From NCBI GenBank assembly GCA_016926175.1, contig JAFGPA010000006.1, positions 1 through 40,074 of the forward strand: DNA of 40,074 nt. The letters are read 5' to 3'. A program made the position numbers and the translations under genes. This document shows positions 1 through 40,074 of this stretch, in pieces. The notes under the pieces are model-generated. The model was given only the letters and a program-made list of their open reading frames with translations, was not told the DNA's origin and did not search any database. Source of the stretch: Microcaldota archaeon (GTDB lineage Archaea; Micrarchaeota; Micrarchaeia; Anstonellales; Bilamarchaeaceae). Position 1 is the stretch's first letter; each line of letters starts with the position of its first letter.

Positions 1-686
1 ACAAGCTTCCAGCCAGGCACTCTTTTTGCGAATATCTTGAATGCCTCTATGGCGTATTCGAAATCCTTTTCAGGAGCAATCCTTGAAGGATAGAAAAAGA
101 ACTGTTCTGCTGATTTGTTGGAGAATTTTGCAACATCAACAGCAGGATAAAGGATCTCTGCGTCGTCCCTTTTGAGATATTTGCTCAGTCTTTTCTTGCT
201 GTTCATACTGTTTGTAAATATGTATTCTATACTGGGGACTGTTTTGTATTCGAAGTATTTGAAAGCCTGGATGGATGCCCAGAAGACAGGTTTTGATAAC
301 GGGCCTCTTCTTTTCATCCTCCAGTCATAGAGATCGAAGGCCTCCCGGTTTGGCGAATGGCAGTACCAGATTACCTTGGGGTTCCTGTTCCTGATCCATT
401 CCGACGGAGTCTGATGTGCATTGATTACATCATAGTCATCAAGCTTGAGATTGTAGAAATGGTTGCCTGCTTCTGCCGCGGTGATAACTCTTTGCAGCAG
501 CGGAATTTTGGATATTGGATTTGGTGGAGCGACTTCGACATCTATTTTCCGGAATTCGTCGAAGGTGGCCTCGGGATTGTAGCGGATGCAATGGATTTTT
601 GTATCAAAATTCTGGGCAATCTTGAGAATAATACGATCGACACCTCCTCTGGTTTCGAGAAATGGCGTAACTATTACCAGCTTCAT
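1..686 (-). CDS. Glycosyltransferase family 4 (GT-B fold), 3' end outside window
   Basis: This gene is missing from the ORF track because no stop codon falls inside the window. Translating the minus strand from the ATG at 686 gives an open frame to the edge, starting MKLVIVTPFLETRGGVDRI. The GGVDRI loop after the first strand is typical of the N-terminal nucleotide-sugar/acceptor domain of GT4 (GT-B) enzymes. Further on, FYPSRIAPEKDFEYAIEAF matches the start of the C-terminal Rossmann domain (R..P.K....I.AF). The last gene seen in the glycan operon, it starts 14 bp after the preceding GT4 stop, with GAGAGG upstream. It probably transfers a hexose from a nucleotide sugar to a lipid-linked or protein-linked glycan on the cytosolic membrane face. 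Sugar specificity cannot be read from sequence. Confidence 0.85.
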   Translation of the reverse strand, partial: MKLVIVTPFLETRGGVDRIILKIAQNFDTKIHCIRYNPEATFDEFRKIDVEVAPPNPISKIPLLQRVITAAEAGNHFYNLKLDDYDVINAHQTPSEWIRNRNPKVIWYCHSPNREAFDLYDWRMKRRGPLSKPVFWASIQAFKYFEYKTVPSIEYIFTNSMNSKKRLSKYLKRDDAEILYPAVDVAKFSNKSAEQFFFYPSRIAPEKDFEYAIEAFKIFAKRVPGWKL

Positions 687-700
687 GCTTTGTTATCCTC

Positions 701-1729
701 TCAAGCTTTTTTATATGCCTCTATGGTCTTTCGGGCGCAGTTTTCCCAGGTAAACTGGCTCAGGTGATCAAGATGTTCCCTGGTAAAGGTAAAACCATTT
801 TCAAATATTTTTTCAATTTGTTCTGCAATTTCATGCTCGTCTTTTCCGCTGGGGCAGAAGCGGGTCACCTCTTCAGGAATGTGTGCACCAGAAAGAACTA
901 TTGTTGGGGTATGGCATTTCTGTGCTTCCAGTATGGGAAGTCCGAAACCTTCTGAAAATGAAGGAAAGACAAAGATGTCAAAGCTGTTGAATATTTCAAC
1001 AAGCTTTTCCTCAGGCGCGAATCCCATGAATTCAATGTTTTGTATGCCAAGCTCCCTGGCCAGCAGTTTGCATTCTTCCAGCTGTGCTCCTTTTCCATAG
1101 ATAAGGAATCTGGATTTGCCCTGATGTGTTTTTTCAAAGAGAGAGTATGCTTTTATCAGAAGTGGAACGTTCTTGTTTTTTGCAAAGCCTCCCATATAGC
1201 CCACTGTGAATTTCCTGTCTTTTCTTGGAAGGGGCTGAAAATGCGGTTCAACACCAAGGGGAGTCACTGTGATTTTCTCCGGTGGGATACCAAAATGTTC
1301 GATAAGATCATTCTTGGCAAGTGATGATATCGCAAGAAGATGATCGGACTTCTGCGCTGATGATTTCAATGCGCGCGCAACCAGCGGAAAGAAGAAATTA
1401 TGGGAGCTGTAAAGAAAAGGGTGAAGATCATAGATAGTTGTAACAACTTTGTTTTTCCTTAGCTTCTTGAACAATGGTATGGAAAGACCGGCCTGAGGTG
1501 CAGTGATATGATAAATGCCTTCTCTTTTTGGGGAAAGAAGAAGATGTCTTGGAACTGTAACAAAGCAGTCAAAGCCGGATTTCTTTGGGAAAGTATAGCT
1601 TGAATCGCAGTATATATTGTGCATAGTAAGGCCGTATTTCTGCAGAGCTTCAAAAAGGCTGTGGCAGTATCTTGCCATGCCCTGCCCCAGTGCAGGATCA
1701 TTATAAAGCCCGACAAAGGTTACTTCCAT
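701..1729 (-). CDS. Glycosyltransferase family 4 (GT-B fold)
   Basis: The product is a 342-aa retaining glycosyltransferase of the GT4 type. The N-terminus (MEVTFVGLYNDPALGQGMAR) has the open GT-B acceptor domain. The C-terminal domain shows GGFAKNKNVPLLIKAY and the nucleotide-diphosphate-binding E-x7-E region as SEGFGLPILEA. The ORF track begins at 1765, but the 12 extra residues would overlap the upstream SDR gene and look non-conserved. The ATG at 1729 fits the family start and leaves only 4 bp after the upstream stop. It sits between a short SDR and another GT4 in the same operon, so it likely adds a sugar made by this cluster. Donor and acceptor are unknown. Confidence 0.9.
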   Translation of the reverse strand: MEVTFVGLYNDPALGQGMARYCHSLFEALQKYGLTMHNIYCDSSYTFPKKSGFDCFVTVPRHLLLSPKREGIYHITAPQAGLSIPLFKKLRKNKVVTTIYDLHPFLYSSHNFFFPLVARALKSSAQKSDHLLAISSLAKNDLIEHFGIPPEKITVTPLGVEPHFQPLPRKDRKFTVGYMGGFAKNKNVPLLIKAYSLFEKTHQGKSRFLIYGKGAQLEECKLLARELGIQNIEFMGFAPEEKLVEIFNSFDIFVFPSFSEGFGLPILEAQKCHTPTIVLSGAHIPEEVTRFCPSGKDEHEIAEQIEKIFENGFTFTREHLDHLSQFTWENCARKTIEAYKKA

Positions 1730-1733
1730 ATCA

Positions 1734-2528
1734 TCACAGTTTGAACTGCCTGAAATCAAAGCCAAGGGATTTCAGTTTCGAGTTGTCGCCGATGAGGCAG
1801 TCTTCATTGTCAGAAAGTATTTTGGTTGGCTTTTCAATGTTCAAAAATTGTGAAACGCCATCATAAGCCTGCTGGACTGTTGTTGTATATCCAGAGCAAA
1901 GATTGTACGTTCCTGCAGGTATTGACATTGATTTGGAAAGGATATTCATCACATCATCCACATGGATAAGATCAAGGCGTGTTTTGGGATTGTAAAGCTC
2001 GACGACAGGATTATTGCGGTATTTTTCCATTGCATCCCCCACCAGAAGCCCTTTTTTCTGGTCTGCGGAATACGAATTGAAAAGCCTGAATATGACATGG
2101 TCAAAGCTGTTCTTTGAATAGTGCCTTATGATTTCTTCTCCTATGAGCTTTGTCAGGCCGTAAAGATTGCCAGGATCAGGAATTTCATTTTCCGTGTGCT
2201 TTTCCGTGCTTTTGCCATAGACATGAGCAGAGCTCATGAAGATCAGCTTCTGGCCTTTTTTCAGTTTTTTGGAGATGTTCATAGTTCCGTTGACATTGAC
2301 ATCCCATGCAAGAGATCTGTCCTTTTCGACAAGCTTTGGTGCAGAGACTGCTGCAAGATGGAAAATTAAATCAAAGCTGGAAAGATCAAGGGACGGATCT
2401 CTGACATCAGCATTCAGAAAGACAGCACCGTTCACTTCTTTGCTGTCAAGGCATGTTATTTCACCGTTGATAAGCGGAATCAGTTTTCTGCCAAGGTAAC
2501 CGCTTCCACCAGTTACAAGTATTTTCAT
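1734..2528 (-). CDS. Short extended-SDR NAD(P)-dependent sugar epimerase/reductase, RMD-like
   Basis: A 264-aa extended short-chain dehydrogenase/reductase. The Rossmann dinucleotide loop is GGSGYLG, the active site is the YGLTK (YxxxK) pair with the upstream MSSAHVYG serine segment, and the C-terminal substrate part is short. It overlaps the GMD-like gene by ATGA, so the two are translationally coupled; GGAG lies 7 nt before the ATG. GDP-mannose 4,6-dehydratase next to a short SDR is the usual pairing for GDP-4-keto-6-deoxymannose reductase (RMD, GDP-D-rhamnose) or a related reductase. The C-terminal segment NLCSGYTTTVQQ resembles RMD/RmlD-type proteins. The SDR assignment is firm; the reductase role is inferred from context. 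Confidence 0.85.
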   Translation of the reverse strand: MKILVTGGSGYLGRKLIPLINGEITCLDSKEVNGAVFLNADVRDPSLDLSSFDLIFHLAAVSAPKLVEKDRSLAWDVNVNGTMNISKKLKKGQKLIFMSSAHVYGKSTEKHTENEIPDPGNLYGLTKLIGEEIIRHYSKNSFDHVIFRLFNSYSADQKKGLLVGDAMEKYRNNPVVELYNPKTRLDLIHVDDVMNILSKSMSIPAGTYNLCSGYTTTVQQAYDGVSQFLNIEKPTKILSDNEDCLIGDNSKLKSLGFDFRQFKL

Positions 2529-3646
2529 CGTCCAACTCCGTCTCTAATAATATCCAATACTGATTTGGTTGGCTTCCAGCCTGTTTTTTCGCTTATTTTT
2601 TTGTTGCTTCCTATGAATCCGTCAAAAAGGGCTTCTCCTCTTTCATATGGCCTTAGCAGATCATTATTGACAAGAATTTCATTTTTCAGATTATAAAACT
2701 GCAGAGCCAGTTTGGCATAGTCTCCTGTTGTTATTCCTTTTTCCGAACAGATATTGTAAGCTTCGCCGTGGTTGCATTTCTCGATTGCAAGAAGCTGTGC
2801 AGCCACTGAATCATGAACATGGGTAAAATCCCTTACTGCATTTGGATTTCCCATTATGATTTTGTCTGATTTTCCATCCAGGATGTTCCTTATCTGGGCT
2901 GCTATCCTTGCAGTGAAGAACTGAGGCCCCCTTCTTGGACCTTCCTGGTTGAATGTCCGTGTAATAACCGTAGGCGTCTTGTACATGTAATAATAGGATT
3001 TTGCAACATTTTCAGTGAAAACTTTTGTTGCTGCATAGGTTGAGGTTGGCCTGAGCGGATTCTCTTCACGGACAGGAAGTTCAGACATATCATGGACAAA
3101 CCCATATTGTTCGGACGAACATGCAACTTGTATGCCTTCAAGACTTTTTGATTCTTTTGTGCCGGCTTCAAGTATGTTGACTGTGCTGACACAGTTGTTT
3201 TCTACAACATGACTGGGCTGCTGAATACTGCTTGGAACAAATGATTCAGCTGCTTGGTGCGAAATCACGTGAGGATCTATTTTTTTGACTATTGAAGCGA
3301 CATGACCATAATCTTTGAGGTCTATTTCAATCAGTTTCAATTTATCTGCTTCTGCCTGGTGCTCTATGTTCGGATGAAAAACGACTGCATGCCTTCTGAC
3401 AGTTCCATAAACTTCTGCCCCCATTTCAACGAGCATATCAACCATGGTACTGCCTACCATGCCCGCTGCTCCTGTGATAAGAATCCTTTTCCCGTTCCAG
3501 TATTCAGTATTTGGCTTTGTACTTTGGTTGCTTTTTACCTGCTTTTCATAATCTTCCAGTGATGCCGGGTCAATAAGTATACCTTTTGCCTTCAGCCCGG
3601 AGAACTTTTCCTGCGTAAAAATACTGTCTAGTGAAACATTCGACAT
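2525..3646 (-). CDS. GDP-mannose 4,6-dehydratase-like extended SDR
   Basis: A 373-aa extended SDR. After an N-terminal extension of about 45 residues, unusual for the family, comes the Rossmann motif GAAGMVGS. The catalytic segments CSSEQYG and YAATK follow, then FNQEGPRRGPQFF, which matches the FNHESPRRG signature region of GDP-mannose 4,6-dehydratases, and VRDFTHVHD. It probably oxidises C4 and dehydrates C5/C6 of a nucleotide-hexose to the 4-keto-6-deoxy sugar using bound NAD(P). GGGAG sits 5 nt before the ATG. Its 3' end overlaps the RMD-like gene by 4 nt, so the pair could make GDP-rhamnose or a similar sugar. A dTDP- or UDP-linked substrate is possible. Confidence 0.8.
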   Translation of the reverse strand: MSNVSLDSIFTQEKFSGLKAKGILIDPASLEDYEKQVKSNQSTKPNTEYWNGKRILITGAAGMVGSTMVDMLVEMGAEVYGTVRRHAVVFHPNIEHQAEADKLKLIEIDLKDYGHVASIVKKIDPHVISHQAAESFVPSSIQQPSHVVENNCVSTVNILEAGTKESKSLEGIQVACSSEQYGFVHDMSELPVREENPLRPTSTYAATKVFTENVAKSYYYMYKTPTVITRTFNQEGPRRGPQFFTARIAAQIRNILDGKSDKIIMGNPNAVRDFTHVHDSVAAQLLAIEKCNHGEAYNICSEKGITTGDYAKLALQFYNLKNEILVNNDLLRPYERGEALFDGFIGSNKKISEKTGWKPTKSVLDIIRDGVGR

Positions 3647-3691
3647 AAAATCTCCCGATTTAAATAGAATGAAAAGGTATTAAGACATACC

Positions 3692-4732
3692 TCATTTGAC
3701 AGAGTTGCGGTACGCTTTCCTAACAAGGTAAAAAACCGGTTTTGGCATTATGATAAATGGAAACGTTTGTATCCAGAAACCAGGAAGCCACCAGTATGCC
3801 TTGATCACTTTTGTCCATATAGAGAGCTTTTCTTTTAACGGCATGTTGGATTTCTTGATTCCCATCATATGGGCTCGGACAGTTGTAGTGGCTACAGAGC
3901 GGCAAACTTCAGCATATAATCTTTTATCCCAGGGTTTTATTATATCTGAAGCAATCTGACCATAGCCACATACATCTAAAAGAGATCTTTTTGCATAACG
4001 TCCTTCATTTTTATCCATAAAGCCATCATTGTTACTTCTCCAACCAACCAACGCCTGCGGAATAAATAGTATCTTTGGATGTTCAAGCAACATTTTAGTG
4101 ATTATATATGTATGAACATATGCATGGAAATAATCCGAAATATTTTTTTCATTATGAATAACAGATAACCAATGAGTTCTATTAATGATCTCAGCCGAAA
4201 GATACCCAAGATAATAGAAAAAAGATGCCAAAAAATCTTTAAGTTCTGCTTTGCCAGAAAAAAATTTATTTTCAAGAATTTTTCCACCTGCCAGTCTATA
4301 GGTGATTTGTTTTTTGTTTTTTAGATCAAAGTCATATTCATTACGATCTACTAGTATCAGTGTTATTTCGGTATTTGAAAGTAGTTCTAGTAAAACAGTA
4401 TCAATGGCTTTTGGTTCCATTTTGTCATCGCTGCCCAGAAACCAGCAGAAATCCCCATGTGCAATATCAATTACCTTGAGATAATTGTAATCTGCTCCCA
4501 TGTTTTTCTCGTTTTTATGGTAAACAATTGGAACTGGAGATTTTTTCTGATAAGATCTGATCAGTTCTTCAGTATTATCTGTAGAACAGTTGTCAGAAAT
4601 GCAAATCTCAACCTTGTCTTTATTTTCATCAGTAATCTGATTAAGAATTGAATCCAGTGCATCAGGAAGGAACTTTGCACGGTTGTAAGTTGGAATACAG
4701 ATGGATAATTTTACATTATTTCTTTTGACCAC
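3692..4732 (-). CDS. Glycosyltransferase family 2 (GT-A fold)
   Basis: A 346-aa inverting GT2 enzyme. The N-terminal GT-A domain shows SICIPTYNRAKFLPDALDSI, then SDNCSTDNT and the metal-binding DxD-like motif in LGSDDKM. The C-terminal part lacks a clear membrane bundle, apart from a mildly hydrophobic tail that may sit on the membrane. The start is GTG, supported by GGAGTTGATC 8 nt upstream, and overlaps the tyv gene by 22 bp. Base composition is striking: bases 4081-4200 contain 33 G/C in 120 (27.5%), whereas a sample inside rfbG (7261-7320) has 27 in 60 (45%). This suggests separate or more recent acquisition. As the only GT2 beside the CDP-tyvelose genes, it is one candidate for the tyvelosyl or core transferase. 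Confidence 0.9.
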   Translation of the reverse strand: MVKRNNVKLSICIPTYNRAKFLPDALDSILNQITDENKDKVEICISDNCSTDNTEELIRSYQKKSPVPIVYHKNEKNMGADYNYLKVIDIAHGDFCWFLGSDDKMEPKAIDTVLLELLSNTEITLILVDRNEYDFDLKNKKQITYRLAGGKILENKFFSGKAELKDFLASFFYYLGYLSAEIINRTHWLSVIHNEKNISDYFHAYVHTYIITKMLLEHPKILFIPQALVGWRSNNDGFMDKNEGRYAKRSLLDVCGYGQIASDIIKPWDKRLYAEVCRSVATTTVRAHMMGIKKSNMPLKEKLSIWTKVIKAYWWLPGFWIQTFPFIIMPKPVFYLVRKAYRNSVK

Positions 4733-5715
4733 TTGATCAACTCCAAAAGGCCTTTTTCCTTTGAAACCTCAGGCTTCCAGCCCATTACTTTGTTGATTTT
4801 CGTATTATCAGCAACAAAAACTTTCTGGTCGCTTTCGCGCCAAGGATTCTTTTTGACTATGAATGATTTGCCAAGTTTTTGCTCTAGAAATGCGAAAAGC
4901 TCAAGCAAAGAGAGGCTATTTTCCATTCCTCCACCGATATTGTATGCATTGCCTTGACACTTTTCAATATTATCAAGCGAATCAAAATAAAGGCGGACCA
5001 TATCATCAGCATAAAGAACATCACGAACCTGTTTGCCATTACCGTGGATTTCCATTTCATTTGCCTTTAAAGCTTGTTGGATAAACCATCCTACCCATCC
5101 CTGATCAAATGTTGCAAACTGCCTGCTGCCATACATAGAAGAATGACGAAACACAACAGTTCTAAGGTCATAAATTCGGTGGTAATCAAGAAGATACTGG
5201 TCTGCACATCCTTTTGAACAGCCATATGGGGAATGAAAATCAAGCGGAATTGTTTCATCAAAACCATTGGAATAGTCAGGAGTGAGATAGCGTGTTTCTT
5301 TTTCCTCATATTTCACATATTCAAGGTCGCCATAAACTTTGTTGGTTGAAGAAAAAAGAACAGGACACTCTGGTTTATGTTGACGGACAGCTTCGAGAAC
5401 ATTGAATGTTCCAAGAGCATTTGTTTCAAAATCAAGGCGGGGATTTGCAATGGAACGGGTCATTGTAACCTGTCCCGCAGCATGGAATATTGCATCTGGT
5501 TTGTGACTTTGGATTACATTCTGAACATCATACCAAACACGGATGTCTTTTTTTTCCAGTGTAATATTTCCTTGTTGTTCCAGCCAAGCCAGATTGGAAT
5601 TTGTACCATCACGCGAAAGATTATCCATTATGATTGTTTCGTGTCCCCGCTTTAGGTTTTCATGAGCCAGATTGCTTCCAAGAAAACCAAGTCCGCCTGT
5701 AATGAGTATTTTCAT
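4711..5715 (-). CDS. tyv: CDP-paratose 2-epimerase (CDP-tyvelose synthesis)
   Basis: A 334-aa SDR that interconverts CDP-paratose and CDP-tyvelose by oxidation and reduction at C2. The sequence closely tracks the Salmonella RfbE/Tyv protein as I recall it: GGLGFLGSNLA, VMDN-like loop, SSTNKVYGDLE, DFHSPYGCSKG (YxxxK), VVFRHSSMYG, FATFDQGWVGW and the C-terminal RESDQKVFVAD. The DQGWVGWF stretch is characteristic of this subfamily rather than of UDP-galactose epimerases. GGTGATC lies 4 nt before the ATG, and the start overlaps the rfbH stop by 4 nt. It is the last committed step of the pathway encoded upstream (rfbF, rfbS, rfbG, rfbH). Confidence is high for the family and good for the exact substrate because of the neighbours. 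Confidence 0.93.
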   Translation of the reverse strand: MKILITGGLGFLGSNLAHENLKRGHETIIMDNLSRDGTNSNLAWLEQQGNITLEKKDIRVWYDVQNVIQSHKPDAIFHAAGQVTMTRSIANPRLDFETNALGTFNVLEAVRQHKPECPVLFSSTNKVYGDLEYVKYEEKETRYLTPDYSNGFDETIPLDFHSPYGCSKGCADQYLLDYHRIYDLRTVVFRHSSMYGSRQFATFDQGWVGWFIQQALKANEMEIHGNGKQVRDVLYADDMVRLYFDSLDNIEKCQGNAYNIGGGMENSLSLLELFAFLEQKLGKSFIVKKNPWRESDQKVFVADNTKINKVMGWKPEVSKEKGLLELIKWSKEIM

Positions 5716-6992
5716 TTTAGATCACCAAAATAAGCGGAAAGTTGTTTGACAACATAATCAAGATGCCTTTGTTCAAGGGCAGGATAAACACCCAGCCAGA
5801 AGGTTTTGTTCATTATTGTGTCACTGTTCGTAAGATCACCAACAATCCTGTGCGGAATCTTATTGTCAATGAAATATGGCTGGTGAATGATATTTCCGGC
5901 AAACAGGAGGCGTGTTCCGATGTTCTTCTGAGCAAGATGAGCCATGAGGTCGGCTCTGGAAAGAGAATCATCAGCAATTGTAATCGGAAAACCAAACCAC
6001 GAAGGCCTGGAATTTTCTGTTGGTTCGGGAAGAATGAATTGTTGGAAATCTTTCATTATGGATCTGAGATAATCAAAATTGGCCCTTCTTTTCTCAACAA
6101 ATGCAGGAAGCTTGTCCATCTGTGCTACCCCTATGGCAGCCTGCAGATCAGTCATCTTCAGGTTGTAGCCAATCTCTGAGTAAATGTATTTGTGATCATA
6201 GCCCTTGGGCAGATTTCCCAGTTTCCATGTAAATCTTTTTCCGCAGCTGTTGTCATGGCCAGTTGAACACCAGCAATCGCGACCCCAGTCACGGACAGAC
6301 CTTGCAATCTTGAATAATTGAGGGTTATTGGTAAAAACTGCTCCGCCTTCAGCTGCCGTAATATGGTGGGCAGGATAGAAGCTTGTTGTTGCAAAATCAC
6401 CAAAACTTCCTGTTTTTTTGCCATTGTATTCAGAACCAAGAGCATCGCAATTGTCTTCTATCAGCCAAAGATTATTGTCATCGCAAAACTTACGAACTTC
6501 TTCGACTTTGAAAGGATTGCCAAGGGTATGGGCAAAGAAAACTGCTTTTGTTTTTTTGGACAATGCATCTTTCAGCAAAGACAGGTCAGCGCAATAGGTT
6601 GGGATTTCAACATCTATGAAAACAGGAATGGCTCCAATGTTAATAATAGGATTTACTGTAGTTGGAAAGCCTGCTGCCAGGGTGATTACTTCATCTCCTT
6701 TGTTGATTCTTTTATCATCAAGTTTCATGGAAGTAAGGGAATGTATGGCAACAAGATTGGCAGATGATCCTGAATTGACAGTTAAGGCATAATTGACTCC
6801 AATATATCTCCGGAATCTGTTTTCAAACTCAGCATTCCATTTGCCTTCTGTCCACCAGCCCTCCAAAGAAGCAGAAACAAGATTTATCAGCTCTTTTTCA
6901 TCATAGACCTTGCCTGAAACAGGAACTACGTCTGAAGGAAGTTGTTTTGGCTTGTAGTCCTCCTGAATGATTTTCGTTATCTTGTCAAGCAT
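5712..6992 (-). CDS. rfbH: CDP-4-keto-6-deoxyglucose 3-dehydrase (E1), Fe-S/PMP enzyme
   Basis: A 426-aa DegT/DnrJ/EryC1-fold enzyme that removes the C3 hydroxyl of CDP-4-keto-6-deoxyglucose. It uses pyridoxamine phosphate and a [2Fe-2S] cluster instead of acting as an aminotransferase. Two diagnostic features are visible. The usual Schiff-base lysine is replaced by histidine in YPAHHITAAEGG. The cysteines fit the E1 cluster pattern C-X57-C-X-C-X7-C exactly, running from EDNCDALG to DCWCSTGHDNSC (counted). YDHKYIYSEIGYNLK and the tail PHRIVGDLTNSD also match RfbH. It overlaps rfbG by 8 nt and tyv by 4 nt. The partner reductase E3 (RfbI) is not in this window. Confidence 0.95.
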   Translation of the reverse strand: MLDKITKIIQEDYKPKQLPSDVVPVSGKVYDEKELINLVSASLEGWWTEGKWNAEFENRFRRYIGVNYALTVNSGSSANLVAIHSLTSMKLDDKRINKGDEVITLAAGFPTTVNPIINIGAIPVFIDVEIPTYCADLSLLKDALSKKTKAVFFAHTLGNPFKVEEVRKFCDDNNLWLIEDNCDALGSEYNGKKTGSFGDFATTSFYPAHHITAAEGGAVFTNNPQLFKIARSVRDWGRDCWCSTGHDNSCGKRFTWKLGNLPKGYDHKYIYSEIGYNLKMTDLQAAIGVAQMDKLPAFVEKRRANFDYLRSIMKDFQQFILPEPTENSRPSWFGFPITIADDSLSRADLMAHLAQKNIGTRLLFAGNIIHQPYFIDNKIPHRIVGDLTNSDTIMNKTFWLGVYPALEQRHLDYVVKQLSAYFGDLK

Positions 6993-8031
6993 TCTTCAGC
7001 ATCTCCAGGTATTTGTCTATCTGCTTGTCAGTAAGGCTCTTGGCATCATTGCCATTGTAATAATCAAGATACCAGCCAAGTGTCCAGTCCAGGGCTTCTG
7101 AAATTCCGAGAAGAGGCTTCCAGCCAAGCAGTTTCTTTGCCTTGGAAGCGTCAAGTTTCAGAACGGCCGTTTCATGCTTATCCTGTTTCTGAATGGAATA
7201 GCTTCCTTTACCAAAGACCTTGATGGATTTCTCTGTTATTTCCTGAACAGTTATGAAATTTTCAGGTTCTGGAGCAAAATTCCATGGGGAGGCAAGGGAA
7301 TGGTCATCATAAAGTTTCTGGCCAAGGGCAAGATAGCCGAACAGGGGATCAAGAACGTGCTGCCAGGGCCTTACTGCTGTGGGATAGCGGAGAACCAGAG
7401 GCTCTTTTTCTTCCAGAACTGATTTGACAATGTTAGGAAGCAGTCTGTCCTTTGACCAGTCCCCTCCGCCAATAACATTTCCTGCTCTTGCAGATGCAAC
7501 ATGTCTGGAGTTTTTTTCAAAGAAGGAAAGGTTGTAGGATTTCGTAACCAGTTCGGCACAAACCTTGGAAGTGCTGTAAGGGTCATGGCCTCCAAGGGGA
7601 TCATCTTCAGAAAACAGTTTGTCCTCTCCTGCGCGGTAAACTTTGTCAGTAGTAACTATGACAGCAGATTTGACGGTATTGGTTTTCCTTATTGCTTCAA
7701 GCACATTGGCCGTACCAATGACATTTGTGGAATATGTGTAAAGAGGATCATCATAGCTGTCCCTTACCAATGGCTGGGCAGCAAGATGGAATACCATTTC
7801 AGGTTTTTCCTTTTCAAAAGCTGAAAGAAGAGTTGGGTAATCCCGGATATCCTTAAGATAGCTTTTGGAATCAGGATTCAGAAGGTCGTAAAGATTTGGA
7901 GTTGTGTTTGGAGCAAGAGCATATCCGACAACATCTGCCCCGAAATTTTCAAGAATTTTGATAACCCAGCTTCCTTTGAAGCCTGTATGGCCGGTAACGA
8001 GAATTTTTTTGTTTTTATAGAATTCATTCAT
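6985..8031 (-). CDS. rfbG: CDP-glucose 4,6-dehydratase
   Basis: A 348-aa extended SDR converting CDP-glucose to CDP-4-keto-6-deoxyglucose with tightly bound NAD+. Recognisable RfbG features are GHTGFKGSWV at the Rossmann loop, HLAAQPLVRDSY, TTDKVY, DPYSTSKVCAEL (YxxxK), RAGNVIGGGDWSKDRLLPN and RPWQHVLDPLFGYL. The track starts at a GTG at 8040. The ATG at 8031 is preferred because GGTGATC (complementary to the archaeal 16S 3' end) lies directly upstream and would overlap the GTG start. The gene overlaps the rfbS-like gene by 8 nt. It supplies the substrate of RfbH. Confidence 0.94.
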   Translation of the reverse strand: MNEFYKNKKILVTGHTGFKGSWVIKILENFGADVVGYALAPNTTPNLYDLLNPDSKSYLKDIRDYPTLLSAFEKEKPEMVFHLAAQPLVRDSYDDPLYTYSTNVIGTANVLEAIRKTNTVKSAVIVTTDKVYRAGEDKLFSEDDPLGGHDPYSTSKVCAELVTKSYNLSFFEKNSRHVASARAGNVIGGGDWSKDRLLPNIVKSVLEEKEPLVLRYPTAVRPWQHVLDPLFGYLALGQKLYDDHSLASPWNFAPEPENFITVQEITEKSIKVFGKGSYSIQKQDKHETAVLKLDASKAKKLLGWKPLLGISEALDWTLGWYLDYYNGNDAKSLTDKQIDKYLEMLKNA

Positions 8032-8878
8032 TATGATCACCAGTATACCAGCCCATGGTTTTTTTCAAACCTTCATCAAAACTTATGTTGGGTTTCCAGC
8101 CCATCATTCTAAGGGATGTGGATTCAGAAGTAGAAAGCATTGGTTCATGCAGGCGGTATTCCACTTCGCCAAAACAAAGTTCTGATTGTGAATTACATAC
8201 TTCTTTAATTTTTTCTGCTGCTTCTTTGACGGAAATAGGAGCAGCAGTACCAATATCAAATTCTGAAAAAGATTCTGAAAAAGAAGAGTCTAAAATTAAA
8301 GAGATCGCGTCAACAACATCAGAGACATAAATGAAATCTCTTTTTTGTTCTCCTTTAGTAAGGGGGATTCTTTCTTTTCCTTCAAGCATTTGAATCATCA
8401 GGTATGGTATAAGTTTAGAGGGATTGTCCTTTGGTCCATACATATGCTCTACTTTCAAATTAACAAAAGATTTAGAAATCAGTTTTGCATAATCAACAAA
8501 ATGAGCTTTGGAAAGCGTATAAAAATCGAGATTTCTTTGGAGAACAGTATCAAGATTTATGAAGCGGCTATCTTTACATAGTTCAAGAAGTTTAAGTGGA
8601 AAAACAAGATTAGCATCTACTAATTTAGACACAGCATTGGTTTTGTTTGGATAAGCTGTTACGCTGTTTATTATGTTTCTGAAAGAATTTGAAGCGACGG
8701 CATCTGACAATTGATCAACATCAAATGAATCAACAGAACCAAGAAGACCGGATATGCGCCTTGTATCAGATGTACTTCTTTTCAGAATTGCTACTTCGAG
8801 TTTTTTATCAAGCAAAGCTTCCAGTATATGGCTTCCAAGGAAACCAGTAGCTCCTGCAAGAAGAACATCATATTTCAT
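8024..8878 (-). CDS. rfbS: CDP-paratose synthase-like SDR (or CDP-abequose synthase)
   Basis: A 284-aa SDR with GATGFLGS and the catalytic pair in YTLSKAHFVD. The region LKVEHMYGPKDNPSKL and then QKRDFIYVSDVVDAI parallels the RfbS/RfbJ reductases that reduce the 4-keto group of CDP-3,6-dideoxy-4-keto-glucose. RfbS gives CDP-paratose and RfbJ gives CDP-abequose. Since tyv, which acts on CDP-paratose, is in the same operon, paratose synthase is the more coherent choice. The ATG at 8878 is used, not the track start 8893, because it forms an ATGA overlap with rfbF and begins the Rossmann strand directly. Base composition is more A/T-rich than rfbG and rfbF, which suggests faster divergence or separate acquisition. 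Confidence 0.82.
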   Translation of the reverse strand: MKYDVLLAGATGFLGSHILEALLDKKLEVAILKRSTSDTRRISGLLGSVDSFDVDQLSDAVASNSFRNIINSVTAYPNKTNAVSKLVDANLVFPLKLLELCKDSRFINLDTVLQRNLDFYTLSKAHFVDYAKLISKSFVNLKVEHMYGPKDNPSKLIPYLMIQMLEGKERIPLTKGEQKRDFIYVSDVVDAISLILDSSFSESFSEFDIGTAAPISVKEAAEKIKEVCNSQSELCFGEVEYRLHEPMLSTSESTSLRMMGWKPNISFDEGLKKTMGWYTGDHNE

Positions 8879-9642
8879 TTCCATACCTTCCATGGCGCTT
8901 TTCCAGAATCCCAGAGTTCATCAAGATATTTCTTGTCTCTCAGTGTATCCATGGGCCTCCAGAAGCCCTCATGCTTGTAGGCTGCAAGCTGGCCGTCATT
9001 TGCAAGCTTTTCCAGGGGTCCCTGCTCCCAGACAATATTGTCGCCGGCTATGTAATCAAAAATGGCAGGCTCAAGGACAAAGTATCCGCCATTGATCCAG
9101 TTGCCGTCTCCCCTGGGCTTTTCAAGAAATGATGGCACGTCAGTGCCCTGAATATTAAGCATTCCGAATCGCCCCGGAGGCTGCACCGCAGTGACAGTGA
9201 CATGCTTGCCCTTGGAGTTGTGCAGTTCCAGAAGCTTGTCAATATCAATATCAGCAAGGCCGTCGCCATAGGTAAGGAAGAATGTGCCGTCAACATACTT
9301 CTGAATCTTTTTGATCCTGCCTCCGGTGTCAGTACTGTCTCCCGTGTCAACCAGGGTTATCTTCCAGTCATCCGCATATGTGTTATGTATTGTCCGCTGA
9401 TTGGTCCTGAGGTCAATAGTAACATCAGAATTATGAAGGAAATAGTTTGCAAACCACTCCTTTATCATATATCCTTTGTAGCCAAGGCAGATCACAAATT
9501 CCTTGATGCCATAATGGGAATATGTTTTCATTATGTGCCAGAGAATAGGTTTTCCTCCTACCTCAACCATTGGCTTTGGTTTCACAACTGTCTCTTCACT
9601 TAATCGTGTACCTAATCCACCTGCAAGAATTACAGCTTTCAT
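8875..9642 (-). CDS. rfbF: Glucose-1-phosphate cytidylyltransferase
   Basis: A 255-aa nucleotidyltransferase forming CDP-glucose from CTP and glucose-1-phosphate, the entry step of CDP-dideoxyhexose synthesis. It begins MKAVILAGGLGTRLSEET with the signature GGxGTRL and the KPKPMVEVGGKPILWHI segment. YGDGLADIDI supplies the metal/sugar-phosphate aspartates, and PPGRFGML, NGGYFVLEP and GFWRPMDTLRDK match RfbF closely. Length agrees with the family (about 257 aa). The track start at 9693 adds 17 residues overlapping the upstream gene. The ATG at 9642 has GGAGAGGG upstream, so it is preferred. CTP is supplied by pyrG, which is also in this window. Confidence 0.95.
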   Translation of the reverse strand: MKAVILAGGLGTRLSEETVVKPKPMVEVGGKPILWHIMKTYSHYGIKEFVICLGYKGYMIKEWFANYFLHNSDVTIDLRTNQRTIHNTYADDWKITLVDTGDSTDTGGRIKKIQKYVDGTFFLTYGDGLADIDIDKLLELHNSKGKHVTVTAVQPPGRFGMLNIQGTDVPSFLEKPRGDGNWINGGYFVLEPAIFDYIAGDNIVWEQGPLEKLANDGQLAAYKHEGFWRPMDTLRDKKYLDELWDSGKAPWKVWK

Positions 9643-9655
9643 ATTACCCTCTCCA

Positions 9656-10552
9656 TCAATAATTGGCCGATAGCCATTTAATATATCTCTCAACGCCCTT
9701 CTCGAAGCTTATCTCGTGATTCCAGCCGAGGGACCTGAGCCTGGAACAGTCAAGGAGCATTGCAGGAACATCTCCTTTCCAGCCCTGCCTTGTTCCGGTA
9801 TAGGCAAACGAAGGTGAAAGTCCCATGTTTTTGGCTACCAGGTTAGCGATCCTGTCAACATTCGCAGTCTCAGTGCTGCCCACATTGAAGACATCATAGT
9901 TCTTTGTTTTTTTCCAGGCAAGCAAAACTGCCGAAACGGCATCGGAAACATGGAGATAGGATTTGTCCTGCTTGCCGTCTCCAAGGATTTCCATATGTTC
10001 AGGGTTCTTCTTCAGCTTGTGATAGAAATCAAACATGATGCCATGGCCGCTTCTTTCGCCGAAGATGTTTGCAAACCTCATAATTGTGCCTTTCATCCCA
10101 TAAGTGGAGCAATAAGAAGAAATGAAAGCTTCGCCTGCAACCTTGCTGGCGCCGTAATTGCTTATGGGTCTGCATGGATAATCCTCTGAGGTTGGGGGGG
10201 GCGCTTCTCCATAAACAGTGGATGTGGATGCAAAGACAATGTGCTTTACATCATTTTTCCTGCAGGATTCAAGAACAGAGAATGTACCTTTGACATTCAT
10301 GGCAAATGTTATTTCAGGAGTTTCAGCACTTGACCTCACATTAGGATCTGCTGCAAGATGGAAGACAGTTTCAACTCCGGAAAGATCAGTTTCTTCGCGA
10401 ATGTCTTTTTTTATGTACTTTGCCTTTGGATTGATGTTCTCTTTTTTGCCTGAGGAAAGATGATCGATGATCAGGACTTCATTATCCAAAGTCAGGGCAT
10501 CGGCAAGATGGGAGCCTATGAATCCGGCTCCTCCGGTAACTGCTACTTTCAT
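9656..10552 (-). CDS. NAD-dependent epimerase/dehydratase, UDP-glucose 4-epimerase-like
   Basis: A 298-aa extended SDR with GGAGFIGSHLAD, FHLAADPNVR, ASTSTVYGE and the catalytic YGASKVAGE. RFANIFGERSGHG and DGKQDKSYLHVSD follow, as in archaeal GalE-like epimerases of about 300 aa. It may interconvert UDP-glucose and UDP-galactose (or the GlcNAc/GalNAc pair); the alternative is a nucleotide-sugar 4,6-dehydratase. It is the first clear sugar gene of the operon, 13 bp before rfbF and 27 bp after the lipoprotein gene stop. There is no strong ribosome site before the ATG. A/T-rich DNA overlapping the lipoprotein stop (AGATTAATAAC) could hold a weak promoter, so the glycan operon may or may not be co-transcribed with the lipoprotein. 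Confidence 0.85.
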   Translation of the reverse strand: MKVAVTGGAGFIGSHLADALTLDNEVLIIDHLSSGKKENINPKAKYIKKDIREETDLSGVETVFHLAADPNVRSSAETPEITFAMNVKGTFSVLESCRKNDVKHIVFASTSTVYGEAPPPTSEDYPCRPISNYGASKVAGEAFISSYCSTYGMKGTIMRFANIFGERSGHGIMFDFYHKLKKNPEHMEILGDGKQDKSYLHVSDAVSAVLLAWKKTKNYDVFNVGSTETANVDRIANLVAKNMGLSPSFAYTGTRQGWKGDVPAMLLDCSRLRSLGWNHEISFEKGVERYIKWLSANY

Positions 10553-10579
10553 AGAATGAATTTGGAAGGAATATTGTTA

Positions 10580-11326
10580 TTAATCTGGCAGTCTTCCCAG
10601 GGGCTGGTATATCCTTTGGAAATATCCCTGCCTTGATTCCCATTCAAAGTATTTCTGCACATATTCTGCTTTCCTGAAATCTATTACACCCATTCTGGTG
10701 AACGTGGCTTTGGCCCTTTGCCAGGTCATTCCTTCACCTGAATAATCAATTTCATGCCATTGCCTGCCAATACAATGGGAAAGATTTTCATCGAATTTCT
10801 CCGGATGGCGAAGCTTCATTGATTCAATGAATGCAAGGAGGAAGGCTGAGATTTCCTCTGCATCCTGCTTTTCCACTCCCCGCTCATGAATGCCGCGCAA
10901 AAGCTCGATTGTTGCTTTTGGCAATTCACCTGCAAGTTTTTTTGTGAAGTCCATTTCAGGAAGATCTTCAAGCAGATAAAGAGCCGCAGTGAATCCTTGG
11001 TTTTCAGTTAATTTCCTTTTTTTCTTTTCCTGGTTCACTCTTGATTGGATTATTTCAGTGTGCCTGCTCCAGCCCTCTTCTTCAAGTGCGGCCAGGGCTT
11101 CGTTGAGATTTGTTGGTTTTGGAGCTCCCTGTTTTGCATCTTCCTTTGTTTCTGGTTTCTTGGATAGTTGTCCGGAAACAGAGGACCGGGAAACTGGCTG
11201 CAGGGAAGCCGGAGACCCGGAAACCGCAGGCTCAACCGCGGGCGGGCGGGCCGGCACTGTTCCTGGCTCATAGTAGGGTTTGGTACATGCGGAAAGCAGA
11301 ATTGCTGACAAAACCAGTTTTCTCAT
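10580..11326 (-). CDS. Predicted lipoprotein, paralogue of the gene at 15211-15960
   Basis: A 248-aa protein with a short signal peptide ending in the lipobox LLSAC, so Cys14 would be lipidated after export. Next comes a Pro/Ser/Thr-rich linker (about residues 15-80), then a conserved mostly helical C-terminal domain. The C-terminal domain is clearly homologous to the lipoprotein at 15211-15960. Shared motifs are ERGVxxxDAE, ESMKL/EVMKL, FDEN-SH-IGR and DY-GEGMTWQ. The last is nearly invariant between the two and includes Glu, Trp and Gln that could form a site. No known family was recognised. A T/A-rich box about 26 bp upstream suggests a leaderless transcript. It may anchor at the outer face of the membrane next to the secretion cassette. 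Confidence 0.8.
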   Translation of the reverse strand: MRKLVLSAILLSACTKPYYEPGTVPARPPAVEPAVSGSPASLQPVSRSSVSGQLSKKPETKEDAKQGAPKPTNLNEALAALEEEGWSRHTEIIQSRVNQEKKKRKLTENQGFTAALYLLEDLPEMDFTKKLAGELPKATIELLRGIHERGVEKQDAEEISAFLLAFIESMKLRHPEKFDENLSHCIGRQWHEIDYSGEGMTWQRAKATFTRMGVIDFRKAEYVQKYFEWESRQGYFQRIYQPLGRLPD

Positions 11327-11347
11327 GTATAATAGTGTGCAATGATG

Positions 11348-11356
11348 TTTTTTTAA
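11348..11356 (-). promoter_or_regulatory. TATA-like box of the first lipoprotein gene
   Basis: TTAAAAAAA on the minus strand lies about 26 bp before the ATG at 11326, consistent with a leaderless start. Confidence 0.4.
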
Positions 11357-11410
11357 GGATTACTAAAACCATAAAAAACAACCTGTACATAAAAAATACG
11401 GGGGATGAAT

Positions 11411-12697
11411 ATGCTTGGCTGGCGAATGCTGAAGGAAGGAGACTATTTTTTGGATATTCCTGATCTCAGTGATGAGGAAAAGGAAATTGTACTCAGCACA
11501 GAGGAAAGGTTTAAGGAACAGGCTAGAACTGAAGAAACCGGGATAGGAAAGCTTGTCAAAAACACCGCAAAGGAGATGGGCATCTATCTTGATATTGACC
11601 AGGAGGAATACCTGGCCAGGATAGCAGATATGCATATTGGATATGCTTTTTTTGATGAACTGCTAAAGGACCAGGAAGTGGAGGAGATAAGTGTTCTGGG
11701 CCCTGAAATGCCGGTTTATGTATATCTCAGGAACAAAGGCTGGAAAAGCGTGAATGCCTGCTTTGAAAATGAAAAGGCAATCGCGGACATGATAAACAAG
11801 ATGGCCAGGAATATCGGAAGGCACATCACAATGCAGAACCCCAGAATCGATGCTATGCTCCATGACGGATCGAGGATTCATGGTTCCCTGCCTCCGATTT
11901 CAGGTGGAGAAATAACAATAAGGAAATTCAGGAGTGTTCCTTTTTCACCTGCAGAGATTGTGAAAAACAAAGTGGTAGAGATGGAAGCCCTGGCTTTTCT
12001 CTCTCTGCTCATGCAGTGCGATGCTTCGCTGGTTGTTGCAGGAAACACTGCAAGCGGAAAGACAACAACCATGAATGCTCTTTTTTCATTTGTTCCAGAA
12101 GTTGAGAGGATAATCATAACAGAGGAGACTCCTGAGATCAATATTCCCCACAGACACCAGATGAGGATGGTTGCAAACAGGGACATGGGGATATCACTCA
12201 AGGATCTTGTATATGATTCATTGAGAATGAGGCCGGACAGGATGATTGTCGGCGAAGTGAGGAACAAAGAGGAGGTTGAAGCGCTGTTTGATGTTCTGCT
12301 GGCAGGGCAGGCAAGGGGGACCTATGCAACATTCCATGCGCAGAGCACTGAAGAAGCAGTTTCAAGGCTGAAATCCTTTGGCATAGGGGAAATGGACATC
12401 AAAAGCATTGACTGCATTGTAATTCAGAGAAGGATGCTGGCCTATGACAAGAAAAAAAGGAAGAATTCCGAAATAAGAAAGATTGTGGAAATTGCAGAGA
12501 ATGGAAAAATACTTTACAATGATGGAAAATGCAGTTTTGAAGGGGAATTGCTGGAAAGGGTTGCTGATGGTTTCGGTATGACCATGAAGGAGATAAATGA
12601 GGAGATGACCCTGAGGAAGAAAATATTCCAGAAAGCCCCTGAAGGATTCCATGAATTTTTCAAACATGTGCAGGCAAAACTTTACGGAGGGAAATAA
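11411..12697 (+). CDS. Type II/IV secretion system ATPase (TadA/VirB11/archaellum FlaI-like)
   Basis: A 428-aa secretion-superfamily hexameric ATPase powering pilus, archaellum or secretion-system assembly from the cytosolic face. An N-terminal domain of about 130 residues is followed by the RecA-like core. Walker A is GNTASGKTT, the Asp/Glu box is EETPEI, Walker B with flanking residues is RPDRMIVGEVR, and the His box region is TYATFHAQS. Four-cysteine zinc motifs of GspE are absent. The track begins at the ATG at 11405, which is only 1 nt from GGGGG. The in-frame ATG at 11411 has that GGGGG at a normal distance and is preferred. A 1-nt TAATG junction couples it to the TadC-like partner. No prepilin gene is adjacent. 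Confidence 0.93.
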   Translation: MLGWRMLKEGDYFLDIPDLSDEEKEIVLSTEERFKEQARTEETGIGKLVKNTAKEMGIYLDIDQEEYLARIADMHIGYAFFDELLKDQEVEEISVLGPEMPVYVYLRNKGWKSVNACFENEKAIADMINKMARNIGRHITMQNPRIDAMLHDGSRIHGSLPPISGGEITIRKFRSVPFSPAEIVKNKVVEMEALAFLSLLMQCDASLVVAGNTASGKTTTMNALFSFVPEVERIIITEETPEINIPHRHQMRMVANRDMGISLKDLVYDSLRMRPDRMIVGEVRNKEEVEALFDVLLAGQARGTYATFHAQSTEEAVSRLKSFGIGEMDIKSIDCIVIQRRMLAYDKKKRKNSEIRKIVEIAENGKILYNDGKCSFEGELLERVADGFGMTMKEINEEMTLRKKIFQKAPEGFHEFFKHVQAKLYGGK

Positions 12698-14214
12698 TGA
12701 TTTGCTATTTCCCGGAAGTGGACATTAAAAGCAGCAGCGACGGCTGTCTGAAAGCCCTGGATATAAGCAGAAAAAAATATATGGGAATGGCAGTTTCTGT
12801 TTCGTTGGGTTTTGCTTTCTTTGGGTTGTTTTTCGGCTTTCCTGAAAGCATGCTGGCATTTGCTTTTGCATTTTCTTTTTTCCTTGTTTATCCGAAAATG
12901 GAGATTCAGAAAAGGATTGGAGAGATAGAGACAACCCTGCCGTTTTTCCTGAGGAGTCTTGGAATGCTCATGACCCTTGGCATTCCGTTTGAAAAAGCGC
13001 TGGCAACAGCAGCAAGGGGCAATGAAAGGCTGAATGAAGAAATGAAAATCATACTGAAGCAGGCAAAGGATGGCATTACAATACAGCGGGCATTCCTCGG
13101 ATTTGCAAAAAAATATCCTTCCCTGGACATAAAAAGGGCTGTTTCGCAGGTTGTAACAATCTATGAAACCGGGGGCAACGGCATCCAGATAAAGCAGATA
13201 GGCGACGAACTGCTGGCGATCCAGAAGCATAAGCTAAGGGAGTATTCATCAAAGAGCGCAATGATAGGGCTTGTTCTGATTCTGTCAACGGCAATTTTGC
13301 CCACGTTTTTTCTTGTGTATGCAGTGGCAGGGAGGTTTGCCCTCAGTGCAGAAATAACAGACTGGCAGATATCAGTTGCGATGCTGCTTCTTTTCCCGGC
13401 CATAAGCATCGGCATACTGGCGGTTTCGAAATCTGTGATGCCAAGATCGGCTTTTGCAAACAAGGGCAAATTTGATTTTGCAATGCTGGGGCCGGGCGCA
13501 ATAATAATTCTTGGATTTTTAACCGGACTGGAAATTCCGGGACTTATAATAGGAGCCGGAATTGGGGGATATTTTATATTCAGGAATTATGGCAGGGAAA
13601 AAAGGCTTGAGGAAATAGAGGCAAGGCTGCCTGACGCCCTGTTTTCCGTGAGCGGACTGCCGAAATCAACCAATGCCGAAAAACTGTTCAGAATATTTGA
13701 AGAGGGCGAATTCGGAGAACTGTCCAATGAAGCCAAAAAATCCAGGAGGCAGATCAAAATGAATGTCAAAATGGACAAGGTGCTGGAGGATTTCTGGGAA
13801 AGAAACAATTCTTCAATGCTGAAACGGGCATGCATAATGATAGAAGAGATGATAGCCACCAACTCGCTTGACAGGCTAAGCATGCTTGCAGAAGACATAA
13901 TATCCGGATTCCAGATAAAGAGAGAGCATGCCCAGCTGTTCTCGCTGCAGAAATATACCCTGATTTTTGGTGCCTTGCTGGTGCCGCTCATACTGAAAAT
14001 TACATTGTACCTGCTTGATGGGATAAGCAGCCTGATGGAAGAAACTGCCGTAATCGGCTTTGCTGCTGCCCTTGTGCCGCCTTACCTTGTAATCTATGCG
14101 ACCATAGCGTCCATTGCAATTGCTGAAGGCGAGGGGAAAAGATCCTCATCTGCAATCTATCTCCTGCTGCTGAGCGTGGCAAGCCTGGCAACATTCCATT
14201 TTATAAGCTTGTAA
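12697..14214 (+). CDS. TadC/GspF/FlaJ-type secretion system membrane platform protein
   Basis: A 505-aa polytopic membrane protein. It has hydrophobic pairs at about residues 25-65, then a GspF-like cytosolic helical domain (LGMLMTLGIPFEKALATAA). A membrane bundle at about 190-290 follows, a second GspF-like domain (SSMLKRACIMIEEMIATN), and a C-terminal membrane bundle. This duplicated layout is what archaeal FlaJ/TadC-type proteins show. GGAGG lies 6 nt before the ATG and the start overlaps the ATPase stop by 1 nt, so synthesis of the ATPase and its membrane platform is coupled. Together they form the minimal motor of a type IV pilus-like system. Confidence 0.9.
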   Translation: MICYFPEVDIKSSSDGCLKALDISRKKYMGMAVSVSLGFAFFGLFFGFPESMLAFAFAFSFFLVYPKMEIQKRIGEIETTLPFFLRSLGMLMTLGIPFEKALATAARGNERLNEEMKIILKQAKDGITIQRAFLGFAKKYPSLDIKRAVSQVVTIYETGGNGIQIKQIGDELLAIQKHKLREYSSKSAMIGLVLILSTAILPTFFLVYAVAGRFALSAEITDWQISVAMLLLFPAISIGILAVSKSVMPRSAFANKGKFDFAMLGPGAIIILGFLTGLEIPGLIIGAGIGGYFIFRNYGREKRLEEIEARLPDALFSVSGLPKSTNAEKLFRIFEEGEFGELSNEAKKSRRQIKMNVKMDKVLEDFWERNNSSMLKRACIMIEEMIATNSLDRLSMLAEDIISGFQIKREHAQLFSLQKYTLIFGALLVPLILKITLYLLDGISSLMEETAVIGFAAALVPPYLVIYATIASIAIAEGEGKRSSSAIYLLLLSVASLATFHFISL

Positions 14215-14228
14215 AAGAAATTGATCCA

Positions 14229-14687
14229 ATGGTCTCGGTAACGGAATTTATACAGTCCATCGATATAGACATACTGAAAACACTGGGATGGATACTGAAT
14301 AATTCCCTGGTCTATGGACTGTTAATAACCGGGCTTATTTTTATTGCAGGGAAAAAAAGAAGGATGAAGATATTTGCTGCGGTTCTGCTTGCTCTTGCAA
14401 TTGGAATGGCCCTAAAACAGGGATTTGCAATCGAACGGCCTTGTGCCGGTGAAAGCTGGTGCCCCGAAGATTATTCGTTTCCGAGCAACCATGCTGTCGC
14501 TGCCTTCACCCTTATGATAGCATTTCTTAAAAGAAGGGAATTCCCGTATTTGCTTTTGTTTGCATTGTTTATTGCTTTTACAAGGATAAATATCGGCGTT
14601 CATACTTTCTATGACATAGAAGCAGCATTGCCGGTAGCTTTTATTTCATATTACATTACAAGGACAGTGATAAAGAATGGAGAATGA
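14229..14687 (+). CDS. PAP2-family membrane phosphatase
   Basis: A 152-aa integral membrane phosphatase with all three parts of the PAP2 signature: KQGFAIERP (Kx6RP), FPSNHAV (PSGH-like, with Asn in place of Gly) and TRINIGVHTFYDI (SR-x5-H-x3-D with Thr for Ser). Several hydrophobic helices surround these. Substrates in this family are lipid phosphates or pyrophosphates, including polyprenyl pyrophosphate released after glycan transfer. It lies 14 bp after the TadC-like gene and overlaps the polyprenol-kinase-like gene by 11 bp. A role in recycling the lipid carrier for glycosylation is likely but inferred. Confidence 0.9.
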   Translation: MVSVTEFIQSIDIDILKTLGWILNNSLVYGLLITGLIFIAGKKRRMKIFAAVLLALAIGMALKQGFAIERPCAGESWCPEDYSFPSNHAVAAFTLMIAFLKRREFPYLLLFALFIAFTRINIGVHTFYDIEAALPVAFISYYITRTVIKNGE

Positions 14688-15222
14688 ACGGCAGTTGATG
14701 CATTTTGTTGTAGGTATTGTTTCGATCGTTCTGCTGTTTTCAATTGGGCAGACACTTACAAGGGCAATTGTATTTTTCGTGATAATAACAGGAACCCTGC
14801 TCATCAATGCAAAGATCCAGGGAAAGAAAATTGGTTTTGTGAACTGGTTTGTTGAAAAGTTTGAAAGAAAAAATGTGTTGTTTCCCGGATTCGGATCGGC
14901 AACATATGCGCTTGGGGTATTGATTCCCCTGATACTGCTGGATAATGTCAATGAGATCGCTGCAATAATATTCATACTGGCGGTAGGAGACGGAATATCG
15001 ACAATAGCCGGAAGGCCCGGAAAAATCAAACTCCCTTACAATAACAAAAAAACTGCTGAAGGCACGGCCGCGTTTTTTCTGTCCTCCCTGCCTGCCTGGC
15101 TTTTTATTGGAGAGGCAATCGTAATTGTGGCTGCATTAAGCGCAATTGCTGAAAGTCTTCCGCTGAAATTTGATGACAATCTGACAGTACCAATAGTTGC
15201 AACGGCGATCCTATTGCTGTGA
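14677..15222 (+). CDS. Dolichol/phytol kinase-like CTP-dependent lipid kinase
   Basis: A 181-aa polytopic membrane protein of the SEC59/DGK1/phytol-kinase type. The visible signature is AVGDGISTIAGRPGK followed by NNKKTAEGTAAF, the conserved nucleotide-handling loop of this family. FPGFGSATYALG upstream also matches. These enzymes phosphorylate a polyprenol, phytol or diacylglycerol using CTP. Overlap with the PAP2 gene suggests the pair manages phosphorylation of one lipid carrier. The convergent lipoprotein gene overlaps its 3' end by 12 bp. The family call is good; the lipid substrate is inferred. Confidence 0.82.
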   Translation: MENERQLMHFVVGIVSIVLLFSIGQTLTRAIVFFVIITGTLLINAKIQGKKIGFVNWFVEKFERKNVLFPGFGSATYALGVLIPLILLDNVNEIAAIIFILAVGDGISTIAGRPGKIKLPYNNKKTAEGTAAFFLSSLPAWLFIGEAIVIVAALSAIAESLPLKFDDNLTVPIVATAILLL

Positions 15223-15960
15223 TTCCCAGGGAACATGAACATTATAAATGCTCCCCTGGGGGCGGTAAATTCTTCTGAAATAGGGAAGTGTTGCCGCATT
15301 TTTGAGATAATTGTGCACGTATTCTGCCTTTTTGTAGTTCTTGACACCAACTGGTTCCCAGTCACGCTTCTGGCCCTGCCAGGTCATGCCCTCGCCCCTG
15401 TAATCAATATCCTGCCATTCACGGCCGATCACATGAGAAGTATTCTCATCAAATGATTTTGTATTTTGGAGCTTCATGACTTCAAGAAAATTGATTAGAT
15501 AAACAGCTATTTTTTCTGCATCTGTTCTTGAAACCCCCCGTTCGCCAACTGCCCTCAGAAGCTCAACAGTTGTCTTTGGAAGGATATTCACAAGTTTCTG
15601 TGAGGATGGCATTGAAGGAAGGTTGTCGAGGATATAAGTACCAGTGGCCTGTGCCTGCTCTTCGGTTATTTTCATCTTGAAATGCGATTGTTCAAAACGT
15701 TTTTGCAGGATTGCGGCCAGATCCCCAACCCCCCTTGATTCAAGTTCCCCTGCTATTTGGCGGAATGAAGATTGTGAGATTTGGGATTTTGCAGTTGTGC
15801 TATTTGAAAAACTGACAGTTGAAGGCCGTGGCTGGGCATATTCCAATGAAGACGGAGAAGGCTTGTAGTTGCTGTAATCAAGCTTTTTCTCCGGCTTTGC
15901 GTCTGGCTTATTGCATGCTGCAAGAAAAGCAGTAAAAACAACAGTGGGGAGAACTTTCAT
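15211..15960 (-). CDS. Predicted lipoprotein, paralogue of the gene at 10580-11326
   Basis: A 249-aa protein with signal peptide MKVLPTVVFTAFLAAC, whose lipobox is LAAC with Cys16 as the lipidation site. A low-complexity Ser/Pro/Tyr linker runs to about residue 65. The C-terminal domain is shared with the lipoprotein at 10580: ERGVSRTDAEKIAVY, SFDENTSHVIGREW, DYRGEGMTWQ and a final FRRIYRPQGS (against FQRIYQPLGR). The two paralogues lie on the same strand and bracket the opposite-strand secretion/lipid cassette. A CTTAAAATACC box about 28 bp before the ATG suggests a leaderless transcript, in a region that also serves the divergent DTD2 gene. No known family was recognised. Confidence 0.8.
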   Translation of the reverse strand: MKVLPTVVFTAFLAACNKPDAKPEKKLDYSNYKPSPSSLEYAQPRPSTVSFSNSTTAKSQISQSSFRQIAGELESRGVGDLAAILQKRFEQSHFKMKITEEQAQATGTYILDNLPSMPSSQKLVNILPKTTVELLRAVGERGVSRTDAEKIAVYLINFLEVMKLQNTKSFDENTSHVIGREWQDIDYRGEGMTWQGQKRDWEPVGVKNYKKAEYVHNYLKNAATLPYFRRIYRPQGSIYNVHVPWESQQ

Positions 15961-15983
15961 GAAAATATAGTGTATATAATTGG

Positions 15984-15992
15984 TATTTTAAG
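15984..15992. promoter_or_regulatory. Shared TATA-like box between lipoprotein and DTD2 genes
   Basis: TATTTTAAG on the plus strand, CTTAAAATA on the minus. On the minus strand it is 28 bp before the lipoprotein ATG. On the plus strand it could start a DTD2 transcript with a short AGAGGT-containing leader. Confidence 0.4.
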
Positions 15993-16034
15993 AGTTTCGG
16001 TAATGATAAAAGTTTTGTGAAAGAAAGAGGTAGA

Positions 16035-16805
16035 ATGATACTTTTGTTTACTCCGCATAACATTGCAAGCAAAAACATTGCCGAAAGGCTGATTGAAAGC
16101 CATGGCTTTGAAAAAAAAGGGAATTTCTGGGAAAAGGAAGGAACACTGCTTATTGAAACCAATGCAAAAACAATCCTGGAAGTGCCCACCGATTTCGATA
16201 CTGACTGCATTGTTGTTTTGAGCACCCACAAAAGCAAGAACCATGAAAAGGTGCTGACAGCACATATACCGGGAAACTGGGGGGAAGCAGGTGCAGGAGG
16301 ACAGCCAAGAACTCTCAATATCGCCTATGCAAGCAAGCTGAAGATATTTCTCCAGGAAATAAAAAAAGAGGGGGAAAAAATAGGCTGGAAAACAAGCCTT
16401 GAAGCAGATCACCATGGGCCTACATGCAATGTTCCAATAATATTTGTCGAAATCGGAACTTCTGAAAATGAATGGAACGACAGGGCTGCAGTTTCTGCAA
16501 TAGCCAGTGCAATTGCAAATGCAATAAAAAGAGATGAGAAGTTTGAAACTTTTTTCGGAGTTGGTGGAGGCCATTATGCAAAAGATTTCACACAAATGAT
16601 TCTTGAAACAGAACTGGCAGTAGGCCATATAGCACCAAAATACGTACTGGATGAAATGGACGGGGAAATGTTCCTCCAGGGCATTGAAAGAACTGTGGAG
16701 AAGGTCTCGAAAATAATCATCCTGAAAAAAGAAGCCAGCAGTTCACATAAAAGGAAACTGATAGAACTTGCAGAAAAACACGGAATACGCTATGAACTGG
16801 TGTGA
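16035..16805 (+). CDS. dtdA: D-aminoacyl-tRNA deacylase, archaeal/plant type (DTD2)
   Basis: A 256-aa deacylase that hydrolyses D-aminoacyl-tRNA, preventing D-residue incorporation. In archaea and plants it also clears aldehyde-modified D-adducts. Family features seen are EADHHGPTCNVP, VEIGTSENEWND and GVGGGHYAKDFTQ, whose His residues belong to the zinc and active site, with AVGHIAPKYVLDEM toward the end. The track starts at a GTG at 16017. The ATG at 16035 begins the natural MILLFTP strand, has AGAGGT just upstream and lies about 27 bp after an AATGATAAAAG box, so it is preferred. It is a housekeeping gene divergent from the lipoprotein. Confidence 0.92.
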   Translation: MILLFTPHNIASKNIAERLIESHGFEKKGNFWEKEGTLLIETNAKTILEVPTDFDTDCIVVLSTHKSKNHEKVLTAHIPGNWGEAGAGGQPRTLNIAYASKLKIFLQEIKKEGEKIGWKTSLEADHHGPTCNVPIIFVEIGTSENEWNDRAAVSAIASAIANAIKRDEKFETFFGVGGGHYAKDFTQMILETELAVGHIAPKYVLDEMDGEMFLQGIERTVEKVSKIIILKKEASSSHKRKLIELAEKHGIRYELV

Positions 16806-16808
16806 ACA

Positions 16809-16820
16809 TATATTTTTAAT
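16809..16820 (+). promoter_or_regulatory. TATA-like box before the micropeptide frame
   Basis: TATATTTTTAAT just after the dtdA stop, centred about 27 bp before the ATG at 16842. Confidence 0.4.
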
Positions 16821-16841
16821 GACAAACAGGGATAACACACC

Positions 16842-16907
16842 ATGGAAGAACTTTTGGAAATACCTGAAATCGAAAGTTTCGTGCTTGCAAGGGGCCCGTT
16901 GCAATAG
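16842..16907 (+). CDS. Possible 21-residue micropeptide with leaderless promoter
   Basis: This reading frame is too short for the ORF track. It encodes MEELLEIPEIESFVLARGPL plus Gln and then TAG. A TATATTTTTAAT box at 16809-16820 is centred about 27 bp before the ATG, the same spacing seen at confident leaderless genes in this window. A T-rich stretch (tctttttat) follows the stop. The stop codon directly abuts the stop of the convergent surface-protein gene. The composition (acidic helix then hydrophobic/basic end) looks protein-like. It could instead be the remnant of a longer gene or a short RNA gene. Confidence 0.35.
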   Translation: MEELLEIPEIESFVLARGPLQ

Positions 16908-18137
16908 TTATCTTTTTATCCAGAAATTCAGGAAGAGCAGGATGACAAGGGCAGAAAGGAATCCTAAAACAATTTCTACATTCATAAGGCTGTCCATTTC
17001 AAATGTCCCGCTTTTTCTTGTGGTTGAAGCATTTACAGAAATGCCGGTTTCTGTGTATGAGTTATTGTGGGAAAGCATTCTGGAAAGAAGGGTTTCATTG
17101 TAATACGCTTCATTTTCAAACGAATCAACAACATAAAGCGAAAGGTTGTTTTGTCCAAGACCGGCATAACTGTAATTGAACTGGTAGATGTAGGTAAAGG
17201 AATGGTTGTGTCTTTCCAGTTGAAACGGGGAAGAGGCATTGATGTCTTCTGCCCAGTTGGCTTCATTGGGCAGTGCTGAGATTATTTCCTGAAGGCCAAA
17301 TTCATTTGTAGTGATGCTGTAGTAGCGGGGAGTGTAATTCACCGAACTGTTGCCGTTGAGCGTTATTTCAGCATACTCAAGAGGCACCTGGGAGAGAACA
17401 ACAACATTGAACTGGTTGTTCCTGAACCATTGTTCCCTGAGAATCGGCGTCTGAAGGAAAAAAAGCTTCTGATATCCTCCGGCAAGAATGGATTTGTTTA
17501 ATGATAATGTCTGGCTGGCATTGTAATTTACCGTAGTTGTGTAGCAGTCGGGGGAAATACGGTCAACAATTTCATAGACATAAGTTACGTTGCCTTCAAT
17601 ATTCACATCAAGATATTCAAACCCCGAAGCATTTTCCATTGCAAGGAGGATTGATTCCGGAACCGGAATGTGGGTTGAATTGGACTGTATTGCTTCTGAG
17701 AAATTCCCAAGGGTAAAATTGACGGTCATATTGTAGGAGATGTATGTCTGGTTTTCGAATTCAACGCAGTAATCATTATCAAGGTCACACCGCCAGTTAT
17801 AATCATGGTTTCTTGACGGTGAATTGTACCAGTCGGCATCGCAGATGAAATCGCCAAGGCCATCGGCAGGTTTGGCCCAGAGGTGCCCCTGTGAAATATT
17901 TGCTGCAATTATTATTGTAAGCCCTTCAACAGGATAGGTTATATTGTCCAGAAGAAGGCTTGGCCCGGCAATTGTAAAATTCGATAGTATGGGTATTTCC
18001 CGCTGAAGAACCATAATGGTAAATTCAGTTGTATTTGCCTGGAAAGTTGCATTGGCTTGGTTGTTGTATGAAACAGCCTCTTCAAACGGAGCCTGGGCAA
18101 AGGCAAGAGGAATCAGGAAAAGAAGTAAAAGCCTCAT
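16908..18137 (-). CDS. Sequon-rich membrane-anchored surface glycoprotein, unknown family
   Basis: A 409-aa secreted protein with a signal peptide (MRLLLLFLIPLAFAQA) and a single C-terminal membrane helix ending FLNFWIKR, so the bulk should be extracellular. By eye it has about 23 N-x-S/T sequons, roughly one per 17 residues, implying heavy N-glycosylation. Four Cys cluster at about 100-130 (FICDADW, WRCDLDNDYC) and could form disulfides. The stop-start junction with the upstream 637-aa gene is ATGA, so it is the last gene of the pheS operon. No domain was recognised. It is a natural acceptor candidate for the glycans made by the cluster at the left of the window. Confidence 0.85.
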   Translation of the reverse strand: MRLLLLFLIPLAFAQAPFEEAVSYNNQANATFQANTTEFTIMVLQREIPILSNFTIAGPSLLLDNITYPVEGLTIIIAANISQGHLWAKPADGLGDFICDADWYNSPSRNHDYNWRCDLDNDYCVEFENQTYISYNMTVNFTLGNFSEAIQSNSTHIPVPESILLAMENASGFEYLDVNIEGNVTYVYEIVDRISPDCYTTTVNYNASQTLSLNKSILAGGYQKLFFLQTPILREQWFRNNQFNVVVLSQVPLEYAEITLNGNSSVNYTPRYYSITTNEFGLQEIISALPNEANWAEDINASSPFQLERHNHSFTYIYQFNYSYAGLGQNNLSLYVVDSFENEAYYNETLLSRMLSHNNSYTETGISVNASTTRKSGTFEMDSLMNVEIVLGFLSALVILLFLNFWIKR

Positions 18138-20047
18138 AATATATCCTGGAGTTTGTCGATCGGAACGAACTGTATTGAATCATTGGCCTGGAGAATTTCA
18201 ATCCTGGAAAGCTCATCATTGGACAGTGATTTCATTATCTGTTTGAGTTCAGACTTATCATCCAGTATAATGATGGCTTTTTTCTGGAACTTCTGGCCAT
18301 AGAATCCTATTTCAATATCGCCGGCAATGAATTTCTCGCCATCATACTTGAAGAATGTGCCGCTTTCAATGAGTTTTTCCCTTATTATTCTTTTGAGGGT
18401 ATTTCTTTTGATATCGCCTTCCCCTTTAAGCTGGTAATAATCCCGATGTGATTCTACAATGCCTTTTTTTGCAAGCTTTTTCAGAATTTCCTCGACGTTT
18501 CCCTCGGTGACATCGGCGCCGTTTGTAAGATACCTTTTAAGGGAAATTGCAAATTCCTGGGGGGTTATTGGTGATTTCCCAAGATTCATGTCTTCCCTGA
18601 TCTTGGAGAAGCTTTCAACAGTTCTTTCCATTGGAACCCTTATCTCTTCCCTTATTTCCGAGGCCGATTCGCCGAATCTCAGGGCATACATTGGTTTTCT
18701 GGACATCCTTGCCACAACAAATATTATTGCAACAAGCGCAAGACCCGGAAGGCCGTATCTGATATAAATATCGAAAAAGCCTTCCTGGGTGTTCTCATAT
18801 GTGTATTGCAACGTTGTGCCAAGCATCTGGAAATTGAATGTGTTTGTTCCCTGGGGCAGCTTTGCATTTACAGCAATCTGCCCGTCGCCCACATAGTATT
18901 TCTTTGAATCCTTGGATTCGCCAAGAGAAACGTAGGCTTCCTCATTCTTTACAGGTTCTCCGTCCGAGGTAACTGAAAAGACATATGTAAGCCCGTATCT
19001 TTCCTGAAGATCGATTTTCACATTGCGTATGTGAAGAAGTCCGCTTGCAATGACTTCATCATTGTCCTCAGCCGTCACAATATATTCGCCCGGATCATCA
19101 AACTTCAGTTTTTTTACAAATACATTCTGGTCAGTAACACGGCGGAGAAATTCGCTGTCAACTATTTTGCCGTCTTTTTTCACGTTGAGGACTGCTGTGC
19201 CATTGGTTTTGTTGAGTTCAAAGCGAAGGGTTGAAATCTGCCACGGATACTGGCTGACAGGAACCATTTCAAGCAGCTGTTCATCATAGAAAAGCTGGCT
19301 GGAATCGGCAAAGCCGTAGAGCTGGTTGTCAAGCTCATATATAAGACGGATATAAGAGGAATTTTTTGCCGGTATGGCAATTGTGCTGGTTCCATCAGGC
19401 CCAAGTGCCTGGGTCTTGTTTGTTTTCTGGTCCCAGGCCTGATAAAGTATCATTTCTTTCAGGGACTGATTGAATTCATTGAGGGTTCCGTTGAATTGCA
19501 CCACTCTTTGCCTTTGCTGAGGGGTAAGGGAAGCGTACCAGTCCTGCTGTTTGATTCCTCTGCTGAGGACAAGATCACAGTCACCAATGTAAATAATCGT
19601 TCCGTTAGATGAATTACTGAGAAGATTGAACAGTACATAGGAGGGAATTGCCCCTGTAGGAACGATATAAATCTCGTTTCCTATTGTTGTTTGTTCGGTC
19701 ACAGTAAAATTATATCCGTATTTTTGCAGATCGCGCAAATCCTCGACAAGTTGTGGAAGCCTTGTAGCATCTATTGCCTGGGAATCGTTGATTATGACAA
19801 TTGAGGTTTTGGGGGGTGAACTGTATGAAATCGCAGTGATGTTTCCGGTCCCCCGGTAATTATAAACAGCATAGCCGTTTGTTCCTGCTGTTCCAAATTC
19901 AAGAACCTTGAAAACGGCGGGGGATTTTTCCACTACAGGGCTTATTTCAACATCGGAAAGGAAAAACACTGCAAGTACCCCAATCAGGCCTACGAATAAA
20001 AGCAGCATGAATATTATAAGTCCGATCAAAATATTTTTCAGTTTCAT
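18134..20047 (-). CDS. Membrane protein with large ectodomain and cytosolic winged-helix tail
   Basis: A 637-aa protein with two membrane helices. Helix 1 is at about residues 8-30 (ILIGLIIFMLLLFVGLIGVL). Helix 2 is at about 429-450 (YGLPGLALVAIIFVVARM). The roughly 400-residue ectodomain carries around ten sequons. It opens with a Rossmann-like stretch (KTSIVIINDSQ to GTIIYIGDCDLVLSRG) resembling glutamine-amidotransferase-like membrane proteins. The cytosolic tail has a helical segment (about 460-500), then a winged-helix-like region (EGNVEEILKKLAKKGIVESH) and a final alpha/beta part. The start overlaps the pheS stop by ATGA. The architecture suits an envelope sensor or a membrane-bound regulator. 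No specific family was recognised. Confidence 0.8.
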   Translation of the reverse strand: MKLKNILIGLIIFMLLLFVGLIGVLAVFFLSDVEISPVVEKSPAVFKVLEFGTAGTNGYAVYNYRGTGNITAISYSSPPKTSIVIINDSQAIDATRLPQLVEDLRDLQKYGYNFTVTEQTTIGNEIYIVPTGAIPSYVLFNLLSNSSNGTIIYIGDCDLVLSRGIKQQDWYASLTPQQRQRVVQFNGTLNEFNQSLKEMILYQAWDQKTNKTQALGPDGTSTIAIPAKNSSYIRLIYELDNQLYGFADSSQLFYDEQLLEMVPVSQYPWQISTLRFELNKTNGTAVLNVKKDGKIVDSEFLRRVTDQNVFVKKLKFDDPGEYIVTAEDNDEVIASGLLHIRNVKIDLQERYGLTYVFSVTSDGEPVKNEEAYVSLGESKDSKKYYVGDGQIAVNAKLPQGTNTFNFQMLGTTLQYTYENTQEGFFDIYIRYGLPGLALVAIIFVVARMSRKPMYALRFGESASEIREEIRVPMERTVESFSKIREDMNLGKSPITPQEFAISLKRYLTNGADVTEGNVEEILKKLAKKGIVESHRDYYQLKGEGDIKRNTLKRIIREKLIESGTFFKYDGEKFIAGDIEIGFYGQKFQKKAIIILDDKSELKQIMKSLSNDELSRIEILQANDSIQFVPIDKLQDIL

Positions 20048-21399
20048 AGATCCAACCTTGATCTTTTAAGGAAGTCAAGATCATTCTTATAGAATGTCCG
20101 GATATCATCAAGTTCGAGTGCAAGCATTAAGGGCCTTTCGAGGCTAAGCCCCCAGGCAAGAACAGGATAGATTCCTGCAAGCGGAATGCTCACTTCGGGC
20201 CTGAAAATTCCTGCACCGCCAAGCTCCATCCATTTTTTCTTTTCCTCGAAATAGACTTCTATTTCCAGGCTCGGTTCGGTATATGGAAAATAGCTTGGTC
20301 TGAACTGTATTTTTTCAAATCCGAGTTTTGAGTAGAAAAGCTTCAGGATGCCAAGAAGATCAGTAAATTTGGCGCCTTCCCATGCAATGATGCCTTCCAC
20401 CTGGTGGAATTCGGCAAGATGGCTGTAGTCTGTTGCCTCGTTCCTGAAAACGCGGCCAATGGCAAAGAATTTTCTTGGTTTTTTGTCTTTAAGAGCTGCG
20501 AGGCTGCGGGCAGAAAGGCTGGTGGTATGGGTCCGGAGCACTGATTTTTGCGCATTCTCGGGATTCCATTTGTATTTCCACCCTTCTTCATGGGCTTTCT
20601 TTACTCGTTCCACAAGCTTGTTTTGTGGAAGCGGCGATTTGTGATTGAGATAAAAAGTATCGGCAAGCTCCCTTGCCGGATGGTCCTGGGGCTGAAAAAG
20701 TGCATCGAAATTCCAGAAAGAGCTTTCAACAATGCTTCCTTCAATCTCTTCAAAACCAAGCTCTGTCATTATAGCCTTCATTTTCCTCGTGATGCTTGTA
20801 ATCGGATGATTTTTGCCCAGAGGAGCATCAGGACCGGGAACATTGACGTCAAAGCCAGTTGCAGAATACTTTTTACCGGTTAATTCAACAGTGATGCTGT
20901 GAAGCATATTAACATCGACAAGTTTTCTCCTTATGAATTCTTCGCAAACGGGTTTCAGCTCATCATTACACGTTCCGGATTCGGCAATCTCATCATAGGT
21001 TTTTTTAAGCCGGGCTATATGTGATTCGACTTCTTCTTCAGTTTTCGTTGGCTGGAGTTTGCCTCCTTCTATTGCAACAAAACCGTGCTGTTTTGCCCAG
21101 CGGATTCCGATTGATTTTTCTGCCGGGTCAAGGCCGGCAACTGATGCGCCCTTCAGGGATTTAAGGAATACTGAATGCTCAGGGAATGGCTGCTTTCCGG
21201 TTGCATAGCTGACAAGCTCTTCAGTAGGGACATGAGAACTGGTTGTTTCTGTTTTTTGCCTGACAAAGCCTCTTTCCTTTAATGATTCGACTATTCTCCT
21301 TACCGAATCCTCGTTAAGCCCGGTTTCCTGTGCGATTATTTTTATGGATAGCGGCTTTTGCAAAACCTCGATTACCTTATTCTCTCCCCTGTACATCAT
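20044..21399 (-). CDS. pheS: Phenylalanyl-tRNA synthetase alpha subunit
   Basis: The 451-aa catalytic subunit of archaeal PheRS, which charges tRNA-Phe as an alpha2-beta2 enzyme. An N-terminal winged-helix region (about 1-75, PLSIKIIAQETGLNEDSVRRI) precedes a class II core. Motif 2 is FRNEATDYSHLAEFHQVEG. The glycine-rich segment LGGAGIFRPEVS and motif 3 AWGLSLERPLMLALE follow. Length fits the archaeal alpha subunit (about 450-500). GGGAGG sits just before tandem ATG codons, and both ends overlap neighbouring envelope genes by ATGA. pheT is not adjacent, which is unusual. Its position inside an envelope-protein operon would couple its expression to theirs. Confidence 0.96.
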   Translation of the reverse strand: MMYRGENKVIEVLQKPLSIKIIAQETGLNEDSVRRIVESLKERGFVRQKTETTSSHVPTEELVSYATGKQPFPEHSVFLKSLKGASVAGLDPAEKSIGIRWAKQHGFVAIEGGKLQPTKTEEEVESHIARLKKTYDEIAESGTCNDELKPVCEEFIRRKLVDVNMLHSITVELTGKKYSATGFDVNVPGPDAPLGKNHPITSITRKMKAIMTELGFEEIEGSIVESSFWNFDALFQPQDHPARELADTFYLNHKSPLPQNKLVERVKKAHEEGWKYKWNPENAQKSVLRTHTTSLSARSLAALKDKKPRKFFAIGRVFRNEATDYSHLAEFHQVEGIIAWEGAKFTDLLGILKLFYSKLGFEKIQFRPSYFPYTEPSLEIEVYFEEKKKWMELGGAGIFRPEVSIPLAGIYPVLAWGLSLERPLMLALELDDIRTFYKNDLDFLKRSRLDL

Positions 21400-22211
21400 T
21401 CCTCCCCTCTTCTTTTCGACATCAAAATATAAAGATATGATCCTATCACTGCAACAAGCAGGATCACCAGCGGGATTCCATGCGGACTGCTAAGGATATT
21501 GCTGCTGCCCCTTGCAATATCACCGAAAAAATCAGTAACTTCCTTGTCAATGCTGCCTTCAACGTCAAAAACCAGTGAAAACTTCACCAGGACTATATCT
21601 TCCCATTCAAGACTGTCTATATGAGCCGGAAACTCATAAAACTGGTAGGCCGGCAGAGGATTGATATCCAAGGTTATGCTGTCTGAAGGAAGGTCTATAA
21701 TAAGATAAATGCGGTCTTCAAGGACTATGTTATTTTCAGGGGTTGTTGTGAAGGAAAGGGCCTCAGGATTGATGGTATATCTTTTTGTTCTTGGCTTGTA
21801 TTTTTCAACAGTAAAAAGGCCTGTCCCGGGCTGAGGGGTCTCATTGGCAAATGAGGGATATGCCCAATAGTCAAGTATGAGTTCGCCGTGGCAGGTATTC
21901 TGGATGGGATTGCATTTTGTCCGCGGCTGGGGCCTGATACGAAAATCACGGATATCCACAACAGCAGGATTGGTATGAAATTTTACGTCCTTGAGGCCTG
22001 TATAGTTGGACCAGACGGAAAGCTTGTTGTTGGTTATTCCGCTGTCATAAAGAGACATGGAATAATTCCCGGTCATGATCATTTTTATTGATTCGTGGAC
22101 TTTGGCACTTCCGTCATCCTGTATATCGCTTATTTTTACTTCTACTCTTTCGATCAGGAATTCAGCATGCACCAGCGACAGTAACAGTAACAAGATGAGA
22201 AGCCGCTTCAT
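21396..22211 (-). CDS. Signal-peptide membrane-anchored extracellular protein, unknown family
   Basis: A 271-aa protein when started at the ATG at 22211, which gives a clear signal peptide (MKRLLILLLLLSLVHA). The 31 additional residues in the track would precede the signal peptide and run through the promoter. The ectodomain is beta-rich (FLIERVEVKISDIQDDGSAK), has a few sequons and a Cys pair (CNPIQNTC), and is followed by one C-terminal helix (GIPLVILLVAVIGSYLYIL) and a basic tail. TTATATATC lies about 25 bp before the start, so the operon mRNA is probably leaderless here. The N-terminal beta pattern is reminiscent of DUF2207-like ectodomains, but that link is weak. Confidence 0.8.
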   Translation of the reverse strand: MKRLLILLLLLSLVHAEFLIERVEVKISDIQDDGSAKVHESIKMIMTGNYSMSLYDSGITNNKLSVWSNYTGLKDVKFHTNPAVVDIRDFRIRPQPRTKCNPIQNTCHGELILDYWAYPSFANETPQPGTGLFTVEKYKPRTKRYTINPEALSFTTTPENNIVLEDRIYLIIDLPSDSITLDINPLPAYQFYEFPAHIDSLEWEDIVLVKFSLVFDVEGSIDKEVTDFFGDIARGSSNILSSPHGIPLVILLVAVIGSYLYILMSKRRGEE

Positions 22212-22230
22212 GGTATTTTCACTCCAGTAA

Positions 22231-22240
22231 GATATATAAG
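22231..22240 (-). promoter_or_regulatory. TATA box of the pheS envelope operon
   Basis: Reads CTTATATATC on the minus strand and is centred about 25 bp before the ATG at 22211, so transcription should begin at or next to the start codon. Confidence 0.6.
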
Positions 22241-22246
22241 GTGAGC

Positions 22247-22254
22247 TTTTAAAA
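22247..22254 (+). promoter_or_regulatory. TATA box of purP
   Basis: TTTTAAAA centred 27 bp before the purP ATG. No ribosome-binding site follows, so the mRNA is probably leaderless. The box is 6 bp from the divergent pheS-operon TATA box, so the two promoters may compete. Confidence 0.65.
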
Positions 22255-22277
22255 CAGCTTTCTGATAAATCTTCTCT

Positions 22278-23348
22278 ATGAAGATTTCTACTCTTGGAAG
22301 CCATTCGGCATTAGATGTAAGTGAAGGGGCAAAAAATGAGGGATACAGAACTGTAGTTGTTGCCCAGAGGGGAAGGGAGAAAACTTATCTTGGGACATAT
22401 AAGACAAGAAAGCGCGGGGATGCGGAAGTGGGGGTTGTAGATGAAGTTATTCTTGTCGACAAATTCAGCCAGATTATCGAAAGGCAGAGGGAACTCGAAG
22501 GAAGCATATTCGTGCCCAACAGGTCATTTGCCGTTTATGTCGGATATGAAAGAATAGAGAGGGATTTCAGGATTCCTGTTTTCGGGAATAAATATTTGCT
22601 GCGGGCAGAAGAAAGGGATGCTCCGAAAAACCAGTATTATCTAATGGAAAAGGCAGGAATAAGATCACCAAGGAAATTCAGGACACCGGAGGACATTGAC
22701 AAGCTGGCGATTGTTAAGGTCAATGAAGCGCAAAGAAGCTATGAAAGGGCATTTTTCCTTGCAGGCAATTATGATGAATACAGGGAAACAGGCGAAAGAA
22801 TGATTGCTTCCGGAAAGATCAAAAGAGAGGATCTTGAAAAAGCAGCCATTGAGGAATACATTGTAGGTGCCCATTTCAATTTCAACTTTTTCTATTCACC
22901 GGTGCATGAAGAGCTTGAGCTGCTTGGAATTGATACAAGAAGGCAGACAAATATTGACGGCTATCTGAGAATGCCTGCCGATGAGCAGCTGGAATTATTG
23001 AAAAAGCAGAAGCCTTCAACAATAGAGGTAGGCCATATTGCATGCACTCTCAGGGAATCATTGCTGGAACAGGTATTTGAACTTGGGGAAAAATTCGTCC
23101 ATGCCTGCCAGAAGGAATACAAGGATGGCATCATTGGGCCTTTCGCACTGCAGGGCGCAATGCTTGAAGAAGGAAAGGAAGAGTTTGCATGTTTTGATAT
23201 TTCAATGAGAATGCCCGGCTCGCCCGGAACAAGGTTTACGCCGTATTCCGGATATCTCCATAGAAAGAGCATTTCTTTTGGAAGAAGAATTGCCATTGAA
23301 GTAAAGGAAGCGGAAAGGAAAAACGCAATTGACAGGATTACCACGTAA
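22278..23348 (+). CDS. purP: FAICAR synthetase (formate-dependent), archaeal purine synthesis
   Basis: A 356-aa ATP-grasp enzyme that formylates AICAR with formate and ATP in archaeal IMP synthesis, replacing the folate-dependent PurH step. The N-terminus ISTLGSHSALDVSEGAK is the AICAR-binding Gly-Ser-His segment. FVPNRSFAVYVGYE, PVFGNKYLLRAEER, GAHFNFNFFYSPVHEELELLGIDTRRQ and ISMRMPGSPGT are standard PurP landmarks. The gene has an ideal TTTTAAAA box centred 27 bp before the ATG and no Shine-Dalgarno, so it is probably leaderless. It is divergent from the pheS operon with its own promoter, and purQ lies about 10 kb downstream. Confidence 0.95.
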   Translation: MKISTLGSHSALDVSEGAKNEGYRTVVVAQRGREKTYLGTYKTRKRGDAEVGVVDEVILVDKFSQIIERQRELEGSIFVPNRSFAVYVGYERIERDFRIPVFGNKYLLRAEERDAPKNQYYLMEKAGIRSPRKFRTPEDIDKLAIVKVNEAQRSYERAFFLAGNYDEYRETGERMIASGKIKREDLEKAAIEEYIVGAHFNFNFFYSPVHEELELLGIDTRRQTNIDGYLRMPADEQLELLKKQKPSTIEVGHIACTLRESLLEQVFELGEKFVHACQKEYKDGIIGPFALQGAMLEEGKEEFACFDISMRMPGSPGTRFTPYSGYLHRKSISFGRRIAIEVKEAERKNAIDRITT

Positions 23349-23349
23349 T

Positions 23350-23356
23350 AAAAAAA
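23350..23356 (-). terminator. T-tract terminator after the ACT-domain gene
   Basis: Seven T on the minus strand begin 3 bases after the ACT gene stop, within the gap before the convergent purP end. Archaeal terminators are commonly such T-runs without a hairpin. Confidence 0.45.
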
Positions 23357-23358
23357 GA

Positions 23359-23760
23359 TCAGTAAGGCTCGGCATTGCCCAGGATGAACGGACCTAGCAT
23401 TTTTGTTGCTTTTCTTGGCTTGTCAACATCAAGTGCAAAAATTCCGTCGCTTGAATCCACAGACAATGTAGAAAGCTCTTTAACAGTGATTTTTTCAACC
23501 TCCAGCATTTCTGTGATTTTATCCATTGAATTGTTGGATACTTTTATTACAATTGATGATGGATTTGTAGTTCTGAAGCCGTTCATTGCCAGGGTATCTC
23601 CTGCTTTTTTGATATCCTTTACTTCAAGGCTGATAATCGCTTTTCCTCCAATCACATCAACGTGCAAACCGTCAATGTTCACATTGGACTTCCCAAGTAT
23701 GTAGGAAATATCGGCCAAAAGGCCCACCCTGTCATCTGACACTATAGTTACTGACTTCAT
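23359..23760 (-). CDS. Stand-alone double ACT-domain protein
   Basis: A 133-aa protein made of two ACT domains. The first (about 1-70) begins SVTIVSDDRVGLLADISYIL, has the ligand-loop pattern DxxGLLAxI, and runs to NIDGLHVDVIGGKAIISLEV. The second (about 70-133) is more diverged (SIVIKVSNNSMDKITEML). ACT domains bind amino acids and regulate partner enzymes. A short SerA-like dehydrogenase lacking its own ACT domain lies just upstream on the other strand, which suggests a regulatory partner supplied in trans. AAAGGTGATC precedes the ATG, and the gene follows the small unknown gene by 12 bp. A 7-T tract lies just after the stop. Confidence 0.85.
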   Translation of the reverse strand: MKSVTIVSDDRVGLLADISYILGKSNVNIDGLHVDVIGGKAIISLEVKDIKKAGDTLAMNGFRTTNPSSIVIKVSNNSMDKITEMLEVEKITVKELSTLSVDSSDGIFALDVDKPRKATKMLGPFILGNAEPY

Positions 23761-23772
23761 CTTTGATCACCT

Positions 23773-24048
23773 TTACAATAACGCTACAAGGCTTTTTCCT
23801 ATATGATCAAGCTCCTGGAATTCATCCAGGTCCCCGCACATAAAGGCTTTCACCTTTGCCCGTGTTATTGACTTCAATATTCTGACTTTTTCTGCTCCTG
23901 ACAAAGAGGCTTCTCCGCTTTCAAGAGCCATTCTTAACTGCCCGACAACATCGACCATGAATCCTTTCTCAGGATCCTTGAGCTCAAGACCCCATTCGAG
24001 CATTGAGGTCAGTCCCATCAGCCTCTTTTCCGTTTTAGTACAATACAT
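23773..24048 (-). CDS. Conserved-looking small hypothetical protein
   Basis: A 91-aa helical protein if started at the ATG at 24048 (MYCTKTEKRLMGLTSMLEWG). GGTGGGGGG lies 6 nt before this codon. The track start at 24087 cannot be right, because it falls on the TATA-like box TATTTATATG at about 24085-24094 and is thus probably not transcribed. The protein has no membrane helix and no recognised domain. It is the first gene of a two-gene unit with the ACT protein, 12 bp apart, so it may work with amino-acid sensing. A palindrome, CATAGTTACTATG, spans the expected transcription start. Confidence 0.65.
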   Translation of the reverse strand: MYCTKTEKRLMGLTSMLEWGLELKDPEKGFMVDVVGQLRMALESGEASLSGAEKVRILKSITRAKVKAFMCGDLDEFQELDHIGKSLVALL

Positions 24049-24062
24049 AACCATCCCCCCAC

Positions 24063-24075
24063 CATAGTTACTATG
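24063..24075. promoter_or_regulatory. Palindrome at the ACT-operon transcription start
   Basis: CATAGTTACTATG is a perfect 6-1-6 inverted repeat between the TATA box and the start codon, an operator-like position. Its right half is part of TTACTATGTG, which recurs at 24216-24225 upstream of the serA-like gene. Confidence 0.45.
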
Positions 24076-24084
24076 TGCCGAGGA

Positions 24085-24095
24085 CATATAAATAC
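24085..24095 (-). promoter_or_regulatory. TATA box of the small hypothetical/ACT operon
   Basis: GTATTTATATG on the minus strand. It excludes the track's start at 24087 and predicts transcription from about 24063, with a short G-rich leader. Confidence 0.55.
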
Positions 24096-24215
24096 TTTTC
24101 GCGAAAAAATGTGTGAAAATCTCATTTTCTTTTTAGACATTGTACAAAATAACTCAAAATTTATGTTACAGTGGGTAAAAAACCAGAAGAACCAGGTAAC
24201 TTGAAGCATTTCTAA

Positions 24216-24225
24216 TTACTATGTG
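24216..24225 (+). repeat. Second copy of TTACTATGTG, upstream of the serA-like promoter
   Basis: A 10-bp exact direct repeat of the sequence at 24068-24077. It lies about 30-40 bp before the serA-like TATA box, so both divergent units carry it near their promoters. Confidence 0.4.
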
Positions 24226-24256
24226 GGAAACAGTATGGAAGTGGTATAAGTAACAG

Positions 24257-24264
24257 ATTAAATT
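24257..24264 (+). promoter_or_regulatory. TATA box of the serA-like gene
   Basis: ATTAAATT centred about 24.5 bp before the ATG at 24285, with no ribosome-binding site between. Confidence 0.5.
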
Positions 24265-24284
24265 CTTGATGAAGAAAAGAAATC

Positions 24285-25151
24285 ATGCTAATCGTAATTT
24301 CAGATAATATGGAACAGCGGGTACTGGATGAAATCAGGGAACTGGGCACTGTGGAATATAAGCCCGAAAACCTTGAAAACTCCATAAGGAATGCAGATGT
24401 TCTCATCGTAAGAAGTGCAACAAAAGTTACTGCTGGTCTTTTGTCTAAAGCGGAAAAACTGAGGCTTGTTATAAGGGCGGGGGTTGGTACTGATAACATT
24501 GACCTTGCAGCTGCAAAGGAAAGAAAGGTGGCGGTTAAGAATACGCCGGAAGCTTCCACCAATGCAGTTGCTGAGCTTGCCCTTGGGGTTATAATAACAG
24601 GACTGAGGAATGTGCAGAAGGCACACCATCAGATGAAAAACGGGGAATGGAAGAAAAAGGAGCTTGTAGGAAATGAAATTGCAGGCAAAACACTTGGGGT
24701 CATAGGGTATGGAAGAATTGGACGGTCCCTTGCAGAAAAGGCAAAGGCACTGGGAATGAGGATAATTGCATACAATTCGCCTGCCCCGGATGGGAAGGAA
24801 TTTGTAGATCTTGACGCTTTGTTTGCGCAATCAGATGTCATTTCATTGCATGTACCTTTAACCGCACAAACAAAAAACATGATAAACAGGGAAGCAATTG
24901 CAAAGATGAAAGAGGGGGTTTTCATTGTCAATACCTCGAGAGGAGAGGTAATTGATGAGGAGGCCCTTTATGAAGGATGCAAAACAAAGCTTAAGGGAGC
25001 AGCTCTGGATGTCTACAAAAGCGAGCCTTACACAGGAAAACTGCTTGAACTGGACAATGTTTATTGCACCCCGCACATTGCTGCAAGCACAAAAGAAGCG
25101 CAGGAAAGGATAGGAAGGAGCATTGTTGATATCCTGAAAGAGTTTAAATAA
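24285..25151 (+). CDS. serA: D-3-phosphoglycerate dehydrogenase-like 2-hydroxyacid dehydrogenase, short form
   Basis: A 288-aa D-isomer-specific 2-hydroxyacid dehydrogenase. The core NAD domain has GYGRIGRSLAEKA. The catalytic triad is visible as Arg in NTSRGEVIDEEAL, Glu in KSEPYTGKL and His in CTPHIAAST. The N-terminal substrate domain includes IRAGVGTDNIDLAAA. It lacks the C-terminal ASB and ACT domains of long SerA, as in short archaeal forms. 3-phosphoglycerate is the likely substrate for serine synthesis, but glyoxylate or hydroxypyruvate cannot be excluded. An ATTAAATT box centred 24-25 bp before the ATG, with no Shine-Dalgarno, indicates a leaderless transcript. Confidence 0.88.
   Translation: MLIVISDNMEQRVLDEIRELGTVEYKPENLENSIRNADVLIVRSATKVTAGLLSKAEKLRLVIRAGVGTDNIDLAAAKERKVAVKNTPEASTNAVAELALGVIITGLRNVQKAHHQMKNGEWKKKELVGNEIAGKTLGVIGYGRIGRSLAEKAKALGMRIIAYNSPAPDGKEFVDLDALFAQSDVISLHVPLTAQTKNMINREAIAKMKEGVFIVNTSRGEVIDEEALYEGCKTKLKGAALDVYKSEPYTGKLLELDNVYCTPHIAASTKEAQERIGRSIVDILKEFK
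25143..25150 (+). promoter_or_regulatory. TATA box of the TPR gene
   Basis: TTTAAATA overlaps the last codons of the serA-like gene and is centred 26-27 bp before the TPR ATG. Confidence 0.5.
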
Positions 25152-25172
25152 ATCACCAAAGAAGAATTTTTA

Positions 25173-25649
25173 ATGGCAAAACTGAAGAAAGAATCTTATT
25201 TAGCCCAGATTTTTGCATACTTCAAGAATCACGAATATGAGAAAGCATATGAATTCGGGGAAGAGTTCACAGGAAGCCACCCGACTGAAATGATCTCCCA
25301 CCTGCTTCTTGCAAAGGCTGCATTCAGGCTGGAAAGATATGAAAAGGCCGCAGAAGAGGCAAGGGCAGCCTTCAACCTTGCAGCTTCACCTGAGGATATG
25401 GCAGTCTCGGCAATACTTGCAAGCACGGCATACTACCAGACAAAAGAATTCGGAAAGGGATATGAGCTGCTGGAGAAAATGAAAAAAATAAGGAATACCG
25501 AAGAGATAGAAAAGATGCTTTTTATACTCAGCATCGCAAAAAATGACCATAAAAAAGCAATGGAACACCTTGACGAATTGGCAAAAATAAACAGGAAAAC
25601 TGCTGAGGAACTTATTCTGGAATATCTACGAAAAACTCAAGAATCTTAA
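25173..25649 (+). CDS. TPR-repeat protein
   Basis: A 158-aa all-helical protein made of tetratricopeptide-like repeats. Examples are YFKNHEYEKAYEFGEEFTG, ARLE-type AFRLERYEKAAEEARAAF and YYQTKEFGKGYELLEKM. There is no signal peptide or membrane segment. It begins 21 bp after the serA-like stop. Its own TTTAAATA box (25143-25150) overlaps the serA stop and is centred 26-27 bp before the ATG, so it is probably transcribed separately without a leader. It is a likely protein-interaction scaffold whose partner is unknown. Confidence 0.85.
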   Translation: MAKLKKESYLAQIFAYFKNHEYEKAYEFGEEFTGSHPTEMISHLLLAKAAFRLERYEKAAEEARAAFNLAASPEDMAVSAILASTAYYQTKEFGKGYELLEKMKKIRNTEEIEKMLFILSIAKNDHKKAMEHLDELAKINRKTAEELILEYLRKTQES

Positions 25650-25653
25650 ATAC
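25645..25653 (+). promoter_or_regulatory. TATA box deciding the start of the 25674 gene
   Basis: CTTAAATAC overlaps the TPR stop and is centred about 25 bp before the ATG at 25674, arguing against the GTG at 25656. Confidence 0.5.
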
Positions 25654-25673
25654 TCGTGCACAAAATTGTTTTA

Positions 25674-26192
25674 ATGCCCATATCAGCAGAAAGTGAAAAA
25701 CCAGGAAAGGGAAAACGGGACAAAATAGGCAAGGAACCCATGCTAAGCAGTGGAATTGAAACTTTGACAAGAAACCAGATCATTGCAAGGCTCGGGAACA
25801 TCTGCAGCGGATGGAACGATACAGCCGGAAAAATATTGAATATTCCTGAAGAGATGTTTACAAAGAAAACGCAGTCCGCAGAAATTTTTTCTCGAGACAG
25901 GCAGGCAGATCCTTCAGAATTCATAGCATTTTTTCATTTTCGCGGACAACTCCCAAAGGCTAATGACCTGACTATTATGGCATATGAGACTTCCGGAAAT
26001 GCCTATATTGTGATTTATGATCCTGGAAAAAGAATTTTGTTCAGGGACCAGATATCCAGCTATCATTCCAAAAGCAGAAATAACTGGGAGGAAATGGAAA
26101 AATTAATGCAAAATATTGAAGGGAGAGCAGGAAAAGGGGAGATAGCAGTATATGACAATGTTGTAGGCTCTTCCAGAATAGTGAAAAGCTAA
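25674..26192 (+). CDS. Hypothetical protein, unknown family
   Basis: A 172-aa cytosolic protein. The ATG at 25674 (MPISAESEKPGKGKRDK) is chosen over the track GTG at 25656 because a CTTAAATAC box lies about 25 bp before it. A basic disordered N-terminus is followed by an alpha/beta domain (FIAFFHFRGQLPKANDLTIM, NAYIVIYDPGKRILF). No catalytic motif was recognised. It is convergent with the giant gene and overlaps its stop by 3 nt. It could be an accessory to that gene, but nothing in the sequence shows this. Confidence 0.7.
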   Translation: MPISAESEKPGKGKRDKIGKEPMLSSGIETLTRNQIIARLGNICSGWNDTAGKILNIPEEMFTKKTQSAEIFSRDRQADPSEFIAFFHFRGQLPKANDLTIMAYETSGNAYIVIYDPGKRILFRDQISSYHSKSRNNWEEMEKLMQNIEGRAGKGEIAVYDNVVGSSRIVKS

Positions 26193-29100
26193 TGGATATG
26201 TTCTGCCCTTCTGAATATCTGTCTCCAGATTTCCTGCCCGGGCAATTTTGTGCTTGTAGTCAGTCCCCAAAGTTCATTGAAAGCATCTATAGCTTCTTTT
26301 GCATTGAGGGCAGCCCTTCCATCGGGGAAGATAGTAACAACTGTGGAGCCGTTCACTGACTCCATTCTTATAAGGGACATCAGTGCAGTCCACTGGCCTT
26401 CTCTTGCAGCCGGACTGGGTTTTGGCATCTGATGCACTTCTGCAAGGTATTTATCAAAGGCAGACTGACCCTGGCCTTCCAGGAAGTATCGTTTCATGGT
26501 TTCCATATCTCCAGCAGAGAGTTTTCCTGTCGGAGCATAGCGCCTTAATCTTGCAAGAAAACCTTCCGGAAAGCGAATTCCTGTACCTATACCTATAGGC
26601 TGGCCATCGTAGGCAGCAATCCTCCGGGCAACATTTGTCCTGAATGCAGGATCCCTTCCTACAGAACGATACCATGTCTGGGCTCCTGCAAACATATCAG
26701 CTGCCGCCTCGCTGAAAGTATAGCTTCTGGAAACTGCCCCTGCATTGTTCAGGGCAGAATCAATAATTCTCACTGAAGGACCGATAGTGCCTGCATATTC
26801 CGACATCATTGCATTAAAGCTGAGGCCATCAGGCTTCATTCTTGCAAGGAAGCACGCACCAGTATCGGTGTCAATCCTTCCAACTTCATAAATATAGTAC
26901 CTGCCGTCTTTTGCCTTCATCACAATGCCTTCAACATTGCCTGCGAATTTTGGGGTTAGCGATCCGGATGCTGTAACACCTTCCTCAAACAACAGGTAAT
27001 TCCTTGATGCCAGCAGCTTGCCTGCATCTGCCCGGCTTATTTCTCCAAGCATGGAGAACATGTTCTGCCTGTGCGAATCATACAGGCCAACATTCATTAC
27101 ACCTGTCTGGGAAAACCCAAACCTGCGGAATATCAGTTTTCTTGCAGCAAGGGGATCGGTTTCAAGCAGGCTTCGGAATATTGGATTCTGGGCTATGAAT
27201 TCATCAAGATCTTTCATGGAAGTTGCACTTCTTGCCTGGAAGGTTATGGTAGTTCTTGCACGCGGAAGAGTTCCGCTGAAATTTGCCATGTGCTGCATAA
27301 GACCATATTCCTGGTAGCCCTCTGCACCAACCATGGCCAGCTGCCGGCCTCCGACCCGGGTAACAACCTGTGGAGCGGCAATTCCTGCTTCCATAACAAG
27401 TTCTGCACCAAACTTTTCAGCAGAAAGATTCTGCAGTTTCAGGATGAATGAAACCCTCTCTCCTGCCCTTGTTTCGGCCGTAACAATAAATGCGCCCTGA
27501 ACGCCTTTCTTATAGTCAAAAACCCGGATCTGGGATCCTGCAGGTATTTTCCGGCCTCCAAAAACAAGCCTTCCTTCTGAAACAAGCCTGGAAACGTTGC
27601 TGCTCAAAGCACCGAGAACATCTATTGATCCCAGGTTCATGGTGAAATTGGCAACGATACCTTCTGTTTCAAGCTTTTGTATTAGGGAAAAAACTCTTGA
27701 TGATGTGCTCCGGATATTTCTTTCCTGAAGTATGGCAATTGAAAGCTGGCTTGCAGTTTCCTCGGTTATAAGGCTCGTGTGGGAAAGTTCTGAAACACCG
27801 CGAAGATAACTAAGCCTTTGGGCAGCACTGGCCCTTCCGATGCTCAGTAGCCCCGAAAGAATCCTTTCCTGCTCTTGGTAAGAACGCGAAAGAAAATGCC
27901 TTATCACCGGACTGTTCAGGGCTTCTGGGCCTTCTGCCGTACCTATTGTTTTTTCTATTAATGAAACAAGGTTTTGGGATTCAGCAGGCAATTTCCTTGC
28001 TGCACTTGCTGCCTTTGCTGCAAGTGGAATGGCAGGCAGGAACATAAGCACATCTGTTGCAAGAATAAGAGGCTCTATTTTTCCGGTTCTGGACATTCTT
28101 GCAACATCTTCCCGTGTAACGAAAATTCCGGCGCCAACCGTTCCTGCTTCTGTCGATGTAACGAAAACAGGAGACAGCATTCTCATCGATGAAAGACCGA
28201 TAATGCCCATGCCAAGGGTAATCGCTCCTGATCGAAGATGTTCCAGGGCCTTCTTTTCCTGCTCTTCAGTATCGGCTGAAATATATGCGTAGGACCCCTG
28301 GCCAAGCTCCATCGTGCCATAGGCGGTTGCCCCTGCTGAAAGGCCGAACTGGACTGCTGAAGGGAGTGCACGCCATGCAACCTGACCAAGGCCGATTACT
28401 CCGCGCACTCCAAACCCTCCGGCTGCCAGAGTTACAGGATCATACCACACCCCTTGTATTGGCATATCAGTGAGTGCATTTTCAATGTCCCGGAGAGTCA
28501 GTTTGTAATAAGACTGGGCCTTTGCACCCAGCATTCCCACTTGATTGTCTATAGCATCAAAAGCTGAAGTTCCTGGATTTTTTTTCCCAAACATGCCTTC
28601 AAGAGTTCCGCCTGCCTTATGTATTTCAACTTCATCAGGACTGTAGCTGGCTATTATCCCCGAGGCAATTTTTACTGAATCATATTGCGCTTCCACAAGC
28701 AGAACATAATCGTCCATCTCTTCCTTGCCGGTTCGTGCACAGCCAGTTGCAGTTATGTTGCCCCGGGTCTTTTGCTCAAGATCTGAGAATTGCGCCCTCA
28801 TTTTTTTCAATATGGCTGATGATTCTGAAATGAACCTCTTTGAAGCTTCTGCCCTTGCCTTAACATAACTTTCAAAATTGGCAGAAATATTATAATACTT
28901 GAAGATCTCATTCGTTTTTGCAGCGGCTTTTCTTTGCAGGGAAAAAATCGCCTGTTCAAACCTTGAAGCTGTTTTCCTGAGAGGCGGCTCTTCGATTGCA
29001 GCAACTCTGTAAAAGAAAGCCTGCATAAAATGGCCTTCGATTCTCTGGTAGAATCCAATTGCATCTTTCCTGCGCTCTTCAAGAAAATATCTTGCCTTTA

Positions 29101-30505
29101 GCCCCGTAACGCCTTCAAAACCAACCCGGCCAAGCTCAACAGCAGCAGCCCTTACCCTTCGGATTGACTGGATAATACCGGCAAGACCTGTGCCTTCAGT
29201 AATGATCTGACTTGTTTTTTGGAATGCCAGCATGATTTCATCCTGCATTTTGTTGCTGTTCTTTCCGCTAACCTCAAGATCGAGTGCCTCTGTTATTTTT
29301 GCCTTTGCAAAGCTGGCATAGACACGGCCTTTTTCATAAAAAGCCTGCAAAACGCCTGAAAGACCCTTTTTCTTAAATTCTTCGTATGTCATTCCGGTTA
29401 TTTCCAGAAACTTTTTTTCGCTGAATTTCCCCTCTTCCTGAAAAATGCTGAATCCGGTAAGTGAAACTGCAACTCTCTCCAGGTCTTCTGCGCTTATATC
29501 TCCAAAAGATATGGAAAGTTGGGAAAGCTGAAGGTGCTGCAAAACAAGCCTGTTGATTCTGCTTGCTTTTTCGAGCTTGCCTTTTGCAACATATTCCTGC
29601 GCTTTCTCAAGATATTGTCCAAGAGTGCCTTCCTGCGCACCTGCAGAAACTGCCAGTGAAGTGCCGGCAAGGTTAAGGCTTGCAACTGCAGAAAGAAGCC
29701 TGGATTTTTCCATGTAATTGCGTGACATCTTCAGATAGCCCTGAACTGCTTCTGTTCCGTAATCCCGGGCCCTGGCAGCTAACCCCAGATAATATGACAT
29801 GGCAATTGCACGCTGTTTTGCCAAGCGCGGTTTGCCGGCTTCAATATCACGATAGATCTCCTGCTGCTGGATTTCTAGAAATTGCTTTTCTTCAGGGGAA
29901 ACGGAGGAGCTCTCAAGTTCTCTGGAAGCAACAACATATGCTGCAATCGCATCAATTGTTGCCTGTGTGGGGCTTTCCTGAAGCCTGGATACAAGAAGGG
30001 CTTTTTTATCTCCCTCAAGCGAAGCGGGAATATAATTCTCATTTCTGAGGATTATGGTTTCACCGTCAATAGAATAGGAGATACCAGATTCGCTGAGCTT
30101 ATCCCCGTTCTTTCTTATCCATTCGCCAAGCGCCTTGCCGGCAAGTGAAATTGCCTCAACGTTTCCTGAGAGAAACTCATTGAACTGCTGGTTGTCTTTT
30201 GGAGCTGGCGCGTGCCTAAAAATTTTGCCGTCTACTGCGCCCCCGTCATAAAATTTGAGCTCCATCTCAAAAGCCTGTGCCATAACCGGATTTATCTTCC
30301 TAAGCTGTTCGAGAAGCTGCTGACCCACCTGCCTCCGGAATTCCGGTTCCTGGTCTGCAAATTTTCTGCTTGCAGTACCTTCAATAAATTGTATCTCTGA
30401 ACTCAGCCAGTTTGGAGGAAGATTGTATTGTGCAGTAATCTGTCCGATAACATCTGTTGCAATCTGTCTTTTTTCTGCGGCAGTAAGATGCTGTTGCTTG
30501 GACAT
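26189..30505 (-). CDS. Giant protein of unknown function with hydrophobic centre and possible kinase-like region
   Basis: About 1438 aa from the ATG at 30505 (MSKQQHLTAAEKRQ). That start is favoured over 30520 because the AAATATATTT box is centred 26-27 bp before it. Residues 1-650 are largely helical and charged, rich in repeat-like helices around 180-330. Three hydrophobic stretches lie at about 690-840 (VRGVIGLGQVAWRAL, AITLGMGIIGLSSM, DVLMFLPAIPLAAKAA). From about 1000 on, SFILKL, a helix with Glu (EKFGAELVMEAG) and LYDSHRQNMF resemble the Lys, Glu and D-x-H-x-x-N elements of PI3/4-kinase/HipA-like folds. There is no signal peptide or known domain, and codon use looks like its neighbours. 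Function is unknown. Confidence 0.85.
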   Translation of the reverse strand: MSKQQHLTAAEKRQIATDVIGQITAQYNLPPNWLSSEIQFIEGTASRKFADQEPEFRRQVGQQLLEQLRKINPVMAQAFEMELKFYDGGAVDGKIFRHAPAPKDNQQFNEFLSGNVEAISLAGKALGEWIRKNGDKLSESGISYSIDGETIILRNENYIPASLEGDKKALLVSRLQESPTQATIDAIAAYVVASRELESSSVSPEEKQFLEIQQQEIYRDIEAGKPRLAKQRAIAMSYYLGLAARARDYGTEAVQGYLKMSRNYMEKSRLLSAVASLNLAGTSLAVSAGAQEGTLGQYLEKAQEYVAKGKLEKASRINRLVLQHLQLSQLSISFGDISAEDLERVAVSLTGFSIFQEEGKFSEKKFLEITGMTYEEFKKKGLSGVLQAFYEKGRVYASFAKAKITEALDLEVSGKNSNKMQDEIMLAFQKTSQIITEGTGLAGIIQSIRRVRAAAVELGRVGFEGVTGLKARYFLEERRKDAIGFYQRIEGHFMQAFFYRVAAIEEPPLRKTASRFEQAIFSLQRKAAAKTNEIFKYYNISANFESYVKARAEASKRFISESSAILKKMRAQFSDLEQKTRGNITATGCARTGKEEMDDYVLLVEAQYDSVKIASGIIASYSPDEVEIHKAGGTLEGMFGKKNPGTSAFDAIDNQVGMLGAKAQSYYKLTLRDIENALTDMPIQGVWYDPVTLAAGGFGVRGVIGLGQVAWRALPSAVQFGLSAGATAYGTMELGQGSYAYISADTEEQEKKALEHLRSGAITLGMGIIGLSSMRMLSPVFVTSTEAGTVGAGIFVTREDVARMSRTGKIEPLILATDVLMFLPAIPLAAKAASAARKLPAESQNLVSLIEKTIGTAEGPEALNSPVIRHFLSRSYQEQERILSGLLSIGRASAAQRLSYLRGVSELSHTSLITEETASQLSIAILQERNIRSTSSRVFSLIQKLETEGIVANFTMNLGSIDVLGALSSNVSRLVSEGRLVFGGRKIPAGSQIRVFDYKKGVQGAFIVTAETRAGERVSFILKLQNLSAEKFGAELVMEAGIAAPQVVTRVGGRQLAMVGAEGYQEYGLMQHMANFSGTLPRARTTITFQARSATSMKDLDEFIAQNPIFRSLLETDPLAARKLIFRRFGFSQTGVMNVGLYDSHRQNMFSMLGEISRADAGKLLASRNYLLFEEGVTASGSLTPKFAGNVEGIVMKAKDGRYYIYEVGRIDTDTGACFLARMKPDGLSFNAMMSEYAGTIGPSVRIIDSALNNAGAVSRSYTFSEAAADMFAGAQTWYRSVGRDPAFRTNVARRIAAYDGQPIGIGTGIRFPEGFLARLRRYAPTGKLSAGDMETMKRYFLEGQGQSAFDKYLAEVHQMPKPSPAAREGQWTALMSLIRMESVNGSTVVTIFPDGRAALNAKEAIDAFNELWGLTTSTKLPGQEIWRQIFRRAEHIH

Positions 30506-30526
30506 GAATCTAATTTGCATGACAAC

Positions 30527-30536
30527 AAATATATTT
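30527..30536 (-). promoter_or_regulatory. TATA box of the giant gene
   Basis: AAATATATTT centred 26-27 bp before the ATG at 30505, which decides that start against the ATG at 30520. Confidence 0.55.
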
Positions 30537-30540
30537 GTCT

Positions 30541-30888
30541 CTATTCTATTTCAGCTTCTACCACTTCTGGCTCTATTATGATTCCTTTTCCCGGTTCCAG
30601 GAAATCCCTGGGTATTTTGCCTTTGGGAAATACAACCGTGGTATTGTGTTTTATCGGAAATTGCAACTCTTCTGCAATGCGCACCATCTCGTGTGTCGGT
30701 ATGTAAAGTTTTGAAACCAGATATTTTATTGTGCCTTGGGAAGTAGTTTCTTCCATCACTGAAAGTCTGTGATTCTGGCGAAGCCCCTGGACATGTACCT
30801 TTACATCAGCATAGCCTTGCTTTAGGATCTGTTCCCTGTTTATGTTTACCAACTCCTTCGAAAAACAGTATGTCGTCCCCTTTTTCAA
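30541..30888 (-). CDS. Small hypothetical protein overlapping the NAD kinase 3' end, start uncertain
   Basis: Up to 115 aa, starting at a TTG at 30888 that lies 83 bp inside the NAD kinase gene in another frame. Shorter options are the TTG at about 30852 or GTG/ATG codons at about 30759. The distal part (VSKLYIPTHEMVRIAEEL, HNTTVVFPKGKIPRDFLEPG) has a protein-like pattern and continues well past the NAD kinase stop. The gene is therefore probably real, translated by coupling to NAD kinase. There is no known domain. A frameshifted extension of NAD kinase was considered; the kinase already appears complete, so two genes are favoured. Confidence 0.6.
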   Translation of the reverse strand: MKKGTTYCFSKELVNINREQILKQGYADVKVHVQGLRQNHRLSVMEETTSQGTIKYLVSKLYIPTHEMVRIAEELQFPIKHNTTVVFPKGKIPRDFLEPGKGIIIEPEVVEAEIE

Positions 30889-31522
30889 TCTTTACTTTTT
30901 CCCGGAAGTTTTTCACGAATATGCCGTCAATTACAAGAGCTGATTCCTCTTCTGTAGAAATCTGGAGAACCGCATCTTCCGGAACTGTTTTTGCAGAATA
31001 GCATCTCCTGTAGGGGCAGATAGGAACGACTACAAATTTTCTGGACAACGGGTCGATGGCTCCCCCCCCTGCAGAATAGGCATAGCCTGCGCTTCCAAGC
31101 GCAGTGGAAATTATTATCCCGTCGCCGCGAAAAGTGCTGTTATCAACGTTGATGGAAATTACACGATAGTCAGTTGCATGGAGCACCAGGTCATTGATAA
31201 CAGAATATTTTTTTCTGCCGACGGTTGCCTTAAGGGTCATCAGCTTCACCGATTTTTTTTTCAGAAGATTTATGATGCCCTTCCATTGCGATTTTTCCAG
31301 CTGGCAAAGATAGCTTCTGTTGCTTCCAATTCCGGCAACAACTCCCTGAAGGCGATTGCAGAAATTTCCGAACAGGATTGTACCGTCTCCACCGATGCAT
31401 ATGGTTGCGTCTGCTTCGCTATCAACTATTTCGTGGCCGTGGGATTGCAGAAAACAAGAAAGTTTATCCGAAAGCCCTACTGCCCATGGCTTCTTGGAAT
31501 TGTGTATGAGCTTGAGCTTCAT
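30806..31522 (-). CDS. nadK: NAD kinase (ATP-dependent)
   Basis: A 238-aa kinase producing NADP+. The diagnostic CIGGDGTILFGNF (GGDG) motif lies at about residue 40. The second signature, GDGIIISTALGSAGYAYSAGG, corresponds to the usual GDGxxxSTPTGSTAY, with Ala-Leu in place of Pro-Thr. INDLVLH takes the place of the NE motif, with Asp for Glu. The track start at 31582 adds a hydrophobic leader that overlaps ftsZ. The ATG at 31522 is preferred: it begins MKLKLIHNSKKPWA and is 26-27 bp after a TTTTATATTT box, so this gene is likely a separate leaderless transcript downstream of ftsZ. Confidence 0.9.
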   Translation of the reverse strand: MKLKLIHNSKKPWAVGLSDKLSCFLQSHGHEIVDSEADATICIGGDGTILFGNFCNRLQGVVAGIGSNRSYLCQLEKSQWKGIINLLKKKSVKLMTLKATVGRKKYSVINDLVLHATDYRVISINVDNSTFRGDGIIISTALGSAGYAYSAGGGAIDPLSRKFVVVPICPYRRCYSAKTVPEDAVLQISTEEESALVIDGIFVKNFREKVKIEKGDDILFFEGVGKHKQGTDPKARLC

Positions 31523-31543
31523 GAGAAAAAGAAGGTGCAAAAG

Positions 31544-31553
31544 AAATATAAAA
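31544..31553 (-). promoter_or_regulatory. TATA box of nadK and pyrimidine-rich ftsZ end
   Basis: TTTTATATTT on the minus strand, centred 26-27 bp before the ATG at 31522. The T-rich run around it directly follows the ftsZ stop and could also terminate ftsZ transcription. Confidence 0.5.
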
Positions 31554-31565
31554 TAAAGAGAAAAA

Positions 31566-32651
31566 TTAACCAAGGATTTCAAGGTCCCTGGAGTATTCCG
31601 GCATCATTGAAGTTTCTTCTTCCTCAACCATCGAAGATCCTGCAACTGAAGCGCCTTTAACTCCGGTTACGATTGCAACTATTTCAAGCTTGCTCTCGTA
31701 ATTCTGCATGATTCTGGCACCCCATTTGACATTCGCCTCGGAATCCATCTTCTCGGTTATAATCTCTCCTGCCTTGATAGCATCACCAAGGGTAAGGTCG
31801 GAACCGCCTGAAATGTGTATGAGTGCGCCCTTTGCACCTTCGAAATCAACATCAAGAAGCCTGTTCTTGATAACACCCTGGGCTGCTCCGGTAACCTTGT
31901 CGTTTCCTTTGCCTTCGCCTACTGCAATGAAACCGACTCCTCCACCTTCCATGATTGCCCTTACATCTGCAAAGTCAATGTTGATCAATGATGGCTGGGT
32001 AATCGTCCAGACAAGACCGGAAATTGCCCTTGCAAGGATTTCATCGGCAACTGCGAATGCTTCTGCCATCGGAAGGTTTGGAACAAGTTGCACGAGCCTG
32101 TTATTGTCAAGAATAATTACAGAATCGCATGATTTCTTCAACAGCTTGATACCTTCCTCTGCTTTTTTCTTTCTTGCCCTTTCCAGAGCAAACGGGTAGG
32201 TAACCATGGCAACTACAATTGCGCCCTGCTCTTTTGCAATCTGTGCTACAATAGGTGCAGCTCCGCCACCGGTACCGCCGCCCATACCAGCACATACGAA
32301 TACAAGGTGTGCATTTTCAAGGGATTTTTCAATCAATGGCCTGTCTACTTCTGCAGATTTGGCACCTACATCGGGGTAGCCGCCTGCACCAAGACCTTTT
32401 GTAACTGATTTGCCTATAAGGATCTTTTGCGCTCTTTCATGAACAATGTTCAGGTGCTGCTTATCAGTATTGATTGCAACGAGGTCGCTTCCTTTAACGC
32501 CTGATTTTATCAGTCTGTTAATGGTGTTATTTCCTGCACCGCCAATACCGATGGTGACAATTTTGATTGTCTCTGAACTCATCGCTTCTTTTCCTGAATC
32601 TTCCTTTTCCGGGGACGTTTCGCCCATAACGGATCTTACCAAGTCTTCCAT
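31566..32651 (-). CDS. ftsZ: Cell division GTPase FtsZ (FtsZ2-like)
   Basis: A 361-aa tubulin-family GTPase forming the division ring. [13 protein letters not shown] is the first nucleotide loop. The tubulin signature appears as [11 protein letters not shown], with Gly where GGGTG[ST]G normally has Ser/Thr. The T7 region is [11 protein letters not shown], with the synergy Asp of the GTPase site. [12 protein letters not shown] and NVKWGARI resemble archaeal FtsZ2. The short tail ends [10 protein letters not shown] and may be the partner-binding peptide. The ATG at 32651 with AAAGGTG upstream is preferred over the track GTG at 32660. A CTTAAAT box at about 32716 gives a leader of about 40 nt that begins with a perfect inverted repeat. 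Confidence 0.97.
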
Positions 32652-32674
32652 AATATTCACCTTTAGTCGCCTTT

Positions 32675-32690
32675 TCCCAAATGTTTGGGA
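32675..32690. promoter_or_regulatory. Inverted repeat at the 5' end of the ftsZ leader
   Basis: TCCCAAATGTTTGGGA: 7-bp perfect arms around 2 bases, placed at the predicted ftsZ transcription start (about 26 bp after the TATA box). Either an operator or a 5' RNA hairpin. Confidence 0.45.
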
Positions 32691-32712
32691 GTACCGAATA
32701 ACGATTTTGGCG

Positions 32713-32720
32713 ATTTAAGT
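32713..32720 (-). promoter_or_regulatory. TATA-like box of ftsZ
   Basis: ACTTAAAT on the minus strand. It predicts a start near 32690 and a leader of about 40 nt containing the AAAGGTG ribosome site. Confidence 0.5.
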
Positions 32721-32800
32721 ATTTTCGCTTTTGTGAGAAGAATTCCTTACTCATAAAAATTCTTTTAATAAAACAAGTGCTGAAAAATCGGGATAAGACA

Positions 32801-32807
32801 TATAAAT
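32801..32807 (+). promoter_or_regulatory. TATA box of vapBC
   Basis: TATAAAT, predicting transcription from about 32828-32830 and a leader of about 18 nt with AAGGGG before the vapB ATG. Confidence 0.6.
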
Positions 32808-32828
32808 GTATTTAGTAAATGCATTTAC
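32803..32828. promoter_or_regulatory. Tandem operator-like repeats in the vapBC promoter
   Basis: TAAATGTATTTA (32803-32814) and TAAATGCATTTA (32816-32827) differ at one base and are spaced 13 bp start to start. The second extends to the perfect 14-bp palindrome GTAAATGCATTTAC. They cover the TATA box and the start site, as expected for antitoxin autorepression. Confidence 0.55.
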
Positions 32829-32846
32829 ATATGAAAAGGGGATCTC

Positions 32847-33068
32847 ATGGTGCGGGTAATAACCATAATGGATGATGTATATAATGAATTAAAGGAACTG
32901 AAAAACTCCAAAAACATGAGCTTCAGCGAGGCTCTGCGATTTCTGCTTAAAGAAAAAAAGAGTGAAAGCACGATCATACAACTGGCAGGAACCATTGAAG
33001 AAAAGGATATGTACCGGAGAACTGCCGCAAGGATCAGGCGTGGAGAGTATAACTGGATGGAGCAGTGA
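32847..33068 (+). CDS. vapB: VapB-type antitoxin (archaeal DUF217-like)
   Basis: A 73-aa antitoxin of the archaeal UPF0330/DUF217 kind. The N-terminal ribbon-like strand and helix (VRVITIMDDVYNELKELK) are followed by SFSEALRFLLKEKK, which would form the DNA-binding dimer. The C-terminal acidic/basic tail probably neutralises the VapC active site. AAGGGG lies 7 nt before the ATG. The promoter contains two copies of a near-palindrome, TAAATG[TC]ATTTA, across the TATA box and start region, fitting autorepression. vapC follows after a 69-bp gap. Confidence 0.87.
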   Translation: MVRVITIMDDVYNELKELKNSKNMSFSEALRFLLKEKKSESTIIQLAGTIEEKDMYRRTAARIRRGEYNWMEQ

Positions 33069-33137
33069 CTGGCAATGAATTTCATTTCATGTGATGTTGA
33101 AGCAGGCCCGGGGTTTGAAATGAATGGGGGATTCTGA

Positions 33138-33512
33138 ATGGAGAAAATATGCCTTGATTTTGACACTGCTATTGATTTTCTGCGCGGGGACCCATCGACA
33201 ATAGAAAAACTGATGTACTATGCCGACAGGGAAGAGCTCTGCATCACCAGCATGACTCTGATGCAGCTTCTGGAAACAATAAGAAAACACGAGGCAGTAA
33301 CAAATTTTGCGAACAGTATAACCATACTTCCGTTTGACAAAAAGGCCGCAGCAATTGCAAACAAGATAAACAATGATCTTAAAGACAGGGGAGAAATGCC
33401 AAAACCCATTGACAGTGTTTTGCTGGCTTCTGTTTGCATTGCACATGAGGCATTTGTATTTTCAAGGTCTCCCTGGAAATTCGAAGGAATACGGGGCTTG
33501 CGAAAAGTCTAA
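33138..33512 (+). CDS. vapC: VapC-type PIN-domain toxin ribonuclease
   Basis: A 124-aa PIN-domain nuclease, the expected size for VapC. The acidic site residues visible are Asp in CLDFDTAIDFL, Glu in LMQLLET and Asp in PIDSVLLAS. The usual final acidic residue in the loop before the last strand (T-x-D/N-x-x-F) is replaced in FVFSRSPWKFEGI, where Ser and Pro take that place. The toxin would cleave a specific RNA, often tRNA or rRNA, when the antitoxin is lost. GGGG lies 7 nt before the ATG. It is followed by purQ 24 bp later with an independent A/T box. Confidence 0.87.
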   Translation: MEKICLDFDTAIDFLRGDPSTIEKLMYYADREELCITSMTLMQLLETIRKHEAVTNFANSITILPFDKKAAAIANKINNDLKDRGEMPKPIDSVLLASVCIAHEAFVFSRSPWKFEGIRGLRKV

Positions 33513-33517
33513 ATTAT
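33510..33517 (+). promoter_or_regulatory. TATA-like box of purQ
   Basis: TAAATTAT overlaps the vapC stop and is centred 23-24 bp before the purQ ATG; no ribosome-binding site lies between. Confidence 0.4.
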
Positions 33518-33536
33518 TTGTTGACAAGTTGATTGT

Positions 33537-34289
33537 ATGAGAGCACTGGTACTCACAGGATATGGAATAAACTGCGAACAGGAAAGCAAATATTGTGTCG
33601 AAAAAGCCGGAGGCCGTGCAGATATTGTACATCTGAACAGGATAATGGAAAATCCTTCAATGCTCGAAAACTACAATATGCTGTTTGTGCCCGGAGGATT
33701 CTCATTCGGTGATGACCTGGGTTCCGGAAGGGTGTTCGCAAACAAGATGAAATACCGGCTGAGAAGCCAGCTTGAAGAATTCATAAAACAAAAGAAGCTT
33801 ATTCTGGGCATATGCAATGGATTCCAGGTTCTTGTAAAGATGGGATTATTGCCTCATCCGGATTTCAGGCAAACAGCAAGCCTTATTGGAAATGATTCGG
33901 GAAAATTCGAAGACAGATGGGTGGTTCTCAGGGCAAACAGGGAATCGCCATGCATATTCACAAAAGGCATTGATTATATGCTCGCCCCGGTAAGGCATGG
34001 GGAGGGAAAATTCGTTGTGGAAAACGAAGGCCAGCTTGTAAGTCTGAAAAACCAGATTGTTTTCCAGTATACTGATCCGGATGGAAAGCTGGCAGGATAT
34101 CCTCACAATCCAAATGGATCTATGATGAATATTGCGGGAATCTGCGATAAATCAGGTCGGATATTCGGAATGATGCCGCACCCTGAAGGATTCAATATCA
34201 TCCAGAACTGCCCTTACTGGACAAGAGGAAAGATAAAAGAGCCGATGGGGCTCGCGCTATTCAGGAATGCTGTGGAATATTTTAAGTGA
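33537..34289 (+). CDS. purQ: FGAM synthase, glutamine amidotransferase subunit
   Basis: A 250-aa class I glutaminase that delivers ammonia to PurL in purine synthesis. The N-terminus RALVLTGYGINCEQES is the typical PurQ opening. FVPGGFSFGDDLGSG contains the oxyanion loop. GICNGFQVLVKMGLL carries the nucleophilic Cys, and FGMMPHPEGFN supplies the catalytic His-x-Glu. The C-terminal extension with WTRGK is PurQ-like. PurS and PurL are outside the window. TAAATTAT at 33510-33517 is centred about 24 bp before the ATG, fitting a leaderless mRNA. It belongs to the same pathway as purP. Confidence 0.95.
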   Translation: MRALVLTGYGINCEQESKYCVEKAGGRADIVHLNRIMENPSMLENYNMLFVPGGFSFGDDLGSGRVFANKMKYRLRSQLEEFIKQKKLILGICNGFQVLVKMGLLPHPDFRQTASLIGNDSGKFEDRWVVLRANRESPCIFTKGIDYMLAPVRHGEGKFVVENEGQLVSLKNQIVFQYTDPDGKLAGYPHNPNGSMMNIAGICDKSGRIFGMMPHPEGFNIIQNCPYWTRGKIKEPMGLALFRNAVEYFK

Positions 34290-34296
34290 TCCAGGC

Positions 34297-34509
34297 TTAT
34301 TCATCAATAATGACTTTTGCAAGCACTACGAAACCAAACAGAACGGCAAGCAACGGATATGCCTTTGCCCATTGCAATTCTGCTATGAGATCAAAATTCA
34401 GTGCAAGCCCAAGGATACCAAATGCAATCATAAGGGTCCCTGGCAGATGTCCATCATTGATTTTTTCAACTTTCTTTGTGCTGGTCTTTCTCTTCTTCTT
34501 TGGAGGCAT
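34297..34509 (-). CDS. Small two-helix membrane protein
   Basis: A 70-aa protein with a strongly basic cytosolic N-terminus (MPPKKKRKTSTKK), followed by two membrane helices (TLMIAFGILGLALNF and AYPLLAVLFGFVVLAKVII). The positive-inside rule places the N-terminus in the cytoplasm. An AGGTGA ribosome site sits 7 nt before the ATG, and a TTTTAAAA-like box (34543-34551) stands about 39 bp upstream, giving a short leader. The gene is short but well supported by topology and signals. It is not SecE or Sec-beta by any motif I can see. Function unknown. Confidence 0.7.
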   Translation of the reverse strand: MPPKKKRKTSTKKVEKINDGHLPGTLMIAFGILGLALNFDLIAELQWAKAYPLLAVLFGFVVLAKVIIDE

Positions 34510-34553
34510 GTTTAAGTCACCTGGAAAACTATCGGCAGTAAGATTTTTAAAAT

Positions 34554-35027
34554 TCAGGGCTTGCCAAAGATGAGAAATCCTAATGCCGGAATTGCAAGAA
34601 TAGTCAAACCAAGGTAAAACAATGTGTGCATGAAATCAAGGAATGAATGGACAAGGAATATGGTAATTGATTTGTTGGTATCTATCCTTGCAAAGAATCT
34701 TTTCAGATAGCCAACTATTATTATAATAGGAATAACTGCCAGAAGGATAAGGAAGAATGCGATTACACCCGGGGATTTCAGGAAAGCGATTATCTTTATT
34801 GCGCTAAGCCTGAAAAAGGCTATTGTAATAAGTCCGATAGCAAGCAAAAAGAAATCAATCACCCTGCCTGTTTCGGGATAGAAGCCTTTTGTATATTCTT
34901 CATTGATGATTTTTATTGATCTTGGAATCTCATAAACCAGAAAGCCCAGTATAAGCATTACTGATGCTATGTCAAAAAGCCCGAGGTCGACAATATCGAA
35001 GAATTGCCCTACTATATTGTATGCCAC
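34554..35027 (-). CDS. Hypothetical four-helix membrane protein
   Basis: A 157-aa integral membrane protein with about four hydrophobic segments: LFDIASVMLILGFLVYEI, VIDFFLLAIGLITIAFF, VIAFFLILLAVIPIIIIVGYL and LFYLGLTILAIPALGFLIF. The charged loop between the third and fourth (KRFFARIDTNKSI) is probably cytosolic. GTG is the likely start; a TTTAAAC box on the minus strand is centred 25-26 bp before it, so the transcript is leaderless. It is divergent from the XRE-type regulator and shares a symmetrical promoter motif, so it may be that regulator's target. No family recognised. Confidence 0.75.
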   Translation of the reverse strand: MAYNIVGQFFDIVDLGLFDIASVMLILGFLVYEIPRSIKIINEEYTKGFYPETGRVIDFFLLAIGLITIAFFRLSAIKIIAFLKSPGVIAFFLILLAVIPIIIIVGYLKRFFARIDTNKSITIFLVHSFLDFMHTLFYLGLTILAIPALGFLIFGKP

Positions 35028-35042
35028 ATTGCTTTCTTGCAG

Positions 35043-35091
35043 TTAAATGTTTAAAAAGTTTTGGCAGATGACGGAATCCATTTAAACGTTT
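35043..35091. promoter_or_regulatory. Symmetrical divergent promoter with matching TTTAAAC[AG]TTT motifs
   Basis: The minus strand reads TTTAAACATTTAAC ending at 35043 and the plus strand reads TTTAAACGTTTGGC from 35081. Each TTTAAA is centred 25-26 bp before a GTG start (35027 minus, 35109 plus). The shared 3' extension suggests one regulator binds both. Confidence 0.5.
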
Positions 35092-35108
35092 GGCGATAAG
35101 TGAGAAAT

Positions 35109-35798
35109 GTGGAAAAGATAAAGATGGAGATTGCAGGAGAAATTTCACTTTCAGAAGATCCTGGAGCAACAATGAGAAAATGGAGGGAAATTTTCAGCAT
35201 TTCACAGGTGGAACTGGCAAAATATCTTGACATTACCGTATCGACCATCAGCGACTATGAAGGTAACAGAAGAAAATCCCCTGGAACAACAGTCGTGAAA
35301 AGGTTCGTAAATGCGCTTTTTGAAATCGACAAGATAAAGGGGGGAATAATAAGCGCAAAATTCAGGGAAAAGGAAAAGCCCGTAAATGAATATTTTGAAG
35401 TCCATGAATTTGCAAGATCGATTGCCCTGAAGGATTTTGTTGAGCTGATAAAGGGAAAGGTGCTAACCAACCCCGATCTTGTGGAAACAAAGAAAGTTTA
35501 TGGCTATACCCTTATTGACAGCATCAAAGTCATCCTTGACATGCCGTTTTCCTATTTTCAGAATCTTTATGGCAATGTCAATCAGAGGGTGTTCATATTT
35601 ACCGGAATAAGCACCGGAAGGAGCCCTTTTGTGGTTGTAAGGGTAAGCCCTTCAAAGCCGTCTGCAATAGTTTTGCATAATATTGATCCGGAAAAGGTGG
35701 ACCGGCTGGCCATAAAAATCTCTGACCGGGAAAGGATCCCGATGATAGTTACCAAGGCATCTGTAGAGGAGATAAAGGATGCGTTAAACAGGATCTGA
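35109..35798 (+). CDS. XRE-type helix-turn-helix transcriptional regulator (COG1709-like)
   Basis: About 229 aa if started at the GTG at 35109; the GTG at 35100 and the ATG at 35124 are alternatives. An N-terminal Cro/C1-type helix-turn-helix runs over about 25-65 (SISQVELAKYLDITVSTISDY, then EGNRRKSPG). A C-terminal alpha/beta domain of about 110 residues follows (VFIFTGISTGRSPFVVVRVS, IPMIVTKASVEEIKDAL) and may sense a ligand, as in the archaeal COG1709 type. A TTTAAAC box centred 25-26 bp before 35109 supports that start and a leaderless mRNA. It lies divergent from a membrane protein. Autoregulation through the shared operator-like DNA is plausible but unproven. Confidence 0.85.
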   Translation: MEKIKMEIAGEISLSEDPGATMRKWREIFSISQVELAKYLDITVSTISDYEGNRRKSPGTTVVKRFVNALFEIDKIKGGIISAKFREKEKPVNEYFEVHEFARSIALKDFVELIKGKVLTNPDLVETKKVYGYTLIDSIKVILDMPFSYFQNLYGNVNQRVFIFTGISTGRSPFVVVRVSPSKPSAIVLHNIDPEKVDRLAIKISDRERIPMIVTKASVEEIKDALNRI

Positions 35799-36050
35799 TT
35801 TACTTTCATACCAGTGATATTGAGCTGATTCTATTGCCGGAAGGAGCAGAATTGCAAGGGCCCGCTGGTTTCTTTTTCCGGTGTTTTTCTGGTTAAGATC
35901 TATGAGAGATAGAAGCATTTTAAGAAAGAGAAACAGGTTTCCAAAAAATAATAGTTGCCAAGAAGACAAAACAGCTTCATTTCAGAGATTTTTTATCCAT
36001 AGGAAGAAAATGCTGTTAGATTTTAAAAGAGTATCCGACACAATACTCCT
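35799..36050. other. Longest gene-free stretch (regulator to pyrG)
   Basis: About 250 bp holding the pyrG TATA box at its right end. A 61-codon TTG-started minus-strand frame (35784-35969) crosses it but lacks a promoter or ribosome site. No RNA gene or repeat was seen. Confidence 0.5.
36021..36028 (+). promoter_or_regulatory. TATA box of pyrG
   Basis: TTTTAAAA centred 26-27 bp before the pyrG ATG, identical in sequence and almost identical in spacing to the purP box. Confidence 0.65.
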
Positions 36051-37634
36051 ATGCTAGACAAAAAGTTCATTGTAGTTGCCGGCTCTATAATGTCCGGCCT
36101 TGGAAAAGGTATTGTCGCTTCTTCTATAGCAAAACTGCTCCAGGCCAGGGGCTACAGGGTTGCTCCGATCAAATTTGACGGATATCTTAATGTGGACTGC
36201 GGAACAATGAACCCTTTCAGACACGGCGAGGTCTTTGTGCTTGATGACGGAACAGAGGTGGATATGGATTTTGGAACATATGAAAGATTTCTCAACAAAT
36301 CAATACCCGGAAACTGCTCCATTACAGGCGGGAAGCTGTTCAAGACCATTGTTGAAAAGGAAAGGCGGGGGGACTATCTTGGAAGGGATGTGCAGATTGT
36401 TCCGCACCTTACAGATGAAATCAAAAAGAGGGTGGCAGAGGTAGCCAAGAATGTTGACATTGTGCTTATTGAAATCGGCGGAACAGTTGGAGACCTTGAA
36501 AACGGATATTTTGTCGAAGCCATGAGGCAGATGAACTATGAGCATGACAATATGGCGTTCATACAATTGACCTATGTGCCAAGCCTGAGCCCCGGAGAGC
36601 AGAAAACGAAACCAACGCAGCATGCAACAAGACTGCTGCAAAGCCTTGGGATCCAGCCGGATATCATAATATGCAGGGAGCAGGAGAATCTTTCAGCTGA
36701 GGCAAAAAAGAAGATCAGTGCATATTGCAATGTTTCTGAAAATGCTGTTTTTGACGATCCAGTGCTGAAAACAGTCTATGAACTGCCGCTGGTACTGGAA
36801 AAGCAGGACATTTATGCGCCGCTGGCAAAAAAACTTGGCTTGAAAAACAGAAAAGCAGACCTTGAAAACTGGGAGAAAAAAGTAAAGCACATAATCAGTC
36901 CGAAAAAAGAGCCGGTGAAGGTAGCCATTGTAGGGAAGTATACTGCAGTGAAAGATGCGTATGTGAGTGTGAAGGAGGCGCTTGTACATGCTGCAGCAAC
37001 TGTCAATTGCGGCCTGGAAATCGGATGGGTAGAAGCAAGCGATCTTGAGAAAATGGAAGATATTGGCGAGGTGCTTTCCAAATACGATGGGATAATCATT
37101 CCGGGAGGTTTTGGAGGACGGGGCGTTGAGGGAAAAATCAGGGCCATACAGTATGCGCGGGAAAACAAAAAAGCACTGGTCGGCCTTTGCCTTGGATTGC
37201 AGCTTATGGTAATTGAATATGCAAGAAATGTCCTTGGCCTTGATGCCAATTCAACTGAATTTGACAAGCATACCCCGCATCCGGTTATCGATTTGCTTCC
37301 AGAGCAGCAGCAGATATCAAAAATGGGCGGAACGATGAGGCTTGGCGATTACGAATGCATTTTGAAAAAAGGGACTCTGGCACATCATGCATACAAAAAA
37401 GACAGTATTTCTGAAAGGCACAGGCACAGGCTGGAAGTCAACCCGAACTATGTTAAACAGCTTGAAAAGGGAGGACTTATAGTTTCGGGAACCCACCCAA
37501 AGAACAATATTGTTGAGATTGCTGAGTGGAAAACCAGTTTTGGGATTGCAACCCAGGCCCATATTGAACTTAAAAGCAGGCTTGAAGAACCTGCACCAAT
37601 CTTTATAGAATTCATAAAGGCTTGTGAAAAGTGA
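36051..37634 (+). CDS. pyrG: CTP synthase
   Basis: A 527-aa amidoligase making CTP from UTP, ATP and glutamine. The synthetase domain (1-270) starts FIVVAGSIMSGLGKGIVASS (P-loop), with DGYLNVDCGTMNPFRHGEVF and EIGGTVGDLEN. The glutaminase domain has the Cys nucleophile in LVGLCLGLQLMVIEYA and the His-x-Glu-like end near THPKNNIVEIAEW. Length matches the family. A TTTTAAAA box centred 26-27 bp before the ATG, with no Shine-Dalgarno, gives a leaderless mRNA. The product CTP feeds rfbF and the CTP-dependent polyprenol kinase in this window. The AlkD-like gene overlaps its 3' end by 11 bp. Confidence 0.96.
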   Translation: MLDKKFIVVAGSIMSGLGKGIVASSIAKLLQARGYRVAPIKFDGYLNVDCGTMNPFRHGEVFVLDDGTEVDMDFGTYERFLNKSIPGNCSITGGKLFKTIVEKERRGDYLGRDVQIVPHLTDEIKKRVAEVAKNVDIVLIEIGGTVGDLENGYFVEAMRQMNYEHDNMAFIQLTYVPSLSPGEQKTKPTQHATRLLQSLGIQPDIIICREQENLSAEAKKKISAYCNVSENAVFDDPVLKTVYELPLVLEKQDIYAPLAKKLGLKNRKADLENWEKKVKHIISPKKEPVKVAIVGKYTAVKDAYVSVKEALVHAAATVNCGLEIGWVEASDLEKMEDIGEVLSKYDGIIIPGGFGGRGVEGKIRAIQYARENKKALVGLCLGLQLMVIEYARNVLGLDANSTEFDKHTPHPVIDLLPEQQQISKMGGTMRLGDYECILKKGTLAHHAYKKDSISERHRHRLEVNPNYVKQLEKGGLIVSGTHPKNNIVEIAEWKTSFGIATQAHIELKSRLEEPAPIFIEFIKACEK

Positions 37635-38313
37635 GGATATGATACGGCAGGAGCTTGGAAAGCTTGCTAATCCGGAAAAAGCAAAAATATTGCAGGGATT
37701 TTTCAAAACCGAAAAAGGACAGTATGGTGAAGGGGATATCTTTATTGGAGTCAGTGTGCCTGAAACAAGAGCAGTGGCAAAGAAATACAGGACGCTGAAG
37801 CTGGATGAAGTAAAGAAACTTCTGGACAGCAGAATTCATGAGGAGCGGCTTGCGGCATTGCTGATTCTTGTTGAGAAATACGGCAAAAACAAGAAAAAAG
37901 TCTATGAGTTCTACCTGAAAAATTCCAAAAAGATAAACAACTGGGACCTTGTTGATCTCTCTGCGCCAAAAATCGTCGGTAACTATCTTCTTGACAAGGA
38001 CAGGAAACCATTGTACAGACTTGCAAAGTCAAAAAATCTGTGGGAAAGAAGAATTGCAATTGTTGCAACATATGCATTTATCAAAAACAACCAGTTTGAA
38101 GATACTTTAAGGATTTCTGAATCTCTTCTTGAAGACAGGCATGATCTGATACATAAGGCAGCAGGATGGATGCTGAGAGAAATTGGCAAAAGAAACCAGG
38201 AAGCGGAAGAAGAATTTCTGAAAAAACATTGCCGGCATATGCCAAGAACCATGCTAAGATACGCAATTGAAAAGTTTGATGGAAAAAAGAAGATGCATTA
38301 CATGGAAAAGTAA
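37624..38313 (+). CDS. DNA alkylation repair protein (AlkD-like HEAT-repeat glycosylase)
   Basis: Up to 229 aa of alpha-helical HEAT-like repeats, typical of AlkC/AlkD DNA glycosylases that excise 3- and 7-alkylpurines without base flipping. Landmarks are VSVPETRAVAKKY, INNWDLVDLSAPKIVG (catalytic Asp region of AlkD), NLWERRIAIVATYAFI and KAAGWMLREIGKR. The GTG at 37624 is kept because AAAGG lies just upstream. The ATG at 37639 (MIRQELGKL) is possible, with GAGG very close. It overlaps pyrG by 11 bp and the convergent kinase gene by 16 bp, so it is likely co-transcribed with pyrG. Confidence 0.9.
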   Translation: MKSEDMIRQELGKLANPEKAKILQGFFKTEKGQYGEGDIFIGVSVPETRAVAKKYRTLKLDEVKKLLDSRIHEERLAALLILVEKYGKNKKKVYEFYLKNSKKINNWDLVDLSAPKIVGNYLLDKDRKPLYRLAKSKNLWERRIAIVATYAFIKNNQFEDTLRISESLLEDRHDLIHKAAGWMLREIGKRNQEAEEEFLKKHCRHMPRTMLRYAIEKFDGKKKMHYMEK

Positions 38314-39239
38314 TTGGAAGGAGGCAGCATATCCCTGACTTTTAGCATATCGGAAGCGAATTCTTCTGCACTTTGCTGTCTCTTGTCCGGATCCTTGCTT
38401 AGCGCTTTTTGAATTACATCAGAAAGCTGTTTGGGAACCTGTTCCAGGCGGATGTGAAGGGGTATCGGATCCTCATGCCTGTGTTTTTCCCTTGCACACT
38501 CTATATATTCCTGGAAGGTTGCTCCCTTAATTATGAAAGGAAAGAAGTCGTTGCTGCCTTCTCTAAAGCGCGAGTATATTCTTCCGGCCATGAAATAAAG
38601 GCTTATTGCAAGGGAATATATGTCTGCACGATGGTCGATAGGGGAAAACTGGTAGGTTTGCTCGGGAGACATGAAATCCGGAGAGCCGATACCATAGGGC
38701 ATTCTGCTCCTTATATCAGGAGCTTCAGGCATCATGGAATACTGAAAATCAATCAGGATCGGACTGCTGTCCAGGAGCATTATGTTGGATGGCCGTAGAT
38801 CGCAATGGACGATATTTTTTGAATGAATGTAGGAAAGGCAGTCGCACACTTTTGTCATTGTTTCCAGAAGAGAATGAATGTTATTGAAGAATTCGTATTC
38901 CATAATATGCGTTCCAAGATATTCCAAAACAAGGAATGGCATATTTTCCTCCTTGCCGCTGTCAATTAGATTTACAACTCCGGGATGCCTTGCCTTTTCA
39001 AGCACCATCCGTTCATTGTCAAAAATATCATGAAGAAGAAGGTCTGCTGCTTTTTCTTTCCATGGTGTTTTTACCACTACTTTTCCTTTATCGGAATCTG
39101 CACAATAAATTTCTCCGACGCCACCCCAGGCAATTCTAGAAGAGATGGCATATTTTCCTTTCAGTACTGTACCGTTGGCAAGAGCGTAGGACGTTTTCCG
39201 GAATTTGCCGGGCCGGGAATTTAGAAATTCTTGAGTCAC
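38298..39239 (-). CDS. Ser/Thr protein kinase, atypical catalytic motifs
   Basis: A 313-aa Hanks-type kinase without a membrane segment. The glycine loop is AWGGVGEIYCA, the ATP Lys is in VVVKTP, the C-helix Glu is in DNERMVLEKA, and the activation segment end is DFMSPEQ. The catalytic loop is HCDLRPSN, with Cys for Arg of HRD and Arg for the Ser/Thr-kinase Lys. The metal motif is DFQ instead of DFG. The catalytic Asp and the metal-binding Asn and Asp remain. A GTG start lies 26-27 bp after a TTTTAAAT box, so the mRNA is probably leaderless. It is a paralogue of the adjacent kinase. Active, or a pseudokinase, is open. Confidence 0.9.
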   Translation of the reverse strand: MTQEFLNSRPGKFRKTSYALANGTVLKGKYAISSRIAWGGVGEIYCADSDKGKVVVKTPWKEKAADLLLHDIFDNERMVLEKARHPGVVNLIDSGKEENMPFLVLEYLGTHIMEYEFFNNIHSLLETMTKVCDCLSYIHSKNIVHCDLRPSNIMLLDSSPILIDFQYSMMPEAPDIRSRMPYGIGSPDFMSPEQTYQFSPIDHRADIYSLAISLYFMAGRIYSRFREGSNDFFPFIIKGATFQEYIECAREKHRHEDPIPLHIRLEQVPKQLSDVIQKALSKDPDKRQQSAEEFASDMLKVRDMLPPSNYFSM

Positions 39240-39261
39240 AATATTTATTCTGTTATAACTG

Positions 39262-39269
39262 TTTTAAAT
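39262..39269 (-). promoter_or_regulatory. TATA box of the kinase at 38298-39239
   Basis: The plus strand reads TTTTAAAT, centred 26-27 bp before the GTG at 39239. It sits directly after the upstream kinase's stop codon. Confidence 0.5.
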
Positions 39270-39270
39270 T

Positions 39271-40074
39271 CTATGTAATGTGCTTCATGCTCTTTGAAAG
39301 AGCTTCCTTCATTTCAGAAGTGCTTTGATAGCGGTTCTGGCGGTCTTTTTCAAGAGCTTTCATTATTGCATCTGAAAATCTTTTGGGAATTTCCGGAATC
39401 CTTCTGCTTAATTCTACAGGACTGGCGTTGCGGTGCTTTAATATACAGTCGTTAATTCTGCGCTCCCTATCTGGATATGGAATAAAATCAAAGGGGTAGG
39501 TGTCACGGTCGCGGTATATTCTTGCAGCCATAAGATACAATGAAACTCCAAGGGAATAAATGTCTGCCCGGCAGTCAATATTATCGGATGGAGAAAGATA
39601 GGTCTGTTCAGGCGAAAAGTATTCTGCAGTGCCTATTGGATTGGCTATTGAAATTCCCGGTTTGGGAAGAACTGCATAATGAAAATCTATGAATGTTACA
39701 AAAGAAGGACCTGTAATAAACATATTCCCAGGTTTTACATCCCTGTGGACAATTCCCGCACTGTGGATTTCAGAAAGAACATTGCACGCTGAAAGAAAAA
39801 TATTCATGGTCTGGATTAAGTTTAGGCGGCGGTTCTGGTGAAGGTTTTTTTCACCAAGATAATCCAGTACAACATATGACGGACCGTGGCTTATGAGTGA
39901 TACAACTCCCGAAACTTTCCTAAGTTCAAAAAGAGCCCTGGATTCTATATCAAATAATTTTGAGGCGGACACAGGATCTTCTTCATCTGATCTTGGGATT
40001 TTCAGGGCGGCTTTTTTTCCGGATTTGAGATCGTCGGCAAGAAATACTTCGCTAATGCCTCCTGTGGCAATGTG
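39271..40074 (-). CDS. Ser/Thr protein kinase, partial (N-terminus beyond window)
   Basis: The track shows only 39271-39972 from an internal GTG, but the frame stays open to the window edge and supplies essential parts. These are the glycine loop IATGGISEVFLAD and the ATP Lys in AALKIP. At least 267 codons are visible. It has a canonical HRDVKPGN catalytic loop, but DFH in place of DFG, then YFSPEQ (APE equivalent) and the C-lobe RADIYSLGVSLYLMA. It resembles the next kinase throughout the C-lobe (RADIYSLAISLYFMAGRIY), so the two come from a local duplication. The start codon lies outside the window. Confidence 0.9.
   Translation of the reverse strand, partial: HIATGGISEVFLADDLKSGKKAALKIPRSDEEDPVSASKLFDIESRALFELRKVSGVVSLISHGPSYVVLDYLGEKNLHQNRRLNLIQTMNIFLSACNVLSEIHSAGIVHRDVKPGNMFITGPSFVTFIDFHYAVLPKPGISIANPIGTAEYFSPEQTYLSPSDNIDCRADIYSLGVSLYLMAARIYRDRDTYPFDFIPYPDRERRINDCILKHRNASPVELSRRIPEIPKRFSDAIMKALEKDRQNRYQSTSEMKEALSKSMKHIT

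Follow-up and report, generated by a model that had tools for sequence, protein, structure and literature searches.

A giant Micrarchaeota protein with a predicted PI3K-like kinase module and a co-diverging partner, encoded in a probable accessory cassette

The PI3K-like kinases are central to growth, membrane, and DNA-damage signaling in eukaryotes and have been treated as eukaryote-specific; a survey of microbial kinomes in 2007 regarded PI3K as connected with other kinases solely through structure and key residues (PMC1821047). Among DPANN archaea, giant surface proteins (SPEARE) have been described in Nanohaloarchaeota, which reach 9409 aa and carry a Sec signal peptide, Ig-like repeats, and a VirB4-like ATPase (PMC10266531). 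No description of giant kinases in Micrarchaeota was found in the literature, the coverage of which was incomplete. The locus presented here lies in a window of 40,074 nucleotides (the whole stretch of DNA analyzed) from a Micrarchaeota MAG of 1.05 Mb. What is new in this analysis is a candidate PI3K-like kinase family that resides in giant proteins and is accompanied by a partner gene co-diverging with it.

The giant gene and distribution of its kinase module

The giant gene is an open frame of the minus strand (Table 1), and reading of the same positions on the plus strand gave 41 stops. An upstream in-frame ATG would extend the protein to 1443 aa. The ORF of ~1438 aa noted in the preliminary description was confirmed as real, and the possibility of a random long ORF was rejected owing to the homologues and conserved residues. 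The protein had also been called an orphan, which was borne out for Pfam, NCBIfam, and PDB sequences, where no match was obtained apart from one to NCBIfam at chance level (E 0.085, 11.5 bits vs. a cut-off of 700), but not within Micrarchaeota, where relatives exist. No adhesion domain was evident. Each giant gene takes up roughly 0.4–2% of a ~1 Mb genome (4.3 kb in the window, ~26 kb in genome G006).

Neighboring genes in the window include those for PurP, FtsZ, NAD kinase, and a 2-hydroxyacid dehydrogenase; together with homologue contigs assigned to Candidatus Micrarchaeota, they put the window in this phylum. Three FtsZ-like genes were observed in the archaeal genome of 1 Mb (G000:C7 31566-32660, G000:C14 11907-12872, and G000:C39 12127-13062; 100, 52, and 42% identical to the FtsZ of the window), and three were also present in most genomes of the genus.

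Table 1. Features of the cassette and its flanks in the window
Feature	Position	Strand	Remarks
2-Hydroxyacid dehydrogenase gene	24285..25151	+	Other side of insertion site
TPR protein gene	25173..25649	+	Pfam TPR/ANAPC3; 6 bp upstream of partner gene; part of inserted segment
Cognate partner gene, 178 aa	25656..26192	+	Tail-to-tail with giant gene, 4-nt overlap
Giant gene	26189..30505	-	Protein of 1438 aa without Pfam match; signal peptide not evident
C-terminal tail behind kinase, residues 1312-1438	26192..26572	-	
Predicted PI3K-like kinase module, residues ~976-1311	26573..27580	-	phmmer, profile, model and fold search
Putative metal-binding motif GRIDTD, residues 1209-1214 (D1212, D1214)	26864..26881	-	Counterpart of PI3K HIDFG
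Putative catalytic loop YDSHRQNMF, residues 1142-1150 (D1143, H1145, N1148)	27056..27082	-	D, N invariant in 23 copies
Putative β3 lysine SFILKLQ, residues 1019-1025 (K1023)	27431..27451	-	Lys in 21/23 copies
Glycine-rich strand turn GVQGAF, residues 1001-1006	27488..27505	-	G invariant in A1
Central region, residues 691-860	27926..28435	-	One clearly hydrophobic segment, 812-830
N-terminal ~690 residues, putative helix-rich scaffold	28436..30505	-	Residues 84-550 homologous to G007 giant protein
Conserved 93-aa gene (orf93)	30541..30822	-	Borders insertion on the side of NAD kinase and FtsZ

The N-terminal half, described earlier as helical, indeed showed a helical periodicity above that of shuffled sequences over residues 1-690 (z 3.1), and this part may serve as a scaffold. 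It aligned clearly only with the giant protein L021 of genome G007 (phmmer E 1e-18). The central region showed weak homology to L021 and L032. The three hydrophobic stretches ascribed to it could hardly be sustained, as only one segment exceeded a mean Kyte-Doolittle value of 1.6.

The homologous stretches of relatives aligned chiefly with residues 857-1310, within very long frames (1355-8609 aa). The kinase module matched its homologue in genome G026 with a phmmer E-value of 7e-44, and the A5 profile, the training set of which contains the window sequence, matched the module at 1e-88. A profile search of 296 Micrarchaeota genomes identified 23 well-formed copies in 14 genomes from three genera of one family, along with one borderline match (E 0.009) in another family. 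In most copies, the module is located near the C-terminus, mostly inside giant ORFs. A whole-protein scan of genome contigs revealed no relative, nor was any relative of the giant protein found among viral contigs, phages, and plasmids. A chance motif match was rejected, as independently found copies retain the motifs. The kinase tree resolved two types, A and B (support 99/99).

Several other arrangements were also observed. A stand-alone kinase-module protein of 488 aa (L062 6615-8078, minus strand, G015:C22) carries a DFG-like IDSG motif, and no partner gene was found beside it. Some of the giant proteins include calcineurin-like phosphoesterase or HD domains (L024 aa 1233-1326, L065 aa 275-375, and L022 aa 1758-1895). 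Downstream of some giant genes, separate genes of ~330 aa copy the C-terminal ~300 residues of the giant proteins in an orphan-module pattern (L095 2926-3939, minus; L065 6197-7174, plus; L135 2111-3127, plus). A third, more divergent kinase-like type (C-type), present in L130 aa 501-705 (G060) and the L095 giant protein aa 3506-3705 (G011), shows the motifs G-x-P-D-x-H-x-x-N-Y-R ... R-I-D-[LF]-E-N without the β3 Lys. This type was weakly matched by two large proteins from another family of the order, L171 7504-11940 (plus; G070, 1479 aa) and L172 5463-9053 (plus; G047, 1197 aa), which contain D-x-H-x-x-N followed by R-I-D and have no partner homologue nearby.

Predicted fold and active-site residues

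The AlphaFold2 model of the module from the window (12 rows, window query) had a pLDDT of 62 and a pTM of 0.61, and PI3K/PIKK chains made up 48 of its 50 best PDB matches, all weak (E 0.02 and up). As a fold could not be assigned firmly from this model, the consensus-like G026 homologue (~32% identical to the window module) was folded with 23 rows, resulting in a pLDDT of 92.4 and a pTM of 0.89. Foldseek analysis of the G026 model against the PDB showed PI3Kδ/γ or Vps34 as all of the best 12 matches (E 2.7e-5 to 4.7e-4, prob up to 1.0), followed later by Rio1, Bud32/PRPK, YabT, CtkA, PI4KII, WaaP, APH, and HipA; its BFVD matches included giant-virus PI3Ks. The PDB matches listed are kinase folds, with TM-scores of only 0.22-0.35 by query and a large rmsd. 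The low TM-scores suggest that the module is a divergent PI3K relative with a partial fold match, rather than a close copy.

This is in agreement with the preliminary description, which had suspected a hidden PI3/4-kinase- or HipA-like fold near the C-terminus and would have yielded to a confident fold unrelated to kinases: the G026 model places PI3Kδ/Vps34 first and HipA lower. FAM20, also proposed there for comparison, was not among the 50 best matches of the model; a FAM20/Fj identity was rejected on this ground and because no signal peptide was evident. A HipA-like toxin kinase, already disfavored, appears very improbable. The HipA loop also reads D-x-H-x-x-N, and both CtkA and HipA are among the fold matches, but they rank far below PI3K (E 4e-3 for the HipA-like CtkA and 1.3e-2 for HipA, 3dnt), and neither a Pfam match to HipA_N/HipA_C nor a HipB-like DNA-binding neighbor (25173-26192 and 30541-32660) was found.

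The profile-profile comparison proposed earlier also pointed to PI3K. Alignment of the module profile with three PI3K/PI4K/PIKK sequences by hhalign scored 32.1 (pairwise E 0.001, at a reported probability of only 21%), exceeding the highest of 60 column shuffles (18.5), the reversed control (11.6), and PKA (11.4). A direct search for the PF00454 profile gave no match above the cut-off, and there was no PDB sequence match; formal PF00454 membership was rejected, the profile being without a match. By its predicted anatomy, the module would be a PI3K-type kinase, yet it lies outside PF00454 by the profile test.

The putative active site contains, in the order found in the PKL superfamily, the β3 Lys, the catalytic Asp and Asn, and the metal-binding Asp. 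Residues D1143, N1148, and D1212 were invariant in 23/23 module copies and D1214 was conserved in at least 90%. The Lys at position 1023 was lost in L061 and L096 and is also absent from the divergent C-type, while H1145 was kept in 12 of 13 A-type and 2 of 10 other copies. Of the kinase-like signature described earlier, for which non-conservation of Lys, Asp, His, and Asn was to be the refutation, Lys, Asp, and Asn were retained; the His was conserved in one sub-type (A) only, and the helix Glu (E1035) was variable. Three copies detected only with a 20-row profile built without them kept D-R-x-x-R-N and D-x-D, with the Lys in two of the three.

Many A-type copies contain K-x-x-D-L-R-x-D, G-x-x-D-[RSNAG]-H-x-x-N, and I-D-T-D, ordered as in the PI3K/PIKK series K-x-G-D-D-L-R-Q-D, G-x-G-D-R-H-x-x-N, and H-I-D-F-G (segments of p110α, mTOR, and PI4KB were checked against PDB chains). 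The exact loop G-x-x-D-R-H-x-x-N was found in five A-type copies (L023, L025, L027, L028-A, and L058) and one B-type copy (L028-B); the loop of the window, G-x-x-D-S-H-R-Q-N, differs from it by Ser for Arg. The DFG metal motif (HIDFG) was not present, the corresponding sequence being IDTD in most copies, IDSG in L062, and RIDFEN in one divergent C-type copy. In the likely mechanism of ATP-dependent phosphotransfer, the ATP phosphates would be bound by K1023 and the metal by D1212 together with D1214, and the catalytic loop would comprise D1143 and N1148.

Kinase-like folds also house AMP transferases and small-molecule kinases. The replacement of DFG by IDTD and the loss of the Lys in L061, L096, and the C-type could suit a pseudokinase, or an enzyme that acts on small molecules or transfers nucleotides, with the partner as a substrate carrier. 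This is unlikely, as PI3K and not APH came first in the fold search, and the invariance of Asp, Asn, and Asp in 23/23 copies suggests catalysis. Some family members may be pseudokinases, with IDTD in place of DFG and the Lys absent in two copies.

Partner gene and insertion of the cassette

Homologues of the partner gene adjoin giant kinase genes in other genomes, usually in convergent orientation. The partner protein showed no match in Pfam, NCBIfam, or PDB sequences. It was found in 18 of the 296 Micrarchaeota genomes, i.e., in 14/14 with the kinase module and in 4/282 others, which are G003, G005, G060, and one more with a borderline match. The G005 copy sits at the end of a contig, next to a gene that in other genomes separates the partner from the giant gene, and the G060 copy adjoins a giant frame whose D-A-H-x-x-N / R-I-D-x-E-N domain has diverged even further. 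A genuine exception is G003, which has a partner homologue and no recognized kinase. The neighbor of this homologue (L129 504-1046, minus) encodes a surface protein with a NosD-like beta-helix.

Where a locus has two kinase modules, at least two partners are present. In the partner tree, the partners of B-only loci formed one supported clade (97/98), except for one very short row, and each of the two mixed loci holds partners of both types. Tree distances of kinase and partner were correlated over 16 pairs (r 0.74, p 2e-4), two of which, from the mixed loci, were paired with the type known, and over 11 A-type pairs (r 0.66, p 2e-4); this test is inflated by common descent and provides support, not proof. 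Partner types match kinase types, and the partner co-diverges with the kinase. An adjacent cognate small protein, a characteristic of polymorphic toxins, is present as judged by linkage and co-divergence.

The gene order FtsZ–NAD kinase–93-aa gene–dehydrogenase is kept in eight relatives and represents a block shared throughout the genus. The gap between the 93-aa gene and the dehydrogenase ranges from 11 bases to 1.5 kb in relatives (within 200 bases in G006, G011, G005, and G013), and in the window it is occupied by the TPR, partner, and giant genes (5.4 kb). Neither the TPR gene nor the partner gene was found in the syntenic blocks of the eight relatives. The placement of the cassette between genes that are neighbors in relatives indicates that it is accessory. 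It is likely that the kinase–partner pair, joined here by the TPR gene, constitutes an accessory cassette occurring at different loci within one Micrarchaeota family.

Proposed function and comparison with known systems

The best reading, which is probably correct, is that the giant protein is a PI3K-like kinase of PIKK shape, accessory to the genome and paired with a cognate partner. Most of the chain would be helical and would present an ATP-using kinase domain near its C-terminus. The domain would represent a new family whose nearest kin within the protein-kinase-like superfamily is the PI3-kinase/PIKK branch. It would be specific to the small partner and most likely under its control; the partner would bind the kinase and may be an inhibitor/immunity protein, chaperone, or regulatory subunit. 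Kinase and partner travel together through related genomes, which suggests a phosphorylation system of two proteins that has not been described before and in which some substrate would presumably be phosphorylated. The convergent arrangement is unusual for toxin–immunity pairs and counts against this explanation.

The two-gene cassette is compatible with the cell-contact, effector, or host-interaction role suggested in the preliminary description and equally with internal signaling. For internal signaling, which is possible though somewhat doubtful, a cytoplasmic helical scaffold would sense the state of the cell and the kinase would phosphorylate proteins or lipids, the partner being a regulatory subunit or the main substrate. 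The architecture parallels that of PIKKs and, in some relatives, a calcineurin-like phosphoesterase or HD domain occurs in the same chain, but the distribution is patchy and accessory, the N-terminal part diverges very fast, and no HEAT, FAT, or FATC family match was obtained. The absence of an evident signal peptide slightly favors such PIKK-like signaling, and the accessory, patchy, and modular nature slightly favors an effector delivered by contact. The latter, in which the giant protein is exported into neighbors or an archaeal host for its kinase to modify a target there, with the producer shielded by the partner, is on the whole rather unlikely. Accessory insertion, cognate co-diverging sub-types, several partners at some loci, and the repetition of ~300-aa C-terminal parts as separate downstream genes are consistent with it, and Micrarchaeota include host-dependent species (PMC8975820). 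Arguing against it, neither a signal peptide nor a trafficking domain is evident, the partner gene is convergent instead of downstream in the same operon, and the kinase end is conserved and the N-terminal part variable, which is the reverse of polymorphic toxins.

The wider proposal of an accessory DPANN two-component system, with giant (up to ~8600 aa) PIKK-shaped kinases in which each PI3K-like module has its own partner, acting on the archaeal host cell or in internal signaling, is made tentatively and falls only a little short of being probable. If true, this system would represent a class of prokaryotic kinases whose architecture resembles that of eukaryotes. The presence of a divergent family in tiny archaea, with giant scaffolds and a co-diverging partner, would bear on the origin of the PI3K branch. 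The giant kinase is also a concrete candidate, open to expression, for the means by which host-dependent DPANN archaea signal or affect their neighbors.

Among known systems, polymorphic toxins with immunity proteins are similar in having a large modular protein, an adjacent small cognate partner, and, at some loci, repeated C-terminal modules; the archaeal giants differ in the convergent partner gene, the lack of a trafficking or pre-toxin domain or signal, and the conserved module being a putative kinase. HipA/CtkA share the kinase-like fold and the D-x-H-x-x-N loop, whereas the archaeal module has a weaker fold match to them, no HipB, and is embedded in a giant protein. SPEARE are likewise giant proteins of DPANN archaea, but their Sec signal, Ig-like repeats, and ATPase domain were not seen in the Micrarchaeota giants. 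The PIKKs (mTOR, ATM, and DNA-PK) are comparable in the giant chain, long helical part, PI3K-like kinase near the C-terminus, and short tail; the window protein has no HEAT/FAT/FATC match in Pfam, and the archaeal giants vary widely in size and N-terminal sequence and have a dedicated small partner gene alongside. Compared with the PI3/PI4-kinase family (PF00454; p110, Vps34, PI4K, and PIKKs), the archaeal module differs in the lack of a Pfam match, IDTD for DFG, and inserts between motifs, and resembles it in the best fold matches, a profile-profile score well above shuffled controls, and, in A-type copies, the same motif order K..DLR.D, G..DRH..N, and ID...
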